A stretch of 64,000 nucleotides of DNA from Brumimicrobium oceani (GTDB taxonomy: Bacteria; Bacteroidota; Bacteroidia; Flavobacteriales_D; Crocinitomicaceae). How positions within the stretch are numbered: the stretch's first letter is position 1; the number at the start of each line of letters is the position of its first letter. Position numbers and translations under genes: made by a program. The notes under the pieces were generated by a model. That model did not search any database, had not been told where the DNA came from, and saw only the letters and a program-made list of their open reading frames with translations. Where the stretch lies: positions 1 through 64,000 of the forward strand of contig NZ_QFRJ01000012.1 in NCBI RefSeq assembly GCF_003143775.1, written 5' to 3'. Shown here piece after piece: positions 1 through 64,000 of this stretch.

Positions 1-156
1 GTATTCTTTTTCATAGATAAATGAGTGGAGTTATTCATCTAAGATACTGAATACCAGTCTTTTAAACAAGTGTTTCCATGCTTATTTTACTGATTTTTAA
101 TTAGTTATATTTTTGTCATGTAGTGTAAAGTAAGGGTTAAAAAATAAATGTAAAAT

Positions 157-1572
157 ATGCTTTTCAACACAATCGATTTTGTTGTTTTTTTACCAATTGC
201 TATCCTTCTGTATTATCTGACGCCTCAGAAATTTAGATGGGTATTGTTGCTAACGGCAAGCTACTATTTTTACATGAGCTGGAAAGTAGAATATATTTTC
301 CTAATTGCTTTTTCAACTTTAGTAGATTATACTACTGGAATTTTAATGGAAAGGTCTGAGAGAAAAAAAACTCGGCAACTCTTATTGTTTTTAAGCCTTT
401 CCACCAATCTTGGACTCTTATTCTTTTTCAAATACTTTAATTTCGCTGTAGATAATTTAAACCTTGTTTTTGATCAAATCGGAATTCAACAGGATATTCC
501 TTTAATGAATTTTCTTTTACCTGTAGGAATTTCGTTTTACACTTTTCAGACTTTAAGCTATTCTATAGATGTTTATTTTGGAAGACAAAAAGCAGAGAAA
601 CACCTCGGTTATTTTGCCTTGTATGTTTCTTTTTTCCCGCAATTAGTTGCTGGGCCAATAGAGCGCTTTTCAAGGTTAACTCCACAATTTAAAATTAAAC
701 ATGCTTTCACTTATGATAATTTAGCCAATGGTTTACGACTTATTTTATATGGTTTGTTCATAAAAATGGTGATTGCAGATAATTTGGCCGCACTTGTTGA
801 TGAGGTTTACGCCGCTCCTGAAAACTACTCTTCTTTAGATATTTTTAAGGGATTAATGATCTATTCCTTCCAAATTTACAGCGATTTCTATGGTTATTCC
901 ATTATTGCTATAGGAAGTGCACAACTCATGGGAATAAAGCTCATGGACAATTTTAGAACTCCTTACTTAGCTAAAAATATTGCTGAATTTTGGCAGAGAT
1001 GGCACATTTCTCTTTCTACATGGTTTAGAGATTATTTGTATTTTCCATTGGGTGGGAATAGAGTAGCAAAACAAAGATGGATTTTCAATATTTTTACCGT
1101 TTTTGTGGTTAGTGGTTTATGGCATGGTGCAAGTTGGACTTTTCTTATTTGGGGAGCTTTATTTGGTGTGGTTTACCTAATAGAATACCTTTTCAACAAA
1201 ACTTTTAAAATTGAAAAAGAGTTCAAACCATACTCAATTGGTCATATTCTTTTGGCCATCAAAACCTTTTTAATAGTTACTTTAATTTGGGTGTTTTTTA
1301 GAAGTGAAAGCTTCGAAAGCGCAATAAATATTTTTAGATTATTATTTGAGAATATTGGAATATCGCCTGCAGAATTGGTCATTCCAAATTATCTGATTTT
1401 GTTTTTCTCTTTGTTCATAATCAGCGATATATTACTTTATAATCAGAGATTTGATAAGTGGCTAAGTAACTTCCCAGTCATTGGAAGGTGGACTATTTAT
1501 AGTTTTCTAATGTTTGCTATTATAGTTTTCGCAGGTGTAGAAAACTTCCCTTTTATTTATTTTCAATTTTAA
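157..1572 (+). CDS. MBOAT family O-acyltransferase (AlgI-like)
   Basis: This 471-residue polytopic membrane protein belongs to the MBOAT family, which moves acyl groups across or onto the outer face of the inner membrane, usually onto polysaccharide. The family signature is clear: an AlgI-type N-terminus (MLFNTIDFVVFLP), the VAGPIERF motif near residue 165, and the segment FWQRWHISLSTWFRDYLYFPLGG followed by GLWHGASW, which holds the invariant catalytic histidine. About ten hydrophobic segments are visible, and the length is typical. The next gene starts 9 bp downstream and encodes a lumenal SGNH-like partner, the usual AlgI/AlgJ or DltB/DltD arrangement. The acceptor cannot be told from sequence. 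Confidence 0.93.
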   Translation: MLFNTIDFVVFLPIAILLYYLTPQKFRWVLLLTASYYFYMSWKVEYIFLIAFSTLVDYTTGILMERSERKKTRQLLLFLSLSTNLGLLFFFKYFNFAVDNLNLVFDQIGIQQDIPLMNFLLPVGISFYTFQTLSYSIDVYFGRQKAEKHLGYFALYVSFFPQLVAGPIERFSRLTPQFKIKHAFTYDNLANGLRLILYGLFIKMVIADNLAALVDEVYAAPENYSSLDIFKGLMIYSFQIYSDFYGYSIIAIGSAQLMGIKLMDNFRTPYLAKNIAEFWQRWHISLSTWFRDYLYFPLGGNRVAKQRWIFNIFTVFVVSGLWHGASWTFLIWGALFGVVYLIEYLFNKTFKIEKEFKPYSIGHILLAIKTFLIVTLIWVFFRSESFESAINIFRLLFENIGISPAELVIPNYLILFFSLFIISDILLYNQRFDKWLSNFPVIGRWTIYSFLMFAIIVFAGVENFPFIYFQF

Positions 1573-1581
1573 CAATATTAT

Positions 1582-2607
1582 ATGCTAAAAAAGATATTTA
1601 TAAAAGTTGTTTTCTTGGCTATAATTCTAGTTGCAATGAATTTTATTTATGCCAAATGGTTTTATGAAAGAGATATTCAGGAACACTCTCCTATTATTAA
1701 TTTTGTTAGAGAAATACCAGAAAATACAGATCTACTTTACATAGGAGAATCTTCTAACACCACCTATCGAGAGAGTGATGAGGATAAAAGAACAATTGCC
1801 GAATTTATAGGTGATTATTATCCCGAATTAAACACAAATCACATTACAAAACCTGGGAGTCATGCAGGAATATATAAGGTTTTGCTCAATAAAGTTCCAA
1901 AAGAAAGCCAAATTCAAACGCTTATTGTCACTTTAAATTTAAGGTCGTTTAATGCGCAATGGATTTATTCAGACTTGGAAACACCTTTACAAAAAAGCTT
2001 GGTCCTGCTAAAACCTTACCCGCCTTTATTTAATCGTTTTTTACTTTCATTTAAATCCTATGATATTGCTTCGGATGAAGAGCGCAGAAGACAATACAAT
2101 AAGAAATGGTTAGATGATGAATTTGAGATGCCTCACGATTTTCCCTACAAAAATGTGGCTGAATGGGATTATGGAATGGCCACAAGTGGAATGTTTGAGC
2201 AGTCAAAAATAGAGCTTGCTTGTCACTATATTAAGGGTTATGGATTTCAAATTGACCTTAAAAATAATCCAAGAATTAAAGATTTTGATGATATTGTAGC
2301 ATTAGCAAAAGAGAGAAATTGGAATTTGGTTTTTAATTTGCTTGCCGAAAACACTCAAAAAGCAGATGAACTAGTGGGTGAAGATTTAATTTTTATGATG
2401 AATCAAAACACTGAAAAATTGATTAAATACTACGAAAACAAAGGTGTAACTGTTATAAATAATCTGAATAGTGTAGAAGATGAACAGTTCATAGATCAAG
2501 ATTGGACAACAGAGCACTATGCTGAAAAGGGGCGAAAAGCTGTAGCAAAAAATGTTGCTGTGGGATTAAAAAAATGGCATGCAGATCTTTTCGAGTCTAG
2601 TAAGTGA
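1582..2607 (+). CDS. Membrane-anchored SGNH/DltD-like partner of the MBOAT acyltransferase
   Basis: This 341-residue protein has one N-terminal membrane segment (about residues 5-24) and a long extracytoplasmic domain. The segment LLYIGESSNTTY (about residues 51-62) resembles the nucleophile block of SGNH hydrolases, with Ser after GE. DWTTEHYAEKGRKA near the C-terminus resembles the Asp-x-x-His block of DltD/AlgX-like proteins. It lies 9 bp after the MBOAT gene on the same strand, so the two are almost certainly co-transcribed and act together in O-acylation of an exported glycan. The functional call rests on these two motifs and on context; overall similarity to a named family is weak. Confidence 0.72.
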   Translation: MLKKIFIKVVFLAIILVAMNFIYAKWFYERDIQEHSPIINFVREIPENTDLLYIGESSNTTYRESDEDKRTIAEFIGDYYPELNTNHITKPGSHAGIYKVLLNKVPKESQIQTLIVTLNLRSFNAQWIYSDLETPLQKSLVLLKPYPPLFNRFLLSFKSYDIASDEERRRQYNKKWLDDEFEMPHDFPYKNVAEWDYGMATSGMFEQSKIELACHYIKGYGFQIDLKNNPRIKDFDDIVALAKERNWNLVFNLLAENTQKADELVGEDLIFMMNQNTEKLIKYYENKGVTVINNLNSVEDEQFIDQDWTTEHYAEKGRKAVAKNVAVGLKKWHADLFESSK

Positions 2608-2964
2608 TTTGTTTAAGTAGTAAAATTCCTTTCCAAAAACTTCATAAGATGCTTGTACAATAATAAAGACAGAAAGTGTTCTTCAAAGCCCTTTTGATTT
2701 GTAAAAAATGAGAGATCAAAGTTGCGAATAAGAGTTTTTAAAACACATTCTAATCTCACGATTTAATCTCAAAAAATTTGTTGATGATTTGGCGTAAATC
2801 AAATTTCAAAATAAAGTTTTTTATTCAATAAAAAACTTTTAATTTGTTGGTGTATAGCGTTTAAGGGTAAACCCTGAATTTTATAAAATACTCTTATTTC
2901 TCTTTGGGATTACTAACCCTTTACTTCATATTTGTGCTAACTATTAATTAATAAAACTAATGTT
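2608..2964. other. Intergenic region, no gene seen
   Basis: No convincing reading frame or RNA gene is seen in this 357-bp AT-rich gap. A CATATTTG sequence at about 2929-2936, close to the Bacteroidota -7 consensus TAnnTTTG, may be the promoter of the lipoprotein gene that follows. Confidence 0.5.
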
Positions 2965-4149
2965 ATGGTACATCTAAAGTTAAAAACAACAGCACTTATA
3001 GTGAGTGCAATACTAATCGGAGTTACCTCTTGTAAAAAAGATGAAGTAGAACCTACTCCAACAAACCCAGGTCCTAGTGGTTCAGATCCAGCAACCGTGT
3101 TAGACTGTAATTACTTTAATGAAGACAGAGTATTGGTCGACAATCCAAACGCTTCTGTTGATTATATTGTAACTTGTAAAATAGATATTCAGGGTGATAT
3201 TGTGATTGAACCAGGTGTTGTAATAGAATTTGAGCAAGATGCAGGATTTAACGTTTTAACTTCTTTGTCAGCTGTAGGAACTGCAGAAAAACCAATTATT
3301 TTTAGAGGTGTGGAAAATGATCCAGGCTTTTGGCGAGGTGTTAAATACAATAGTAGTAACACACTCAATGAACTTAATTATGTTCATGTTCATGACGCAG
3401 GAGGACTTGCCATGGGAGGAAATGGAGAAAAAGCAGGTGTAGTTCTTTATGGTGGTTCAAAATTAAAAATGGACAACTGTTTAGTTACAAATAGTGAAAC
3501 ACATGGATTAGATGCAAGTTATCAAACAAGTAACCTTACATCTTTCAAAAATAATGTTTTTAAAAACAACAATATTCCTATTAAAATAAGTTTGAATCAA
3601 ATTGATGCTATACATGAAAGTAATAAGTGTAAAGACAATGCCAAAGACTTTATTTTAGTGAATACAGTTCACATGAAGAAGGCTAATACTTGGAAAAAAT
3701 CAGATGTAAAATATAGAACAAATGGTGATATTTCGCTTTATGAACTTCTAACAATTAATCCTGGAGTAGAGATTGAAATGTATCAAGCTTCGAAAATAAA
3801 TGTAGGTAGTGAAGGAGGTTTAGTTGCAGTAGGTACTGCCGAAGACCCAATTATTTTAACCGGAGTATCCAAAGTTCCAAAAGCATGGCAAGGAATTTAC
3901 ATTAATAGCCCCCACCCAGAAAATGAAATTGCACACGTGGAATTTCATTACTGCGGATACGGTGAACCTGAAACTAACGTATGGTTGTGGTATAATAAAA
4001 CACTTAATATTCATGATGTTAGTTTTGAAAACGGAGATGGATGTGGAGTGAACTATAAATTACATTTTGGGCAAGCTGAAAATCAAAACTTAACTATAGG
4101 TTCAAACATCACAGTAGATCCAGGAGGTTGTGTTTCTGCTGAATGGTAA
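2965..4149 (+). CDS. Secreted lipoprotein with right-handed beta-helix-type repeats
   Basis: This 394-residue protein begins with a lipoprotein signal peptide ending in the lipobox GVTSC (Cys about residue 23), followed by KKDE and a Pro/Gly/Ser linker, typical of Bacteroidota surface lipoproteins. The mature part has two related blocks of the type IEPGVVIEFEQDAGFNVLTS...GTAEKPIIFRG and INPGVEIEMYQASKINVGS...GTAEDPIILTG. These repeats (about residues 75-115 and 265-300) are characteristic of parallel beta-helix proteins. The domain probably faces outward as an adhesin or glycan-binding surface. It stands alone between two unrelated units and is followed by an intrinsic terminator. The specific function is unknown. 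Confidence 0.8.
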   Translation: MVHLKLKTTALIVSAILIGVTSCKKDEVEPTPTNPGPSGSDPATVLDCNYFNEDRVLVDNPNASVDYIVTCKIDIQGDIVIEPGVVIEFEQDAGFNVLTSLSAVGTAEKPIIFRGVENDPGFWRGVKYNSSNTLNELNYVHVHDAGGLAMGGNGEKAGVVLYGGSKLKMDNCLVTNSETHGLDASYQTSNLTSFKNNVFKNNNIPIKISLNQIDAIHESNKCKDNAKDFILVNTVHMKKANTWKKSDVKYRTNGDISLYELLTINPGVEIEMYQASKINVGSEGGLVAVGTAEDPIILTGVSKVPKAWQGIYINSPHPENEIAHVEFHYCGYGEPETNVWLWYNKTLNIHDVSFENGDGCGVNYKLHFGQAENQNLTIGSNITVDPGGCVSAEW

Positions 4150-4259
4150 AAGCAAAGGTAAGAAGCAATTGTTAGATAGATGATAAAGTCTATTCAACAT
4201 CTTGTTTTGATATTTTAATTTAACACTTGGTAATTATTCCTTTCGGGAAAAAAACGCAA

Positions 4260-4292
4260 AACAACTGCTCTCTAGGGAGCGGTTGTTTTTTT
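4260..4292 (+). terminator. Intrinsic terminator after the beta-helix lipoprotein gene
   Basis: An 11-bp stem with one G-U pair (AACAACTGCTC at 4260-4270, GAGCGGTTGTT at 4277-4287) encloses a 6-nt loop and runs into a T tract. It lies about 110 bp after the lipoprotein stop codon. Confidence 0.85.
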
Positions 4293-4444
4293 ATTTCTCT
4301 TAACTATTTAAAGTGTATCCTCATCAGAATATTCCATTCACATAAGGAATTGTTAATACGAATTTACTAATCCTGATTGTCTCAAGTTCTAAAAATTCTT
4401 ACGATATTTACCCTTTATCTAAGAAAGTACTGAAACAAGAAATT

Positions 4445-5989
4445 ATGGAAGACATCAATAAAAAGTTAATAGAAAAACGCGAAGAAGCATTGTTAGGAGG
4501 TGGTCAAGCACGAATTGATAGCCAACACAAAAAAGGAAAACTAACTGCACGCGAACGAATTACACTTTTGTTAGATGAGAATTCATTTCAAGAAATGGGA
4601 ATGTTTGTTGAACACCGTTCGCAAGATTTTGGATTAGACAAACAAAAATACCCAGGAGACGGAGTGGTAACTGGTTACGGAACAATTCATGGCAGACCAA
4701 TTTATGTGTTTTCTCAAGATTTTACTGTTTTAGGAGGTTCGCTTTCTGAAACTTATGCAGAGAAAATTTGTAAAATTATGGACCTTGCAATGAAAAGTCA
4801 AACGCCAATTATTGGATTGAACGATTCTGGTGGAGCAAGAATTCAAGAAGGTGTTGTTTCATTGGCGGGTTATGCAGATATTTTCTACAGAAATACAAAA
4901 GCATCTGGAGTAATTCCACAGCTTAGTGTAATTATGGGACCTTGTGCAGGTGGAGCGGTTTATTCTCCGGCGTTAACAGATTTCGTTTTCATGGTAGAAG
5001 ACACTTCGTATATGTTCGTAACAGGACCAAACGTTGTAAAAACAGTAACCCACGAAGAAGTAACTTCAGAAGATTTAGGTGGAGCAAAAGCACATGCTGA
5101 AAAGTCTGGAGTGAATCACTTTACAAGTCCGAATGATGTAACCGTTTTAAAAGAAGTGCGTGATTTAATGACCTATTTACCGCAGAACTGGCAATCATTG
5201 GCACCACACAAAAAGAACTTTAAGTTTGACAGTAAAAAATTAGAAACAATCTCTTCTATTTTACCAGAAAACAACAATATGCCTTACGATATTCGTGAGG
5301 TGATAGACCAAGTAATTGATGATGAATCTTTCCGTGAGGTACATAAAGATTTCGCAACAAATATTGTAGTTGGATTTGCTAGAATTGAAGGAAGAACAAT
5401 TGGTGTAGTTGCCAACCAACCAATTTCATTGGCGGGAGTTTTAGACATCGATTCTTCAAGAAAAGGAGCGCGTTTTGTGCGTTTCTGTGATGCTTTCAAT
5501 ATTCCATTATTAACTTTCGAAGACGTACCAGGATTCTTACCAGGAACAGACCAAGAATGGAACGGAATTATTGCACACGGAGCAAAATTATTGTATGCAT
5601 TTAGTGAAGCAACTGTTCCACGTGTGACGGTAATTACGCGTAAAGCCTACGGAGGAGCATTTGATGTAATGAACTCTAAAAACATTGGAGCAGATTTCAA
5701 TTTCGCATGGCCAACAGCAGAAATTGCAGTAATGGGAGCAAAAGGAGCAGCTGAAATTATTTTTAGAAGAGAAATTGCAGCCGCAGCAGATCCAGTAGCT
5801 AAATTAACTGAAAAAGAAGCAGAATATGCTGAAATGTTCGCTAATCCATACAGAGCGGCAGAACGAGGAATTATTGATGATGTCATCAAACCTTCAGAAA
5901 CAAGAAGTCGCGTGGCAAATGCGTTTAAGATTTTAGAAAATAAAAAAGAGGAATTACCGATGAAAAAGCACGGGAATATTCCGATGTAA
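4445..5989 (+). CDS. pccB: Acyl-CoA carboxylase, carboxyltransferase (beta) subunit, propionyl-CoA type
   Basis: This 514-residue protein is a biotin-dependent carboxyltransferase of the PccB/AccD5 family, transferring carboxyl from biotin to propionyl- or another short acyl-CoA. The family pattern is intact: the N-terminal TARERI segment, the glycine-rich oxyanion motif [10 protein letters not shown] near residue 130, [13 protein letters not shown], and the C-terminal crotonase half with [23 protein letters not shown] and MGAKGAAEI. Length is normal. No alpha (biotin carboxylase-biotin carrier) subunit is adjacent, so the partner lies elsewhere; the accB-accC genes near 32 kb belong to fatty-acid synthesis. 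The gene ends right before a long palindromic hairpin. The exact acyl-CoA substrate is inferred. Confidence 0.93.
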
Positions 5990-5993
5990 AATA

Positions 5994-6045
5994 TTTCCCC
6001 CCAATGTAGAGACGCAATGCATTGCGCCTCTACATTGGGGGGAAA
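5994..6045. repeat. 52-bp near-perfect palindrome (REP-like hairpin, possible terminator)
   Basis: The 18-bp outer arms TTTCCCCCCAATGTAGAG (5994-6011) and CTCTACATTGGGGGGAAA (6028-6045) are exactly complementary. The 14-bp centre CGCAATGCATTGCG is itself palindromic, with one A/C mismatch between centre and arms. It starts 4 bp after the pccB stop codon. The GTAGAGACGCAATGCATTGCG core looks like the dispersed hairpins common between genes in this phylum; no T tract follows, so the terminator role is uncertain. Confidence 0.85.
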
Positions 6046-6137
6046 CGGTATTATCCCAATTTATATATTTTGATATTTTTTGTTTCGATGCTCGACCGTA
6101 CGTCGCAACATTGTTAAAAATAGAAAGGCTGTTATCC

Positions 6138-6494
6138 TCAATAATCCTGAATCAGTATCTCAGTTGGAATACGTAATTTGGCATTTAATTGTCTAATCAT
6201 TTCCAAGGTTAATTTGCGTTTTCTGTTCATAACCTCGCTTACTCGACTTTTAAATCCAATTATTTCTACTAGGTCTTTTTGTTTTAATCCCATTTGTTCC
6301 ATTCTGAATTTAATTGCAGAAATTGGATCAGGCATTTCAATCGGGAAATGTTCACTTTCGTAGTTATCAATAAGAATTGCAAGTATTTCCAATTCGTCGC
6401 CCAAAGAAGCCCCTCTTTTCGCGTCAAATATTACTTCCAAACGTTCAAGCGCTTTCTCGTAGTCTGCTTCGTTTCTAATTGGTTTTATTTTCAT
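6138..6494 (-). CDS. higA: HigA-type antitoxin, XRE-family HTH protein
   Basis: The gene encodes about 118 residues with an acidic N-terminal half and a C-terminal helix-turn-helix (KQKDLVEIIGFKSRVSEVMN, then KRKLTLEMIRQLNAKL), the layout of HigA antitoxins that bind the toxin and repress their own operon. The ATG at 6494 (MKIKPIRN) is chosen because it follows the toxin stop codon (6498-6496) by one base; an upstream in-frame ATG at 6542 would lie inside the toxin gene. Toxin-first order and tight coupling are typical of higBA. The family is confident; activity is untested. Confidence 0.88.
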   Translation of the reverse strand: MKIKPIRNEADYEKALERLEVIFDAKRGASLGDELEILAILIDNYESEHFPIEMPDPISAIKFRMEQMGLKQKDLVEIIGFKSRVSEVMNRKRKLTLEMIRQLNAKLRIPTEILIQDY

Positions 6495-6495
6495 T

Positions 6496-6789
6496 TTATA
6501 TTGTGTTTGCATCAATTTTATCATATTCTGGATGTGTTCCAATAAATCTTATCCATGCCAGTTGATACCCAAAGTTGAATTTTACTATCAACCTATAATC
6601 GTTACCTTTTATATTGAAAACTATTCGATTGTCCTTCAAAATACTCGCATTAGGATATTCTGATTTTAATTCGTTTATCGTTTTCCAATTAGATTTTTCT
6701 GTTTCACGATACCATGTTTTTAATTGAACTTCACAGTTGCTGTGTTTTTCCCAGAAATCTGGTAATGTTCCCCTTGAAAATATTTTCAC
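6496..6789 (-). CDS. higB: HigB-type toxin (RelE superfamily mRNA interferase)
   Basis: This 97-residue basic protein matches the HigB toxin family: MKIFSRGTLPDFWEKH at the start, then LKTWYRETEKSNWKT, DNRIVFNIKGNDYRLIVKFNF and the C-terminal WIRFIGTHPEYDKIDA. Members cut mRNA in translating ribosomes. The conserved arginine and the GTHxEYDKID block are present, so the toxin appears intact. It precedes the higA antitoxin on the minus strand with a one-base gap, so the pair is one operon transcribed from about 6830. Confidence 0.92.
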   Translation of the reverse strand: MKIFSRGTLPDFWEKHSNCEVQLKTWYRETEKSNWKTINELKSEYPNASILKDNRIVFNIKGNDYRLIVKFNFGYQLAWIRFIGTHPEYDKIDANTI

Positions 6790-6903
6790 ACTAATAATTT
6801 GTTGTAAATATAGCGAAAAAAGTTCCCAAATTGTTAACTTCTAATAAAAAACTCTCCAAACCAAAACATTTCATTATTTTAATGCTCCAATAAAAACATT
6901 AAA

Positions 6904-8043
6904 ATGAGCGAATTCAAATCTAAATTACCACATATAGGAACAAGCGTATTTACTGTGATGTCGAAAATGGCAGCACAATATAACGCCATCAATTTATCAC
7001 AAGGATTTCCAAACTTTCCAGTAGCGCCAGAGTTGGTAGAGAATTATGAGAAAGTCATTAAAGGAGATTATCATCAATATATGCCCATGCCTGGCGCACC
7101 AAGATTACTGGTGGAAATTAGTCAGAAAATTGCAACGCATTATGGTCGAATTGTTAATCCAGAGGAGGAAGTTTTGGTTACAGCTGGAGCTACACAAGCT
7201 ATTTATACAGCAATTCAAGCCGTAATTCACCGTGGAGATGAAGCAATTGTTTTGGACCCTTCCTATGATTGTTATGCACCTTCCGTGGAATTGGCTGGAG
7301 GGAAACCAATCCATGTTAACATGCAAGCAGACTTTTCCGTAGATTGGAATAAAGTGGAAGATGCTATTTCAGCAAAAACGAAATTACTGATTGTTAATAA
7401 TCCGCATAATCCCGGAGGAACAGTATTTTCAGAAGAAGATATTCAAGCGATAGAGCAAATCATGGAGCGTCATCCGCATATTTTTCTTTTGTCAGATGAG
7501 GTGTATGAGTTTATTCATTTCGAGGAAAAACACATTTCTATGAATACGCGAAAAACAATTCTAGACCGTACTTTTATCGTTTCGTCTTTCGGGAAAACTT
7601 TTCACGTGACAGGCTGGAAAATCGGATATCTTGTTGCGCCAAAATACTTAATGGATGAGGTAAAAAAGATCCATCAATACATTGTTTTTAGTGTGAACAG
7701 TACTTCACAAATGACATTATCGAATTATTTACCGCAAGCAGATTTATCTCAATTGGGTGAATTTTACCAGAAAAAGCGTGATTTCTTCCGTGGATTAATG
7801 AAAAATAGCCGATTTGAACTCTTGGATTGCCAAGGAACCTATTTTCAAGTGGCGCGATACAGCGAAATTAGTAACTTAGGCGATGTAGATTTCGCTACAG
7901 AAATGACACAAAAACACGGAGTAGCAGTAATTCCAGTTTCAGGATTCAATAAAGATCAGCACGACGATCATTTGATTCGTTTTTGTTTCGCAAAAGATGA
8001 AGAAACGATTATTAAAGCAACAGAAAAATTATGCAAGATTTAA
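6904..8043 (+). CDS. Methionine aminotransferase / kynurenine aminotransferase-like (YbdL type)
   Basis: This 379-residue class I/II PLP-dependent aminotransferase shows the substrate motif NLSQGFPNFP (about residues 30-39), YMPMPGAPRL, NNPHNPGG, SDEVYE and the Schiff-base lysine in SSFGKTFH (Lys231). Members of the YbdL/glutamine transaminase K group transaminate methionine, glutamine and aromatic amino acids. The downstream omega-amidase-like gene overlaps by 13 bp. That pairing is diagnostic: the transaminase makes alpha-ketoglutaramate from glutamine while regenerating methionine from its keto acid, and the amidase hydrolyses it. All key residues are present. Confidence 0.92.
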   Translation: MSEFKSKLPHIGTSVFTVMSKMAAQYNAINLSQGFPNFPVAPELVENYEKVIKGDYHQYMPMPGAPRLLVEISQKIATHYGRIVNPEEEVLVTAGATQAIYTAIQAVIHRGDEAIVLDPSYDCYAPSVELAGGKPIHVNMQADFSVDWNKVEDAISAKTKLLIVNNPHNPGGTVFSEEDIQAIEQIMERHPHIFLLSDEVYEFIHFEEKHISMNTRKTILDRTFIVSSFGKTFHVTGWKIGYLVAPKYLMDEVKKIHQYIVFSVNSTSQMTLSNYLPQADLSQLGEFYQKKRDFFRGLMKNSRFELLDCQGTYFQVARYSEISNLGDVDFATEMTQKHGVAVIPVSGFNKDQHDDHLIRFCFAKDEETIIKATEKLCKI

Positions 8044-8801
8044 AAGTTAGTTTGATTCAATGTGACCAAGTTTGGGAAGATAAAAAAGCCAACCTTGCAC
8101 ATTATGAAACGATGTTGAAAGAGGTGCAACTCCCTACAGATATTGTGGTTTTTCCAGAAATGTTTCAAACAGCATTTACGATGAATGCTGCAGAAATGGC
8201 GGAAACCATGGATGGAGAAAGCATTGCATGGTTAGAGAAAATGGCTGCTAAATACGATTGCGCGATGGTGGCTTCGCTCATTATAAAAGAAGGCGAAATA
8301 TTCAATAATCGCATGGTTTTTATTCAAGCTGATGGTTCAATACAACAATACAATAAACGCAAGTTATTTGGCTTAGCCAGTGAAGATCAAACCTTCACTC
8401 CAGGTATAGAAAATACTATTTTTAAATACAAAGGCTGGAAGGTTTTCTTACAAGTTTGTTATGACCTAAGATTTCCAGAAATTGCACGAAATTCAGTCAA
8501 AAATGACGAATATGAATACGATTTACTCATAAATGTGGCCAATTGGCCTGAAAAACGCAGTTTACATTGGAGGACTTTATTGCAAGCTAGAGCCATAGAG
8601 AACCAATGTTATGTGGTTGGGGTGAATAGGGTAGGAGAAGGCGGTAAAGGCCTAAATTACTCTGGAGATTCATGCATCATTGCGCCATCTGGAATGATTG
8701 TGAGCTTGGTTTCCCATGATGAGCATGTAGTGAATGAAGAATTGGAAAGCGAGACTTTGGAAGAAGTGAGGAGAGTGATGCCTTTTCTGAAGGATAGGTG
8801 A
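8031..8801 (+). CDS. Omega-amidase, nitrilase superfamily (YafV type)
   Basis: This 256-residue protein of the carbon-nitrogen hydrolase superfamily has the full Glu-Lys-Cys triad: Glu43 in VVFPEMFQTAF, Lys in YNKRKLFG and Cys in LQVCYDLRFPE. The LLQARAIENQ segment is also typical. It starts inside the 3' end of the aminotransferase gene, so translation is probably coupled, and it is expected to hydrolyse alpha-ketoglutaramate and similar omega-amides made by that enzyme. The last roughly 30 bp of the gene are repeated about 120 bp downstream as part of a local duplication. Confidence 0.92.
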   Translation: MQDLKVSLIQCDQVWEDKKANLAHYETMLKEVQLPTDIVVFPEMFQTAFTMNAAEMAETMDGESIAWLEKMAAKYDCAMVASLIIKEGEIFNNRMVFIQADGSIQQYNKRKLFGLASEDQTFTPGIENTIFKYKGWKVFLQVCYDLRFPEIARNSVKNDEYEYDLLINVANWPEKRSLHWRTLLQARAIENQCYVVGVNRVGEGGKGLNYSGDSCIIAPSGMIVSLVSHDEHVVNEELESETLEEVRRVMPFLKDR

Positions 8802-8993
8802 GAGCGCCTGCGGCACTTGGGTTTTTAACACAGAGCGCACGGAGGTTTTTCACAGAGGTTCACAGAGGAAAAAGGAGGAGGAGAGAGAGAGAAGGAGAGT
8901 GATGTCTTTTCTAAAGGATAGGTGAGAGCGCCTGCGGCACTTGGATTTTAACACAGAGCGTACGGAGGTTTTACACACAGGTTCACGGAGGAA
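8770..8993 (+). repeat. Two ~100-bp direct copies covering the 3' end of the omega-amidase gene
   Basis: Copy 1 (8770-8869) starts in the last codons of the omega-amidase gene and runs through its stop codon. Copy 2 (8894-8993) repeats it with few differences, including the coding remnant. A purine-rich spacer (AGGAGGAGAGAGAGAG type) separates them. The segment CACAGAG...GGTTCACAGAGG is a low-complexity sequence of a kind often seen between Bacteroidota genes. Confidence 0.85.
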
Positions 8994-9220
8994 GAAAGAA
9001 AAAAGAGAGCAAGCATGAGGTCATAAACCTAAACTCAAGCAAAACCAATCAAAGAAAATCTGCGTAATCTGCGAAAATCTGCGGGATGTATTTCATGAAA
9101 ATCCGCGTTCCATCCTACACAACATTCGTAATTCGTAATTTCCCGATTCGTAATTTATTATCTTTATGGTAAAGCAAGATAAATAACAATGATTCGTTAT
9201 AACAACAGCAAAACAAATAA
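8994..9220. repeat. Intergenic degenerate repeat tract
   Basis: The segment around 9060-9150 contains short iterations (AATCTGCG three times, ATTCGTAATT three times) and GCGTTCC, which recurs near 11509 and 13886. It looks like decayed dispersed repeat, not a gene. The histidine kinase promoter must lie here but was not identified. Confidence 0.55.
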
Positions 9221-10777
9221 ATGAAGCTATACTCGAATAAACAAAAATTTAAAATAGCATTGCTTTTTATAGCGATTGCTTTGGTAGGCGCTTCGTTATT
9301 TGTTTCCAACAAGATTGTAAATGAAGTGGCCAAGCGTGAACGCGAACGTGTAACACAATGGGCAGATGCAATAAAAAAACGTGCAGAACTTGTGCGTTTA
9401 ACCAATAGTTCTTTTGAGGAACTCCGTAAAAAGGAACTCAGTGAAATGCAATTGTGGATCGATGCAACTAAAGAAATCTCTCGAAAAACCTCTTTAGATA
9501 GTCAACAATCTTATGATTTTCCGCTGACTATAATCAATAGAAATGATGATATTCCCGTGATTGTTTTGGATCAGGAAGATGAGGTTTCTACTTATATTAA
9601 TATTCAACTCACCAAGGAAGAATTACAAAATGATTTTCCTGAAATGGATAGTCTCGAAATAGAGAATTTATTTACTGATTCTTTAGTGAAATTGGCTTAT
9701 AGTTGGGTGAAATTCAATCCTTCGTTTACAATTGAAATTTATGATGGTTTATTCATGTCCTATTTCTATAATGATTCACGAAATATCCTGCGACTCGAAG
9801 AGGAAAGAGACTCTCTTTTTCAAGCTTTTAATAATGAATTGATTGAAAATGCTGAATTGGTTCCCGTTGTTTTAACGGATAGTTTGAAGCAAAAGGTAAT
9901 TGCTACCAATTTATTAAAAGAAGAGCTGGATAGTTTGCAGCTGGCCAATCGATTAGAAGAACTATCCAATGAAAATGAGCCCATTAAGATTCGTTTCGCC
10001 GATGATGAAGTACGCTATGTTTACTACGCAACTAGTCCGGAATTAACGCAGTTGCAGTATTTTCCATATATTCAGTTTTTGATTATTGGACTCTTTATTT
10101 TTATTGGTTACGTCATCTTTAGCACTTTCCGCAAAGCAGAACAAAATAAAGTTTGGGCAGGAATGGCCAAAGAAACAGCGCATCAATTAGGAACACCAAT
10201 TTCTTCTTTAATGGCTTGGGTTCAATTGCTTGAAGGCATGGATAACACTCAGGATATTGCCAAAGAAATGAATAAAGATGTTGAGCGACTTTCACAGGTG
10301 ACAGATCGTTTTTCTAAAATTGGAGCCAGTACACAGTTGAAACACGCTGATATTGTGCATACAACAAGTCACTTTTTAGAATATTTACGTACTCGTTTTC
10401 CTAAAAAAGTAGAATTAAATTTCAGCTCTTCAGACGAAGAAATTATTACTCCACATAATACTGCCTTATTTGAATGGGTTATTGAAAATATCACTAAAAA
10501 TGCCATTGATGCCATGGAAGGTGTTGGGAAAATAGACATCAGTATTATCAGAAATAATGGTCAAATAATTATCGATATTGCAGACAACGGAAAAGGAATG
10601 ACACCCACACAACAGCGGCAAGTTTTCCAGCCGGGTTTCACCACCAAAAAACGGGGTTGGGGATTAGGTTTGCCATTAGCAAAGAGGATTATTCACGAAT
10701 ACCACAAAGGAAGATTAAAGATTATTCATTCCGAAATCGGAAAAGGGACTACGTTTAGGATAATTTTGACGCCTTAG
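9221..10777 (+). CDS. Membrane sensor histidine kinase
   Basis: This 518-residue protein has an N-terminal membrane segment (about residues 11-30), an extracytoplasmic sensor region of roughly 250 residues with coiled-coil character, a second membrane segment (about 283-302), and a kinase core. The H-box is KETAHQLGTPISSLM (His321), followed by the N-box ENITKNAIDAM, G1 DIADNGKGM and G2 GWGLGLPLAKRI. It should phosphorylate a response regulator in response to a periplasmic signal. No regulator is adjacent; the nearest is the OmpR-type protein at 13.9 kb on the opposite strand. The sensor domain matches nothing I recognise, so the signal is unknown. Confidence 0.93.
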   Translation: MKLYSNKQKFKIALLFIAIALVGASLFVSNKIVNEVAKRERERVTQWADAIKKRAELVRLTNSSFEELRKKELSEMQLWIDATKEISRKTSLDSQQSYDFPLTIINRNDDIPVIVLDQEDEVSTYINIQLTKEELQNDFPEMDSLEIENLFTDSLVKLAYSWVKFNPSFTIEIYDGLFMSYFYNDSRNILRLEEERDSLFQAFNNELIENAELVPVVLTDSLKQKVIATNLLKEELDSLQLANRLEELSNENEPIKIRFADDEVRYVYYATSPELTQLQYFPYIQFLIIGLFIFIGYVIFSTFRKAEQNKVWAGMAKETAHQLGTPISSLMAWVQLLEGMDNTQDIAKEMNKDVERLSQVTDRFSKIGASTQLKHADIVHTTSHFLEYLRTRFPKKVELNFSSSDEEIITPHNTALFEWVIENITKNAIDAMEGVGKIDISIIRNNGQIIIDIADNGKGMTPTQQRQVFQPGFTTKKRGWGLGLPLAKRIIHEYHKGRLKIIHSEIGKGTTFRIILTP

Positions 10778-10836
10778 ACGATATCATATTTAACGTATAA
10801 TTTCATTGGAAACTATATTAAGACAATACTATTTAA

Positions 10837-11229
10837 ATGGATAATCCATACATATATTTCATAATCGGTTACGGAGTAAGCTTTGTATTTTGGTTAGGTC
10901 ACGAATTTTTATTGAAAAAGTGGATTTTGATAAGTGCCATATTAGTCAGTTTGTTCTTGGCTTTTATGGCATTTAAATATCAGGGAATGGAGTCTCTTCA
11001 AATGAAAGGCGGATATGCTGCAAACGATTTATTTTCACCAGCTTTGTTTCTCATTATTTACTTTTTATATAGGTACTTATTCAAACTCATTTATAAATAT
11101 GAGCCAATTATGACATCATATTGGTCAACAAGTTGGGATCAAGAGCATCACCGAAAACTACACGTGGGGGATTCATTGTTTACAGTTATTACACTAGTTC
11201 TTCCAATCCTCATTCCAATGTTTATTTGA
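10837..11229 (+). CDS. Small integral membrane protein of unknown function
   Basis: This 130-residue hydrophobic protein has about four membrane segments (near residues 5-24, 30-46, 66-84 and 112-129), with a polar loop (SYWSTSWDQEHHRKLHVGD) before the last one. I do not recognise the family. It follows the histidine kinase by 59 bp on the same strand and might be co-transcribed, though no functional link can be shown. Codon use and composition match the neighbours, so it is probably a real gene. Confidence 0.7.
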   Translation: MDNPYIYFIIGYGVSFVFWLGHEFLLKKWILISAILVSLFLAFMAFKYQGMESLQMKGGYAANDLFSPALFLIIYFLYRYLFKLIYKYEPIMTSYWSTSWDQEHHRKLHVGDSLFTVITLVLPILIPMFI

Positions 11230-11516
11230 TCAAAATAGAATTTGAACAAATTGAGGCGCAAGTTCAATTTAAAAATTTAAACCAATTTCGAAGGATGCGG
11301 CTTAGTTCCATTACAGCGCTTAGGTGCGTAAGATAATACCGTCCCAAGAAACGTTTTAATAGCCCTCAATACAGGTGGAAAAACCTACGATATCCCGATC
11401 AAACTCTTAACCACCACTATGAAAATCCGTGAAAATCTGCGCTGCTTGCAGTTCTGCTGCGTAAGCCCAAAGCATCCGTGTCATCCGCGTGCCATTACAG
11501 CGCATGTAGCGTTCCA
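11230..11516. repeat. Intergenic tract with dispersed repeat segments
   Basis: No gene is supported. CCATTACAGCGC occurs near 11306 and 11491, and a 22-nt segment at 11440-11461 recurs exactly at 13793-13814. GAAAATCCGTGAAAATCTGC resembles the tract near 9060. These appear to be fragments of one degenerate repeat family. Confidence 0.6.
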
Positions 11517-13106
11517 TCATTGCAACGCCTTTATCGCCACATTGATCTCATTATCCGTCTTATTAAAAATATAATAAGCGCCCAATTCCAACCATCTTTG
11601 TCTAGCAATTTCTGCTTTTATACTTGTCCTAATGCGTTCAAGAGATTGCTGATATTCTTTCTCATTAAAAGTAATGTCGTGCTTACTTTCTGCATATTTC
11701 CTAAAGTCACTCAATACTTTTTCAGTCACTTTAAATTCACGGTCGAAAGCCTGAACATTTCTGTACTTGCTCATATCGTGAAAACGTGCAAATTGATAAG
11801 AATATTCATTAAAAACATTCGCATATTGCAATCTTCGGTAATAAGTTGAGCTTCCTGAAGTGTCAAGAGGAACAAAAATATCTGGCATGATTCCACCACC
11901 TCCGTAAACAACTTTACCCTTTGGAGTGGTATATTTCAAAGAATCCACCAAAAGAGAACTATCTAATTCATATAATTCTCCGTTTTCGTAACGATTTAGT
12001 TCGTCCATCATGTAGTGTTCATAATCTTCGTTGTATGGTTTTTGAATACTTCTTCCTGTTGGAGTATAATACCTAGAAACCGTCAGGCGTAAATTACTTC
12101 CGTCCTTCAATTGAATATCTTGTTGCACCAATCCTTTCCCAAAAGAACGGCGGCCAATAACAATCCCTCGGTCATTATCTTGAATTGCTCCAGCTACAAT
12201 TTCACTCGCCGAAGCAGAACTACTGTTAATCAAAACCGCCATGTCTACATGTCCCAAGAACGGCTGACTTTCAGAATAAAGCACCCTTTCTGGACTGTTC
12301 TTCCCTTTTGTAGAAACAATTGGAGTTCCTTTCTCAAGAATAGCATCTAAAATTGAAACGGCACTTCCCAAGACTCCACCGCCATTATAACGCAGATCGA
12401 AGACTAATTTCCTTAGCCCTTGTCTTTTTAAATCGATGGCGGCTTCATAAAATTCATTGGCAGACTGCATACTGAATTGCCCCAAACGAATATACCCAAT
12501 TTCGTCGGTTAGCATGTAAGAAGCGCTAATAGATTCAATGGGAACAGCTCCACGAATCACTTTTTTCTCGAGCTTTTCTCCTTTTCTTAAAATTGTGATA
12601 GTTACCGGAGTTCCCTCTTCACCTTTCAATAATTCTCTCACATGCTCATTGGATAAACCAACGTTGGCAATGTCTTCCCCATCTACATTGATAATTTGAT
12701 CAAATTTCTGAATTCCAGCTCTGAAAGCAGGAGATTGACCAATTACATTTACCACACTCAAGGTGTCGTCATAGATTGTAAAACGAATTCCAACACCTCC
12801 AAACTTCCCTTGAATACTTTCGCTCATGGCTGCCAAATCTTCTGCAGCGATATAATTTGAATGCGGATCTAAGCCGTGTAATAAGTCAGCGATCGTTTTT
12901 TCAAACAATATTTTCTTGTCGATAGTATCCACATATTCTCTATCCAAAACCTGAATGATATCGGCCAATTTTTGTTCATATTTCCCTTCAATCGCAGAAG
13001 AGGTATTGTAACTTTTTCCGTTGCCCAAGAAGATTCCTAAAAATATTCCTGCGACAACCAATAAACTTCCAATAAGTGGGTATAATGCTTTGTTTGAGCT
13101 ATTCAT
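11517..13106 (-). CDS. S41 family C-terminal processing peptidase
   Basis: This 529-residue protease has an N-terminal membrane anchor (about residues 10-28), a helical segment with LLHGLDPHSNYI, a PDZ domain (about residues 85-175, GKFGGVGIRF...VVNVIGQSPAFRAG) and an S41 catalytic domain. The nucleophile serine lies in INSSSASASEIVAGAIQD and the general-base lysine in GRRSFGKGLVQ. Members trim the C-termini of periplasmic proteins. It overlaps the dCMP deaminase gene upstream by 8 bp, so the two are one transcript, although the functions look unrelated. The domain architecture is complete. Confidence 0.94.
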   Translation of the reverse strand: MNSSNKALYPLIGSLLVVAGIFLGIFLGNGKSYNTSSAIEGKYEQKLADIIQVLDREYVDTIDKKILFEKTIADLLHGLDPHSNYIAAEDLAAMSESIQGKFGGVGIRFTIYDDTLSVVNVIGQSPAFRAGIQKFDQIINVDGEDIANVGLSNEHVRELLKGEEGTPVTITILRKGEKLEKKVIRGAVPIESISASYMLTDEIGYIRLGQFSMQSANEFYEAAIDLKRQGLRKLVFDLRYNGGGVLGSAVSILDAILEKGTPIVSTKGKNSPERVLYSESQPFLGHVDMAVLINSSSASASEIVAGAIQDNDRGIVIGRRSFGKGLVQQDIQLKDGSNLRLTVSRYYTPTGRSIQKPYNEDYEHYMMDELNRYENGELYELDSSLLVDSLKYTTPKGKVVYGGGGIMPDIFVPLDTSGSSTYYRRLQYANVFNEYSYQFARFHDMSKYRNVQAFDREFKVTEKVLSDFRKYAESKHDITFNEKEYQQSLERIRTSIKAEIARQRWLELGAYYIFNKTDNEINVAIKALQ

Positions 13107-13533
13107 TCTCGATATCTGTTATTTGTTCGATGTTTATTCCAGCTGTTTTTAAAAAATGCACACCTGAATCATCTTTGTAATGGTCAATATAAACTACGCG
13201 CGTAATTCCCGCTTGCAAAACCAGTTTACTACAATCCTTGCAAGGGGACATGGTTAAGTATAACGTTGCACCTTTCGCATTGTTTGAAGATTTAGCACAT
13301 TTTAATATCGCGTTAGCCTCAGCATGCAAAACGTACCAATGTGTTTTTTCATTATCATCCTCACAGCAATTGTCAAATCCAGACGGAGTTCCGTTGTAGC
13401 CATCTGAAATAATCATATCATCCTTAACAATTAAAGCGCCGACTTGTTTACGCTTGCAATGCGAGAGCTGCGCCCAAGTTTTCGCCATTCGTAAATACGC
13501 TTTATCATATCGAAGTTGCTTTGCTTTGTTCAT
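13099..13533 (-). CDS. dCMP (deoxycytidylate) deaminase
   Basis: This 144-residue zinc enzyme of the cytidine/deoxycytidylate deaminase family converts dCMP to dUMP for thymidylate synthesis. The zinc-binding and catalytic motifs are complete: HAEANAIL (His and catalytic Glu) and PCKDC. The long insert with GTPSGFDNCCED is typical of the dCMP deaminase/ComEB group. It is the first gene of a two-gene operon with the S41 protease (8-bp overlap). Confidence 0.94.
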   Translation of the reverse strand: MNKAKQLRYDKAYLRMAKTWAQLSHCKRKQVGALIVKDDMIISDGYNGTPSGFDNCCEDDNEKTHWYVLHAEANAILKCAKSSNNAKGATLYLTMSPCKDCSKLVLQAGITRVVYIDHYKDDSGVHFLKTAGINIEQITDIENE

Positions 13534-13917
13534 GATTTTAATTTGTGCTCACAAAAATAGGGTTAATTTTAGTTTGGCAGTCGAATGTATGGAAGGATTT
13601 GGGGATTAGGGGAGTGGTAGGGTTGGATTTGGGTTTTTTGGGCATTATCCAAAGGAACTGTCTGTGTAAACTAAGATGGATATCAGGGTCGGTCTTTCCG
13701 TATTAACTTTTTGTTTTTCATAAGAAAGTTGGCTCAACTTGTCAAAGGAAGTTTGATGAATAGGAGTAGAAAGATGGGTCCGCGATCATCCACGCTGCTT
13801 GCAGTTCTGCTGCGCCCACCGATGCATCCGTTTTGCGGTGAATGCGATGCACTGAGCTTGCCGAATGAGAGCCTGCGAAGTCCCGCGTTCCAATAAGCGC
13901 AACCAGACATCTAAAAT
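13534..13917. repeat. Intergenic region with dispersed repeat remnants
   Basis: This 384-bp gap contains no supported gene. The tract at about 13780-13895 is less AT-rich and holds an exact copy (13793-13814) of a 22-nt segment at 11440-11461, followed by GCGTTCC as in the other copies. An open frame across it reads as repeat sequence, not as a plausible protein. Confidence 0.6.
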
Positions 13918-14613
13918 CTACCCCACAAACTTATACCCAACCCCTCTCACACTATGGAAAAACTCAGGGTTCTTGGCATCCAATTCAAATAACTTTCTAA
14001 ACGATAAAATATAATTATCTATTGTTCTTGTGGTGGGATAGGTGTCTGTACCCCAAAGTTGGTCTAGAATGAAATCTCGGGAAAGTACTTCTCCTTCATG
14101 GTCAACAAAAAGGTGAAGCAGTTCAATTTCTCTTTTTGTGAGCTCGGTGATCAATTCGTCTCCTTTTTTCACTTCGAAAGTGAGTAGATTCACATTAAAA
14201 TCTCCGATTTCTAAATGTTGTTCTATTGGTTTTTTGCCCTGATGTCTAAGAATCAAAACTTGTACACGAAGCAGCAATTCTTCTAAATCAAAAGGTTTGG
14301 CAAGAAAATCGTCTGCTCCCAGGCGTAGACCTTTAATTTTGTCGGAAGAAGTTCCTTTGGCCGAAACAAATAAAATAGGGGTATCGGCAACGCTTTTAAA
14401 CATGGCACATATATCCCAACCACTTACCTCTGGAAGCATAACATCTAAAATAACCAAGTCATATTCGCCCACTTTTGGGGCATGGTCAATCGCTGTTCTT
14501 CCGTTAGAAATACAAACGACTTGAAAACCTTCGAGCTTTAAGTTTAATTCAACTACATTGCTTAAGCTTTGCTCGTCCTCAATGAGTAATATTTTTTTAG
14601 AGCTATTTGGCAT
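13918..14613 (-). CDS. OmpR/PhoB-family response regulator
   Basis: This 231-residue protein has a receiver domain (about residues 6-120) with the acidic pocket IEDE, phosphoacceptor Asp57 in LVILDVMLPE, conserved Thr/Ser in PILFVSAKG, and Lys in DFLAKPFD. A winged-helix output domain follows (ELTKREIELLHLFVDHEGEVLSRDFILDQLW...RTIDNYILSFRKLF...SVRGVGYKF). It is a DNA-binding activator or repressor. No kinase gene is adjacent; the histidine kinase at 9.2 kb is the closest candidate partner but is not linked. Confidence 0.94.
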   Translation of the reverse strand: MPNSSKKILLIEDEQSLSNVVELNLKLEGFQVVCISNGRTAIDHAPKVGEYDLVILDVMLPEVSGWDICAMFKSVADTPILFVSAKGTSSDKIKGLRLGADDFLAKPFDLEELLLRVQVLILRHQGKKPIEQHLEIGDFNVNLLTFEVKKGDELITELTKREIELLHLFVDHEGEVLSRDFILDQLWGTDTYPTTRTIDNYILSFRKLFELDAKNPEFFHSVRGVGYKFVG

Positions 14614-14964
14614 TATGCTTTTATATTCACATTTTTTTATTTGTTCACTCCACCAAAAGATGATTCGAACGTTAATTTCTAAAACTTAAAACTAGAAAGC
14701 AGAAAAGAATATGAAAATTTATTCCTTCACTTGTTTCAACCTACAAAAATACAATTCGTAGTGAGTTTTACTATCAAAATGTAGCTTATAATCTGCGGAT
14801 TTTCACCAAAGTTAACAGAGCCAAACTTATTTTCAAAAATATATATGCTTTCAAGTATCTAAAATCATCTTTTTTTCGTTTATTTTACACAAAATATAAA
14901 GTTGCAATTTCTGAACTGTAGTTTTGATTTGTTACTTTTTAGTATAAAACAACAATAAATATTA
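14614..14964. promoter_or_regulatory. Divergent promoter region, response regulator / phosphoglucose isomerase
   Basis: This 351-bp gap separates two divergently transcribed genes and must hold both promoters. A TACTTTTT sequence near 14933-14940 is close to the -7 consensus TAnnTTTG and could serve the isomerase operon. No operator or RNA gene was recognised. Confidence 0.4.
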
Positions 14965-15951
14965 ATGGATAAACTGGTTGCTCAATTCCCTAAACAAATT
15001 GCGGATGCTATTGAAATAGCTTCACGTAGTGATTTTTCCTTTTATAAAAATAAAGCTTTTCAAAATGTGGTTATTTGTGGAATGGGAGGGTCTGGTATAG
15101 GCGGAAAAATGGTTTCTCAGCTTTTTGAAAACCAAGCGAGTCTACCGATTATCTTAACTCAAAGTTACGAAGTTCCTGGATTTGTGAACGAACATACTTT
15201 GGTAATAGGTTCTTCTTATTCAGGAAATACCGAAGAAACGTTAGCCGCTGTTGAAATGGCCAAGCAAAAGGGAGCTACGATTGTTGGGGTTAGCTCTGGC
15301 GGAGATTTGGCTCAATTTTGTAAAGATAATCACTACGATTTCGTCAAGCTTCCGGGTGGAAACCCGCCACGCAGCATGCTGGCTTTTTCTGCTGTTCAGT
15401 TGATTAATATTTTATCAAAAGCCCGAATTATTGATGCCAACGCTATTGATACATTCGCAAAATGTCGTCATTTATTGAACGAAGAATTAATTTCAATAAA
15501 AGATGAAGCAAAGAAATTAGCAAAACATCTTTACGGAAAACAATGTATATTTTATGCAGATTCTGATTTAGAATTTGTAGCCATTCGTGCACGTCAGCAA
15601 ATCAATGAAAATAGCAAGCGATTATGCTGGCACCATGTTATTCCAGAAATGAACCACAACGAATTGGTGGGTTGGGCTGGCGGCGACAATGCTTTTGCAG
15701 CTGTATTCTTTGTTTCTCAATTTATGTCTGATAGAAATAAGAAAAGAACAGAATTGAGTCAGGAGATTATCGGTAAAAAAACCAAGCATGTTTTGTCTAT
15801 ACATGGAAAAGGTAAATCCATTATTGAAGAATCATTTTACTTTATCCACATTATTGACTGGGCTTCATTGTTTTTAGCAGATCAAATGGATATAGACCCT
15901 GTAGAAGTAAGAGTTATCGATTATTTGAAGAGCACACTAGATAAAGCATAA
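14965..15951 (+). CDS. Bifunctional phosphoglucose/phosphomannose isomerase
   Basis: This 328-residue protein of the SIS-domain family interconverts glucose-6-phosphate or mannose-6-phosphate with fructose-6-phosphate. Two SIS domains are visible. The first has VVICGMGGSGIGGKM, the sugar-phosphate loop SSYSGNTEETL and GGNPPRSMLAF; the second has ENSKRLCWHHVIPEMNHNELVGW, which is specific for the PGI/PMI type. The length fits this short archaeal/Bacteroidota form. It is first in an apparent operon with lipB (3-bp gap), the serine hydrolase and a conserved hypothetical gene. Confidence 0.92.
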   Translation: MDKLVAQFPKQIADAIEIASRSDFSFYKNKAFQNVVICGMGGSGIGGKMVSQLFENQASLPIILTQSYEVPGFVNEHTLVIGSSYSGNTEETLAAVEMAKQKGATIVGVSSGGDLAQFCKDNHYDFVKLPGGNPPRSMLAFSAVQLINILSKARIIDANAIDTFAKCRHLLNEELISIKDEAKKLAKHLYGKQCIFYADSDLEFVAIRARQQINENSKRLCWHHVIPEMNHNELVGWAGGDNAFAAVFFVSQFMSDRNKKRTELSQEIIGKKTKHVLSIHGKGKSIIEESFYFIHIIDWASLFLADQMDIDPVEVRVIDYLKSTLDKA

Positions 15952-15954
15952 TTT

Positions 15955-16659
15955 ATGTTGGCGGAAGTTGTACTAGAAGATTTAGGTTCTATAGATTATA
16001 AAAAAGCATGGGATTATCAGGAAAAGCTCTTCAAATCTACAGTGGATCTTAAAATCGAAATTCGCCGAAATGAATCTTCTGAATCAACAAAAAATTACTT
16101 ATTATTCTGTGAGCATCCGCATGTTTATACCTTAGGGAAAAGCGGAGACCAAACCCATTTATTGCTTTCTGAAGACCGTTTGGAAGAAATCAACGCAACC
16201 TATTATAAAATCAATAGAGGAGGAGATATTACCTATCATGGCCCCGGACAATTGGTGATGTATCCTATTTTTGATTTAGAGTCTTATTTCTTTACAGATA
16301 TTCATAAGTACATGCGCTTTTTAGAAGAAGCAGTGATCAGAACATTGGCCGAATACGGAGTAGATTCTGGTAGGGTAGAAGGTTATACCGGAGTTTGGCT
16401 GGATGGAGGCACAGCTAAAGAACGTAAGATTTGCGCAATGGGCGTAAAATCCTCGCGTTGGGTAACCATGCACGGCATTGGTTTTAATGTGAATACAGAC
16501 CTTAACTATTTTAATTACATCGTTCCTTGCGGTATTGAAGATAAAAGTGTAACTTCACTCGAGAAGGAGTTGGGTCATCCCGTAGACATGGATGAGGTAA
16601 AATCCAAACTTCAATATCACGTAGCAGAACTTTTTAATGCAAAATACATCAACACATAA
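15955..16659 (+). CDS. lipB: Lipoyl(octanoyl) transferase
   Basis: This 234-residue enzyme moves octanoyl from acyl carrier protein to lipoyl domains of 2-oxoacid dehydrogenases, the first step of lipoate assembly. The LipB signatures are complete: EHPHVYTLGKSGD, RGGDITYHGPGQLVMYPIFDL, the catalytic-lysine region ERKICAMGVKSSRWVTMHG, and FNYIVPCGIEDKSVTSL with the active-site cysteine. It follows the isomerase gene by 3 bp, and the serine hydrolase gene starts inside its 3' end (23-bp overlap), so it sits mid-operon. Confidence 0.95.
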   Translation: MLAEVVLEDLGSIDYKKAWDYQEKLFKSTVDLKIEIRRNESSESTKNYLLFCEHPHVYTLGKSGDQTHLLLSEDRLEEINATYYKINRGGDITYHGPGQLVMYPIFDLESYFFTDIHKYMRFLEEAVIRTLAEYGVDSGRVEGYTGVWLDGGTAKERKICAMGVKSSRWVTMHGIGFNVNTDLNYFNYIVPCGIEDKSVTSLEKELGHPVDMDEVKSKLQYHVAELFNAKYINT

Positions 16660-17866
16660 AAAGAGTTTTTGGAAAAAGGTGAAACGCCTTCTTCTCTTCT
16701 TTTTATTGTTTTTTGCACTCGTTAACCTTATCGTTTTCATAACAGGAAAAACTTATCTTTACAAGGGAGTAGCAGCTACATATTTACAGGGTAAATCTGG
16801 ACCAGGAATTTATGATTCTCTTGTTTTTCCAGTACGCGTTGCAGCGCATGATCTTTCTCCTAAACAGTGGGAAACTAGTCCCGCATTGAGTACCTTAGAT
16901 CAACAATCTAAGAATTTCTTGAATGAAATTCAAACGACTTCTTTTTTAATTATTAAAGAAGGTGAAATCATTCATGAATCTTATTTTGGTGACCATTCAG
17001 AAGTTATTAAGAGCAATTCTTTTTCAATGGCGAAAAGTCTCATCGGATTACTTGTCGGAATTGCAGTGGATAAAGGAGAAATTGATGGCTTTGATGCGCT
17101 AATTAGAGATTATTTGCCGTTCGAACTACATCACGATGAGGAAATCACCATCCGACACCTTTTGGGGATGTCTAGCGGTTTAGATTGGTCGGAAAGTGGG
17201 AGTAACCCTTTGTCGGATAACGCAGAAGCTTACTATACATCAGAATTAACGGAATTCATGAAAAACGAGCAATTTGTGGAAGCGCCGGGTGTAGAGTTCA
17301 AATACGCCAGTGGAAATAGTCAACTGCTTGGGCTTATTTTAGAAAATGCAACAGGAAAATCAGCAACTGAATATTTTGAAGAGCACATTTGGTCCAAGAT
17401 CGGTTCAGAAAATGATTTATTATGGAGTTTAGACAATGAAAACGGTGTGGAAAAGACCTTTTGCTGTGCCTATGCCACAACTCGTGATTACGCAAGAATT
17501 GGCCAGCTAATTTTAAATCAAGGATGGTGGAACGAAGAAGAAATTATCTCTCCAAAAACATTGACTACTCTTATTTCTCCTTTCAATTTAAAATCGCCAC
17601 ATTACGGCTTGCATTTCTGGATTTTTAATCATCCAAAATATCCCGCCGTTTATGCACGAGGAATTCTAGGTCAGTACATTATTGTTATCCCATCTTTGGA
17701 TGTTGTGATGGTGAGAACAGGTCATGAAAGAAAGGAAAAGTATTTTATTCCAAAAAATAAAAAAGAGGATTTTGACTTTGTACTTAAAAACAGCTACAAA
17801 GAGCATCATCCATTAGATCTTTTTAACTATTTTTCCATTCTCGAAAGTGTTTTAGAACAAGAGTAA
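16637..17866 (+). CDS. Membrane-anchored serine hydrolase (class C beta-lactamase-like)
   Basis: This 409-residue protein has one N-terminal membrane segment (about residues 17-36) and a penicillin-binding-protein/class C beta-lactamase fold outside the membrane. The catalytic SxxK is SMAK in SNSFSMAKSLIG, the second motif is KYASGNSQLLG, and the third region near HFWIFNHPKYP lacks an obvious KTG. Such proteins are esterases, peptidases or peptidoglycan-modifying enzymes more often than true beta-lactamases. It overlaps lipB by 23 bp. The substrate is unknown. Confidence 0.85.
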   Translation: MQNTSTHKKSFWKKVKRLLLFFLLFFALVNLIVFITGKTYLYKGVAATYLQGKSGPGIYDSLVFPVRVAAHDLSPKQWETSPALSTLDQQSKNFLNEIQTTSFLIIKEGEIIHESYFGDHSEVIKSNSFSMAKSLIGLLVGIAVDKGEIDGFDALIRDYLPFELHHDEEITIRHLLGMSSGLDWSESGSNPLSDNAEAYYTSELTEFMKNEQFVEAPGVEFKYASGNSQLLGLILENATGKSATEYFEEHIWSKIGSENDLLWSLDNENGVEKTFCCAYATTRDYARIGQLILNQGWWNEEEIISPKTLTTLISPFNLKSPHYGLHFWIFNHPKYPAVYARGILGQYIIVIPSLDVVMVRTGHERKEKYFIPKNKKEDFDFVLKNSYKEHHPLDLFNYFSILESVLEQE

Positions 17867-17870
17867 AATT

Positions 17871-18278
17871 ATGAAAGAAGAATTAAAAGGACCTGAAGTT
17901 AAAGACGTTTATGTTGCCATTGTGCAAGAGTTAGGTGAAGATAATACCATCGTTCATGATGTTTATTTGCTCAATGAAAGCGAAGACGTCTTAGAACAAG
18001 TTTTAATTACTTCTAAAGGCTACGCAAGGAACGAAAAAAATGAAAAAGTTGAAACCACTACTTTAAGAAAAGACTTAGGTGGCTTAATTCCTTTTTCAGC
18101 ACAAAAAGTGGAGCCAATTATGGAAGATGTTATGGCGCTAACCAACGAATATTGGGTGTGTTATTGGATAGGAAATAAAATGTATGACAAGAAGTTTGTT
18201 GTTCAGGCAAACCTAATAAAAGAAGAAAATCTAGAATACATTCCTACCTTGAATTTAAAAGGAGTGCTGGTAGGGTGA
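17871..18278 (+). CDS. Conserved hypothetical cytoplasmic protein
   Basis: This 135-residue soluble, acidic protein starts 4 bp after the serine hydrolase stop codon, so it is probably the last gene of that operon. It has alternating beta-strand-like segments (VYVAIVQELGEDNTIVHDVYLLNES, EYWVCYWIGNKMYDKKFVVQ) and no signal peptide or membrane segment. I recognise no named domain. Its tight spacing and normal codon use support it being real. Confidence 0.75.
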   Translation: MKEELKGPEVKDVYVAIVQELGEDNTIVHDVYLLNESEDVLEQVLITSKGYARNEKNEKVETTTLRKDLGGLIPFSAQKVEPIMEDVMALTNEYWVCYWIGNKMYDKKFVVQANLIKEENLEYIPTLNLKGVLVG

Positions 18279-18335
18279 GTCAGTATGGAGTATGGGGTGC
18301 TGAGTATGGAGTTGGAGCGTATGGAGTGACAAGAT
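18279..18335 (+). repeat. GAGTATGGAG-type short repeats
   Basis: Variants of GTATGGAGT occur four times in about 50 bp. The region after the next gene (about 18750-18880) carries the complementary-strand theme CTCAATACTC several times, so the 132-residue gene between is bracketed by short, loosely inverted repeats. Confidence 0.55.
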
Positions 18336-18339
18336 TTCA

Positions 18340-18738
18340 ATGATAAAAAAGACAGCTATATCTATTGTTTTGCAATTAATTTCAATTCCTTTATTGTATT
18401 TCTTGCTCTATTGGATTGCAAGTTATTTCCATGAACCATATTATAGAGATGGTGGAAGTGTAGATTTTTATTATTTAACTTTGATTTACCTAACTTGGTT
18501 CATATTAATAACACTTCCAATCTTAAATTTAATTCAATCTTATTGGATAAAAAACAGAAATTTAAATATTTTGATGCATATAGGATGGTTTGTGTTTATT
18601 GTGTGGTATACACAAGGAGATTTAAGTTATCGTCCTTATGATTACGGTTTAATCCTTTTTTGTGTTGGCTCAACGATATTAACCAGATTAATATTCAATA
18701 CTGCTTTACTGTCCTTCTCTGCTAAAACCTTTAATTAG
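18340..18738 (+). CDS. Small integral membrane protein of unknown function
   Basis: This 132-residue protein has four predicted membrane segments (about residues 5-26, 45-65, 78-93 and 100-125). No family is recognised. The surrounding short repeats of opposite polarity raise the possibility that this is an accessory insertion into the region after the isomerase operon, but no transposase or target-site duplication is visible. Confidence 0.6.
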   Translation: MIKKTAISIVLQLISIPLLYFLLYWIASYFHEPYYRDGGSVDFYYLTLIYLTWFILITLPILNLIQSYWIKNRNLNILMHIGWFVFIVWYTQGDLSYRPYDYGLILFCVGSTILTRLIFNTALLSFSAKTFN

Positions 18739-18885
18739 TCAAAATTGTTCTCTCAATACTCCCTACTGCTCTACTGCTCTACTGCATTTGTCTAAAAACC
18801 AATGAATAGGTTTATTTTAAATCTCTAAAGACAAGATAAACTGATTCCTTCTCAATACTCTAAACTCTCCCTCAATACTGCGAAG
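18739..18885. repeat. CTCAATACTC-type short repeats
   Basis: CTCAATACT occurs three times, with CTACTGCTCTACTGCTCTACTGC iterations between. The tract mirrors the GAGTATGGAG repeats upstream of the preceding gene. No gene is seen. Confidence 0.55.
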
Positions 18886-19740
18886 CTACCACTGCGGACA
18901 AGTTCCGCATTTATCTTTTGAACCCGCTAAAATATTAAATCCTAAATGAACAGAGGGAGAAATAAAACCAACTACTTGTTTTCCGGTAGTATCGCCATTG
19001 CTAGAAAGTTTTATATTGTTTTGATTCAATAATCCACCGTCGAGTTCTAATTGAAGATAAATATATTGCATGAACTGCAACCGTATTCCAATATTGGCTG
19101 CTACACCAATTCCGCTTAATGAAGAAACACTTGGTGACACATAGCCATCATAAGTATAATCAACTTGGGTTAAAAGTGGTCCTGCTTGAATTCCATAAAG
19201 GGTGTGAAATGCAAATTCTGCTTTTCTTGATTTAAAATGTTGATCATTGCGTTGAACACCGATTGAAAGGAAATTAATTCCGCGACTTTGTGCTATACTG
19301 AATTGATCTCTTGTAAGTAGAATTTCATCATCAACAGCTCCAATATAGTTAGAATGAGCTTCTGGTGTGAATGTGCCCTCTAAACCAACACTTTGATTGT
19401 CTTCAAAAAACGTGTTGTAGCGATCAAAACCAAGTGTGATTGCCCATTTTGGTTGAATGAAATAGCCTAGTTTTATATTGATTTGAGGAGAAGAACTTGA
19501 TAAAAAAGACCCCATTCCTTTTCCCTCTGCATTGTCTTGAATAACGGTATTGTTCAGCACAACATCATAAAAATTACCGTTTAGGCTAACATCGGAGTTG
19601 CTGTATGCACTTCTGTTATATCCCACTTGGGCAAAAAGTGTTCCTTGTCCGTTGGTATTCAATTTACTCTTGCGTTGTGCAATGGCAGGTTGAAAAACAA
19701 CTGACATTAAAATTAGAATAAAGATAATTTTTTTCTTCAT
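18886..19740 (-). CDS. Outer membrane beta-barrel-like protein
   Basis: This 284-residue protein has a signal peptide (MKKKIIFILILMSVVFQPAIAQ) and alternating aromatic/polar segments such as GTLFAQVGYNRSAY, INIKLGYFIQPKWAITLGFDRY and VAANIGIRLQFMQYIYLQLELDGG, typical of outer membrane barrels. It ends in KDKCGTCPQW rather than an aromatic C-terminus, which is odd for a barrel; the Cys-x-x-Cys tail is unexplained. It stands alone. The exact family is unknown. Confidence 0.72.
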   Translation of the reverse strand: MKKKIIFILILMSVVFQPAIAQRKSKLNTNGQGTLFAQVGYNRSAYSNSDVSLNGNFYDVVLNNTVIQDNAEGKGMGSFLSSSSPQINIKLGYFIQPKWAITLGFDRYNTFFEDNQSVGLEGTFTPEAHSNYIGAVDDEILLTRDQFSIAQSRGINFLSIGVQRNDQHFKSRKAEFAFHTLYGIQAGPLLTQVDYTYDGYVSPSVSSLSGIGVAANIGIRLQFMQYIYLQLELDGGLLNQNNIKLSSNGDTTGKQVVGFISPSVHLGFNILAGSKDKCGTCPQW

Positions 19741-19835
19741 AGGGTATAGAAAACAAAAAAGGCATGAAAATCACACCTTAGATATACCTTAGTAGCTTAA
19801 TACCACTTTAGCGTTGTTATAAATGTAAAGTCAAC

Positions 19836-20120
19836 TTAAACTAAGTTGATAGACATCACAATAACATCTATTATAACAGTTATTAAAGCAAGGTTTAAAA
19901 TTTGTTTAACTGGCGCTACGGCGATAAGAAATGAAAGGGTAAGCATTGTTGGAAGCACAACCAAGAACAATTGCCAAGTATGGTGAACGGCTCCTAATCC
20001 AACTGTCATTCCCCCTAAACAACCAATTACTAGTAAAACTACACTTATAATTCCCAATCGGTTTTCTTCTAAATTTTCTCCTAAAAATTTATTCCAAATA
20101 GTTGCGTTTGCATTCCCCAT
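19836..20120 (-). CDS. Small membrane protein of unknown function
   Basis: This 94-residue protein has a short cytoplasmic start (MGNANATIWNKFLGENLEENRLG) followed by three hydrophobic segments (about residues 23-42, 47-66 and 70-93). No family is recognised. A normal start codon, isolated position and similar composition to neighbours make it a plausible gene. Confidence 0.65.
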   Translation of the reverse strand: MGNANATIWNKFLGENLEENRLGIISVVLLVIGCLGGMTVGLGAVHHTWQLFLVVLPTMLTLSFLIAVAPVKQILNLALITVIIDVIVMSINLV

Positions 20121-20264
20121 AACATCGTATTATTTAAATTTCAAAGCAAATATAGGGAATTATAAAGTATAATCTTTTCGCGAATATTGAAAAACTATTA
20201 TTATTTTTAATTGTCTCTTCAATTAGACACAGTTTGTGCTGAATAAATTAGAATCAAATAGTAG

Positions 20265-20652
20265 ATGAATATAGTTTTAAAGGAAACTTTGGGTTTTGTG
20301 GATATTAAGATTTATGATAATAACATTTTCCATACAAATGTTGTTGGTAAAGTACCTTTAACGGTCGCTCAAGCTAAAGAGATTACCGCCTTTAGAATGG
20401 ATAATATGGGGGGCAAAAAAGCATTAATGCTATACACTAGGGATGATCGCTATACAGTACCCACACCCGAAGTGATAGAATATATAAAATCTACAGACAG
20501 AAAAGAACACGTATTAGGGGATGCCTTCGTTATTAAGCTTCTCTCAAAGATTGTTTGTCAAAACATTGAGCACTGTGAGGGGTGTCCAGGTTCCTACATC
20601 CTTTTTTGCCTCCAAACAGAAAGCAACTGATTGGTTACTAGGGTTAAAATAA
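20265..20652 (+). pseudogene. STAS/SEC14-like protein, frameshifted copy
   Basis: The uninterrupted frame runs 20265-20630 (121 residues), but only the first ~95 residues match the downstream paralogue (21101-21493). After DAFVIKLLSK the frame diverges. Reading one frame over from about 20551 gives LFVKTLSTVRGVQVPTSFFA and then KQKATDWLLGLK with a stop at 20650-20652, which aligns with the paralogue's LFIKTVNNLRKMQTPVSFFA and NQKAIDWLLRIK. Two bases are therefore missing (or one added) near 20548-20551. A mutation or a sequencing error would both explain it. Members of this family are small soluble Bacteroidota proteins resembling STAS/SEC14 domains; their role is unknown. Confidence 0.82.
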
Positions 20653-20727
20653 ATACTGTGGCTTGCAAATATGCCGAATCACTCCATTATATACAAATTC
20701 TATCTTTCACTTTTTTGGTCTCAAAAA

Positions 20728-20980
20728 TATTTAAAATCATTGTTGTCCGATAAAAGTATTTCATTTGATCTGAATTTAAAGCTACTGATGGGATACCAAC
20801 CATTTAGAAAGCTTCATACTTGGTTTGGTTTCTTAGAGTGTAGTAGTTAAGGTTTTTAAATTTAGCTCCAGTTGAGGGGCATATTAATAGTCAAAGACGT
20901 TGTACTTGACGACAAAACTAAACCCCACAAAAAAAGATATAGCGCCAATTATTTTTATCGGACAATAGTGATTTAAAATA
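20728..20980. mobile_element. MITE-like element or insertion sequence remnant with 28-bp inverted repeats
   Basis: The left arm 20728-20755 and right arm 20953-20980 are inverted copies over 28 bp, matching at about 25 positions. The inner 13 bp (TTGTCCGATAAAA / TTTTATCGGACAA) are exact. About 200 bp lie between with no usable frame. This is the size and shape of a miniature inverted-repeat element or an internally deleted insertion sequence. It fills the gap between the two STAS/SEC14-like paralogues. No clear target-site duplication was found. Confidence 0.7.
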
Positions 20981-21100
20981 CTGAAAGTCTTTATTAAGGT
21001 ATAATGTTTTTGGGTTTGTTGAAAACTATTATTATTTTTAAAAAAGATCTGCTGAACTACGGGGTTATTATTTTTTAGAACAGTGAAAAACCTTAGTCTT

Positions 21101-21493
21101 ATGAAAGTAATTGTAAAGAAATCTTTGGGTTATGCGGATGTAACAATTTATGATAATGACATTTTTCATACGCATGTTTTAAGTGCAAAACCATTAACAC
21201 TCGAGCAAGCCAAAGAGATAACGAACTTTAGAATGACAAACATGAAAGGTAGAAAAGCTTTGATGTTGTCAACTGGTGAAGATAGATACATTATCCCAAC
21301 TCAAGAAGCACTAGATTATATACAATCAACAAATAGAGCAGCAACAGTGAAAGGGGATGCTTTTGTAATCAAAAGTCTTTCCCAACGCTTATTTATAAAA
21401 ACCGTAAACAATCTGAGGAAAATGCAAACACCCGTTTCTTTTTTTGCTTCTAATCAGAAAGCCATCGATTGGCTTTTGAGGATAAAGAGTTAA
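21101..21493 (+). CDS. STAS/SEC14-like protein, intact paralogue
   Basis: This 130-residue soluble protein has an N-terminal beta-rich half (KVIVKKSLGYADVTIYDNDIFHTHV), a central NMKGRKALMLSTGEDRYIIP segment and a C-terminal PVSFFASNQKAIDWL helix, which resembles the ending of SpoIIAA/STAS-SEC14-like proteins in this phylum. The ATG at 21101 is preferred over the upstream GTG at 21083 because it aligns with the start of the paralogue at 20265. The two copies share an upstream stretch (GAAAACTATTATTATTTTTAA), so the duplication covered the promoter. The function is unknown. Confidence 0.78.
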   Translation: MKVIVKKSLGYADVTIYDNDIFHTHVLSAKPLTLEQAKEITNFRMTNMKGRKALMLSTGEDRYIIPTQEALDYIQSTNRAATVKGDAFVIKSLSQRLFIKTVNNLRKMQTPVSFFASNQKAIDWLLRIKS

Positions 21494-22612
21494 TTACGCT
21501 TTGTGAATATAGCGCATCACCTCAAAGGTAATATTGGTGAACAGTAACTTACTGTGCGCATTTCGTTCAATGTTGTAATGCGCTTCATTGAATAGATCAT
21601 TGAATTCTAGAACGTTATTTCCAGTAATAAATCGCGCAAAATTAGCCAAGAACTTCGCTTCATCCGTTGAGGTACGCATTAACTGATCCTCAGTATAGTT
21701 TTTCATTAAACTTTGTCTAACCATATATAGAGCATACTTTAGGAAATGTTTTTGTTCTTCTCTGCTTAGTTTAGACATGTTTTCAGCCCAAAACATCATA
21801 GGGAGAACTTCTTTTTTATAACAAACCCTCATTAATTCAACAAAGCGCTGATAATTCAAATTAGAACTTCCTCCAGTTTTAATCATTTCAAGGGCAGCGG
21901 TAACGTCCCCTTCAGCTCTAGAAGAAACGCTTCTGAGTAAATCTTCGTTGGAGTTTCCTTGGTTACGTAAAAAATTAACCAATTCATCATCATTTAGTTG
22001 CTTAATCTTGGTGATTTGTGTTCTACTCAAAATAGTTGGTAAAACTGTATCTTCATTTTCCACGATAAGAATAAACAAGGTGTCTTTTGGCGGCTCCTCG
22101 ATGATCTTCAATAACTTATTCGCGCATGCAGTATTCATCGTCTCTGCTAACCAAATAATACTAATTTTAAATCCGCCCTCGAAAGACTTTAAAGTTAGCT
22201 TTTTTATGATTTCCTCACTCTGATGAACAGAAATTATTGGTTTCCTCCCTTTGTCATCAGATGCGTTAATCCATTCATTTAATCCCAAATAGGGGTTTTT
22301 TAGAACCATTTCTTTCCATAAAGGAAAAACAGGGTCAGATGTTTTTGAAATAACCTGTGCCGTAGGAAAGGAAAAATGAATGTCTGGGTGCTCTAGTTTC
22401 TGCACTTTTTTACAAGAGGGGCATTCCCCACAACTGTCGTTTTCTTTTTGGTTTTCACACATTAAATATTGCGAAAAAGCCAAAGCCATTGGTAAACCTC
22501 CATACCCGATGCTACCCAGAAACAAATGGGCATGAGAAACTTGTTGACTTCTCACGTCATTAATAAACTTCTCTTTGAGCTCGGTATGTCCTAATACATC
22601 TTTAAAAAGCAT
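21494..22612 (-). CDS. holB: DNA polymerase III subunit delta'
   Basis: This AAA+ clamp-loader subunit of about 372 residues starts at MLFKDVLGHTELKEKF, the standard N-terminus; an upstream in-frame ATG at 22675 only adds a hydrophobic leader that does not fit the family. Landmarks are SHAHLFLGSIGYGG (P-loop region, without GKT as is normal for delta'), the zinc module CENQKENDSCGECPSCKKV, and the sensor region NKLLKIIEEPP...LSRTQ. It loads the sliding clamp during replication. Its stop codon directly abuts that of the convergent STAS/SEC14-like gene. Confidence 0.92.
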   Translation of the reverse strand: MLFKDVLGHTELKEKFINDVRSQQVSHAHLFLGSIGYGGLPMALAFSQYLMCENQKENDSCGECPSCKKVQKLEHPDIHFSFPTAQVISKTSDPVFPLWKEMVLKNPYLGLNEWINASDDKGRKPIISVHQSEEIIKKLTLKSFEGGFKISIIWLAETMNTACANKLLKIIEEPPKDTLFILIVENEDTVLPTILSRTQITKIKQLNDDELVNFLRNQGNSNEDLLRSVSSRAEGDVTAALEMIKTGGSSNLNYQRFVELMRVCYKKEVLPMMFWAENMSKLSREEQKHFLKYALYMVRQSLMKNYTEDQLMRTSTDEAKFLANFARFITGNNVLEFNDLFNEAHYNIERNAHSKLLFTNITFEVMRYIHKA

Positions 22613-22890
22613 TGGATAAAGATAAATAATTCTTACCGGTAACAGATTAAAAAAGTAAAGAAAGCTTGTGATCAATTACTTTTAATTTCTCTATTTTTCT
22701 CTGATTTTTTTAAAAGTGATTTATACTGAATGTTGTTGTTAGGTCTATACATCTAACTTTATTTAAGCATTTTTTTGTAGGGCTAAACTCCTGTTCAAAA
22801 AGGACCGTTTTTAAAATGTTATGATTTGGATGTAGGAAAAGAAAGAAGAAATTCATACCTTGATAATATATTTATTAATAAGATCGAATA

Positions 22891-24150
22891 ATGAAAAATA
22901 AGAACATAGCACTACTCGCTACTTTTGCATTAGGAATGGCTATAACTCCATTAACTTATGCTTCCACAAATTCAATTTACAGTATTGAAAGTATTTCTCA
23001 AGAGGGGAAAACTGTTGTTTTCTCTGTTAAGGTGAGTTACCTAGGAAACCCTATCAATGGAGCAGCAGTCTCCGTCATGAAAGATGGAAGTGCTATTGCG
23101 CAATCCACTACAGATGCAAAGGGAAATGCAACTGTTAAAGTAGAGAATCACACGGGAGGAACAACAATTTTACAAATTCAGAAGGAGGGTTATAAAACAC
23201 AAATGCTAACAGGTTTTGTGCTTAAATCTGGAAGTGATTATAATTTCTCTCTAGTTCGTGGAACAGGTGTAGTTACAACAGCTATTGCAAGTGATATTGA
23301 TAAAATATCTGAAAATTCTGCAGAGGATTTAAAGAAACAAGCGGAAATTGAAGCAAAGGCAAAAGCTGCGGCGGAAAAAGCCAATGAATCAGCAAAGTCC
23401 TCTCAGGAAAGTGCCGCAGAATATGCTGAGAAATCGCAAGAGGAGCAGGAAAAAATGAAAGCTGCAGAAGCCGCAGCAGCCTCTGAATTAGCTAAGTCGA
23501 AGGAAGCAGCAGAAGAAGCGAAAAAAATGGAGGCTCAGTTGGCTAAAACGGGAGCTGATCCTAAAAATAGAGAAGAACAAGCAGCTGCAGCTCAACAACG
23601 TATAAATGAATTGGAAAAGCAACGCTCGGCTGAAGAGGCGGCAGCAGCAGTGGTAGCGACTAAAAAGGCTGCCGAGCAAGCCGCTAAATCAGCGGAAAAA
23701 GAGGCCAAAGAAAAGGCTAAGGCTCAAAAGTTAGCTGCTCAAGAAAAGGCAGATGCCGAAAAAGAAAGAGCAAAAGAAGCAAAGGAAGCTGCCAAGGCAG
23801 AAAAGGAGAAAGCGAAAGCAGAAAAGGCTGCTGCAAAAGAAGCGTCTAAAGCCAGAAAGGAGGCAGAGCAAGCAGCTAAAGTTGCCGAAAAAGCGGCAAA
23901 GAATGAAGAGAAGTACACAAAGAGTCTCGGTAAACTTGTAAGAAAACAAGAAAAGGTAGAAATTAAACGAGATAAGCTAACGAAAGCGCAAGAAAAACTT
24001 GACAAGAAAATCGAAAAAGGTAAAATTGATGTTGAAGATGCACGAAAAGAACAGCAGAAAATTCTAGACGCCCATAAAAGCCTTGATGAAGATTTGAAAA
24101 ACATCGCTTCAGATCTCGAAAAGTTAAAGAAAAAATACAAAAGCGAATAA
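22891..24150 (+). CDS. Secreted protein: Ig-like/carboxypeptidase-regulatory domain plus long Ala/Glu/Lys coiled coil
   Basis: This 419-residue protein has a signal peptide (about residues 1-24, ending TYAS). Next comes a beta-sandwich domain (about residues 35-125, with NPINGAAVSVMKDGSAIAQST and DAKGNATVKVENHTGG) of the carboxypeptidase-regulatory or invasin-like type. From about residue 145 to the end there is a highly charged, Ala/Glu/Lys-rich coiled coil. The tail looks like TolA-type or stalk-like spacers and probably spans the periplasm or oligomerises. It is single and followed by a strong terminator. The repetitive helix makes homology calls unreliable; the function is unknown. Confidence 0.78.
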   Translation: MKNKNIALLATFALGMAITPLTYASTNSIYSIESISQEGKTVVFSVKVSYLGNPINGAAVSVMKDGSAIAQSTTDAKGNATVKVENHTGGTTILQIQKEGYKTQMLTGFVLKSGSDYNFSLVRGTGVVTTAIASDIDKISENSAEDLKKQAEIEAKAKAAAEKANESAKSSQESAAEYAEKSQEEQEKMKAAEAAAASELAKSKEAAEEAKKMEAQLAKTGADPKNREEQAAAAQQRINELEKQRSAEEAAAAVVATKKAAEQAAKSAEKEAKEKAKAQKLAAQEKADAEKERAKEAKEAAKAEKEKAKAEKAAAKEASKARKEAEQAAKVAEKAAKNEEKYTKSLGKLVRKQEKVEIKRDKLTKAQEKLDKKIEKGKIDVEDARKEQQKILDAHKSLDEDLKNIASDLEKLKKKYKSE

Positions 24151-24170
24151 TCTAATCCGTACTGATGTGA

Positions 24171-24205
24171 ACAAGGGTTGTCTTTACGGGCAACCCTTGT
24201 TTTGT
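24171..24205 (+). terminator. Intrinsic terminator after the coiled-coil protein gene
   Basis: A perfect 10-bp stem ACAAGGGTTG (24171-24180) / CAACCCTTGT (24191-24200) with a 10-nt loop is followed by TTTG. It lies 20 bp after the stop codon. Confidence 0.88.
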
Positions 24206-24331
24206 ATTTAGGCTGATGAATATCTTTTCTTTGCATAAATCAAACAAGACCAAAAAAGTAATTTGGTAAAAAGATTTGCTTTTGTTTACCAACTATTTAT
24301 TAGAATTTCGATATTTGTAAAAACGAGTATC

Positions 24332-25186
24332 ATGAAATACCTATTAATTTTATTGTTTTTCATTGGACAATATACCTTGGCACAAAATTTTGAATCCTTT
24401 CAGTTGTACAATAAAAAAGGAAAGAAAATAAGTGCAAAAAAATTCATCAAGCAAATCGAAGAGGGAGAGATCATTTTATTTGGTGAGTTGCATGATAACC
24501 CTATTGCGCATTGGTTACAACTAAAAACAACACAGGAAATGAGTAAAATACATTCCGTTTCTCTAGGGGCCGAGATGTTGGAAGCGAATAACCAAAAACA
24601 ATTGAATGCGTATCTTTCTGGTGAAATTTCTCAAAAAGAACTAGATTCATTGGCGTCTTTGTGGGTGAATTATAAAACAGATTATAAGCCTTTAGTAGAT
24701 CACGCCAAAGAAAACAGTTTGCCATTTATTGCTACAAATGTTCCTAGAAAATTTGCCAGCCACGTTTATAGAAACGGAATAGAATCTCTTGAAGCTGATT
24801 TAACTGACGAAGAGAAAACTTGGGTAGCTCCTTTACCAATTGCCTATGATCCAGAATTACCTGGATACAAGTCAATGCTCACTATGATGAGTGATCATGC
24901 AAATCCTAATTTCCCAAAGGCGCAGGCAATTAAGGATGCTACAATGGCCCACTTTATTTATCAGGAATATAATGCAAATAATAACCAGTTTATTCATTTT
25001 AACGGTGATTACCATAGCAAGAATTTTGAGGGGATTTATTGGTATTTAAAACGTAAGGATCCCGCCTTACATATCATCACTATCTCGACAGTAGAGCAGG
25101 CTGATGTCACTAAATTACAAGATGAGTTCAAGGGGCAGGCAGATTTTATTTTGGTAGTTGACCAAGACATGACCAAAACTTACTAG
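24332..25186 (+). CDS. ChaN-like haem-binding/iron-regulated secreted protein
   Basis: This protein of about 284 residues starts with a signal peptide (MKYLLILLFFIGQYTLAQ). The ATG at 24332 is chosen because the in-frame ATG at 24263 would put 23 extra residues before that signal. Family landmarks are IILFGELHDNPIAHWLQL near the N-terminus and IKDATMAHFIY...HFNGDYHSKNFEGIYWYLKR near the C-terminus, matching the ChaN/DUF399 domain known to bind haem in Campylobacter. It lacks a lipobox, so it may be periplasmic. It is 5 bp upstream of the LD-carboxypeptidase gene and likely co-transcribed. Confidence 0.85.
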   Translation: MKYLLILLFFIGQYTLAQNFESFQLYNKKGKKISAKKFIKQIEEGEIILFGELHDNPIAHWLQLKTTQEMSKIHSVSLGAEMLEANNQKQLNAYLSGEISQKELDSLASLWVNYKTDYKPLVDHAKENSLPFIATNVPRKFASHVYRNGIESLEADLTDEEKTWVAPLPIAYDPELPGYKSMLTMMSDHANPNFPKAQAIKDATMAHFIYQEYNANNNQFIHFNGDYHSKNFEGIYWYLKRKDPALHIITISTVEQADVTKLQDEFKGQADFILVVDQDMTKTY

Positions 25187-25191
25187 GCACT

Positions 25192-26085
25192 ATGTTTCCT
25201 AAAAAACTACAAGAAGGAGATACCATTGCTATTGTTGCTCCAGCAAAAGGAATTGAGAAACAATTTATCGATTTTGCAGTAAAATGCATCGAAGAAAACG
25301 GTTTCAAAGCGCTGGTCTCTAAAAATTGCTTGGGTCAGAGTAATTATTTTTCTGGTACAATAGGGGAGCGTTCCAAAGATTTACAATGGGCAATTGATAA
25401 TGATGAGGTAAAAGCTATTCTTTGTGCTCGCGGAGGCTATGGATGCATTCAAATTGTGGATAGAGTAAGTTGGGCTGGGTTCTTAGATGAACCAAAATGG
25501 TTGTTGGGCTTCTCCGATGTTACTGTATTTCATCAACATTTAGCTAAAATTGGAGCACCCTCAATTCATTCAACAATGCCACTTAATTTTGAGTCTAACT
25601 CCAAAGAGGCCTTACATTCTCTTTTTTTAAGTTTAAAAAATGAAGATTTGAATTATGAATGGAAAACTGAGTGTGAAAATAGTACTGGAGAGGTATCGGG
25701 AAAAGTAATAGGAGGGAACCTTACTGTTTTGGCCGGTTTAATTGGAACGAAACATCAACCTGATTATCAGAATACAATTTTGTTTTTGGAGGATGTGGGT
25801 GAACATTTGTATGCCATAGATCGTCATTTTTATCAATTAAGTAAAGCGGGAGTACTAGATCAAATTAGAGGTTTAATTATTGGTGATTTTAGTGCTGTAA
25901 AAGATACGGAAATCCCGTTTGGAAGCGATCTACAAGGGTTGATTAAAGCACATTTCGCTTACCATGATATACCTATAGCCTTCGATTTTCCTGCTGGACA
26001 TTTAAACGATAACAGAGCTTTAATTTTTGGAAAATCTGCAAAGTTTATAGTTCAAGAAAAAAATGCTGAACTTATTTATCAATAG
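25192..26085 (+). CDS. ldcA: LD-carboxypeptidase (murein tetrapeptide carboxypeptidase, S66 family)
   Basis: This 297-residue S66 serine peptidase removes the terminal D-alanine from murein tetrapeptides during cell-wall recycling. Landmarks are IAIVAPAKGIE at the start, ILCARGGYGCIQI, GFSDVTVFHQHL with the nucleophile serine, and GGNLTVLAGLIGT...LFLEDVGEHLYAIDRH with the catalytic Glu; the last catalytic His lies in DFPAGHLND. It follows the ChaN-like gene by 5 bp. Its 3' end overlaps the convergent hemD by 14 bp. Confidence 0.93.
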   Translation: MFPKKLQEGDTIAIVAPAKGIEKQFIDFAVKCIEENGFKALVSKNCLGQSNYFSGTIGERSKDLQWAIDNDEVKAILCARGGYGCIQIVDRVSWAGFLDEPKWLLGFSDVTVFHQHLAKIGAPSIHSTMPLNFESNSKEALHSLFLSLKNEDLNYEWKTECENSTGEVSGKVIGGNLTVLAGLIGTKHQPDYQNTILFLEDVGEHLYAIDRHFYQLSKAGVLDQIRGLIIGDFSAVKDTEIPFGSDLQGLIKAHFAYHDIPIAFDFPAGHLNDNRALIFGKSAKFIVQEKNAELIYQ

Positions 26086-26743
26086 GGTAGAAGTGCTTTT
26101 CTAATACTGTTTTCAATTCATCAAAGGAAGAATAGTCTAGTGTGAAATTAGCCTCTATTCCATTTTTAGCCAAAAACCCTTCCGTTGTTTTACCCCAAGC
26201 AATTACCTTTTGTTCGGGTGTAATGCTATTCAATTGTAAAAAAGACTCAACATTTGTGGGGCTAGTAAAAACTAAGACGGATGGTTTTTCTTTTAGGCGA
26301 ACAGGCGTTAGCGCTGTTTTATAAACGACTAAATCTGTAATTTGATTATTGGCTATGCTTTCCTGCATAGACTTTTGTGAATAGTTTGACTGCGGAAATA
26401 GTACTTTTCTTTGGCCGACAAATGCTGCAAACTCTTTGCTAACTAAAGCCGGTATTCCACTGGTGACGCCCGTAAATGAAACTTCGTGCCCGAGTGAAGT
26501 GACAAAGTCGGAAGTGACTTTTCCAATTGTTGCTATTTCGGTGTTGGACGCAAGCTTACAGCGATTCAAATAAAACTTTGCAGAGCGAGGACTTGTAAAA
26601 AACACTACATCATAGCTTTCCTGTGGACATTCAAAAGGGACTTCAACAAAAGAAATCATTGAAGTATCTATCATTTCGATCTCCGCAAGCTCAGCATAAG
26701 CTATAAATTCGGGTTGTGTGACTTTTTTGGAGATAAAGAGCAT
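26072..26743 (-). CDS. hemD: Uroporphyrinogen-III synthase
   Basis: This 223-residue protein cyclises hydroxymethylbilane to uroporphyrinogen III. HemD sequences are poorly conserved, but the bilobed pattern is visible: FFTSPRSAKFYLNRC, IATIGKVTSDFVTSLGH, YKTALTP, LVFTSPTNVESFL and VIAWGKTTEGFLAKNGI. The gene is third in the minus-strand operon hemA-hemC-hemD, 3 bp after hemC, which secures the call. It overlaps the convergent LD-carboxypeptidase gene by 14 bp. Confidence 0.92.
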   Translation of the reverse strand: MLFISKKVTQPEFIAYAELAEIEMIDTSMISFVEVPFECPQESYDVVFFTSPRSAKFYLNRCKLASNTEIATIGKVTSDFVTSLGHEVSFTGVTSGIPALVSKEFAAFVGQRKVLFPQSNYSQKSMQESIANNQITDLVVYKTALTPVRLKEKPSVLVFTSPTNVESFLQLNSITPEQKVIAWGKTTEGFLAKNGIEANFTLDYSSFDELKTVLEKHFYPIDK

Positions 26744-26746
26744 TGC

Positions 26747-27631
26747 CTATTGCGCTTGAAGATCCTTTAGAATTTCTGTTATAATTTCAGGGTTATCCAC
26801 AGCTGAATAAGTGTTGAATTCTGCACCGTTTTCCCATTCTTTCGCAAAAGCTACATGAACGGTCATTTCTTCATCACAATAGATTCCTAATGGCAATTGA
26901 CATCCACCATCAAGCTTTCTCAAAACCCCTCTTTCTATTCCGATTCGTTTTTCAACCTCTTTATCGTTCATCTCTTCTAATACCTTTGCTAGTTCAGTAT
27001 CTTCCGCTCTGATTTGTAATCCTAAGACTCCTTGAGCCGGACATGGGATAAACATTGTTGGGTCTAAGGTGCTAATTGTTAAATCAGATAAATCTAGATC
27101 TAAACGTTTTACACCAGCCATAGCCAATACTATTGCGTCGTATTGTCCTTCTCGCAATTTGTTGATTCTTGTACCTACATTTCCTCTCAAATCCTTAATT
27201 TCAATGTCGTCTCTGAAGGTGATGAGTTGAGATTTTCTTCTCGCTGAGGAAGTTCCTATTATAGGGTTTTTCTTAATTCCTAATTCTTCATTATTGTCCA
27301 CAGATTCATTTCTAATAAGCAATAATTCTGAAGGGTCTTCTCTATAGGAAACAGCTGCAATTTGCAATCCTTCAGGTGAAGTTGTTTCTAAATCTTTATG
27401 TGAGTGAACGGCTAAATCAATGGTTTTGTCAAGTAGTGCAGCTTCAATTTCTTTGGTAAAAAAACCCTTTCCTTCCATTTTGTCAAAACTCAAGTGTTGA
27501 ATTCGGTCTCCTTGTGTAGAGATTACTTTGATTTCAACTTCTTGTCCTAGTTTTTGTAATTCATCTTTTACAAAATTTGCTTGCCACAATGCAAGGTCAC
27601 TGCCACGTGAACCTATGATTATCTTTTTCAT
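26747..27631 (-). CDS. hemC: Hydroxymethylbilane synthase (porphobilinogen deaminase)
   Basis: This 294-residue enzyme polymerises four porphobilinogens into hydroxymethylbilane. Diagnostic segments are KIIIGSRGSDLALWQ, FTKEIEAALLDKTIDLAVHSHKDLET, GTSSARRKSQL, LRGNVGTRINKL and the dipyrromethane attachment site KLDGGCQLPLG (Cys). It overlaps the hemA end by 4 bp and precedes hemD by 3 bp. The length is normal. Confidence 0.97.
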   Translation of the reverse strand: MKKIIIGSRGSDLALWQANFVKDELQKLGQEVEIKVISTQGDRIQHLSFDKMEGKGFFTKEIEAALLDKTIDLAVHSHKDLETTSPEGLQIAAVSYREDPSELLLIRNESVDNNEELGIKKNPIIGTSSARRKSQLITFRDDIEIKDLRGNVGTRINKLREGQYDAIVLAMAGVKRLDLDLSDLTISTLDPTMFIPCPAQGVLGLQIRAEDTELAKVLEEMNDKEVEKRIGIERGVLRKLDGGCQLPLGIYCDEEMTVHVAFAKEWENGAEFNTYSAVDNPEIITEILKDLQAQ

Positions 27632-28851
27632 TTCTTTAATAATATTTCTTTGGCCATTTTCATTGGAACACTCATGTATTTCTTTTCGAAATATGCCATC
27701 ATTTTTTCTACTGTTTCTCTAGAGTTTTCATCGAGACTTTCAAATTCTTTAGCAAAAACATGTTGTATTGCTGTTGCCTTAATTTCTTTTACTGTTTCAG
27801 GAACTATTCTCATTTTCCTTTCCACTTCACGTTCATGGGCCATTAATTTGAAAATTCCCACCGCCTCTTCGACTATTTCCTCTACATGAATGATTTCTCT
27901 TGCGCGTTTCTCTAAATTCTTGGAGGATATTTTTTGTAAGTAGTCAATCGAAATATAATCTAAAGAAAATTGTTCTGTCACTTTGATGTCAAGATCACTA
28001 GGAATGGCAAGGTCTATTACCATTTTCGAATCTGTATCGCCTTGGAGCAAGTGTTCGTAAAGTACAGGGCTAATAATGGAGGTGTCGGCTCCTGTACAGG
28101 TAATTATGATATCAAACCCTTTGTCGTAAAGGGGTAATTCATTTAAAGAATAAGCACTTCCATTTAGTTGTTGAGCAAGCAATTGAGCCTTGCTTAAAGT
28201 ACGATTGAATACAGAGAAATTTGTGTATCCATGCTTTTTCAAAAAGCGGCTCATGTTTGTATTGGTAACTCCTGCGCCTATGATTAGAATTCGAGCATCT
28301 AAGGGAATATCTTTTTCTCTCAATGTATGGTAAGCCAAGGAAACTACGGATACAGGACTTTGAGCAATACTTGTTTGGGTATAAATGCGTTTAGCCGTTT
28401 CTATTGTATGACGAATCATCAGTCGGATAGAATCTCCTGTAAGTTGATATTCTCTGCAAATATCAAATGATTTCCTAATTTGGGTAATGATTTCTCTTTC
28501 TCCAATTACCATGGAGTCTATGGAAGAGGTTACCTTAATCAGATGTTCTACACCGTGAAAATCTTTATATTTTTCTACTTGGTGACCAAATAAATTGAGT
28601 TGATCTTGATCGAATTCTGGAAAAAGGAATTCCAAGTACTGTTGAAATTCGGGGATTTCAATTTCTTGTTGTTTAGAAATAATAAATTCTACACGGTTGC
28701 AAGTTGAAATATACATCAGCTCATCTAATTCAAACTTCTCCTTTAAGCGGGTAAGCTTTTCCTTTTGATGATCAGGTGCAATATGTAATCTCCCAATCTG
28801 ATTAACCTCAAGCTGGCGATGTGTAAATGCAAATATGTGAATTCCTTCCAC
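27628..28851 (-). CDS. hemA: Glutamyl-tRNA reductase
   Basis: This 407-residue enzyme reduces glutamyl-tRNA to glutamate-1-semialdehyde, the first step of C5 tetrapyrrole synthesis. Its catalytic cysteine lies in YISTCNRVEF, the substrate loop is SSIDSMVIGEREIITQIRKSF, and an NADPH-binding domain with IIGAGVTNTNM follows, ending in a helical dimerisation domain. As first gene of hemA-hemC-hemD it sets flux to haem. The promoter should lie at 28852-29000; no operator was recognised. Confidence 0.96.
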   Translation of the reverse strand: MEGIHIFAFTHRQLEVNQIGRLHIAPDHQKEKLTRLKEKFELDELMYISTCNRVEFIISKQQEIEIPEFQQYLEFLFPEFDQDQLNLFGHQVEKYKDFHGVEHLIKVTSSIDSMVIGEREIITQIRKSFDICREYQLTGDSIRLMIRHTIETAKRIYTQTSIAQSPVSVVSLAYHTLREKDIPLDARILIIGAGVTNTNMSRFLKKHGYTNFSVFNRTLSKAQLLAQQLNGSAYSLNELPLYDKGFDIIITCTGADTSIISPVLYEHLLQGDTDSKMVIDLAIPSDLDIKVTEQFSLDYISIDYLQKISSKNLEKRAREIIHVEEIVEEAVGIFKLMAHEREVERKMRIVPETVKEIKATAIQHVFAKEFESLDENSRETVEKMMAYFEKKYMSVPMKMAKEILLKK

Positions 28852-29008
28852 TCTCTTCTCCCTTATTTTGCTACAAATATCGTGATAAAGCCCGTTTTTA
28901 TTGTCATAGCATTGTCAAATCCTCTTATTTAGAATGTTTTTAAACTATAAAAAGAGTGTTTTGTCTTTTTAACCAAAGGTTTAGGATTGATTTGTCACTG
29001 ACATGCAG

Positions 29009-29611
29009 TTAATTGAAAGTATATTTTAGTCCAACTCCTGAATTGCTCAATGAAAGCTGATCAAAAAATAGATGTTTGGCGTTTTTTCTGTGATTTCGGT
29101 GTCTCAGGTATTGAAATGTATCGAAAATCAGTAAAAAACCACCTTGAAGCAGTAGTGCATTTCCATACCCCTTAAACCTTGAATAATTTTTTTGGTTTTT
29201 TTCTGTTATTGATTGCAGTAAGGCTCCTGAACCAATATACAGCATGTTTAATCCATTGTTGATCAAATATATTTGTTCTGTTGAATATTGTTTGTTAATG
29301 AGCTCCCCAGGACTCACCTTTTTCGCGTTGGTTGCGTTGGAAGTAAATAGTCCTGGAACTGCTATTCCTAGGTTAACAATGTTCCAAAAGACATTCATCT
29401 GATGAAAGTATTGGCTTTCTCCTTCGGTGGTTGCCCAGCCAATTGAACCAATAGTAATGTTTGCAGCAGCCCAAGAAGACAAAACAAGCATTCCAGTTTT
29501 GTTGATTCGCAATCTGTCTTTATTGAATTCGGTATTGCTTTTTAATTGAGAGAGGACATTTAGTGAAAAACCCAATGACAAAATGAAAATTATTATTTTA
29601 CTATTGATCAT
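29009..29611 (-). CDS. Hypothetical membrane protein with signal sequence
   Basis: This 200-residue protein starts with a signal-like hydrophobic segment (residues 4-21, ending LSQ) and has several further hydrophobic stretches (about 42-60, 75-93, 117-135 and 152-168), then a polar tail ending in GVGLKYTFN. It resembles a Bacteroidota family of unknown function (possibly DUF6992), from memory only. It stands alone, transcribed toward hemA. Confidence 0.62.
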   Translation of the reverse strand: MINSKIIIFILSLGFSLNVLSQLKSNTEFNKDRLRINKTGMLVLSSWAAANITIGSIGWATTEGESQYFHQMNVFWNIVNLGIAVPGLFTSNATNAKKVSPGELINKQYSTEQIYLINNGLNMLYIGSGALLQSITEKNQKNYSRFKGYGNALLLQGGFLLIFDTFQYLRHRNHRKNAKHLFFDQLSLSNSGVGLKYTFN

Positions 29612-29854
29612 AATATTAGAATTGATTCCTTAGGTAAACACCAATTTGCATTCAGAGTTTAAATCTTTATTTACAGCTCTTGTAGATCTCATCGTCAGTT
29701 GTCGTCCTGGTTTTGGTGGAAAACCCTCGTTTTCAGCAATGGAGGGATGTGGATTAATTAAGGAGAATATCATTTTCTAGTATAAGGAATGAACTGTAGG
29801 TAAAAGACCGGACAAACAGAATTTTAAAACGTCCTATTTCTAGAGTAATTTATG

Positions 29855-29891
29855 GAAATAAAAAAGGTCCACTTTTAGGGAAAAGTGGACC
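29855..29891 (-). terminator. Intrinsic terminator after the 119-residue acidic protein gene
   Basis: On the minus strand an 11-bp perfect stem (GGTCCACTTTT / AAAAGTGGACC at 29866-29891) with a 4-nt loop is followed by TTTTTTATTT. It lies about 30 bp after the stop codon of the gene at 29920-30279. Confidence 0.9.
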
Positions 29892-29919
29892 AAATATATT
29901 AGCTGTTTAATCTATAATT

Positions 29920-30279
29920 CTAGTAAAGCTCTTCCTTTAAAGCTGTGCGGTAATCCTTAATTTCTTCTCTATTGATTTTATGATCAGAATTTAGCATCAG
30001 GTTCAACAGGTTTAATAAATTTTCTTTATCGTCGATTTCTAAAGGAAATTCTCCACCTTCTTCATCTTCTTCCCACAATGCTTGAACATCATAAGCTTCA
30101 TTTTCTTTGAGGTATTCGAAAGTTAAACGTGTAACTTTTGCCAATAGAGGATCTGTTTCTTTTAACGCTAGTTCTCTCAATTCAGTTAATTCCTGAATCA
30201 AATTCTCTGCAAGTACGCCTTCTTTTTCAACTAAAGCGATGATCTTTTCTATTTTTTTATTTGCTATACCTGTCTTCAT
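29920..30279 (-). CDS. Acidic helical protein of unknown function
   Basis: This 119-residue soluble protein is strongly acidic and mostly helical (AENLIQELTELRELALKETD, LWEEDEEGGEFPLEID, KENLLNLLNLMLNSDHKINREEIKDYRTAL). There is no signal, membrane segment or known motif. It has its own strong terminator, which supports it being a real, monocistronic gene. The function is unknown. Confidence 0.72.
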   Translation of the reverse strand: MKTGIANKKIEKIIALVEKEGVLAENLIQELTELRELALKETDPLLAKVTRLTFEYLKENEAYDVQALWEEDEEGGEFPLEIDDKENLLNLLNLMLNSDHKINREEIKDYRTALKEELY

Positions 30280-30347
30280 AACCTTCTTAAAATTTAGAAC
30301 ACAAATTTAATACCTTAAAGCAATTAACCGCATGATTTGTCTATTTT

Positions 30348-30929
30348 TTAATTGAACTTGTAAATCACTCCAATATTAGCTCCGAAAATTGTAGTGTTTG
30401 AATTACTTTGGCCAGTAGAGTTGCCAAATTCATCTGTCTGGATGGTGCTAGGAGTAAATGCAATGTGATACTTCGCTGTTAGATCAATAAATATATTTTC
30501 TGTGATTTCTAAGCTTATCCCAGCTTTAGGTTGGAAACCGAAATAAGATTCACTTGCACTGGTACCAAACGCTTCACTTTTAAATCTATAGATCCCTAAA
30601 TTTAATCCTGCGTAAGGTTGAATTTTGTCTGTTAGAAACTTGTAATGACCCCCAATTGTAACAGGCATAACGTTGGATTTAATGTCTATCGTTCCAAAAA
30701 AAGGAATGCTTAAACTTTCTTTTCTATTTAGTGATTCTAGTAAAATTTCGGCTGTAATGTTTTCCGTAATGTCGTAAGTTACTCCCACATCAAAACCTAG
30801 ATGCATGTTAGAGGCATTGTCATTTAGCGGTTCACCTAATGCAAATCCACCCTTAATTCCGATTTGAGAGATAGCTGTTGCTGAGAAAAACAAAATCAGC
30901 AATGATGTAATTAGTAAATTTCTTTTCAT
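30348..30929 (-). CDS. Outer membrane beta-barrel protein (OmpA/OmpX-like porin family)
   Basis: This 193-residue protein has a cleavable signal (MKRNLLITSLLILFFSATAIS) and barrel-type alternation (GIKGGFALGEPL, LGFDVGVTYDITENITAEILLES, GHYKFLTDKIQPYAGLNLGIYRF, FGFQPKAGISLEITENIFIDLTAKYHIAF). It ends in ANIGVIYKFN, which fits the aromatic C-terminal outer-membrane sorting signal. The length fits an eight-stranded barrel. The role is unknown. Confidence 0.85.
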   Translation of the reverse strand: MKRNLLITSLLILFFSATAISQIGIKGGFALGEPLNDNASNMHLGFDVGVTYDITENITAEILLESLNRKESLSIPFFGTIDIKSNVMPVTIGGHYKFLTDKIQPYAGLNLGIYRFKSEAFGTSASESYFGFQPKAGISLEITENIFIDLTAKYHIAFTPSTIQTDEFGNSTGQSNSNTTIFGANIGVIYKFN

Positions 30930-31040
30930 GATTGTTTATTTTAGTGAGCTCATAAAGCTAATCAAATTAGCTCAATAAACAGTGCGTTTCCGTTAGTCGT
31001 TTTTCCATGATCCGCCTACTTGGGTTTACTTTAAACCAAA

Positions 31041-31067
31041 AAAAAGCCATCCGAAGATGACTTTTTT
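31041..31067. terminator. Terminator hairpin after accC
   Basis: AAGCCATC (31045-31052) and GATGACTT (31056-31063) pair with one mismatch around a 3-nt CGA loop, flanked by A and T runs on both sides, so it can work in either direction. It lies about 25 bp beyond the accC stop codon and ends the fatty-acid operon. Confidence 0.75.
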
Positions 31068-31087
31068 GTTTTGTCTCGAGACAAATA

Positions 31088-32422
31088 TTAGAATTTGAAT
31101 TCATCCATGAAGGCAGTTGTAAAATCTCCTGCATTAAACTTCTCATCTACCATTAATTTTTGGTGGAATGGAATAGTGCTTTTTACGCCTTCGATAATAT
31201 ATTCATCCAAAGCACGACGCATTTTAAGAATTGCTTCTTCACGTGTTTGTGCTACTGTAATTAGTTTTGCAATCATCGAATCGTAGTGCGCTGGGATTGT
31301 ATATCCTGCATAAACATGCGTATCAATACGAATTCCATGTCCACCGGGTTCGTGATATTCTGTGATTTTCCCTGGAGAAGGACGGAAGTTATTATAGGGA
31401 TCCTCAGCGTTGATTCTACATTGAATCGCGTGCATGATAGGCTCATAATTTTTACCGCTAATTTTGCTTCCTGCTGCCAGTTTAATTTGCTCTTTAATCA
31501 AGTCAAAGTTAATTACCTCTTCAGTAATTGTGTGTTCGACCTGAATACGTGTATTCATTTCCATGAAATAAAAATCTCTGTTTTTATCAACAAGGAATTC
31601 TACAGTACCAACACCTTCATATTTTACAGCTTTTGCTGCTTTAATAGCTGCTGCTCCCATCTCCTTACGTAACTTTTTAGTCATGAATGGAGAAGGAGTT
31701 TCTTCTACTAATTTTTGGTGACGACGTTGAATAGAACAGTCACGTTCTGAAAGGTGACAAACGTTTCCGAATTGGTCTCCGGCGATTTGGATTTCGATAT
31801 GGCGAGGCATTTCGATGTACTTTTCCATATACAATCCATCGTTAGAAAACGCTGCTTTAGATTCTTGACGTGCAGAATCCCATGCTGCTTCCATTTCTTC
31901 TTTTTTCCAAACAATTCGCATTCCTTTACCACCACCACCGGCAGTTGCTTTTAGGATTACCGGATATTTAATTTTATCTGCGATTTTGTAAGTTTCTTCT
32001 AAGTTTTTTAGAAGACCTTTAGAACCAGGAATACAAGGAACACCTGCTTTAATCATTGTTGCTTTAGCGTTTGCTTTATCTCCCATTCCATCAATTTGTT
32101 CTGGGGTAGCTCCAATAAATTTTATATTGTGTTCTTGACAAACTCTTGAAAACTTAGCGTTTTCAGAAAGGAATCCATATCCTGGGTGAATTGCATCAGC
32201 ATTTGTAATTTCTGCTGCAGCAATAATATTTGGTATTTGTAAATAGGATAATGAGCTTGATGCTGGACCTATACATACAGCCTCATCGGCGAAACGAACA
32301 TGCAAACTTTCCTTGTCTGCTATACTATATACAGCGACAGTTTTAATTCCCATTTCCTTACATGTTCTAATAACACGTAAGGCGATTTCGCCCCTATTGG
32401 CAATCAATATTTTTTTGAACAT
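31088..32422 (-). CDS. accC: Acetyl-CoA carboxylase, biotin carboxylase subunit
   Basis: This 444-residue ATP-grasp enzyme carboxylates biotin on AccB. It has the N-terminal [18 protein letters not shown], the glycine loop [48 protein letters not shown], and [28 protein letters not shown]. The length matches stand-alone AccC. It is the last gene of the operon, 50 bp after accB, and is followed by a terminator hairpin. Confidence 0.97.
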
Positions 32423-32472
32423 GCCTTTTGGGTGTTTAGTTTTGCTTAAAATAATTCTAGCGCTTAAATTAA

Positions 32473-32985
32473 TTACGACGGATCAACTAAAAATAATGGT
32501 TGATCGTATTCTACAGGAGTAGCATCATCAACTAGAACTTTGATAATTTTACCTTGTACTTCTGCTTCAATCTCATTAAACAATTTCATTGCTTCAATGA
32601 TGCAAACAGGGTCACCGTTTTTAATTGTACTTCCTACCTCTACAAATACTGGCTTGTCAGGAGATGGAGAACGGTAGAATGTTCCAATCATTGGGGATTT
32701 TACTGTTATGTATTTACTTTCGTCCTCAGTTGCAGTTTCTTTTTTAGCTTCTGCCGCTGGAGCAGGGGCCGCTGCTGGAGCTGCTTGAGGCAATTGAGCT
32801 GAAGCTTGAGGTATTGCTTGCATCGGTTGTTGTATGTAAACAACCTTTTCTTGTGCTTCTTCTTTGCTTCTTTTTGGCTCAGACTTTATTGTAATTTTAA
32901 AGTCTTTTTCTTCGATTTCTACTTCTGTAACGCCAGACTTAGAAACGAATTTAATTAGTTCTTGAATTTCTTTTTGATTCATCAT
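32473..32985 (-). CDS. accB: Acetyl-CoA carboxylase biotin carboxyl carrier protein
   Basis: This 170-residue protein has an N-terminal segment ([22 protein letters not shown]), an Ala/Pro-rich linker (about residues 53-82) and a C-terminal biotinyl domain. The biotin attachment site is [12 protein letters not shown], with Phe where many bacteria have Met. It carries carboxybiotin between AccC and the carboxyltransferase. It lies between fabH and accC in the same operon. Confidence 0.96.
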
Positions 32986-33020
32986 GTGTGAATATTTATA
33001 GGATAAATGTACGTATTTTT

Positions 33021-34013
33021 TTAAGAATTATAGGCCCACTTGAGGTAAATTGCTCCCCAAGTAAAACCTCCACCAAATGCGGAGAGCACTATGTTATCAC
33101 CTTTTTTGAGTTTTTTCTCCCAGTCCCAAAGGCATAGAGGAAGTGTTCCTGCAGTGGTGTTACCATATTTTTGAATGTTGATCATCACCTTGTCTTTTGA
33201 TAATCCCATGCGATTTGCTGTTGCATCAATTATACGCAAATTGGCTTGATGTGGAACCAACCAATCTACATTATCGGCAGTTAAATTGTTACGCTCCATG
33301 ATTTCAGCAGACACATCTGCCATGTTGGTAACTGCAAATTTGAAAACTGCTTTTCCTTCTTGGTAAACATAGTGTAAACGTTCGTCTACCGTTTTTTGGC
33401 TTGCTGGAAGTTTTGATCCACCAGCAGGTTGTACCAAATATTTTCTACCTTCTCCGTCACTTTTCAGAATGCTGTCAACGACACCATAACCTTCTTCATT
33501 TGGTTCCAATAAAACAGCACCTCCACCATCTCCAAAAATCACACATGTAGCGCGATCTTCATAATCGATTATAGAGGACATTTTATCTGCACCTACGACA
33601 ATAACTTTTTTATATTTCCCTGTTTCAATGAACTGAGAACCGGTAGTTAGAGCATATATGAATCCAGAACAAGCTGCGTTTACATCAAAACTCCAAGCAT
33701 TTTTCATTCCTGTTCTATCAGAAATAATGTTTGCAGTTGCTGGAAAAGGGTGGTCTGGGGTAACAGTAGCACAAATAACTAGGTCAATTTCTTCTGGAGA
33801 AATTCCTTTTTTCTTAAGAAGCCCATTCACAGCAGCTACTCCAATGTCTGAAGTAGGATTACCGTCGCCAAGCATTCTCCTTTCTTTAATTCCTGTTCGA
33901 GAAGTGATCCACTCATCTGTTGTGTCAATCATCTTCTCAAGGTCCTTGTTTGTAAGAACATTTTCTGGGACAAACCCATGAACACCTGTTATTGCTGCTG
34001 TAATTTTTTTCAT
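33021..34013 (-). CDS. fabH: Beta-ketoacyl-ACP synthase III
   Basis: This 330-residue condensing enzyme starts fatty-acid synthesis by joining acyl-CoA to malonyl-ACP. The catalytic Cys-His-Asn triad is in [25 protein letters not shown] and [10 protein letters not shown]. The TRTGIKERR loop near residue 40 is also typical. It shares its start with the plsX stop region (they meet at 34013) and is 35 bp upstream of accB. Confidence 0.97.
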
Positions 34014-34951
34014 TATTTAAAAGCTTCTTTAATCTTTTTAGTTAATTCAGAACTCGCAACATCATGTGCAAGGCACATCATGTTTTTTACTGCAATGTCG
34101 TTAGAGATTCCGTGACCAATAATTACATCTGAATTAACGCCCAATATAGGAGTTCCACCGTAATTTTCATAATTAAAGCGATCCAAGTAGTTGTCTTTTA
34201 TTCCCAACTCCTTTGTAATGGAGTACATTCCTTCGGCTTGTTTTAAAACGATATTGCCTGTAAACCCATCACACACCACAACATCTGCTTTACCTGTAAA
34301 TAAATCTCGGCCTTCGATGTTTCCAACAAAATTGAAATCTTCGCTGCCTTTCATTAATTTATAAGCGGTTTGCGTGAGTAGATTACCTTTACCTTCTTCT
34401 TCACCAATATTTAGTAATCCAACACGCGGGTTGTCGATGTTCATTACGCTTTTGGCATAAATAGAACCTAAACTAGCAAATTGGTATAACACATCTGGTT
34501 TACAATCTGCGTTTGAACCTACATCCAAGATGATGGAGTTTTGTCCATTCACAATAGGTAACACAGAGGTAATACAAGGACGAATTACACCAGGAATGGC
34601 GTTTACTTTATACATAGAACCAACAAGCATAGCACCGGTATTACCTGTGCTAGCGAAGGAGTCTATTTTTTTTTGGGCTAAAAGTTCAAAACCAACAGAG
34701 ATTGAACTGTTAGGTTTTTGGGGTATAGCGCGAGTAGGATGATCCTCCATCGTAATGATGTCTGGAGCATTAACCACAGAAATACGGTCTGAAACAAACT
34801 CTTTTTCTTTCAAAATTGAGCGTATCTCATCCTCACGACCGATGAGTACTAACTCTACATCGTCGGGCAGTTGTTCTAGGGCCAAAATTGCGCCAAGAAC
34901 ATTTGCTCTTGGCGCAAAATCGCCACCACTAATATCTAATCCAAGTTTCAT
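34013..34951 (-). CDS. plsX: Phosphate acyltransferase PlsX
   Basis: This 312-residue enzyme converts acyl-ACP to acyl-phosphate for phospholipid synthesis. PlsX landmarks are [25 protein letters not shown]-type [53 protein letters not shown] and [13 protein letters not shown]. The first motif reads SGGDFAP where many family members have MGGDxAP. It lies between rpmF and fabH, the classic order linking ribosomal protein L32 to lipid synthesis. Confidence 0.96.
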
Positions 34952-34988
34952 AAGTGTGAATACACTTTAAATGTGCTGGATAAGCAAA

Positions 34989-35180
34989 TTATACTGCTAC
35001 TTCTTTCTCAGCAATTACTTGACCTTTATAGTAAAGTTTTCCTTCGTACCAGTGCGCACGGTGGAATAAATGCGGTTGTCCTGTTGTTGGACAAGTTGAG
35101 ATGTTTCCAGCTACTGCTTTTTTGTGTGTACGTCTTTTATCTCTTCTTGTTGTCGACGTTCTTCTTTTTGGATGTGCCAT
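34989..35180 (-). CDS. rpmF: 50S ribosomal protein L32
   Basis: This 63-residue basic protein has the invariant start [22 protein letters not shown] and the segment [15 protein letters not shown]. Only one cysteine is present, so this is the zinc-free form. It lies 37 bp upstream of plsX and 21 bp downstream of the DUF177 gene. Confidence 0.97.
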
Positions 35181-35201
35181 TTTACTTTATATTTAAGATT
35201 T

Positions 35202-35741
35202 TTAATTCAAATTTCTTAATGCGTCCCAACGCGGGTCTGTATCGTCCTCTTCGTCGGTATCATCTTCTTCATTGTATTCTGATGAATCAACGTACTTATC
35301 TATTAAATCCAACATTTCTTCGTTGCATTCGTCTTCGTCGTGAACCGTTCTACTGGGCAAGGCCACTGTTAATAGTTCATATATTGTAGACGATATATCA
35401 ATCGTAAATGCGGAAATAGGAAGAATAATTAAATTTTCATCCACACTTTCATCTTCGCCAAACTTGTAAACAATTTGATGCGAAACTTCCACCGGGACGT
35501 CCATTAATTCTGTACAACGATCGCATGGTTTTTGAACTGTACCTGACATTTCAAAATCACCAATTAACATTGTATCTTTCTTATTCAATTGAAAGTCGAT
35601 TTTTACATCGCCACCTTCAATAATAGAATACGCTAACTCTTCAAAGAACGCTGTTGTTATATTGAACTCAAACGAATGTTTTCCATTCTTTAAGCCCTCA
35701 AACGGTATAATAAACTCTTTATTCGAAGCCATAATGTCCAA
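35202..35741 (-). CDS. yceD: DUF177/YceD family protein, 23S rRNA accumulation factor
   Basis: This 179-residue acidic protein has the DUF177 core MSGTVQKPCDRCTELMDVPVEVSHQIVYKF and a C-terminal acidic tail (EEDDTDEEDDTD). YceD homologues precede rpmF almost everywhere and are needed for normal 23S rRNA levels. Here it is the first gene of the duf177-rpmF-plsX-fabH-accB-accC operon, so the promoter should lie in 35742-35932, shared with the divergent sfp-like gene. Confidence 0.92.
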   Translation of the reverse strand: MDIMASNKEFIIPFEGLKNGKHSFEFNITTAFFEELAYSIIEGGDVKIDFQLNKKDTMLIGDFEMSGTVQKPCDRCTELMDVPVEVSHQIVYKFGEDESVDENLIILPISAFTIDISSTIYELLTVALPSRTVHDEDECNEEMLDLIDKYVDSSEYNEEDDTDEEDDTDPRWDALRNLN

Positions 35742-35932
35742 AAAATTTGGAGTGCAAATGTATAAAAATATATAGACATCGCACTTCTTCTTACAAAAGA
35801 ATCTACAAAGTTACTCAATTTTCAGCTAAACAAGTTATGAACACTTGTTAACTTTTATTTTTTTGTTGTTTTCTGTGCTATTATTATATTTCAAAATCAG
35901 CTTTTACGCGGGCAAATGTTAATTTTACAACT

Positions 35933-36559
35933 ATGTTTCACACAGAAAAAATTAAATACGGACCTGTTTCGGTGTTTCTGCTCTATTACGAAGATTTTGT
36001 AACGGAGGAACACTTACACAATCTTTTGCCTGCGGAACAACTAAAGCTGGCCACACTAAAACACCCGGCAAGAAGAAGAGAATATGTGGCTACACGGGTT
36101 TTAAGAACCATGCACTTTGGAAACGAAGCAATTCTGTACTCGGATATCGGAGCACCCTATGTGGATGGCGAAGGATTTATCTCGATATCTCATGCAAATC
36201 ATGTTGTGGGAATGGCCTATTGTGAAACTTTTCAAGTCGGCTTGGACTTAGAGCCAATCCATGAAAAGGTGATGCGGGTGAAGCATAAGTTTTTAAGCAA
36301 AGAAGAAGAAGAATTAACCGATACCTCATCTGTGGAGGAAATGATTAAGGTTTGGTCTGGTAAAGAAGCTTTGTACAAACTAGCTGGACGGAAGGAAATT
36401 ATATTTGCAGAAAATTTACTGCTCACCAGATTGGATGAATTGAAATGGAAGGGAGGCATATATTTTCCAAACAATAAAAAAGAGGTAGAGCTCATTTTAG
36501 ATAGAAAAAACAACTTTGTAATTTCAATTAATGCATCACCAGTCTATGAAGTCAACTAA
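35933..36559 (+). CDS. 4'-phosphopantetheinyl transferase (Sfp-type)
   Basis: This 208-residue enzyme attaches the phosphopantetheine arm of CoA to carrier proteins. Diagnostic segments are AYCETFQVGLDLEPIHEKV (Mg-binding GxD) and VWSGKEALYKLAG (WxxKEA). ISISHANHVVGMAYC matches the upstream SxSH motif. Length is typical of the Sfp/HetI group. It overlaps the GGGP synthase gene at its 3' end by about 14 bp and is divergent from the fatty-acid operon, whose ACP it may activate. Confidence 0.93.
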   Translation: MFHTEKIKYGPVSVFLLYYEDFVTEEHLHNLLPAEQLKLATLKHPARRREYVATRVLRTMHFGNEAILYSDIGAPYVDGEGFISISHANHVVGMAYCETFQVGLDLEPIHEKVMRVKHKFLSKEEEELTDTSSVEEMIKVWSGKEALYKLAGRKEIIFAENLLLTRLDELKWKGGIYFPNNKKEVELILDRKNNFVISINASPVYEVN

Positions 36560-37292
36560 ACATATTCTTCAGAAATTTATTGCTAAAACTGGTCAAATTG
36601 CAGTGTTGATTGACCCAGAAGTAACAAATTCCAAATTGAAGCTTCAGCCCATTGTTGAAAAAGCGGAGTTTGCCCAAGTTGATTATTTTTTTATTGGAGG
36701 AAGTACGGTAACTAGAGCAGATTTTGAAAAAACAACTGCTATTTTAAAGTCGTTAACTAAAATTCCATTGGTTATTTTTCCAGGAGATCATCAACAATTA
36801 TCAAATGATGCAGAGGCCTTACTTTATCTAAGTTTAATCTCAGGAAGAAATCCGGAGTATTTAATTGGTCAGCATGTAAAAAGTGCTCAAGAAGTGCTGA
36901 AGCTGGATTTGGAAATTCTTCCTACAGCTTATGTTTTGATTAGTGGCGGAACACAGTCTACCGTGGCTTATGTGAGTCAAACTACACCAATTCCACGCGA
37001 TAATTTTTCAATTGCGTTAAACACAGCTGTTGCTGGAGTATTACAAGGCAATGAAATAGTTTATTTCGATGCGGGAAGCGGCGCGCGACAGCCTGTTGAT
37101 GCTGAGCTAATTAAAAAAGTAAATCAGCAATTGAAAACAGTTGTCATTGTAGGTGGAGGTGTACGTTCCATTGAGGAAATCGAAGTTTTAAAAACTGCTG
37201 GAACAAATGTTATTGTAATCGGAAATAAAATTGAAGAGGATATTGACTTTCTATTAGATATTCAAAATTATAAATCTAAAGTTACTTCATGA
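36546..37292 (+). CDS. Geranylgeranylglyceryl/heptaprenylglyceryl phosphate synthase (PcrB family)
   Basis: This TIM-barrel prenyltransferase of about 248 residues joins a polyprenyl diphosphate to glycerol-1-phosphate. Family motifs are AVLIDPEVT, DYFFIGGSTVTRADFE, LVIFPGDHQQLS, LLYLSLISGRNPEYLIGQHV, YFDAGSGARQPV and VVIVGGGVRS. The ATG at 36546 is preferred; a more distal in-frame ATG at 36531 adds five residues. Bacteroidota homologues are known to make archaeal-type ether lipid precursors, though their role in the cell is unclear. The next gene overlaps it by 4 bp. Confidence 0.92.
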   Translation: MKSTKHILQKFIAKTGQIAVLIDPEVTNSKLKLQPIVEKAEFAQVDYFFIGGSTVTRADFEKTTAILKSLTKIPLVIFPGDHQQLSNDAEALLYLSLISGRNPEYLIGQHVKSAQEVLKLDLEILPTAYVLISGGTQSTVAYVSQTTPIPRDNFSIALNTAVAGVLQGNEIVYFDAGSGARQPVDAELIKKVNQQLKTVVIVGGGVRSIEEIEVLKTAGTNVIVIGNKIEEDIDFLLDIQNYKSKVTS

Positions 37293-38167
37293 AGTTCATT
37301 AGTTTTAGAAGACTGGCAGCAATTTTTAAGCTTGAAATCTCAGAATTTAATGCTGATTTTATTCAAGCGCTATCAAAATCTATTGAACAATATTTTCAAT
37401 CTCATAAAGTTTTAAGGGCTTACGGTGAAGACTTTACTCAAAAGCAATTGACTTTTATTTTAGCGCAATTGCAAGAAAAAGAAGCACATATATTTCATGA
37501 ATGGATAGAGGATGACCATTTATTAGTGGAATATCTTTTTAGCAAAGGAGAAATAATATTGCCCGATGAGGAGGTTATACTTCCAAAGGATTCTCCATTG
37601 TTTAAACAATATAAAAGTTTTCTGCGGCCATTTTTAGTTCCCATTTTATCTGATAAAATAGGGAGGTTTGTGAAAGAAGAAAATTTAATTGAGTTAAAGG
37701 ACCACATGAAATTTAGTCCGTTTTTGTCTCAAGAAAACAGGGTTAAAATTGAAAAGCCCATTGTATTGTTTTTGGACCAATCAATTAATCAATTGAAAGT
37801 GAGTTATGGTAGAGACTTTGAAATACAATTGACTATCGTTTATTCCTTAACTTTTATTGATGTTCTAAATGCTTTAGATAAAAGCTATTATTACAAGGCA
37901 TTGAACTATTTTGAAACCACAAAATTACTGGTTAAAAGAAATGATCTGAGTCCAATGCTCTTGGATAAAGTTGAAAAATCATTACGTAGTTTAGATGTAA
38001 AGGAAGAAGACCGCACATTGGTGGAGAGTTTTATCAGTTCAGCAGCATTTGCTTCACGACGCAAAGCGCCGAAACCTCGGCTCATTGAAATGGTGAAATC
38101 TCCCTTTTTTATTGTAGCCGTTATATTGGTGCTGCTCAATTTTGTGTTTGCTGATTGTGAAGGCTAG
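37289..38167 (+). CDS. Unknown protein with C-terminal membrane segment, ends at in-frame TAG
   Basis: This 292-residue protein overlaps the GGGP synthase gene by 4 bp (ATGA), so translation is coupled. It is rich in helices, has no recognised domain, and ends with a hydrophobic segment (FFIVAVILVLLNFVFADCEG) just before TAG at 38165-38167. The same frame stays open beyond the TAG for 102 codons to 38476. That suggests the full protein once had about 394 residues, with a domain beyond the membrane, and that the TAG is a nonsense mutation, an error or a readthrough stop. Confidence 0.7.
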   Translation: MKFISFRRLAAIFKLEISEFNADFIQALSKSIEQYFQSHKVLRAYGEDFTQKQLTFILAQLQEKEAHIFHEWIEDDHLLVEYLFSKGEIILPDEEVILPKDSPLFKQYKSFLRPFLVPILSDKIGRFVKEENLIELKDHMKFSPFLSQENRVKIEKPIVLFLDQSINQLKVSYGRDFEIQLTIVYSLTFIDVLNALDKSYYYKALNYFETTKLLVKRNDLSPMLLDKVEKSLRSLDVKEEDRTLVESFISSAAFASRRKAPKPRLIEMVKSPFFIVAVILVLLNFVFADCEG

Positions 38168-38476
38168 ACAACAGAAGAAGTAGGAAATGAAGAATTTGTT
38201 TACGACAGCAATTCTTTGACTCTAAATAACATGACTGATGGTGAAACTTTAAGAGGTTATGGCGATCAAATCTCATTAATTTCAGAAGGTAAAGAAGCAA
38301 AAGGAGCATGGAACGCGGTTGAATTTCAAGACAGATATTCTTGTGGAAATGAGCACTCATCCATAACACTTCCTAAAAATGAAATTGTTTTGACTTCAGT
38401 GGCAGTAGTCGATTTTAAAAGTAAGTTAGAATTTGGGTGGAGGATAGGGAGGGATTATTCTGAGGTGTTTAGGTGA
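38168..38476 (+). pseudogene. In-frame continuation of the unknown gene beyond the amber stop
   Basis: Directly after TAG the frame reads TTEEVGNEEFVYDSNSLTLN and continues for 102 codons to TGA at 38474-38476. It contains balanced, protein-like sequence (NAVEFQDRYSCGNEHSSITLP, VVDFKSKLEFGWRIGRDYSEVF). A TTG at 38216 could serve as a separate start but nothing supports it. It reads as the extracytoplasmic tail of the upstream protein. Confidence 0.6.
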
Positions 38477-38567
38477 GATTGTTACTAATCTGTACCCATT
38501 GTTACACTGTTTTCATTTGCTTATTCTCAACTTTACATTATATTAGAATCAAATAAAATTTAGAATT

Positions 38568-38957
38568 ATGAATTACTATTTTAATAAATCCATTAAAGGG
38601 TCATTTGACGAGGTGATAGGAAGGGTGACAGAAGGTTTAAAAACGGAAGGTTTTGGTGTGCTCACAGAAATTGACATGAAAAAGACCTTTAAGAACAAGC
38701 TAGATGTTGAAATGAGAAATTACAAAATTCTAGGAGCTTGTAATCCCACTTTTGCGCACAAAGCTTTACAGGCCGAAGATAAAATTGGAACTATGTTGCC
38801 ATGCAATGTGATTGTGCAGGAGCTTGAAGATGGAGTCATTGAAGTAGCGGCAGTAAATCCTATGTTGTCCATGCAATCAGTAGAAAATGATCAATTAAAA
38901 GATGTGGCAACAGAAGTGACTTCGATGTTGGAAAATGTGATTAAAAACTTAGGATAA
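38568..38957 (+). CDS. DUF302 domain-containing protein
   Basis: This 129-residue soluble protein matches the DUF302 fold throughout: FDEVIGRVTEGLKTEGFGVLTEIDMKKTFKNKL, YKILGACNPTFAHKALQAEDKIGTMLPCNVIVQEL and EVAAVNPMLSMQSVEND. The conserved N-P and LPCNV segments are present. The biochemical role is not established. It is a single gene with normal composition. Confidence 0.92.
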   Translation: MNYYFNKSIKGSFDEVIGRVTEGLKTEGFGVLTEIDMKKTFKNKLDVEMRNYKILGACNPTFAHKALQAEDKIGTMLPCNVIVQELEDGVIEVAAVNPMLSMQSVENDQLKDVATEVTSMLENVIKNLG

Positions 38958-39169
38958 GCTTGAAAGCTGGTGACATAAATTCATACGGAAATAAAGTAAA
39001 CATCACATTAGGTGTTCGTTTAAAGCAATTAGATTAAGATTCGTAAACACCCTGTTTTTAATATTTTAACTTTTTTGTAAAGTATAGAATCGATTCCTTA
39101 TCGAATATTACTTACTTTTAGGAGTGTTAGTCAATTTTTGAATAACGCTCTTAACTAAAACAAAACAAT

Positions 39170-39508
39170 ATGAAAAAAACAGCAATTACTATTTTCGCCG
39201 CGTTTTCACTTTTATTAGTGCCCAATGCATTAAACGCCCAAGACAACAATACCGATACAGATAAACCATTAACTGAAAGATTGATGGACAAAGTGGTGAA
39301 ACAAAAAACGGAACGTTCTGCGGAACTAGAATCAAGGCTAGTTGAAATTTATGAAATGGATAAATCAGATATGAGTTTTGGCGAAAAAAGAGCATTGAGA
39401 AAAGAAGTGAGAGAAATAGAAAAGACCACTACGAATGGTGGTGGAGGAATTTATATCTCTGTTGGAGGTTTGGTTCTTATTCTAATCTTGCTAATCATTT
39501 TGTTGTAA
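39170..39508 (+). CDS. Small secreted/membrane protein of unknown function
   Basis: This 112-residue protein has an N-terminal signal peptide (about residues 1-23, ending LNA), a charged helical middle (MDKVVKQKTERSAELESRLVEIYEMD, FGEKRALRKEVREIEKTT), a Gly-rich turn and a C-terminal hydrophobic segment (about residues 95-112). The layout suggests a periplasmic helix anchored by its C-terminus. No family is recognised. Confidence 0.68.
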   Translation: MKKTAITIFAAFSLLLVPNALNAQDNNTDTDKPLTERLMDKVVKQKTERSAELESRLVEIYEMDKSDMSFGEKRALRKEVREIEKTTTNGGGGIYISVGGLVLILILLIILL

Positions 39509-39611
39509 TCTGAACAAAAAGGAGTTCTCAATGCAGCTCCTTTACTTTAGAATTAATAAAAATATTACAGTAAGTCATGAATTCAGTTTTATGGCTTATT
39601 TTTTTGACTAA

Positions 39612-40211
39612 ATGTTAGTGCTAAACAATACTGCTATGCAATTGGAATATATCCTTTTTGGTCTGCTTATAATTGTTTTTATCTATTTTGGAATAGGTCC
39701 CGGAAGTCGGTTGCTCAAGAAAAAATCACACCATTACATTGTACCACCCTCGCCTGAAAACGATCCCGATTGGTATCCCGTTGAACATTCAGATTACAGA
39801 AATTTTATTTTTATCAAACCAAGTGAAAATCACGTTGATTCACAGCATATTGAAAATATAAATGCCCAGTTGATTGGTATAGAGAATATTCAGGTAGAGG
39901 AGAAGGGAGATTGGTTTAGAATTGAAGCCTTACATTCAAATTTTGGTATTTTTCATTCTGCCATAATAACCTACAATGACATCAATGGAGGCCATGTATA
40001 TGGTTATTGTAAACATAAAGACACGGCAAGAAAAGATTATATTTTTAAACAGTCTGACTCAATTGACTATCTGTTGGGTGTGTTTAGGTCAAATAAAAAC
40101 TTTGCAATTTATGTCGACTCAATGCACAAAAACAAGAAAGGAAATATTTCAATTTCTTCTGTGAAAGAGCTCGACTTTATGGAAGAATTGAAAAAACTTC
40201 CAATGCTCTAG
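39612..40211 (+). CDS. Membrane-anchored protein of unknown function
   Basis: This protein of up to 199 residues has one membrane segment (about residues 10-28) and a soluble C-terminal domain (NDPDWYPVEHSDYRNFIFIKPSE, GDWFRIEALHSNFGIFHSAIITYNDINGGHVYGYCKHKDTARKDYIF). The next ATG at 39636 (MQLEYILFG) is an equally good start. No known domain was recognised. Confidence 0.65.
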   Translation: MLVLNNTAMQLEYILFGLLIIVFIYFGIGPGSRLLKKKSHHYIVPPSPENDPDWYPVEHSDYRNFIFIKPSENHVDSQHIENINAQLIGIENIQVEEKGDWFRIEALHSNFGIFHSAIITYNDINGGHVYGYCKHKDTARKDYIFKQSDSIDYLLGVFRSNKNFAIYVDSMHKNKKGNISISSVKELDFMEELKKLPML

Positions 40212-40317
40212 TAGGAGTCTTTTTTTTGTTAAGGTGGCACAAAACGAACCGAAATGGCTGAAAGAAAATAAACCGTTTATCCACAGATTTCTGTATTTTA
40301 CAGTCAAAACTACATTT

Positions 40318-40964
40318 ATGGAACAAGCGATACAAATTTTATCATCATTCATGCTGCATTCGGGGGAATAGCTTTTGTGTCTGGCTTTATTTCGATGTTC
40401 GCGAAAAAGGGTCGTTTTTTACATAGGAAATCAGGTTTGGTATTCTTTTATGCTATGGTCATTTCTGCATTAAGTGCCTTGTTAATTGCTATTCTGCCCA
40501 ATCACGAAAGCCCTTTTCTTTTCGCTGTGGGTGTTTTTAGTCTATATTTTGTGGTCGTGGGTAAGCGCGCGTTGAAATTTAAGTTTAAAAACCCCAACCT
40601 ATTATTCGATAAATCTATCGCATTGATCATGATCATCACTAGTGTTTTAATGATTATTCTTCCAGTGTTTTTGTATCAAAAAGTAAATATAGTTCTTTCG
40701 GTATTTGGAATAGTTGGAGTTTTTTCAGCCATTAAAAACTTAAGGGCCTATAAAAACCCTGAAAGATTGAGAAAGGGGTGGCTTAAAATGCATTTGGGAA
40801 ATATTATGGGAGCTTATATTTCTGCTGCGACAGCTTTTGTAGTAGTTAATCAGTTTTTTCCTAGTTTCTATGGTTGGTTTATCCCAGGAATAATTGGTGG
40901 GTTCTTCATTGCTTATTGGACGAAAAGGGTAGAATCTCAAAAACTGAAGGACTCTTTTGAATAA
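40318..40964 (+). pseudogene. DUF2306-like membrane protein with a probable frameshift near its start
   Basis: The open frame from GTG 40377 gives 195 residues with about six membrane segments and the pattern SGFISMFAKKGRFLHRKSGLVFFYAM, similar to DUF2306-type predicted membrane proteins. The same frame stays open upstream, encoding NFIIIHAAFGGIAF, but has no ATG before the stop at 40269. An ATG at 40318 in another frame encodes MEQAIQI. Adding one T to the T4 run at 40337-40340 joins the two into one sensible N-terminus. A one-base deletion or a sequence error is therefore likely; otherwise translation starts at GTG 40377. Confidence 0.65.
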
Positions 40965-41022
40965 GGTAAAGACCTCAAAAAAAGTCTTTACAATTTAATT
41001 CAAATGAACTTGATTAACAGGC

Positions 41023-41520
41023 TTAAAAGTTAATGGCTTCATGGAAAATCGGAACAGTGTTTCCAGTACCAATTTTAAATATTTTGATTGCTTTCACTTT
41101 GTTGTTTTCATTAAAGCGAACCGAGAATTGGTTTTTTCTTACATCATCATTTTTAAGCTCAGTATTTCCGCCTCGGTCATATTCTTCTATGATTTGTAAA
41201 TATGGTTTCTTTATCACTAATTCTTCTATAATTTCATCTTTATCATCTAGTAAATGAACAACGAGTTTACCCAGCTCTCTGGGCGGATAAATAATTACGC
41301 TTTCCTTTAGCTTGCCCGGAATGGATTGAACTTTCTTGTAAGATATTTCGTATTTATTGTTCTTACTTTTTATAACGTCAAAATCAACGATTACAATGTG
41401 TGAGGAGAACTCTTCGGGTGTTTCAACTTTTTCTACTTCTGTTGTTGCGATAGGAGCTGTTGTTGCGCAACTCATTGCAATAAGAAGGGTTCCAATAAAT
41501 AATAAGACGCTTAATCGCAT
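41023..41520 (-). CDS. Lipoprotein of unknown function
   Basis: This protein of about 165 residues begins MRLSVLLFIGTLLIAMSC, a lipoprotein signal with Cys near residue 18. The ATG at 41520 is chosen because the longer frame (to 41604) would add residues ahead of the signal. The mature protein is a beta-rich domain (SSHIVIVDFDVIKSKNNKYEISYKKVQ, LVVHLLDDKDEIIEELVIKKP, VRFNENNKVKAIKIFKI). No family is recognised. It is probably periplasmic or on the outer membrane. Confidence 0.72.
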   Translation of the reverse strand: MRLSVLLFIGTLLIAMSCATTAPIATTEVEKVETPEEFSSHIVIVDFDVIKSKNNKYEISYKKVQSIPGKLKESVIIYPPRELGKLVVHLLDDKDEIIEELVIKKPYLQIIEEYDRGGNTELKNDDVRKNQFSVRFNENNKVKAIKIFKIGTGNTVPIFHEAINF

Positions 41521-41829
41521 AGAATAGTTTATTTTCATTAAAACTATACATAAACTAGGTTTTATCATAATTTGAGAGGCATAATTTATTTTAAAATTGT
41601 GCAATTAGCTTCGAACATATAGTGTCTCCGCCGCTCTGGAATTAAGAGTCTTGTAAATTTAAATTGTATACCAACACTACCTAAAACATGCAAGGGGCGA
41701 ATATTCAAAAAACATTTGTAATTTAACAGTTGAAATTGATTTTATGTTTCATCGGGGAAATGCAAGAGGACTAACTGCGGGATTTTTCTAATTCTGATTG
41801 TATTGCGTCGGTGCTAAAAAACAAGACGA

Positions 41830-42546
41830 ATGGAAGGAGATTCAGTGAATTTAGATAACTATTTAGAAAATCATTATATCCATCGGAGTAATTGGTTGCG
41901 CGCTGCTGTGTTGGGAGCCAACGATGGTATTTTATCAACTGCAAGTTTAGCAATTGGGGTAGCTGCAGCCAGTGATTCAAGAGATGCGCTTATATTGGCT
42001 ACTTTGGCGGGCTTAGTTGCAGGTGCATTATCTATGGCGGCCGGTGAGTATGTTTCCGTAAGCTCTCAAACTGATTTAGAGAAAGCAGATATTGAGAGAG
42101 AACGCATAGAGCTCAAAGAAATGCCAGAGCAAGAATTACAGTTTTTAGCTGATATTTACGAGGCCAGAGGACTCAATAAACAAACCGCCATGCTTGTTGC
42201 AAAAGAACTCACAGAAAAAGATGCTTTAAGGGCACACGTTCGAGATGAACTTGGAATTAATGAAGCCAACAAAGCTAAACCAATGCAAGCTGCTTTTGCT
42301 TCAGGTGCAGCCTTTACCATTGGTGGTTTATTGCCTTTTCTAGTAACCCTGTTTCTCCCTATGGTCTTTATGGAATATGCGTTATACGGATTCGCCATTC
42401 TATTTCTGATGATGTTGGGCGCCTTATCCGCTTACACAGGTGGCTCCAGTATCTGGAAAGCCGTTGTGAGAATAACTTTTTGGGGTACGGTTGCAATGGG
42501 TTTAACGGCTTTTGTGGGGTATTTGTTCAATGTGAATTTAGGATAA
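41830..42546 (+). CDS. VIT1/CCC1-family iron/manganese transporter
   Basis: This 238-residue protein has five membrane segments and the family landmarks NWLRAAVLGANDGILSTASLAIGVAAAS, AGLVAGALSMAAGEYVSVSSQTDLEKADIERE, and a long acidic cytoplasmic helix (QELQFLADIYEARGLNKQTAMLVAKELTEKDAL). Relatives export Fe2+ or Mn2+ from the cytosol. The Asp and the MAAGEY glutamate needed for transport are present. It is single; no metal-responsive operator was recognised upstream. Confidence 0.93.
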   Translation: MEGDSVNLDNYLENHYIHRSNWLRAAVLGANDGILSTASLAIGVAAASDSRDALILATLAGLVAGALSMAAGEYVSVSSQTDLEKADIERERIELKEMPEQELQFLADIYEARGLNKQTAMLVAKELTEKDALRAHVRDELGINEANKAKPMQAAFASGAAFTIGGLLPFLVTLFLPMVFMEYALYGFAILFLMMLGALSAYTGGSSIWKAVVRITFWGTVAMGLTAFVGYLFNVNLG

Positions 42547-42670
42547 TTTCTAACATTGGTCTGAGCTTCTTTAAGGACATCACCCACTAAAAACTGCATA
42601 CCGCTTCGTTTAAAGTACAGTTTGACCTTTCACTATATAAGCTGCTCGCTGGTTTAAGAGTTAATTTTGT

Positions 42671-43897
42671 TTATGGAAAATCAATTGCTTGTATTTTCAG
42701 AGATTGAGGAATAAGCAAGTCGGTAAAAAAGGTGACGCCCATTTCCTCAAAAGTTTCTTTTGACTGCTCTAGATAGTTGAAATCCCCACTACTTAGAAAT
42801 TTCGCATAATTATAAGTTACACTAAAATACTTCATTGATATAAAGTAAAAGATATTAGGATTTATCTTTTGAAGTTGCTTTTCAATTTTAAAGCTTGGGT
42901 TTACATGCTTTTTTGCAATCAACCAGAATAGGTGCATCTGACGATAGTAGCCTTTTCGTACAAATTCCATCTTTAAAGAAAACTCTTCGTAGGCCAGTTC
43001 AATAATTTCAATACATTTAGGGTAGGCCTCTAAGTATAACAAAGCTTCAGAAATGATGTATTCAGACGCAGGGAAATCTAAATATCCTTTGCCACTTTTT
43101 GGCAAATGGTCCCTTAATGCTAAGTATTCATCATAATATGAATAGGCCATTTCCTTTTTTCCATATTTCGTTTCATATAATATGTTGTATGCGTAATAAC
43201 GACCTATTAAAAAAGTGTGATCGCCCTTAGAAATACCTATTTTCCGAATTTCAGAAATATGAAAAACACAATCTTCCTCATTAAGTGTCCAGAAAGATTT
43301 TAAGAAAAGCATGGAGTGACAGAGTAGCTGAGCAGATCTTCGTTCCGATTGTTTTAAGTACTCCTCATAAAGCAAATAATAATAATTGCAAAGGTTATCG
43401 TAATCTGGAAAATGTTCAATGAAAAATTTTTGGGCATATTTATTCTTCGCCAAAAATGGAATAGCTCTTTTAAAAGCGCTTACATCTTCTCTAAATCGTA
43501 AGGCAATTTTTCGCGACATAGATTGTATTCCTCCATCATGAAATTCTATATTGTTGATTAAATCAAAATCATAAAAGGACAACAAAATGTCTAATTCTCT
43601 ATCAGAAATTGGTTGATGTTTATTTAATGACATTTCAAACTCATACCAATTATTAAATCCTACAAATTGACTAATTATATCCAAAGTTTGAACTGAGGGA
43701 TTAAAATTGTACTTGGTGAAGCCGTAAATACGTTTAAAGGTTATTCCGTTGATGTAACTCTCTGTTTCTTTGGATGTTACTTTGGCTAGTTTATCGCAAT
43801 CAACAGATCTTAGAAGTTTAAAATCAATCTTTTTCAGTACGCTTTCTTTAAGCTTTTCTAAGTTTTTTTTATTGATTTCTGTCGCCTTTCTTGCCAT
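42671..43897 (-). CDS. Putative regulatory protein with N-terminal DNA-binding-like domain and helical repeats
   Basis: This 408-residue protein begins with KKNLEKLKESVLKKIDFKLLRSVDCDKLAKVTSK...TFKRIYGF...PSVQTLDIISQFVGFNNWYEFE, a pattern I associate with multi-copy Bacteroidota proteins that start with a helix-turn-helix-like unit. The rest is helical and resembles TPR-type repeats (CNYYYLLYEEYLKQSERRSAQLLCHSMLF, FLIGRYYAYNILYETKYGKKEMAYSYYDEYLALRD). It probably senses or scaffolds; no function is assigned in this family to my knowledge. Confidence 0.7.
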   Translation of the reverse strand: MARKATEINKKNLEKLKESVLKKIDFKLLRSVDCDKLAKVTSKETESYINGITFKRIYGFTKYNFNPSVQTLDIISQFVGFNNWYEFEMSLNKHQPISDRELDILLSFYDFDLINNIEFHDGGIQSMSRKIALRFREDVSAFKRAIPFLAKNKYAQKFFIEHFPDYDNLCNYYYLLYEEYLKQSERRSAQLLCHSMLFLKSFWTLNEEDCVFHISEIRKIGISKGDHTFLIGRYYAYNILYETKYGKKEMAYSYYDEYLALRDHLPKSGKGYLDFPASEYIISEALLYLEAYPKCIEIIELAYEEFSLKMEFVRKGYYRQMHLFWLIAKKHVNPSFKIEKQLQKINPNIFYFISMKYFSVTYNYAKFLSSGDFNYLEQSKETFEEMGVTFFTDLLIPQSLKIQAIDFP

Positions 43898-44101
43898 ATC
43901 ATAAGTGTGTAGAGTATAAATATAAGATTACTGTACATTAATGTATGGTTTTTCACGAAATTGTTTTCGTTACTTTGAATTGTTGTTCAGATGTAAAGAA
44001 TTGTTTTGTCGGTCGAACATCAAATGTTTATTGGAAATTCAGCTTTTCTCATTTTCGTAATGAATTAGCTTAAAATATAACCAAGAAGCCACTAAAATCT
44101 T

Positions 44102-44131
44102 AAAATCCTCTAGTTTCAGCTGGGGGATTTT
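44102..44131. terminator. Hairpin between two minus-strand genes
   Basis: AAAATCCTC (44102-44110) pairs with GGGGATTTT (44123-44131), one mismatch, with a T run to the right and a shorter A run to the left. It lies just after the 112-residue gene on the minus strand and may end its transcript. Confidence 0.55.
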
Positions 44132-44137
44132 TTAGTT

Positions 44138-44476
44138 TTAAAACAGCAAATCTCCATATCCCCAAATCAAAGTTCCAACTAATCCTGTGATACCTGAAGC
44201 GAAAGACAAAAATTCATGTCTTTTATCTTTAATTTTTACGGTTTGTATTTTGGCCTTCAATCCAATTTTGGAACGAAATAAACTTTCTAACTCGGTCTTT
44301 TTTAAATTGGAAAGCAAGAACTGAACTACAACAGAAACAAAGCTTAAAACTGCTCCCGACCGTGCAAACCAATCTCCTTCTGAATCTAAAGACGCATAAT
44401 CAGAAAATAGACTAAAAACGATTCCAAAAACCAATAAAATAATGGGCTGACGATATTTTCTTTTTTCGATTATCAT
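44138..44476 (-). CDS. Small membrane protein of unknown function
   Basis: This 112-residue protein has three hydrophobic segments (about residues 12-29, 38-57 and 92-111) and a basic cytoplasmic loop (KKTELESLFRSKIGLKAKIQTVKIKDKRHE). No family is recognised. Start codon and composition are normal, and a hairpin lies just downstream. Confidence 0.65.
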   Translation of the reverse strand: MIIEKRKYRQPIILLVFGIVFSLFSDYASLDSEGDWFARSGAVLSFVSVVVQFLLSNLKKTELESLFRSKIGLKAKIQTVKIKDKRHEFLSFASGITGLVGTLIWGYGDLLF

Positions 44477-44652
44477 TTGGGTAAACTTTGTTTGAGCATA
44501 TCAAATATAAAATAAAGATTTATTTCATTTTTATGAAAATCAACAGAATTTAGAATTCCTTAATTAAACATAAAAGAATCATTTTTACATTGTTTCTGTT
44601 TTTTAGTCGCTTAATATATTCCTATATTGAGATTCAACAAAAATTAAAACAC

Positions 44653-44898
44653 ATGAAAACAAACGAAATTTTAAACATCGCAACCAGATTAACAGCAGGT
44701 GAAAAACCAAGTTCAACAACAGACGAAAATTTTGAAAAAGCCTTTAATCATCCGATGAAAGAAAGACTAATCGATACAGCCAAAAGATACATGAATGAAT
44801 CTGCAAAAACTCATGTAGAAGCCAGTGAAGCGCGCAACACAATGGATTCAATGGGGAGTCAATTACAAAGCGTTTGGAAAGAAATAAGTGCGAAATAA
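44653..44898 (+). CDS. Small helical protein of unknown function
   Basis: This protein of about 81 residues starts at MKTNEILNIATRLTAGEKPSS; the longer frame from 44590 adds a leader with no support. It is soluble and mostly helical (NFEKAFNHPMKERLIDTAKRYMNESAKTHVEASEARNTMDSMGSQLQSVWKEIS). It precedes the flavoprotein gene by about 60 bp on the same strand, so co-transcription is possible. The function is unknown. Confidence 0.65.
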   Translation: MKTNEILNIATRLTAGEKPSSTTDENFEKAFNHPMKERLIDTAKRYMNESAKTHVEASEARNTMDSMGSQLQSVWKEISAK

Positions 44899-44960
44899 TT
44901 GTTTGAATTTTCATCCTTTAACTATCGCAGATAGAATAATCTCTAATAATTTTAAACGGT

Positions 44961-46313
44961 ATGGCCATTAAAGAATTTGATGTATTTGTGATTGGGACAG
45001 GCAATTCCGGAAAAACAATTGCCTTTGATTGTGCGGCGGCAGGAATGAAAGTTGCCATTGCAGACAATAGAGAATACGGTGGCACGTGCGCCAATCGCGG
45101 TTGTGATCCTAAAAAGGTAATCGCTGGTGTTACAGATGTGTATCAATCGGCTAAAAATCTTGAAGGAAAGGGCTTGACTGGTATACCAAAAATAGATTGG
45201 GAAAACCTACAGGAATATAAGCAAACATTTACGAGTGCAGTGCCCGCAGTAAATGAAAAGCGATTAAAAAAGGCGGGTATTTCTTTGTACCATCAATCGC
45301 CTAAGTTTTTAGATGAAAACACCTTGTCTGTAGAAGGAAAAACGGTTAAAACAAAGAAGGTAGTCATTGCATCAGGAATGGTTTCTATGGAATTAAAAAT
45401 CCCTGGAAGAGAGTATTTAAAATTGAGCGATGATTTTTTAGCGCTTGAAACACTTCCAAAAGACATCACTTTTATTGGTGGCGGATATATCGGGATTGAA
45501 CTTGCTCACATTGCAGCCAGATGTGGTGCAAAAGTTACAGTGATCGAGTTTGGTGATACCATACTAGATGGTTTCGATAAAGATTTGACCGAGGAATTAA
45601 CGGAAATTTCCAGAGATTTAGGGATCACTATTCTTTTAGAAGCCAAAGCCAATAAAATAGAAAAACTCCAAAAGAACTATCGTGTATATTATGAAACAGA
45701 AGGAGAAATTCAATCGATAAAAACAGAACTGGTTTTTAATACCGCAGGTCGAATTCCATCAATTGCAGATTTAGATTTAACCAAAGGAAATGTAGAGTTT
45801 GAGAAAAGAGGAATTACCGTAAACGAGTTTTTACAAAGCACGAGTAATCCAAATGTTTATGCCTGCGGAGATGTTGCTGCCACGCCACAGCCTCCATTAA
45901 CCCCAACTGCGAATTTACAAGCGGTGGTTTTGTCAGCAAATATTCGAAAAGGCAATACAGAAAAACTCCAAAAAATTGTTGTTCCATCAGTCGTTCATTG
46001 TGTTCCTCAATTGGCAATGGTTGGAATGAGCGAATCGGAAATCGAAGACAGCAAGGACAAATATCAAGTTAACCACAAGAGAGTTCCGCATTGGTTTAGT
46101 GCTAAGCATTTAAATGAGTCAAATTACACCTATAAAGTAATCATTGACAAAAAGCAGCAGACCATTCTTGGAGCACATATTTTGGCTTCAAATGCAGGAG
46201 AACTCATCAATCTTTTTACTTTGGCAATTAATCAAAAAATGAAAGTGAGCGAGATTAAAGCACTGGCCTTTACTTATCCTACTTGGGGTTCTGATATAAA
46301 AGCGATGTTGTAG
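44961..46313 (+). CDS. Class I pyridine nucleotide-disulfide oxidoreductase-like flavoprotein, atypical C-terminus
   Basis: This 450-residue protein has an FAD-binding start (VFVIGTGNSGKTIAF), the redox pair GGTCANRGCDPKKV (Cys43 and Cys48), an NAD(P)-binding motif TFIGGGYIGIELAHIAAR, and the second FAD motif NVYACGDVAATPQPPLTP. It looks like glutathione/mercuric reductase. However, the C-terminal dimer domain ends ALAFTYPTWGSDIKAML, where family members have a His-Pro-Thr-x-x-Glu block that acts as the acid-base dyad. The His and Glu are missing, so ordinary disulfide reductase chemistry is doubtful. The substrate is unknown. Confidence 0.85.
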   Translation: MAIKEFDVFVIGTGNSGKTIAFDCAAAGMKVAIADNREYGGTCANRGCDPKKVIAGVTDVYQSAKNLEGKGLTGIPKIDWENLQEYKQTFTSAVPAVNEKRLKKAGISLYHQSPKFLDENTLSVEGKTVKTKKVVIASGMVSMELKIPGREYLKLSDDFLALETLPKDITFIGGGYIGIELAHIAARCGAKVTVIEFGDTILDGFDKDLTEELTEISRDLGITILLEAKANKIEKLQKNYRVYYETEGEIQSIKTELVFNTAGRIPSIADLDLTKGNVEFEKRGITVNEFLQSTSNPNVYACGDVAATPQPPLTPTANLQAVVLSANIRKGNTEKLQKIVVPSVVHCVPQLAMVGMSESEIEDSKDKYQVNHKRVPHWFSAKHLNESNYTYKVIIDKKQQTILGAHILASNAGELINLFTLAINQKMKVSEIKALAFTYPTWGSDIKAML

Positions 46314-46427
46314 GATAATAAATTTTTCACTCAACTTTGATTTTATAGTTATTTCTTTCGTGTTATGTGAAATAACAGCAATAATTTCCTGTAATAGGAA
46401 TCACTTTATCTCTTTGAATCCCTGAGT

Positions 46428-46685
46428 TTGGTTTTTGCTGTTTTTAGTCTAAAAAAGAAGAAATACTTGGCTTTTTTCATCAGTTTTTTCATTTTTTCAT
46501 CATTTTTAATGAAAACAACGAATTTTCAATTCGCTAATTCAATGGGATATTTAATGCTAATTCCCATCATTTGTTTTGTATTGATTTTATCAAATTTCAA
46601 GAATTACAAAAATGAACTTTCCATTCTCGTAATTTTCACAGCTTATAATATGGGTGAGTTTTTTAAAATTGTGCTATTATTATAG
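46428..46685 (+). CDS. Possible small membrane protein
   Basis: An open frame of about 85 codons, starting at TTG, encodes two or three hydrophobic segments (KKYLAFFISFFIFSSFL, MGYLMLIPIICFVLILSNF, ELSILVIFTAYNMGEFFKIVLLL). The lack of an ATG start weakens the case; an ATG at 46509 would give a shorter protein. It may be real or a decayed gene. Confidence 0.3.
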   Translation: MVFAVFSLKKKKYLAFFISFFIFSSFLMKTTNFQFANSMGYLMLIPIICFVLILSNFKNYKNELSILVIFTAYNMGEFFKIVLLL

Positions 46686-46724
46686 AATCATTTGTTTTTT
46701 AAACTATTTGGTTGTAACTTAGAT

Positions 46725-46742
46725 CGTACATTTAAACGTACG
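46725..46742. promoter_or_regulatory. Candidate operator of the YefM-YoeB-type operon
   Basis: CGTACATTTAAACGTACG is an 18-bp palindrome with one mismatched pair. It lies 15 bp upstream of the antitoxin ATG, where Phd/YefM-type antitoxins bind to repress their own operon. Confidence 0.6.
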
Positions 46743-46757
46743 CTAATTTCAGAAATT

Positions 46758-47009
46758 ATGAAAGCAATAACCATAACAACACTTCGTAAGAATATAAAAA
46801 AACATTTCGATTATGTTTCAGATTCAATGGGAGTAATAGTTGTACCCAGAAGTGAGGAAAAAGACGCAATTGTAATCATGTCAATTGGGGAGTACAACTC
46901 TTTGAAAGAAACAGAACATTTATTATCCACGAAAGCCAATAGGGACAGATTATATGAATCAATTCATCAGATGGATAGCGGTGAGGTAGTTCAATTTAAT
47001 GAAGGTTAA
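46758..47009 (+). CDS. yefM: YefM/Phd-type antitoxin
   Basis: This 83-residue protein starts [23 protein letters not shown] and contains [28 protein letters not shown], the standard Phd/YefM fold that binds DNA with its N-terminus and the toxin with its C-terminus. The ATG at 46758 is chosen; the frame extends to 46692 but without a sensible N-terminus. The toxin gene starts inside its 3' end (11-bp overlap), as is usual for yefM-yoeB. Confidence 0.92.
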
Positions 47010-47289
47010 AATGAATGTTGATTTTACGAAAATAGGCTGGGACGATTTTTGTTATTGGTTGGAAACTGATGTTGAAGTGGTCAAGAAAATAAAAGATCTG
47101 ATTAAATCAATAAAAGAAAACCCATTTAAAGGTTTGGGTAAACCAGAACCACTTAAACATGGATTGAAAGGCTTTTGGTCCAGGCGAATTACCGGAGAGC
47201 ATAGATTAGTTTATAAAGTAATTGGTAAAAGAGGTATTGATCAAAAATGCACAATTTTACAATGTAGATTTCATTATGACAAAAAGTAA
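46999..47289 (+). CDS. yoeB: YoeB-type toxin (ribosome-dependent mRNA interferase)
   Basis: This 96-residue basic protein matches the Txe/YoeB family: [66 protein letters not shown], ending in CRFHYDKK. The conserved catalytic Glu (in GEHRLVY), Arg and the terminal His-Tyr are present, so the toxin appears active. Overlap with the antitoxin gene by 11 bp implies coupled translation. An alternative ATG lies four codons further in. Confidence 0.94.
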
Positions 47290-47466
47290 ATTAAAAGAAC
47301 TGTAGAATTCATGTTTAAACATTAACTCATTACTAGTTATGCCACAGTCAGTATAGAGTAATGCAATACTTATTACTTCTTTTCTTTAATCAAACCTCAA
47401 AACTACCCACTAAAACCTCAATACTGAGTTTTCCTTTCCTTTCTCCTAAAATCTCCTTACTTTTGC

Positions 47467-49038
47467 ATGAATCAAAAAATCAAAGAATACATGTCAGGAA
47501 TTGATATCAAAGACGTACTAAGTCAATTAGGAGTTAAAGACGGAGTCAACAAGGGAGCATCAACAGGAAAAAACTGGATTGATACTAAAGGCGACGTAAT
47601 TGATTCATTTACACCAGTAGATGGTTCAAAAATCGGACAGGTACAGTTAGGATCTGTTGAAGACTACAACGAAGCAGTTGAAGTAGCAACTAACGCATTT
47701 TATGAGTGGAGACAATGGACAGCACCAGCGCGTGGTGAAGTTGTTCGTCAGTTAGGAAATGCTTTGAGAGAATATAAAGAGCCACTGGGTAAATTGGTTT
47801 CTTACGAAATGGGGAAATCTTACCAAGAAGGTTTAGGAGAAGTTCAAGAAATGATCGATATCTGTGATTTCGCAGTAGGTCTTTCTCGTCAATTGTATGG
47901 TTTAACAATTGCATCTGAGCGTCCAGGACACAGAATGTATGAGCAATATCACCCACTAGGAGTGGTTGGAGTAATTTCAGCATTTAACTTCCCAGTTGCA
48001 GTTTGGAGTTGGAATACGGCTTTGGCATGGGTTTGTGGAGATTCTTGTGTATGGAAACCATCAGAAAAAACACCTCTAACATCTATCGCTTGTCAAAATA
48101 TTGCACAAGAAGTATTTGCTAAAAACAATGTTCCAGAAGGAGTTTCTACTATGGTAATTGGTGGTCCAGATGTTGGAAAAGCAATGGCAAACGACAAGAA
48201 AATTGCATTGGTTTCTGCAACAGGATCTACAAGAATGGGGCGTTCTGTTAACGAAGCTGTAGCAAAACGTTTAGGAAAAGTATTGTTAGAATTAGGTGGA
48301 AATAATGCAATGATCATTACTCCAGATGCTGACTTGAAAATTGTTGTTCCAGGTGCTGTATTTGGTGCTGTGGGAACTGCTGGACAACGTTGTACATCTA
48401 CACGTCGTTTGATTATTCACGATAGCATTTACGACAAAGTAATGAAAATTATCGTTGATGCTTACGGTCAAATTAAGATTGGTAATCCTTTGGATGAAAA
48501 CAATCACGTTGGACCACTTATCGATAAAGATTCTGTAAACAATTACTTAAACGCAATTGAATCTGCAAAGAAAGAAGGAGCAAAAGTATTGGTTGAAGGT
48601 GGAGTTCTTGAAGGAGAAGGATATGAGTCTGGATGCTACGTTAAACCAGCTATTCTAGAAGTTGAGAACCACTACGAAACGGTTCAACACGAAACATTCG
48701 CACCTATTCTATATGTAATGAAATATTCAGGAGAGGTTACTGAAGCAATTAAACTTCAAAACGGAGTAGTGCAAGGTTTATCATCTGCAATTATGACAAC
48801 AAACTTGCGTGAAGCAGAACAATTCTTATCAGCTCAAGGATCTGATTGTGGTATTGCCAACGTAAATATCGGTACTTCAGGTGCTGAGATTGGTGGAGCT
48901 TTCGGAGGTGAAAAAGAAACAGGAGGTGGACGTGAGTCTGGTTCTGATGCTTGGAAAGTTTACATGAGAAGACAAACAAATACAATTAACTATACTACTG
49001 AGTTGCCATTGGCACAAGGTATTAAGTTTGATTTGTAA
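47467..49038 (+). CDS. Aldehyde dehydrogenase, ALDH7 (alpha-aminoadipic semialdehyde) type
   Basis: This protein of up to 523 residues belongs to the ALDH superfamily, subgroup ALDH7/AmaB, which oxidises L-alpha-aminoadipic semialdehyde in lysine breakdown and other aldehydes. Landmarks are VISAFNFPVAVWSWNTALAWVCGDSCVWKPSEKTPL, the general-base Glu in LELGGNN, and catalytic Cys in GTAGQRCTSTRR. The start is uncertain: a perfect -7 promoter match TACTTTTG (47458-47465) ends one base before the ATG at 47467. If it is used, the true start would be the ATG at 47491 (MSGIDIKDV). A strong terminator follows. Confidence 0.93.
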   Translation: MNQKIKEYMSGIDIKDVLSQLGVKDGVNKGASTGKNWIDTKGDVIDSFTPVDGSKIGQVQLGSVEDYNEAVEVATNAFYEWRQWTAPARGEVVRQLGNALREYKEPLGKLVSYEMGKSYQEGLGEVQEMIDICDFAVGLSRQLYGLTIASERPGHRMYEQYHPLGVVGVISAFNFPVAVWSWNTALAWVCGDSCVWKPSEKTPLTSIACQNIAQEVFAKNNVPEGVSTMVIGGPDVGKAMANDKKIALVSATGSTRMGRSVNEAVAKRLGKVLLELGGNNAMIITPDADLKIVVPGAVFGAVGTAGQRCTSTRRLIIHDSIYDKVMKIIVDAYGQIKIGNPLDENNHVGPLIDKDSVNNYLNAIESAKKEGAKVLVEGGVLEGEGYESGCYVKPAILEVENHYETVQHETFAPILYVMKYSGEVTEAIKLQNGVVQGLSSAIMTTNLREAEQFLSAQGSDCGIANVNIGTSGAEIGGAFGGEKETGGGRESGSDAWKVYMRRQTNTINYTTELPLAQGIKFDL

Positions 49039-49069
49039 TCTTTGCAAGAAAACTACAAATATATTTTTG

Positions 49070-49101
49070 AAAGTCCCGGCGCTAACGTCGGGACTTTTTT
49101 G
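49070..49101 (+). terminator. Intrinsic terminator after the aldehyde dehydrogenase gene
   Basis: AAAGTCCCG (49070-49078) and CGGGACTTT (49089-49097) form a perfect 9-bp stem around GCGCTAACGT, followed by a T tract. Confidence 0.92.
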
Positions 49102-49127
49102 TTATTCCTCAATTATGAATGCATGAG

Positions 49128-49164
49128 TACAGGCGTTTTGTAAAACGTCCCTACGATACATTTA
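49128..49164. repeat. REP-like hairpin repeat, copy 1
   Basis: The segment starts TACAGGCG and ends ACATTTA, with a small stem GGCGTTTT/AAAACGTCC inside. A related copy lies at 50329-50370, starting TACAGGCG and ending CCCTACCATACATTTA. Each copy lies shortly after a gene. Confidence 0.65.
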
Positions 49165-49192
49165 AAAATAATTTCACAGAAAATTCCCTTTC

Positions 49193-49236
49193 ATGATTTA
49201 CATCATATTTTAAACGAAAATAGCCACTTATATTTG
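49193..49236 (+). promoter_or_regulatory. FNR/CRP-like box and promoter of RNA copy A
   Basis: The dyad ATGATTTACATCAT (49193-49206; half-sites TGAT-N4-ATCA) is followed after 22 bp by a perfect -7 element TATATTTG (49229-49236). Centre-to-centre distance is 33 bp, which puts the dyad near -41, the class II activator position of FNR/CRP proteins. Copy B has the same dyad and the same spacing although the spacer sequence differs. Confidence 0.75.
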
Positions 49237-49240
49237 TACC

Positions 49241-49513
49241 GTATTTAATTGCAATTGAGCTGCTAGTTAAAGTGGCTGATTGGAAACAAACGATTTTTAC
49301 AAATTGAAAAGATTTTGAGAATTAGTTTGCTTTTATTTCTTTAGGAGATGCGAGCATCAGCCGACAAGAAAAAAAGGAAAATAAGCTCAAAAGAATTGAA
49401 TTGAATTTCGTTTGGTTCTAACCAGACACGAAATACAAAAGAAAATTGAAACGATTCTCAAATCAACATTTTCTCATCTCTCTAAGTGTACTTGAGAATT
49501 GTTTCTTTTCTTT
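49241..49513 (+). ncRNA. Candidate structured small RNA, copy A
   Basis: This ~273-nt segment has its own promoter and an intrinsic terminator and is repeated at 51114-51380. Nested complementary segments support a fold: GTATTT 49241-49246 with AAATAC 49431-49436; TTGAGCT 49255-49261 with AGCTCAA 49384-49390; GGCTGAT 49274-49280 with ATCAGCC 49356-49362. A 14-bp terminator stem (GAAACGATTCTCAA 49448-49461 / TTGAGAATTGTTTC 49492-49505) is followed by TTTTCTTT. The RNA end coordinates are inferred. A GATG/CATC hairpin competes with the ATCAGCC pairing, so alternative folds are possible. I do not recognise a known RNA family. Confidence 0.65.
49448..49513 (+). terminator. Intrinsic terminator of RNA copy A
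   Basis: A 14-bp stem with one G-U pair and a 30-nt loop is followed by TTTTCTTT. Stem and loop are identical in copy B. Confidence 0.75.
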
Positions 49514-49878
49514 AATCTGTCTCCAATCATTCCACTACAGTCTGTTCATTTGCCAAAAAAATAATTATTGATTGCATGGACTATTTGCGATTGTAAGAAA
49601 TAAAATTAGCCTAAATATCTCTTACTGTTGTCAATTTTCATCAATTTAACCCAATGGCTAATTATTAAATGCTTGCAGTTAAACATCAGGTTGGTTTTAA
49701 CCAAATACATTTTTAAAGCTTTTTTCAAAACACAGGAAAAGACGCTAACATTTATTGTTTATCCGGATAATTTATAACTCTTTAATAGTATATGGAGCCA
49801 ATTATTTTAATCAAATTAAATGCTTTATTAACAGAGATAAAAAAATCTACTGATTTGTCGCTTTTCAACTCAGTATTG
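49514..49878. other. Gap between RNA copy A and the 123-residue gene
   Basis: No gene is supported in this 365-bp AT-rich stretch. A small hairpin (TTGGTTTTAACCAA near 49693-49706) is the only structure noticed. Confidence 0.45.
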
Positions 49879-49922
49879 CTGATGAAAGTCATTTTTCTTC
49901 CATAGCACATCATTTATTTTTG
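49879..49922 (+). promoter_or_regulatory. FNR/CRP-like box and promoter of the 123-residue gene
   Basis: The dyad CTGATGAAAGTCAT (49879-49892; TGA-N6-TCA) is followed by the -7 element TATTTTTG (49915-49922). The 33-bp centre distance is the same as at the RNA, nadA and heme A synthase promoters. The predicted leader before the ATG is about 16 nt. Confidence 0.68.
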
Positions 49923-49942
49923 CATTTCAAATAGACTAAGTT

Positions 49943-50314
49943 ATGATTGCAGAAATTTTACAAGGTGAAGCAGTAGATTACAAAGGTTTCCAAATTTGGA
50001 ATATTGCCTCTTTCAAAGAGTTCTTGGAGGGAAATGCTGAGATTAAAGAAATTGCAAATGCTGCTTTAAAGTTAACAAACGAAAGAAAAGAACAGCTCAT
50101 CAATAAGCCTGTGAAAGATTCAATTGAATTAATGCAAGAAGTTTTAGATCAAATAGAAGATCAACATTTTTTGGTATTTGAGAAAAACGATGAGGTTTAC
50201 GAAGGACTAAAAATGATGCAACGTTCTAAAATACTTGATATTAACGTTAATGAAATGGATGATCAACATGCCTATGTAATGATTATGGACAAAGACAGTT
50301 TGAAAGCATTTTGA
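49943..50314 (+). CDS. Hypothetical protein, member of the predicted FNR/CRP-like regulon
   Basis: This 123-residue soluble, acidic protein has helices in its first two thirds (FKEFLEGNAEIKEIANAALKLTNERKEQLINKPVKDSIELMQEVLDQIEDQ) and a beta-rich end (DINVNEMDDQHAYVMIMDKDSLKAF). No cysteines or metal motifs and no family are recognised. It lies between the two copies of the structured RNA and has the same box-and-promoter layout, so it is probably expressed under the same conditions. Confidence 0.72.
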   Translation: MIAEILQGEAVDYKGFQIWNIASFKEFLEGNAEIKEIANAALKLTNERKEQLINKPVKDSIELMQEVLDQIEDQHFLVFEKNDEVYEGLKMMQRSKILDINVNEMDDQHAYVMIMDKDSLKAF

Positions 50315-50328
50315 TTTTGTCGTTGATG

Positions 50329-50370
50329 TACAGGCGCAGATGTTTTTTATAACGCCCTACCATACATTTA
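50329..50370. repeat. REP-like hairpin repeat, copy 2
   Basis: This is related to 49128-49164: both begin TACAGGCG and end with CCCTAC-A-TACATTTA-like sequence, with the central stem diverged. It lies 15 bp after the stop codon of the 123-residue gene. Confidence 0.6.
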
Positions 50371-51065
50371 GAGTTAAAATACTTATCGTCTTCTTTACCC
50401 CTAAACTATTTAAACCCCGAATTTCAATTTTGCTTTGCGAATTGTTAGTTTAATTTTATTGAAGACCTAAATTTTTATCCCTTCAATATGAAATTCCAAA
50501 TAGTTATTAGGGTGGAAATTCTTCTTTTTTAGGACGCGCTTTATCCTTTTTTGAAGGTGGAGCAGGCTAGAAGGCGCTGATAATGGCGGAAGTTCTATAG
50601 CTTTTCGGTAACGATTTTTCATCGGGAACATTATCTACTTTTAGGAGTAGAGACAAGAAACGAAGCGAAGCAAGGGCATGAATTCAAATAGAAATAGACT
50701 AGAATGCAAAATGCCAAAAAGAAAAACACTAATGAATAATGCTAATTTTACTCATATAGTAGATTGGGTAAAGGGTCCGATAGGTATAAAAATAAAATAC
50801 TTATCAAATACCTCACTGTTCAGACTAGAATTATATTCTAATTCTTCATCACCCAAACAATAATATATAACACCTTTCATCCGAAGAAACGACTGAGGAA
50901 TCTCTTTTTGATTATCGTTAAATATTAATTTGGCTTCAAAGTCATAAGTTATAGCTAGTTATTTCTAATATATAGAACTGGTAAGATAGCGGGTAACCAC
51001 ATTAGAAATTAGTGGATAGAATTTCCGATCGTTTAAAAAAAGAAATTTCAATAAATTTCTCTTTC
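50371..51065. other. Gap with no supported gene
   Basis: This roughly 700-bp stretch contains only a 61-codon frame (50678-50863) without a plausible start context or family. Segments around 50530-50660 are less AT-rich and may be a decayed gene, but nothing could be recognised. Confidence 0.45.
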
Positions 51066-51109
51066 ATGATTTACATCATATTTCATTTTAAAAGCGTGAC
51101 TTATATTTG
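51066..51109 (+). promoter_or_regulatory. FNR/CRP-like box and promoter of RNA copy B
   Basis: The dyad ATGATTTACATCAT (51066-51079) and -7 element TATATTTG (51102-51109) are identical to copy A and sit at the same 33-bp centre distance, while the 22-bp spacer has diverged. Conservation of spacing but not of spacer is what a working promoter would show. Confidence 0.75.
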
Positions 51110-51113
51110 TACC

Positions 51114-51380
51114 GTATTTAATTGCAATTGAGCTGCTAGTTAAAGTGGCTGATTGGAAACAAAGGATTTTTATAAATTGAAAAGATTTTGAGTATTAGTT
51201 TGCTTTTATTTCTTTAGGAGATGCGCGCATCAGCCGAAAAGAAAAAAATAAGCTCAAAAGAAGTGGATTTAATTTCGTTTGATTCTAACCAGACACAAAA
51301 TACAAAAGAAAATTGAAACGATTCTCAAATCAACATTTTCTCATCTCTCTAAGTGTACTTGAGAATTGTTTCTTTTTCTT
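51114..51380 (+). ncRNA. Candidate structured small RNA, copy B
   Basis: This segment is roughly 90 percent identical by eye to copy A (49241-49513), including the pairing segments GTATTT 51114-51119 / AAATAC 51298-51303, TTGAGCT 51128-51134 / AGCTCAA 51251-51257 and GGCTGAT 51147-51153 / ATCAGCC 51229-51235, and the terminator stem 51315-51328 / 51359-51372. Differences lie mostly outside the long-range stems: a 6-nt deletion in a purine tract and single substitutions. A short frame starting MRASAEKKK is open for 31 codons here but is cut by TGA after 18 codons in copy A, which argues against coding. Ends are inferred. Confidence 0.65.
51315..51380 (+). terminator. Intrinsic terminator of RNA copy B
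   Basis: The 14-bp stem and 30-nt loop are identical to those of copy A, and a TTTTTC tract follows. It separates the RNA from the nadA promoter downstream. Confidence 0.75.
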
Positions 51381-51428
51381 ATCATAAAACAAAGAATTAA
51401 AGACAAATTTATCTTTAATTCGCTAAAG

Positions 51429-51472
51429 ATGATTTAGGTCATTTTTTATCATTCGCTCTATTTCTACATTTG
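51429..51472 (+). promoter_or_regulatory. FNR/CRP-like box and promoter of nadA
   Basis: The dyad ATGATTTAGGTCAT (51429-51442) and -7 element TACATTTG (51465-51472) have a 33-bp centre distance. The predicted leader to the nadA ATG is about 80 nt. Confidence 0.7.
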
Positions 51473-51554
51473 AACTGATCTTTCGAAAACTATACTCTTT
51501 CGGCAATTTGTTGTTTGAGTTGTTCTCGGCAATTATTGAAAATACCACATTGAA

Positions 51555-52511
51555 ATGTCAAATAAAGAAGAATTAAAATCAGCAATTTTAAAGCTAAAAA
51601 AAGAGAAGAATGCAGTAATTCTTGCACATTATTATCAAGAAAAAGATATCCAAGATGTTGCAGATTATATTGGAGATAGTTTGGGCTTAGCCGTGGAAGC
51701 GTCCAAGACCGACGCTGAGATTATTGTATTTGCTGGGGTTCATTTCATGGCTGAAACAGCAAAGTTATTAAATCCAACACGGAAAGTGGTGCTACCAGAC
51801 CTTAAGGCAGGGTGCTCTTTAGCGGATTCATGTCCACCAGAACAGTTTAAGGCTTTTACAGAGGCACATCCAGATCATAAGGTGGTTACTTACGTGAATT
51901 GTACAGCAGAGGTGAAAGCGTTGAGCGATATCGTTTGTACTTCTTCCAATGCCGTAGATATCATTAATTCTTTCCCAATTGATCAGAAAATAATATTTGC
52001 CCCAGATCAAAATTTAGGGAAGTATTTACAAAAGGAAACAGGCCGTGATCTTCTATTGTGGGAAGGTGCTTGTATAGTGCATGAGGCTTTTTCATTTGAT
52101 AAATTGCTGAAATTAAAAATTGAACTTCCTGATGCAAAGCTTGTTGCGCATCCAGAGTCTGAGCCTCACATCTTGGAAGTAGCCGATTATGTTGGTTCTA
52201 CCAGTAAAATGATCAACTACATTAAAAATTCTGATGCAGAAACCTTTATAGTGGGAACAGAAGCAGGAATTCTGCACGAACTAAGTAAGCAAGCTCCAGG
52301 GAAGAATTTGGTGCCATTACCTATTCATGAAGACAATACTTGTGCCTGCAGTGAATGTGCATTCATGAAGGTAAATACCTTAGAAAAGGTATATAATTGT
52401 TTGTTGAATGAAACTCCAGAAATTAATATTGACCCTGCAATTTTTGATAAAGCAAAGGCTCCTATTGTAAAGATGATTGAATTCTCTAAACTGGTTCCGC
52501 ATGAAAACTAA
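51555..52511 (+). CDS. nadA: Quinolinate synthase A
   Basis: This 318-residue [4Fe-4S] enzyme condenses iminoaspartate with dihydroxyacetone phosphate to quinolinate, the NAD precursor. The three cluster cysteines are in [11 protein letters not shown], the DIVCTSSNA region and [13 protein letters not shown]. Substrate motifs such as [25 protein letters not shown] and the TEAGILHEL segment are present. It overlaps nadB by 11 bp, so the two are translated together. A predicted FNR/CRP-like promoter lies upstream, interesting because the cluster is oxygen-sensitive. Confidence 0.97.
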
Positions 52512-54015
52512 TTTTGATGTTTTAATTATTGGCGCAGGTATCGCTGGATTATCTCAGGCCATTGCCTTGACAGAAAAAGTGGTCTCACTTTCCATAGCTA
52601 TAGTGAGTAAGTCAGCACTAAAAGAAACAAATACACGGTATGCACAAGGTGGAATTGCGGCTGTGATGTCCACACAAAGCGACAGTTATTTAGCGCATAT
52701 AGAAGATACCCTAAATGCTTCTCAGCATAAGGCAGATAAAGAAGTTGTTTCTTTCGTGGTAGAAAATGCACATAAAGGAATTCATCAATTAGAAAATTGG
52801 GGTGTCCGTTTTGATCAAGTTCAAAATGATTATCATCTTGGGCTAGAAGGTGGACATTCACAAGCTAGAATTTTGCATGTTAAAGACCAAACAGGGGCCG
52901 CAGTGCATGATGAGCTTATAAAACAGTTAGAACATCACAATACAATTTCGGTATTAGAATATTGCGAAGTAGTTGAATTGCTTTTAAATGCAAATGGTGA
53001 AGCTGCTGGAGCCTGGATTTATAATTATGCGGAAAAGGCAACAACTAAAATTAACTCAAAAACCATTGTGCTGGCCACAGGGGGAATGGGTCAATTATTT
53101 CAATATACTACTAATTCTCCTATAGCCACTGGCGATGGAATTGTATTGGCAAGTACACTTGGTGCGAAAATCGCTAATTTACATTCTATTCAGTTTCACC
53201 CCACTGCGTTTAGAGAACTCGGAAAAAGTAAATTGTTTCTTATTTCAGAAGCGGTTAGAGGAGCAGGGGCACATATTATAAATGAAAAAGGCGAACGTTT
53301 TTTGTTTAAATATGATTTAAGGGGAGAACTTGCCACACGCGATGTTATTTCTTCTGCCATTTATCAGGAAATTAAGACTTCTGGAAATGATGGGGTTTAT
53401 CTTGATTGCAGACACATTTCGAAGGAATTGTTAGCGCATGAATTTCCCTACATTATAGAGAATTGTAAAGAAGGAGGTTATGATTTAACCATTCAGCCTA
53501 TTCCCATAACACCTGCTGCGCATTACAGTTGTGGGGGGATTCAAGTAAATATGCAGGGGGAAAGTAGCATCCCAAATCTTTACGCAATTGGGGAATGTGC
53601 CAACACGGGGCTACATGGAAACAATAGATTAGCTTCCAATTCTTTATTAGAAGCAATAGTTTTTACCCGAAATGTAGCAAATCACATTCAAAATAATGTA
53701 GCAAACCTTGTTTATCATCCCACAGAAACAGCTAAGCAAACTGAACTGTCAAATGAGGAGCCTGATTTCTTTAAAGCAGAAACCGATGTCTTGAAAGCAT
53801 TGCTTACCGCTTACTTTATTTCGAAAAGTGAAAATGATAAAGCGGACTTAATAGAAATGGTAACTTACTTTAAAGAACAACTTAGTAATATTTACTCAAA
53901 TGAATTGTCTGAGCTTCATTTTAGATGGAAGCTTGAGCTTGTAGAAATGTTACTGCAAAATGATTCTTTAAACGTAGAGGTAAGCCCAGTAGATGAGCAC
54001 AAATTGCAGTGGTAA
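52501..54015 (+). CDS. nadB: L-aspartate oxidase
   Basis: This 504-residue flavoprotein oxidises L-aspartate to iminoaspartate for NadA. It has the FAD start [52 protein letters not shown], the active-site region [11 protein letters not shown] and [15 protein letters not shown], and [19 protein letters not shown]. The ATG at 52501 is chosen over the one at 52477, since [13 protein letters not shown] is a normal start and overlaps nadA by only 11 bp. The C-terminus overlaps the convergent DoxX-like gene by 48 bp. Confidence 0.96.
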
Positions 54016-54318
54016 GCGCACAAAAGCAATCCAGCTGTTTTTACTTTTCTTTTCGTGCATGCGTTTGGCCATGTAGATGTTGGCAGGAAAAACAGCAATC
54101 AGCAGAAGGATAAGTCCAATTGCTGCGTAAGACTGTATTGCCTCAAAGAGCAGTCCCATTCCGAAAAGCAATTCTAAAAAACCAGAAATATAAACCATCA
54201 TTTTGGGATAAGGAATTGACGGCGGCATGATTTTCATGTAAGGTTTAGGCTTAATGAAATGCAATATTCCTGCTAGACTATAAATTATTGCCATGATGTA
54301 AAGTCCTATTTCGTGCAT
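53968..54318 (-). CDS. DoxX-like small membrane protein
   Basis: This 116-residue protein has four membrane segments and the DoxX-type pattern YSLAGILHFIKPKPYMKIMPPSIPYPKMMVYISGFLELLFGMGLLF. Members are linked to thiosulfate:quinone oxidoreductase or to unknown redox roles. It follows the symporter gene by 38 bp on the minus strand and may share its transcript; its 3' end overlaps nadB by 48 bp. Confidence 0.85.
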   Translation of the reverse strand: MHEIGLYIMAIIYSLAGILHFIKPKPYMKIMPPSIPYPKMMVYISGFLELLFGMGLLFEAIQSYAAIGLILLLIAVFPANIYMAKRMHEKKSKNSWIAFVRLPLQFVLIYWAYLYV

Positions 54319-54356
54319 TGTATATGTTTTGATGTGTTAAAGTAAGAATAATGTTT

Positions 54357-55808
54357 CTACCGTTCCAAAATATTCGCTTTTTCAATAAATCTTTTGCTTT
54401 TATCGCTGTCGCTTTTTGTCAGTAAGCTAATTCCGACATACAAGATTAAAGAAATTGAAATTCCGATAATTGCTTGTTCGACCGATGCTATTTCCCATAA
54501 AGTAGGGAGCGAAACGCCTAAAGCCACTAGTAAATTATAAGTCGAAAAAAGAATACCAAACAGCATAGAAATAAAAGCGGCCTTGCTTGTTCCTCTCGCC
54601 CATAAAAATCCGAAAACCAATGGGATGAAAGCACCAGTGGTTAGAAAGTCAGAGCCTATCCAAGAAATTTTCAATACCGAATCAATCCGTAAAGCAAAGA
54701 GTAATGCTAATAAGGCGATAATTAAGGTGGAGACCCTCGCTATGACAACGCTTTTCCTTGGACTCACCTTAGGATTTATGTATTTCTGATAGAGGTCTAC
54801 CGTAAAGGACAAGGCTCCCGTGTTGATTAATGAATCCATTGTAGACATTATAGCTGCGCTTAATCCTACGAATAAAATTGCACTTAAAACAGGATTAGAA
54901 AGTTGGCTAATCATGTTGGGTACAACTCCTCCTTCGGGCACATTTTCATAAAAAACGGAGGAAAACATTCCGGTATAGGTTACCATGAGGTAGAGCGGAA
55001 TAAATGCTAGAAAGCTAATGAGCATCATTTTTTTAGCGTCTGTAGCTTTCTTAGCAGCGGAAATTCTTTGCCAAACATTGGCTTGAATCATCCATGAAGT
55101 TCCAAAAGTGATTACATAAGCCAAATTATCACTCACATTATGGAAAAATGACGTGTATCCTTCTTTTCCTTTTACTTCAGCAAGTTTTATCACTGTTTCC
55201 ATTCCACCTGCCTTTGTATAGGCCAAATAGAACAAGAATATTCCGGTGAAGAGAAAGAAAAGAAATTGAAGTAAATCTGTAATAACAACACCTTTAAAAC
55301 CGCCAAACATAGAGTAGGTTAAGACAATTGCAGTTCCCAAAACAGCACCGTTTTCATAACTCATTTCGAAGAAAGCATTAAAGAAACGACCCATCACAAT
55401 TACTTGTACGGTTGAGGCAAGAACCATGAAAACTACAATGAATACAGTCAATAAAAATGCGACTTTGCTGTTATAGCGTTGGCCCATTAATTGAGCTTGT
55501 GAAATTGTGCCTATATTTCTAATTCCTTTGGCAAAGATTAGCATTAAAACTGTTGCTACCAAGACAGGAACACCATAAATCCAAAAAGAACTTAAACCAT
55601 TTTGATGGGCATGATCGACAACATCAATTGCAGAACCGCCACCCCACCAGGAAGCAATAAAAGTAATGGCCAATAGCCATGCAGGCAGTTTTCTGGTGGC
55701 TAAAAAGTAATCTTCACTATTTTCACTTTTCCTGTTTGCTATTCCAACAATTATCATTGTTAAAGTATAAATTACAAGAAACAATATGGTGATTTGGGTT
55801 CTGGACAT
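54357..55808 (-). CDS. Sodium:solute symporter (SSF family)
   Basis: This 483-residue transporter has about 13 membrane segments and the SSF pattern: YFLATRKLPAWLLAITFIASWWGGGSAIDVVDHAHQNG, AYTKAGGME, and the core GLSAAIMSTMDSLINTGALSFTVDLYQKYINP with the Na+-site serines. The substrate (sugar, amino acid, carboxylate or vitamin) cannot be told. It is followed by the DoxX-like gene. Confidence 0.92.
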   Translation of the reverse strand: MSRTQITILFLVIYTLTMIIVGIANRKSENSEDYFLATRKLPAWLLAITFIASWWGGGSAIDVVDHAHQNGLSSFWIYGVPVLVATVLMLIFAKGIRNIGTISQAQLMGQRYNSKVAFLLTVFIVVFMVLASTVQVIVMGRFFNAFFEMSYENGAVLGTAIVLTYSMFGGFKGVVITDLLQFLFFLFTGIFLFYLAYTKAGGMETVIKLAEVKGKEGYTSFFHNVSDNLAYVITFGTSWMIQANVWQRISAAKKATDAKKMMLISFLAFIPLYLMVTYTGMFSSVFYENVPEGGVVPNMISQLSNPVLSAILFVGLSAAIMSTMDSLINTGALSFTVDLYQKYINPKVSPRKSVVIARVSTLIIALLALLFALRIDSVLKISWIGSDFLTTGAFIPLVFGFLWARGTSKAAFISMLFGILFSTYNLLVALGVSLPTLWEIASVEQAIIGISISLILYVGISLLTKSDSDKSKRFIEKANILER

Positions 55809-55957
55809 TGAGTAATTTCTTTTGAACAGTATTGTAAACCATTAAAGGAAATAAGGATTTGTTATTTTATTTCGAAATTCAACTTTTTTAATTCTTCACT
55901 TTTCATTCAACACGGTACACTGTACGCTTTCCATTTCCCATTCTTCATTTTCATTTT

Positions 55958-56428
55958 TCATTCCTCTTCCGTATTCAATCTCATTTTTAACAAATCAGGA
56001 TGAAAGCCAATCTTTTTATACGCCTGCAACGCACTTTGATTTTCGGCATAGAGTTCTATTACAATTTCTGATAAATCATGCTTCTTTGACCAATCAATAA
56101 GATGCTGAACAATCATACCATTTATTCCTTTTCCTCTAAACTCAGGAACAACATACATGAAGCCTAAATAGGCATGGAAACGCTCTTTTTTGGTTGGTTC
56201 CGCCTCTTCCATAGAGGCATATCCAGAAGCAACGAGTTGATTATTGTATTCCGCAACTACAAAGCACGAATTTTCATTTTTTATAAGGTCTTCGATAGCG
56301 TAATAATGTATTGGACCATCTTTGAGTTGTGGAGCAAAAGGTCGCTCATATTGAATCACCGCTTGTTCAAATTCCTCTAAAGCATCAAGATCTTCTATCG
56401 TTGCTAGTCTAAGTTTTATATCCTGCAT
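55958..56428 (-). CDS. GNAT family N-acetyltransferase
   Basis: This 156-residue protein has the acetyl-CoA loop YVVPEFRGKGINGMIVQHLIDW (variant of R/Q-x-x-G-x-G/A) and the C-terminal VIELYAENQSALQAYKKIGFHP block. The ATG at 56428 (MQDIKLRLATIEDLDALEEFE) is chosen as a normal GNAT start; the frame extends to 56542 but adds 38 residues with no family support. The substrate is unknown. Confidence 0.88.
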   Translation of the reverse strand: MQDIKLRLATIEDLDALEEFEQAVIQYERPFAPQLKDGPIHYYAIEDLIKNENSCFVVAEYNNQLVASGYASMEEAEPTKKERFHAYLGFMYVVPEFRGKGINGMIVQHLIDWSKKHDLSEIVIELYAENQSALQAYKKIGFHPDLLKMRLNTEEE

Positions 56429-56656
56429 ATTTCGTATAGGTTTTTCAATTATTAAAACTAATAAAATATTTTTGCTTGCATAATTGAATCCTAAATTTCT
56501 TTTTCCCAAACCAAGCGTTTCTTCCGTTGTCTCGACAATCATAAAAATGCTTTATGAATTTCTGTTTTCCCCCCTCTGTTATGGGCTGTTGGTCATTTCT
56601 TTTTTCTCTGAGAAAGGCCACCTATTTGGAGGTGCAAATAGTTTTTATCTAGAAAC

Positions 56657-56702
56657 TGACAAAAGTCACCCAATAAAAAAAGATAAAAAGGTCTTTTATT
56701 TG
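56657..56702 (+). promoter_or_regulatory. FNR/CRP-like dyad and possible promoter of ric
   Basis: The dyad TGACAAAAGTCA (56657-56668; TGA-N6-TCA) lies upstream of TTTATTTG (56695-56702), which differs from the -7 consensus at one position. The centre distance is 36 bp, not 33 as at the other sites, so this one is less certain. Confidence 0.5.
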
Positions 56703-56745
56703 TGATCTCTCCGTAGATTTGTTCTAAATAGTAAAACAATAAGTT

Positions 56746-57690
56746 ATGGAAACATTAGATGTAACGAAGATTGAACCAAAGTTTAAGCATCCTGCAATAT
56801 TTGAAAAGTTTGCAGAATTAGAGAATAAAGAACACTTTATTATTCACAATGATCACGATCCAAAGCCACTATATTACCAAATGTTGGCTGAATTAGGAGA
56901 GGTCTTTACTTGGGAGTATATTCTGGAAGGCCCTGAGTTTTGGGAGGTAAAAATCACCAAAGTAACGAAAGAAGAAAAGATCGCTACAATGGGAGAGATG
57001 GTTGCTGAAGATTTCCGTAAAGCTGAGGTCTTTAGAAAATTTGGTCTTGATTTTTGCTGCGGAGGTAAAATTACTGTTCAGAGGGCATGCGAGAAAAAAG
57101 GAATTGACCACAGGGAAGTTCAAAGGGAACTAGATGCAATAAGTAATGCAAATGGCTCAAGAAATGAAAATTTCAATGAGTGGGAATTAGATTTTTTAAG
57201 TGATTTTATCGTAAATAATCACCACAAATATGTGACAGATTCCTTGCCTATGTTGTTGGAATACAGTGCGAAAGTTGCACGTGTTCATGGAGAAGCACAT
57301 CCTGAAACAATAGATATTGCTCATTTCTTTAAAAATGTAGCGGAAGAGTTGATGAATCACATGCCAAAAGAAGAGAATATCTTATTCCCTTATATTAAAG
57401 AAATGGTTGCCGCTAAAAAGGCAGGAAATAAGGTTGAAAAACCAGGATTTGGTACAATCGTTAATCCAATCAATATGATGGAGGCGGAGCACTTAGTTGC
57501 AGGTGATGATATGGAGAAAATTCATGAATTAAGTGACAACTATCAACCACCAGCAAGCGCTTGTAATACTTACAGGGTATTGTATGCAAAACTACAAGAG
57601 TTCGAAAAAGACCTACACCAACACATTCATTTAGAGAATAACATTCTTTTCAAAAAAGCAATAGAACTAGAAAAAGAAGTGATGGCGTAA
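56746..57690 (+). CDS. ric: Iron-sulfur cluster repair di-iron protein with N-terminal DUF2249 domain
   Basis: This 314-residue protein has a DUF2249 domain (about residues 1-72), a ScdA_N/DUF542 motif EVFRKFGLDFCCGGK (about residues 97-111), and a hemerythrin-like di-iron domain with spaced histidines (NNHHKYV, HGEAHPE, NHMPKEENILFPYI, EAEHLVAGDD, HQHIHLENNILF). RIC/YtfE proteins repair Fe-S clusters damaged by nitric oxide or oxidants. Fusion to DUF2249 fits the next genes, which carry the same domain. It heads a five-gene cluster (56.7-60.7 kb). An FNR/CRP-like dyad lies upstream. Confidence 0.94.
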   Translation: METLDVTKIEPKFKHPAIFEKFAELENKEHFIIHNDHDPKPLYYQMLAELGEVFTWEYILEGPEFWEVKITKVTKEEKIATMGEMVAEDFRKAEVFRKFGLDFCCGGKITVQRACEKKGIDHREVQRELDAISNANGSRNENFNEWELDFLSDFIVNNHHKYVTDSLPMLLEYSAKVARVHGEAHPETIDIAHFFKNVAEELMNHMPKEENILFPYIKEMVAAKKAGNKVEKPGFGTIVNPINMMEAEHLVAGDDMEKIHELSDNYQPPASACNTYRVLYAKLQEFEKDLHQHIHLENNILFKKAIELEKEVMA

Positions 57691-57711
57691 ACTCAAATTA
57701 AAAAGCAGCTC

Positions 57712-58284
57712 ATGAAAATCAACGGAAATACTAAAATATCTCAGGTGATTAAGGAGAATAAAGAGGCAATTGATGTGATTGCCTCTTTAAACCCCAATTT
57801 TTCTAGACTAAAAAACCCAATTTTTTATTGGTTTTTTTCAAGTCACATCACCATTGATAAATTTGCAGAAAAACTGAAGTGTGAGACTCACCTGTTGTTA
57901 TGGAAATTAAGGGAAATTGGGTTTGAAACAGAAGATCTGGTACAGCCTATTCCCAATGCAAAAGAGCTTTACTTCTTAAATGCAAAAGCAGATTTTATCA
58001 AGGAAAAGCGAGTAAAGTCAATAGATCTAAATTCAATTTTAGCAGGAAGTGAGGAGGATTTAATCGCTCTTTTAGAAAGGGAAGTGACGAAGCTTGAAAT
58101 AAACGAAGTACTGAGTACGCGCTTAGACTCCAACCCTATTTTTCTAACCAAGCTATTTGAGAGAATGGGATTCGCTACCTTAACATTTTCGGGCGATGGT
58201 GTGTATGATGTGTATTTTAAGCGAAATCATTCCAGATTTAAAAAGAAGAATAAACTATTCAAAGCAATAGGTTTTAGCGAATAA
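57712..58284 (+). CDS. DUF1858-DUF2249 protein
   Basis: This 190-residue protein joins an N-terminal DUF1858 (MKINGNTKISQVIKENKEAIDVIASLNPNFSRLKNP) to a DUF2249 (about residues 100-168, VKSIDLNSILAGSEEDLIALLEREVTKL...FLTKLFERMGF). These domains often accompany nitric-oxide and denitrification genes; the biochemical role is unknown. It lies 21 bp after ric and 22 bp before a related gene. In DUF1858 the usual CCGGK-type cysteines are absent here. Confidence 0.85.
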   Translation: MKINGNTKISQVIKENKEAIDVIASLNPNFSRLKNPIFYWFFSSHITIDKFAEKLKCETHLLLWKLREIGFETEDLVQPIPNAKELYFLNAKADFIKEKRVKSIDLNSILAGSEEDLIALLEREVTKLEINEVLSTRLDSNPIFLTKLFERMGFATLTFSGDGVYDVYFKRNHSRFKKKNKLFKAIGFSE

Positions 58285-58306
58285 ATGTTGAACAAAAGTC
58301 ATCGTC

Positions 58307-59134
58307 ATGAAAATTAATGGAAACACAAAGGTATCTAAAGTGATCAAGGAAAATGTTGAAGCCATAGAAGCTATTGCTTCTTTGAATCCACATTTTACTA
58401 AACTTAGAAATCCAATATTAAGAAGGCTTCTTGCCCCTAGGGTAAATTTATCCGAAGCGGCAAAAATAGGAAAATGTGATGTTAATGAAATGCTGAATGC
58501 ATTGGTGGCAATTGGATTTGAATTGGAAGACGAAAATTCGTTAGTGGATTTTGAAACAGAGCTTCCTGAAAATAAAAAAAAGGATAAGTTTCTAGAAGGT
58601 AAAAAAATAATAAGCTTGGATGTTCGTCCGTTTTTGGCAAAGGGAGAGGATCCCTTTAATGTTTTACAAAAAGCCTTAAAAAAACTGGAGACTCATGAGG
58701 CTTTAGAGGTATTAATCGATTTTGAACCCATTCCATTGATTAGAATTCAAGAAAAGCGTGGTTTCCTTAATCTTACAGTAGTTGAAGATGGCCTCTGTCA
58801 TAGCTTTTTTAAATTGGGTGAAGGTAAAATTTCACAAGCTGAATTGATAGGAGAAGCGGTGAAAACCGTGAACGAATCTCAATTTAATCAATTGGTAAAG
58901 ACCTACCCAGGAGTAATTAAAACCATTGACGTGAGATCTCTTGAGATGCCAGAGCCTTTAGTGAAAATTCTTGAAGCAATTGAAGATCTTGATGAAAAAA
59001 CAGCATTGAAAGTTTTTCATAAACGAGTTCCACAGCACTTGTTACCAGAATTGGAAACTAAAAAGCTCAACACTTTTATTTGTGCTATTTCAGAGGGAAA
59101 TGTAATGTTATTTATATCCAAAAGAAATGTTTAA
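58307..59134 (+). CDS. DUF1858-DUF2249 protein with a second, diverged DUF2249-like repeat
   Basis: This 275-residue paralogue of the preceding gene begins MKINGNTKVSKVIKENVEAIEAIASLNPHFTKLRNP and carries a clear DUF2249 (about residues 104-170, ISLDVRPFLAKGEDPFNVLQKALKKLETHEALEVLIDFEPIPLIRIQEKRGF). Its C-terminal 80 residues (IKTIDVRSLEMPEPLVKILEAIEDLDEKTALKVFHKRVPQHLLPELE) look like another copy of the domain. It overlaps the next gene by 8 bp. The function is unknown beyond the link to Ric. Confidence 0.86.
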   Translation: MKINGNTKVSKVIKENVEAIEAIASLNPHFTKLRNPILRRLLAPRVNLSEAAKIGKCDVNEMLNALVAIGFELEDENSLVDFETELPENKKKDKFLEGKKIISLDVRPFLAKGEDPFNVLQKALKKLETHEALEVLIDFEPIPLIRIQEKRGFLNLTVVEDGLCHSFFKLGEGKISQAELIGEAVKTVNESQFNQLVKTYPGVIKTIDVRSLEMPEPLVKILEAIEDLDEKTALKVFHKRVPQHLLPELETKKLNTFICAISEGNVMLFISKRNV

Positions 59135-60395
59135 TCAGGGTTCAAATAACGCCCCTTCGCCAGAGTCTGTCGTTCCATTTTTTGTATTCTCTGCCATAAG
59201 TTGGCTTGTGGGATTAGTGTTTATAGCTTTCCACCCCAATGCAGTTTTAAATTCTGCATACTTCAATGAAACAATGCTCACGATTACTCATATTTTGGTA
59301 CTAGGTTTTGTAACTTCAGTTATTTTTGGAGCCCTTTTTCAACTTCTGCCTGTTATTTTTATTCAGAGAATATATTCTGAAAGATTAACCAAATCAATAT
59401 TTTATCTGCTCATTTTCGGAACAGCAGGCTTAAGTTCATCCTTTTATTTTGGGAGTAATGGAGTTGGCTTAACATTGTTCGGAAGTTTGTTGAACTTAGC
59501 GGTAATTCTTTTTGTTATTAATGTTTGGAAAACGATTGGGAATTCTCAACAAAATAAAGTACCAAGGCTTTTCATTAAAACCAGTGCTGTTTGGCTAATG
59601 CTAACGGCTATTGCGGGACTATTTTTAGCCATTAATTTTTTAATTCCTTTCTTGCCGTTTTCGCATTTAGAACTGCTTAAAGTTCATGCGCACTTTGGAA
59701 TTATAGGGTGGTTCATATTTCTAATTATTGGAGTTACAAGTGTTTTAATTCCAATGTTTCTTCTGGTACATAATTTAGATCAACGACCATTAAAGTTTGC
59801 TTATTTTTTTCTATTATTCAGTTTATTATTAGGTGTCGTAAGCAAACTTTCAGGATTGGAAATATTACTGTACACCAGTTATGGATTGGGAATTATAGGT
59901 TTTATTTATTATCTCAATTTCATGCATGTAGTCTACAAAACTAGGCTGAGGAGAAAATTAGATTTTGGACTAAAAAAAACCATGATTGCCTTTCCTACTT
60001 TGCTTATCGTGTTGTTGGCCTCGTTACTTTACCTTCTTGGGGTAAAAACCGATTTTCATCTTTCAGCATTTTATATTATTGTTTTGCTTATCGGCTTTGT
60101 GGCAACTTTAATCTTGGGACAATTCTATAAAACCTTACCTTTTATTGTTTGGTTGAAAATTTATAAACCTTTCGTTGGAAAAGAAAAAACTCTCTTGCCC
60201 AAGGATCTTTACAATTATACTATTTTGAAGTATCAATATTACTCGCATGTGAGTGGCTTTATCTTGTTTTTCGGAAGCTTACTTCTCCAATTAATTAGTT
60301 TGTTTTATATTGGATTAGGTTTGCTTTTGGTGGGTGCCATTCTGTTTCTAATTAATGTAATGCAAATTGTATTGCACAAAAAACAAACGCTATGA
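59127..60395 (+). CDS. Polytopic membrane protein, COX1/NnrS-like
   Basis: This 422-residue protein has about 12 membrane segments and scattered conserved-looking histidines (THILVLGFVTSVIFGALFQLLPV, KVHAHFGIIGWFIFLIIGVTSVLIPMF). The pattern resembles NnrS or a haem-copper oxidase subunit I-like family seen beside Ric and DUF2249 genes. It lacks the full set of His ligands of a true cytochrome oxidase. It overlaps the preceding gene by 8 bp and the DUF59 gene by 4 bp. A role in nitric-oxide tolerance is inferred from context. Confidence 0.78.
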   Translation: MFNQGSNNAPSPESVVPFFVFSAISWLVGLVFIAFHPNAVLNSAYFNETMLTITHILVLGFVTSVIFGALFQLLPVIFIQRIYSERLTKSIFYLLIFGTAGLSSSFYFGSNGVGLTLFGSLLNLAVILFVINVWKTIGNSQQNKVPRLFIKTSAVWLMLTAIAGLFLAINFLIPFLPFSHLELLKVHAHFGIIGWFIFLIIGVTSVLIPMFLLVHNLDQRPLKFAYFFLLFSLLLGVVSKLSGLEILLYTSYGLGIIGFIYYLNFMHVVYKTRLRRKLDFGLKKTMIAFPTLLIVLLASLLYLLGVKTDFHLSAFYIIVLLIGFVATLILGQFYKTLPFIVWLKIYKPFVGKEKTLLPKDLYNYTILKYQYYSHVSGFILFFGSLLLQLISLFYIGLGLLLVGAILFLINVMQIVLHKKQTL

Positions 60396-60718
60396 ATAAA
60401 TTTAATAAAGAGGAAGTTACAGAAATGGCTATCTATGAAAGCCTGAAGGAAGTTATTGATCCGGAGCTGTATGTCAATATTGTGGATTTGGGATTAGTCT
60501 ATGCTGTGATTCTCAATAAAGAAACCTTTAATGTTAAAATTGAAATGACGCTAACCTCACAAGGTTGCCCGATGGGAGACGCAATAATTCAAGATGTTGA
60601 AGAAACATTAAAGAGAATATATCCAGGAATTGATGTGTTGGTTGTTTTGGTTTGGGAACCCTCATGGAGTATGGATATGGTAACAGATGAAGGACATGCT
60701 AAATTGAATGGATTTTAG
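60392..60718 (+). CDS. DUF59/MIP18 family metal-sulfur cluster assembly protein
   Basis: This 108-residue protein has the DUF59 pattern LKEVIDPELYVNIVDLGLVYAVILN and MTLTSQGCPMGDAIIQDVEETL, with the conserved cysteine in SQGCPMG. Relatives (SufT, PaaD) help mature Fe-S proteins. It overlaps the membrane protein gene by 4 bp and closes the ric cluster, fitting Fe-S repair. Confidence 0.92.
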   Translation: MNKFNKEEVTEMAIYESLKEVIDPELYVNIVDLGLVYAVILNKETFNVKIEMTLTSQGCPMGDAIIQDVEETLKRIYPGIDVLVVLVWEPSWSMDMVTDEGHAKLNGF

Positions 60719-60827
60719 TTCTTTTAAATTCAAATGGTTTATGACTACAAAAGAACTAACTTTTTTTAATCAACTCATTACGCTTATAAATCTGAGGGGA
60801 TGAAGAAAATTTAATATAATAAATTTA

Positions 60828-61205
60828 GGTTACCAAGTTAGGTCGTTTATAGAAGGGGATTTTTCTATGCTGTAATCCTAGCTAAGCCCACAGAGTGGGT
60901 GATATGTTAATAAAAAACGGCTTGCGTTTTTTATTAAGCCACAGGAGCGGTGACACAAACCAGAATTAATACTTTCATTAACCTATACTAGTTCTTTTTT
61001 TAGAAAAGAAAGGGCGCTAATAACTTGACTTGTACCCATGTGTCGCCACTCAGAGGCAATTATAAATTTCAAAACAAATTAATGATAAGTCGAATCCAAA
61101 TAATTCATTTATTTTTAAAACTTCTCAATTGGCTGAAAAAAAGCTTGACGGTGACGATAAGATTTCCTTCAAATAAACTTTAGCTAACGACTGATCTTGG
61201 TAACC
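60828..61205. other. 378-bp element with terminal inverted repeats and multiple internal helices
   Basis: The ends are GGTTACCAAG (60828-60837) and CTTGGTAACC (61196-61205), exact complements, extended after four unpaired bases by GTCGTT (60842-60847) / AACGAC (61186-61191). Inside are a CCCAC-AGA-GTGGG hairpin (60887-60899), a perfect 13-bp hairpin (60907-60919 / 60925-60937, loop GCTTG) and a 12-position helix with one mismatch and one G-U (60945-60956 / 61040-61051). The 9-mer ATAATAAAT flanks both ends (60816-60824 and 61208-61216). No frame is usable. It could be a large structured RNA or a MITE; the helices in its interior favour RNA. No known family was recognised. Confidence 0.6.
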
Positions 61206-61422
61206 CAATAATAAATATTAAATGTCCTGAAATTTTAATGGAATTAGTTGATCGGTAGAAGTATTTCAAGATGTTCGTGCCAGATCAAGTATACCGATAA
61301 AATATTTATTTGGAGAGGCATTGAACTTATCCTGTAAGAGAAGTTTATTCTTTCGATGCCTTTCTATCCCGCCGCTGTTTCTCTTCATCCTTTATTTGAA
61401 ATATACCTTATTGTGGGTGTTG
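61206..61422. other. Gap upstream of the methyltransferase gene
   Basis: No gene seen. TTTATTTG at 61391-61398 is one base off the -7 consensus and may be the promoter of the methyltransferase. Confidence 0.4.
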
Positions 61423-61460
61423 TTTAGAATGATTCTAAATAGTAGTTTTACCTAAAACTA
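61423..61460. promoter_or_regulatory. Two adjacent palindromes upstream of the methyltransferase gene
   Basis: TTTAGAAT-G-ATTCTAAA (61423-61439) is a perfect odd palindrome with the 7-1-7 symmetry of Fur/PerR boxes. TAGTTTTA-CC-TAAAACTA (61443-61460) is a second perfect palindrome right after it and 5 bp before the ATG. The first is a candidate operator of a Fur-superfamily repressor; the second may affect translation or bind another protein. Confidence 0.55.
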
Positions 61461-61465
61461 AAGTA

Positions 61466-62242
61466 ATGGAAGTTAAAGATATAAGTACAGCGCCTGGACA
61501 TTGGATCCTTGCTAAAATGGGAAAAAAAGTACTTCGTCCTGGAGGAAAAGAGCTTACAGAAAAGCTAGTTGAAAATCTGAAAATTAATAAAGAAGATGAT
61601 GTAATTGAATTTGCTCCAGGCTTAGGATTTACAGCTAATCTTTCACTTAAAAGGCAGCCTCATTCTTATATTGGTGTTGATGCAGATCCAGAAGCAATCT
61701 CCTATCTACAGAATAAAATTAAGGGAAAAAACTTGAGCTTTGTCAACGGAAATGCCCAAGAAGTAAATCTAAAACAATGCTGTGCTACAAAGTTGTATGG
61801 TGAAGCAATGTTAACAATGCATGCAGATCATAGAAAAGCAAATATTATCAAAGAAGCTCATCGTTTGTTGAAACCAGGAGGCTTGTATGCGATTCATGAA
61901 ATAGGGTTAACACCAAATACTATTTCTGAGGAATTGAAAGCAGAAATTCAAAAAGATTTAGCCACAACCATTCGAGTGAATGCTAGACCGTTAACAATTG
62001 ATGAATGGACAAGATTACTGGTTGATGCAGGATTTGAAGTCGTGTACCAAGGTACAAACGGAATGCACTTACTTGAAAGTAAAAGAATTGTAAGTGATGA
62101 AGGCTTTTTTAATAGCCTTAAAATTGGATGGAATATTATGAGTAATGGACCCGCCCGAAAACGAATTTTAGCAATGCAAAAGGTCTTTCGTAAGCATGAA
62201 AGTCACATGAATGCAGTTGTAATGGTAGCAAGAAAACTATAA
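61466..62242 (+). CDS. Class I SAM-dependent methyltransferase
   Basis: This 258-residue protein has the Rossmann motif I VIEFAPGLGFTANLSL, motif II YIGVDADPEAI, and the LLKPGGLYAIHEIG segment of UbiE-type methyltransferases. C-terminal residues (TIDEWTRLLVDAGFEVVYQG) are also typical. The methyl acceptor is unknown. It lies downstream of the structured element and of two palindromes, and upstream of heme A synthase. Confidence 0.88.
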   Translation: MEVKDISTAPGHWILAKMGKKVLRPGGKELTEKLVENLKINKEDDVIEFAPGLGFTANLSLKRQPHSYIGVDADPEAISYLQNKIKGKNLSFVNGNAQEVNLKQCCATKLYGEAMLTMHADHRKANIIKEAHRLLKPGGLYAIHEIGLTPNTISEELKAEIQKDLATTIRVNARPLTIDEWTRLLVDAGFEVVYQGTNGMHLLESKRIVSDEGFFNSLKIGWNIMSNGPARKRILAMQKVFRKHESHMNAVVMVARKL

Positions 62243-62261
62243 TCAAAAACACATCTAACGG

Positions 62262-62321
62262 CAATTTTCACCTTGTTTTCGATCATTCAATTTCTCCCTC
62301 GAAAATATGTGGGTGAAATTG
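62262..62321 (+). terminator. Long imperfect stem-loop after the methyltransferase gene
   Basis: CAATTTTCACC (62262-62272) pairs with GGTGAAATTG (62312-62321) with one bulge, and TTTTCGA (62276-62282) pairs with TCGAAAA (62299-62305) inside it. The structure starts 19 bp after the stop codon but no strong T tract follows, so a terminator or an RNA processing element are both possible. Confidence 0.5.
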
Positions 62322-62425
62322 CTGTATTTTCTCCTGCGCCCTAGTTACAATTTGGCGGTCACTCTCTTTTATTTATGTAGCAATTGTTACTGTTTCTACA
62401 TTATTGCAATGGGTCAGGATAATAA

Positions 62426-62469
62426 ATGACTTGAATCATGTTTTTTCCTTTGTTGAAGCCCTTTCTTTG
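62426..62469 (+). promoter_or_regulatory. FNR/CRP-like box and promoter of the heme A synthase gene
   Basis: The dyad ATGACTTGAATCAT (62426-62439; TGA-N6-TCA) is followed by TTTCTTTG (62462-62469), one base off the -7 consensus. The 33-bp centre distance is the same as at the nadA, 123-residue gene and RNA promoters. Confidence 0.65.
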
Positions 62470-62491
62470 TTCTTTATCAATAAAATAGGAA

Positions 62492-63523
62492 ATGATTAAA
62501 AACAATTATCAAAAACAAGTGTACTTCTGGTTACTCTCAGGATGTATTTTAATTGTTTTGATGGTTGTCGTAGGTGGAATAACGCGACTTACAGAGTCGG
62601 GGCTTTCCATGACAAATTGGAAACCTGTTACAGGATTTTTACCACCTTTAACAGAAGAGGCTTGGCAGGAAGAATTTGATGGCTACAAAGCTTCTCCAGA
62701 ATTTAAACATTTTAATCACCATTTCACTTTATCAGAATATAAAGACATCTATTTTTGGGAATATGTTCACCGACTTTTTGGGCGCGTAATTGGAATTGTT
62801 TTTATTGTTCCTTTTCTTTTTTTTTGGTTAAAAAAATCTTTTAATCAACGAATTAAGAAACGTTTAGGAATCATTTTCCTACTCGGATTAAGTCAAGGTG
62901 TGATGGGGTGGCTAATGGTGAAAAGCGGCTTGGTGGATAATCCTCATGTAAGTCATTACCGCTTGTTTCTTCATTTGTTTTTCGCTATTTCTCTTGTGCT
63001 TTTTATTTTCTATACTGCCTTATTGGTGAGGTATCCAAACCATAATTGGAAACCAGAAATGGCATTAAAAAAATGGACATTATTAATCTTTATTGTCACT
63101 CTAATTCAAGTAGCGTACGGAGCTCTTGTTGCAGGATTAAAAGCAGGTTTTTTATACAACACATATCCTAAAATGGGAGCAGATTGGCTACCCCAAAGTT
63201 TATGGAATAACTACCCAGAACTAGGAATAATGGTGGTTTTTGAAGATCCTGGAACTGTTCAGTTTATTCACAGAACATTTGCATTGATAGTTGTGATAGT
63301 TGCATTTATTTTTTGGAGAAAATTCAAATTCTATGCAATGCCAAAATGGATTGCTTTAGGAATTTTATTACAAGCAATTTTAGGCGTATTTACATTACTT
63401 TATATTGTGCCTATTTCACTTGGAGTTTTGCACCAATTAATTGCAATCTTAATTTTATTAATGATGACTCTTCAACTATTTACAGCCAACTACACTATGG
63501 AATTTAAAAAGTTAAATAATTAA
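62492..63523 (+). CDS. ctaA: Heme A synthase (COX15/CtaA family)
   Basis: This 343-residue protein has eight membrane segments and hydroxylates the C8 methyl of heme O to make heme A for aa3-type oxidases. The four haem-ligating histidines appear in YVHRLFGRVIG, HVSHYRLFLHLFFA, QFIHRTFALIV and LHQLIAILILL. VGGITRLTESGLSMTNWKPVTGFLPPL is the family N-terminus. No ctaB-type farnesyltransferase is visible within the window. An FNR/CRP-like promoter lies upstream. Confidence 0.95.
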   Translation: MIKNNYQKQVYFWLLSGCILIVLMVVVGGITRLTESGLSMTNWKPVTGFLPPLTEEAWQEEFDGYKASPEFKHFNHHFTLSEYKDIYFWEYVHRLFGRVIGIVFIVPFLFFWLKKSFNQRIKKRLGIIFLLGLSQGVMGWLMVKSGLVDNPHVSHYRLFLHLFFAISLVLFIFYTALLVRYPNHNWKPEMALKKWTLLIFIVTLIQVAYGALVAGLKAGFLYNTYPKMGADWLPQSLWNNYPELGIMVVFEDPGTVQFIHRTFALIVVIVAFIFWRKFKFYAMPKWIALGILLQAILGVFTLLYIVPISLGVLHQLIAILILLMMTLQLFTANYTMEFKKLNN

Positions 63524-63550
63524 ACAAGAAAATAATAAAAGTACAATACA

Positions 63551-64000
63551 ATGAAATATATAATTATTGGCGCTGTGGCAGGTGGAGCAAGCACGGCCGC
63601 TAGAATTAGAAGATTGGATGAAACTGCGGAAATCATCATGATTGAAAAAGGAAATTATGTTTCCTATGCAAACTGTGGTTTACCCTATTATATTGGAGAT
63701 GTGATTAAAGATCGTGATAAATTATTTATTCAAGATGCCGCATCTTTCAAAAGAAGATTCAATATAGATGTTAGGGTTAAAACAGAAGCCATCGAAATTG
63801 ATCCAAAGAATAATGAATTAACGCTGTTGGATTTAGATTCGCAAAAAACTTACAAAGAATCGTACGATAAATTAGTGCTTTCAACAGGTGCGGTTCCTAT
63901 TAAACCGCCGATTCCTGGGATAAATTCTTCAAATGTTTTTACAATAAGAGATGTTCATGACACTGATTTGGTGAAGGCAGTAATAAAAAATGAGGACGTA
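63551..64000 (+). CDS. CoA-disulfide reductase-like pyridine nucleotide-disulfide oxidoreductase (partial, runs off the window)
   Basis: The first 150 codons are seen: an FAD motif IIGAVAGGASTAARIRR, the single active-site cysteine in YVSYANCGLPYYIGD (about Cys43), and LVLSTGAVPIKPPIPG. This is the CoA-disulfide reductase/NADH oxidase type with one redox cysteine, whose Bacteroidota members often carry a C-terminal rhodanese domain. It begins 27 bp after the heme A synthase stop codon and is probably co-transcribed, placing a thiol/persulfide enzyme in the predicted regulon. The C-terminus lies outside the window. Confidence 0.9.
   Translation, partial: MKYIIIGAVAGGASTAARIRRLDETAEIIMIEKGNYVSYANCGLPYYIGDVIKDRDKLFIQDAASFKRRFNIDVRVKTEAIEIDPKNNELTLLDLDSQKTYKESYDKLVLSTGAVPIKPPIPGINSSNVFTIRDVHDTDLVKAVIKNEDV

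Follow-up and report, generated by a model that had tools for sequence, protein, structure and literature searches.

A predicted, duplicated small RNA gene with FNR/CRP-type promoters and a MITE-like insert in Brumimicrobium oceani, and its candidate target

Introduction

FnrS is an E. coli small RNA that, in the available excerpt of its description, is activated by FNR and ArcA and represses the mRNAs of oxidative metabolism (PMC10993149). The locus analyzed here resembles FnrS, as that excerpt portrays it, in having a small RNA gene behind an FNR-type site, in a proposed pairing that would block translation of an mRNA and in a proposed link to respiration (PMC10993149). It differs in that the terminator hairpin is proposed to provide the seed with its own loop, and in its phylum, genes and neighbourhood (PMC10993149). 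The RNA described here also has no Rfam match, and membership in the sequence family of FnrS was not found. A second comparison is offered by Rfp18 of Flavobacterium psychrophilum, likewise a flavobacterial small RNA with a proposed stem-loop pairing, which is set apart by its description, in the part available, as it acts on protease mRNAs (PMC9723704); neither Crp nor Fnr occurs as a word in the main text of that paper (PMC9723704). In Coxiella burnetii, the excerpted account places a MITE hairpin within the small RNA transcripts CbsR3, CbsR13 and CbsR16, with a promoter ahead of the MITE hairpin in CbsR3 and CbsR13, and both arrangements recur here (PMC5896051). However, the MITE constitutes the RNA in the CbsR cases of that account, whereas in the present locus an existing RNA gene is interrupted and its ends stay conserved (PMC5896051). 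Among the matches listed from the open-access literature, no title described an FNR-controlled small RNA in flavobacteria or Bacteroidetes.

The DNA analyzed is a stretch of 64,000 nucleotides from Brumimicrobium oceani (contig NZ_QFRJ01000012.1, positions 1 to 64,000), referred to below as the window.

Results and Discussion

Layout of the twin blocks

Two non-coding blocks in one orientation were found in the window sequence and by pairwise alignment, and each of them is composed of two nested things, a small RNA gene of about 105 nt and a transposon-like insert. The features of the two copies are as follows.

49193..49206, plus strand: FNR/CRP-type dyad ATGATTTACATCAT of copy A, with the same letters in copy B; part of the dyad-N23-TANNTTTG composite
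49229..49236, plus strand: -7 element TATATTTG of copy A, from the window sequence and the composite motif scan
49241..49269, plus strand: 5' segment of small RNA A, with a putative start, holding GCAATTGAGCTGCTA; compared between copies over 49243-49269
49270..49431, no strand: MITE-like insert of copy A, 162 bp, a dispersed repeat; no insert at the orthologous places in G001, G004 and G005
49448..49509, plus strand: terminator hairpin and T run of small RNA A, fold z -6.43; compared between copies over 49446-49505
49472-49483, plus strand: 12-nt apical loop of small RNA A, with the seed at 49474-49483, the complement of which is AGAGAGATGA
51066..51079, plus strand: FNR/CRP-type dyad ATGATTTACATCAT of copy B, from the alignment with copy A and the composite motif scan
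51102..51109, plus strand: -7 element TATATTTG of copy B, from the same alignment and scan
51114..51142, plus strand: 5' segment of small RNA B, with a putative start, from the alignment with copy A
51143..51298, no strand: MITE-like insert of copy B, 156 bp
51315..51376, plus strand: terminator hairpin and T run of small RNA B, with the seed loop at 51341-51350

The original prediction had described near-identical blocks of the same orientation with the same dyad and -7 element at equal spacing, a 14-bp terminator stem common to both and a dyad-to-(-7) spacer that had diverged in sequence and kept its length; all of this is borne out by the alignment. The spacer differs at nine of 25 positions, whereas the dyad region (19 positions) and the -7 element with the start region (11 positions) are free of differences, as are the 5' segment (27 positions), the linker (15 positions) and the terminator hairpin (60 positions), in which the 14-bp stem is identical. 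Two substitutions occur in the wider 3' row of the alignment (83 positions), both of them outside the hairpin. The inserts differ by ten substitutions in 155 positions and a gap of six columns. The pooled segments of the RNA gene thus show 0 differences in 132 positions compared with 10 in 155 for the insert (Fisher p 0.002), and because of this and the 6-nt gap in the insert, the RNA seems to have been under selection since the insertion.

Promoter motif and predicted regulon

The -7 element of Bacteroidota promoters has the consensus TANNTTTG. The composite TGATNNNNRTCA-N23-TANNTTTG was found at 22 sites in ten genomes of the genus and at none in the reversed control. Four composite promoters with a spacing of 23 occur in the window, ahead of small RNA A, a 123-aa ORF, small RNA B and nadA, and none was found at spacings of 15-22 or 24-31. 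A variant scan with 22 spacer bases and a looser dyad gave five sites compared with two in the control. The dyad alone is mildly over-represented in the window, with 63 matches at up to one mismatch against 47.7 expected; the striking feature is the dyad plus the -7 element at a fixed spacing rather than the dyad alone. The site has the class II position of FNR/CRP-type activation, near -41.5 when counted from the putative start at about 49241. The two further promoters and the genes behind them are given below.

49880..49922, plus strand: promoter of the 123-aa ORF, dyad-N23-TATTTTTG, from the composite motif scan
49943..50314, plus strand: 123-aa ORF with its own dyad-N23 promoter; by eye, G005 has an ORF like it after the RNA
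51429..51472, plus strand: promoter of nadA, dyad-N23-TACATTTG, from the composite motif scan
51555..52511, plus strand: nadA, quinolinate synthase (Pfam NadA, E 2.2e-122); the next ORF is FAD-binding and presumed to be nadB

The presence of the same promoter at nadA and the 123-aa ORF, together with RNA gene ends that are conserved in four species, agrees with the original prediction, which proposed a small RNA gene that is duplicated, is driven by a promoter of the FNR/CRP type and has its own terminator. In the genus, composite sites also precede what we take to be sulphate permease genes (G003, G004) and a cysH/cysD-like cluster (G000, G004), and presumably a lipoprotein gene before a peroxidase (G001, G005) and a CRP/FNR-family gene (G007). 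The genes behind dyad-N23-TANNTTTG in the genus are a predicted small shared regulon (loci L157, L159, L158, L165, L162, L163 and L174). As a side observation, the composite promoter stands in genus relatives ahead of sulphur-assimilation-like, YceI-like, small membrane protein and CRP/FNR-family genes. No FNR-like cysteine cluster was seen by eye in the CRP/FNR-type gene of G007.

Uninterrupted relatives of the RNA gene

The small RNA is carried by four species of one genus, namely the genome studied (G000), G001, G004 and G005. In the last three, the parts that flank the insert in B. oceani are joined, so that the dyad, the -7 element, a short 5' segment and the terminator hairpin follow one another, and the uninterrupted RNA has a predicted length of about 105 nt. 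The GCAATTGAGCTGCTA of the 5' segment is present in G004 and G005 and absent in G001. A model of the 73-nt hairpin region (R1) was searched in 240 genomes of the family, with stricter filters that lose weak matches, and nine of them matched at E <= 0.1. Four of the nine are the carriers, and the five weak matches (G133, G174, G249, G204 and G087; E 1.5e-4 to 0.086) were judged unrelated, as they resembled a terminator or coding sequence by eye. When R1 was applied to 43 of 80 nadA loci and to L141, the best match outside the window reached only E 0.6 (L077). The absence of a known RNA family, as originally noted, holds for the Rfam scan of the window, which gave no matches at gathering scores, and a permissive Rfam scan of the three relatives returned one sub-threshold microRNA match that was judged to be chance. 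A peptide-coding role was rejected, as ATG is absent from the RNA in four of five copies (A and B taken minus the insert); the G004 RNA has one ATG, which lies within the hairpin, and the MITE-like insert holds an ATG as well.

Hairpin structure and apical loop

The 62-nt terminator hairpin alone folds better than its shuffles, with z -6.43. In the alignment of five rows (A2), which contains 25 pairs, all 124 of 124 cells are standard pairs. Three pairs are changed on both sides, two of them at the base of the stem; this number was reached by 14 of 500 shuffles, and partners that were slid gave at most one. The number of further pair types in A2 is not above that of the shuffles (108 of 500). 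Of the 12 columns in the apical loop, 11 are invariant, compared with one of six in the internal unpaired columns (25-28 and 53-54), and since the loop stays constant where other unpaired columns vary, a role for its sequence is suggested.

Candidate targets

The sequence AGAGAGAUGA, to which the apical loop is complementary, spans the start codon in the DUF6691/YedE-like gene of all four carriers. The gene encodes a 137-aa Sulf_transp/DUF6691 protein in an operon with the order universal stress protein, YeeE-like protein, DUF6691, and it is found in eight of ten genomes of the genus. A total of thirty-one places in the four carriers contain AGAGAGATGA, the complement of ten of the twelve loop bases, and five of these are the RNA itself; the remaining 26 compare with 16 in the backward control over the four genomes, an excess that is not large. 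Thirty of the 31 places were read, and among these DUF6691 alone had AGAGAGATGA at the gene start in every one of the four carriers. When DUF6691 starts were compared (21 of 29 places), the sequence was found at none of the four starts in non-carriers of the genus that have the gene (G002, G003, G008, G009) and in none of 13 further rows. The predicted duplex between the loop and the DUF6691 start has an energy of -16.1 to -17.2 kcal/mol in carriers compared with -2.2 to -5.3 kcal/mol in the four non-carriers, against a background of 821 starts that is biased, since the motif had served to fetch many of the loci. In G024 a partial match lies a few bases before the DUF6691 start (duplex -10.9 kcal/mol), and the RNA was not found in that genome. 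A match at a gene start in G008 (19/20) was dropped because the RNA was not found in G008.

The non-carrier G003 groups with G000 and G004 with a support of 100 in the DNA tree and 99 in the protein tree, and it falls inside the carriers when the tree is rooted on G008, G009 and G011; the tree comprises nine genomes and four genes, three of which come from the DUF6691 operon itself. The simplest reading would be that G003 lost the RNA together with the target sequence.

The small RNA may instead be real and under FNR/CRP-type regulation while acting on other mRNAs or on a protein; AGAGAG at start codons would then serve translation as a purine-rich signal, and shared descent or coincidence would account for the DUF6691 pattern. 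We consider this a live possibility on the doubtful side. An argument for it comes from coxB (cytochrome c oxidase subunit II, COX2_TM). The sequence AGAGAGATG occurs at 79 places in the four carriers compared with 41 in the backward control (78 distinct contexts were read), and it stands at the coxB start in all four carriers, but also in the non-carriers G002, G003, G006 and G020, that is, in four of 17 valid non-carrier rows (22 of 37 places were compared, and G011 gave the wrong protein). AGAGAG-ATG can therefore exist without the RNA, and coxB was rejected as proof of co-evolution between RNA and target, although it may itself be a target. Several other genes have such a start in single genomes or in two, among them fixH (G005), a pyruvate-carboxylase-like gene (G000) and a gene for a 90-aa protein (G000, G005), and a lipoprotein gene start in G000 has 12 matching bases, with a shorter match in its G001 relative. 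On the other hand, starts of this type are rare, as none of the 49 window ORFs of at least 150 aa has AGAG within 12 nt before its start. The sequence at DUF6691 tracks the RNA, the nested non-carrier G003 included, and the loop sequence is itself conserved.

Neighbourhood of the RNA gene

In each of the four carriers nadA is located downstream of the RNA gene, which itself comes after an aldehyde dehydrogenase in G000 and G004 and after a di-haem peroxidase in G001 and G005, the neighbours in G004 and G005 being assigned by resemblance. The 123-aa ORF, found near the RNA gene in G000 and G005, has no Pfam family and no relative in a search of the genome contigs. nadA was found in five of ten genomes of the genus, the four carriers and G007, and no such RNA gene was found upstream of nadA in G007, either by eye or with R1. 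The constant position before nadA would suit a cis-acting unit of promoter and terminator that interferes with transcription or insulates nadA from upstream transcription, its RNA being functionless, and nadA has a promoter of the same type of its own in G000, G001 and G005. We regard such a unit as unlikely, since it leaves unexplained both the conservation of the 12-nt loop and the co-occurrence in trans with DUF6691.

Two further genes in the window are recorded here as side observations. A YefM/YoeB-type toxin-antitoxin pair (Pfam) lies at 46737-47289, immediately upstream of the aldehyde dehydrogenase. A DUF2249-ScdA_N-hemerythrin protein of the iron-sulphur repair type is encoded at 56746-57690, which fits a nitric oxide or low-oxygen neighbourhood, and no exact composite promoter was found at this gene.

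The MITE-like insert

A BLAST search of copy A against its own genome found 15 places, 13 besides the twin blocks, and these 13 match all or part of the middle of copy A (about 160 nt). Among them are two pairs that each resemble a single element broken up by another insert, and the repeat is also present in G001, G004 and G005. The ends of the element were examined in nineteen copies. Five copies (L004, L005, L006, L011 and L030) have a length of 163-166 bp, ends of TAGTGCTTGGTCGGAAACA with one to four mismatches over both ends and folds of -45 to -61 kcal/mol. Four others (L007, L017, L023 and L027) have 146-195 bp and three to seven end mismatches, whereas at least 12 mismatches were counted in L003, L008, L010, L016, L019, L020 and L021, where some of the high counts come from wrongly paired sites and some from membership in a divergent subfamily; for L024 no end pair was obtained. 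The best copies have TA at either end, which is compatible with a TA duplication. Inserts A and B have degenerate inverted ends, and the insertion looks old because each of them has 11 end mismatches. As a short dispersed element with terminal inverted repeats, the insert seems to be an old copy from a dispersed family of MITE-like elements, the term MITE naming its form.

Other observations were made on this family. A second repeat with ends near AAATGCCTATCCGATACTTTACCAG apparently lies inside two MITE-like copies at the same internal place (L031/L028, G000:C1:184538-185018; L032/L029, G000:C23:56510-57577). L010, L016, L019 and L020 form a divergent subfamily with ends near TAGTTTGTATTTGAAAACAGA, beside another repeat containing GGGAGCTTCACAAGG. 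In L021, L024 and L027 a gene's stop codon marks the exact beginning of the element, as though the element served as a transcription terminator.

That the blocks are merely a decaying repeat with no functional RNA is very improbable: the middle part is a dispersed repeat with degenerate ends, but the ends outside the repeat show conservation across four species, and 132 positions in them are identical between the copies. The original prediction had argued against a decayed repeat, with a match to a scattered repeat family named as grounds for giving up that view; it does not hold for the middle, which has such a match, and stands for the conserved ends. We give practically no credence to the earlier reading that the whole of about 270 nt is one evolved structured RNA. 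The 271-nt stretch does fold better than its shuffles (z -5.07), but its middle part, a dispersed repeat, is lacking in the three orthologues and drifts more quickly than the ends do. The nested long-range complementary segments, once read as RNA structure, belong to the degenerate insert, and the substitutions that had been noted to break pairs in copy B are present and sit in the insert, consistent with drift. In the predicted fold the insert is a self-contained hairpin while the 5' hairpin and the terminator hairpin stay intact, an arrangement that would account for the tolerance of the insertion.

Proposed mechanism and significance

The observed parts of the mechanism proposed here are the promoter motif, its fixed spacing, the conservation, and the complementarity at the DUF6691 start with its co-occurrence with the RNA. 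We propose an FnrS-like trans-acting repressor RNA that is activated by CRP/FNR, places its loop over the DUF6691 start and underwent insertion and then duplication, a reading for which we see belief and doubt as evenly poised. An activator of the CRP/FNR family, bound near -41.5 and responding to a presumed signal, would switch on transcription of the non-coding RNA from the putative start, and the 3' end of this RNA would be the stable terminator hairpin displaying its C/U-rich 12-nt loop. The loop may pair with AGAGAGAUGA at the start codon of DUF6691, one half of a YeeE/YedE-type sulphur-transport pair, and translation of DUF6691 would then be blocked while the regulator is active. The RNA may also act on further starts that share this sequence, for example that of cytochrome c oxidase subunit II. 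In this genome a MITE-like element would have entered the linker that joins the 5' segment to the hairpin, and the lengthened gene would have been duplicated after the insertion, with both copies retaining functional ends and the insert drifting as a self-folding RNA domain; cutting of the insert by RNase III is a guess. Tentatively, the RNA may further represent an independent Bacteroidota counterpart of FnrS, in which the seed is a terminator loop, the match at the start codon was gained and lost with the RNA, and an insertion more than doubled the length of the gene and was duplicated with it.

To our knowledge, few Bacteroidota small RNAs have a named regulator and target. For the small RNA described here, a candidate target can be named, along with a seed and a rule for the promoter. 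It would also be a natural experiment in which a regulatory RNA survives the insertion of a transposon, its ends fixed and its insert drifting.
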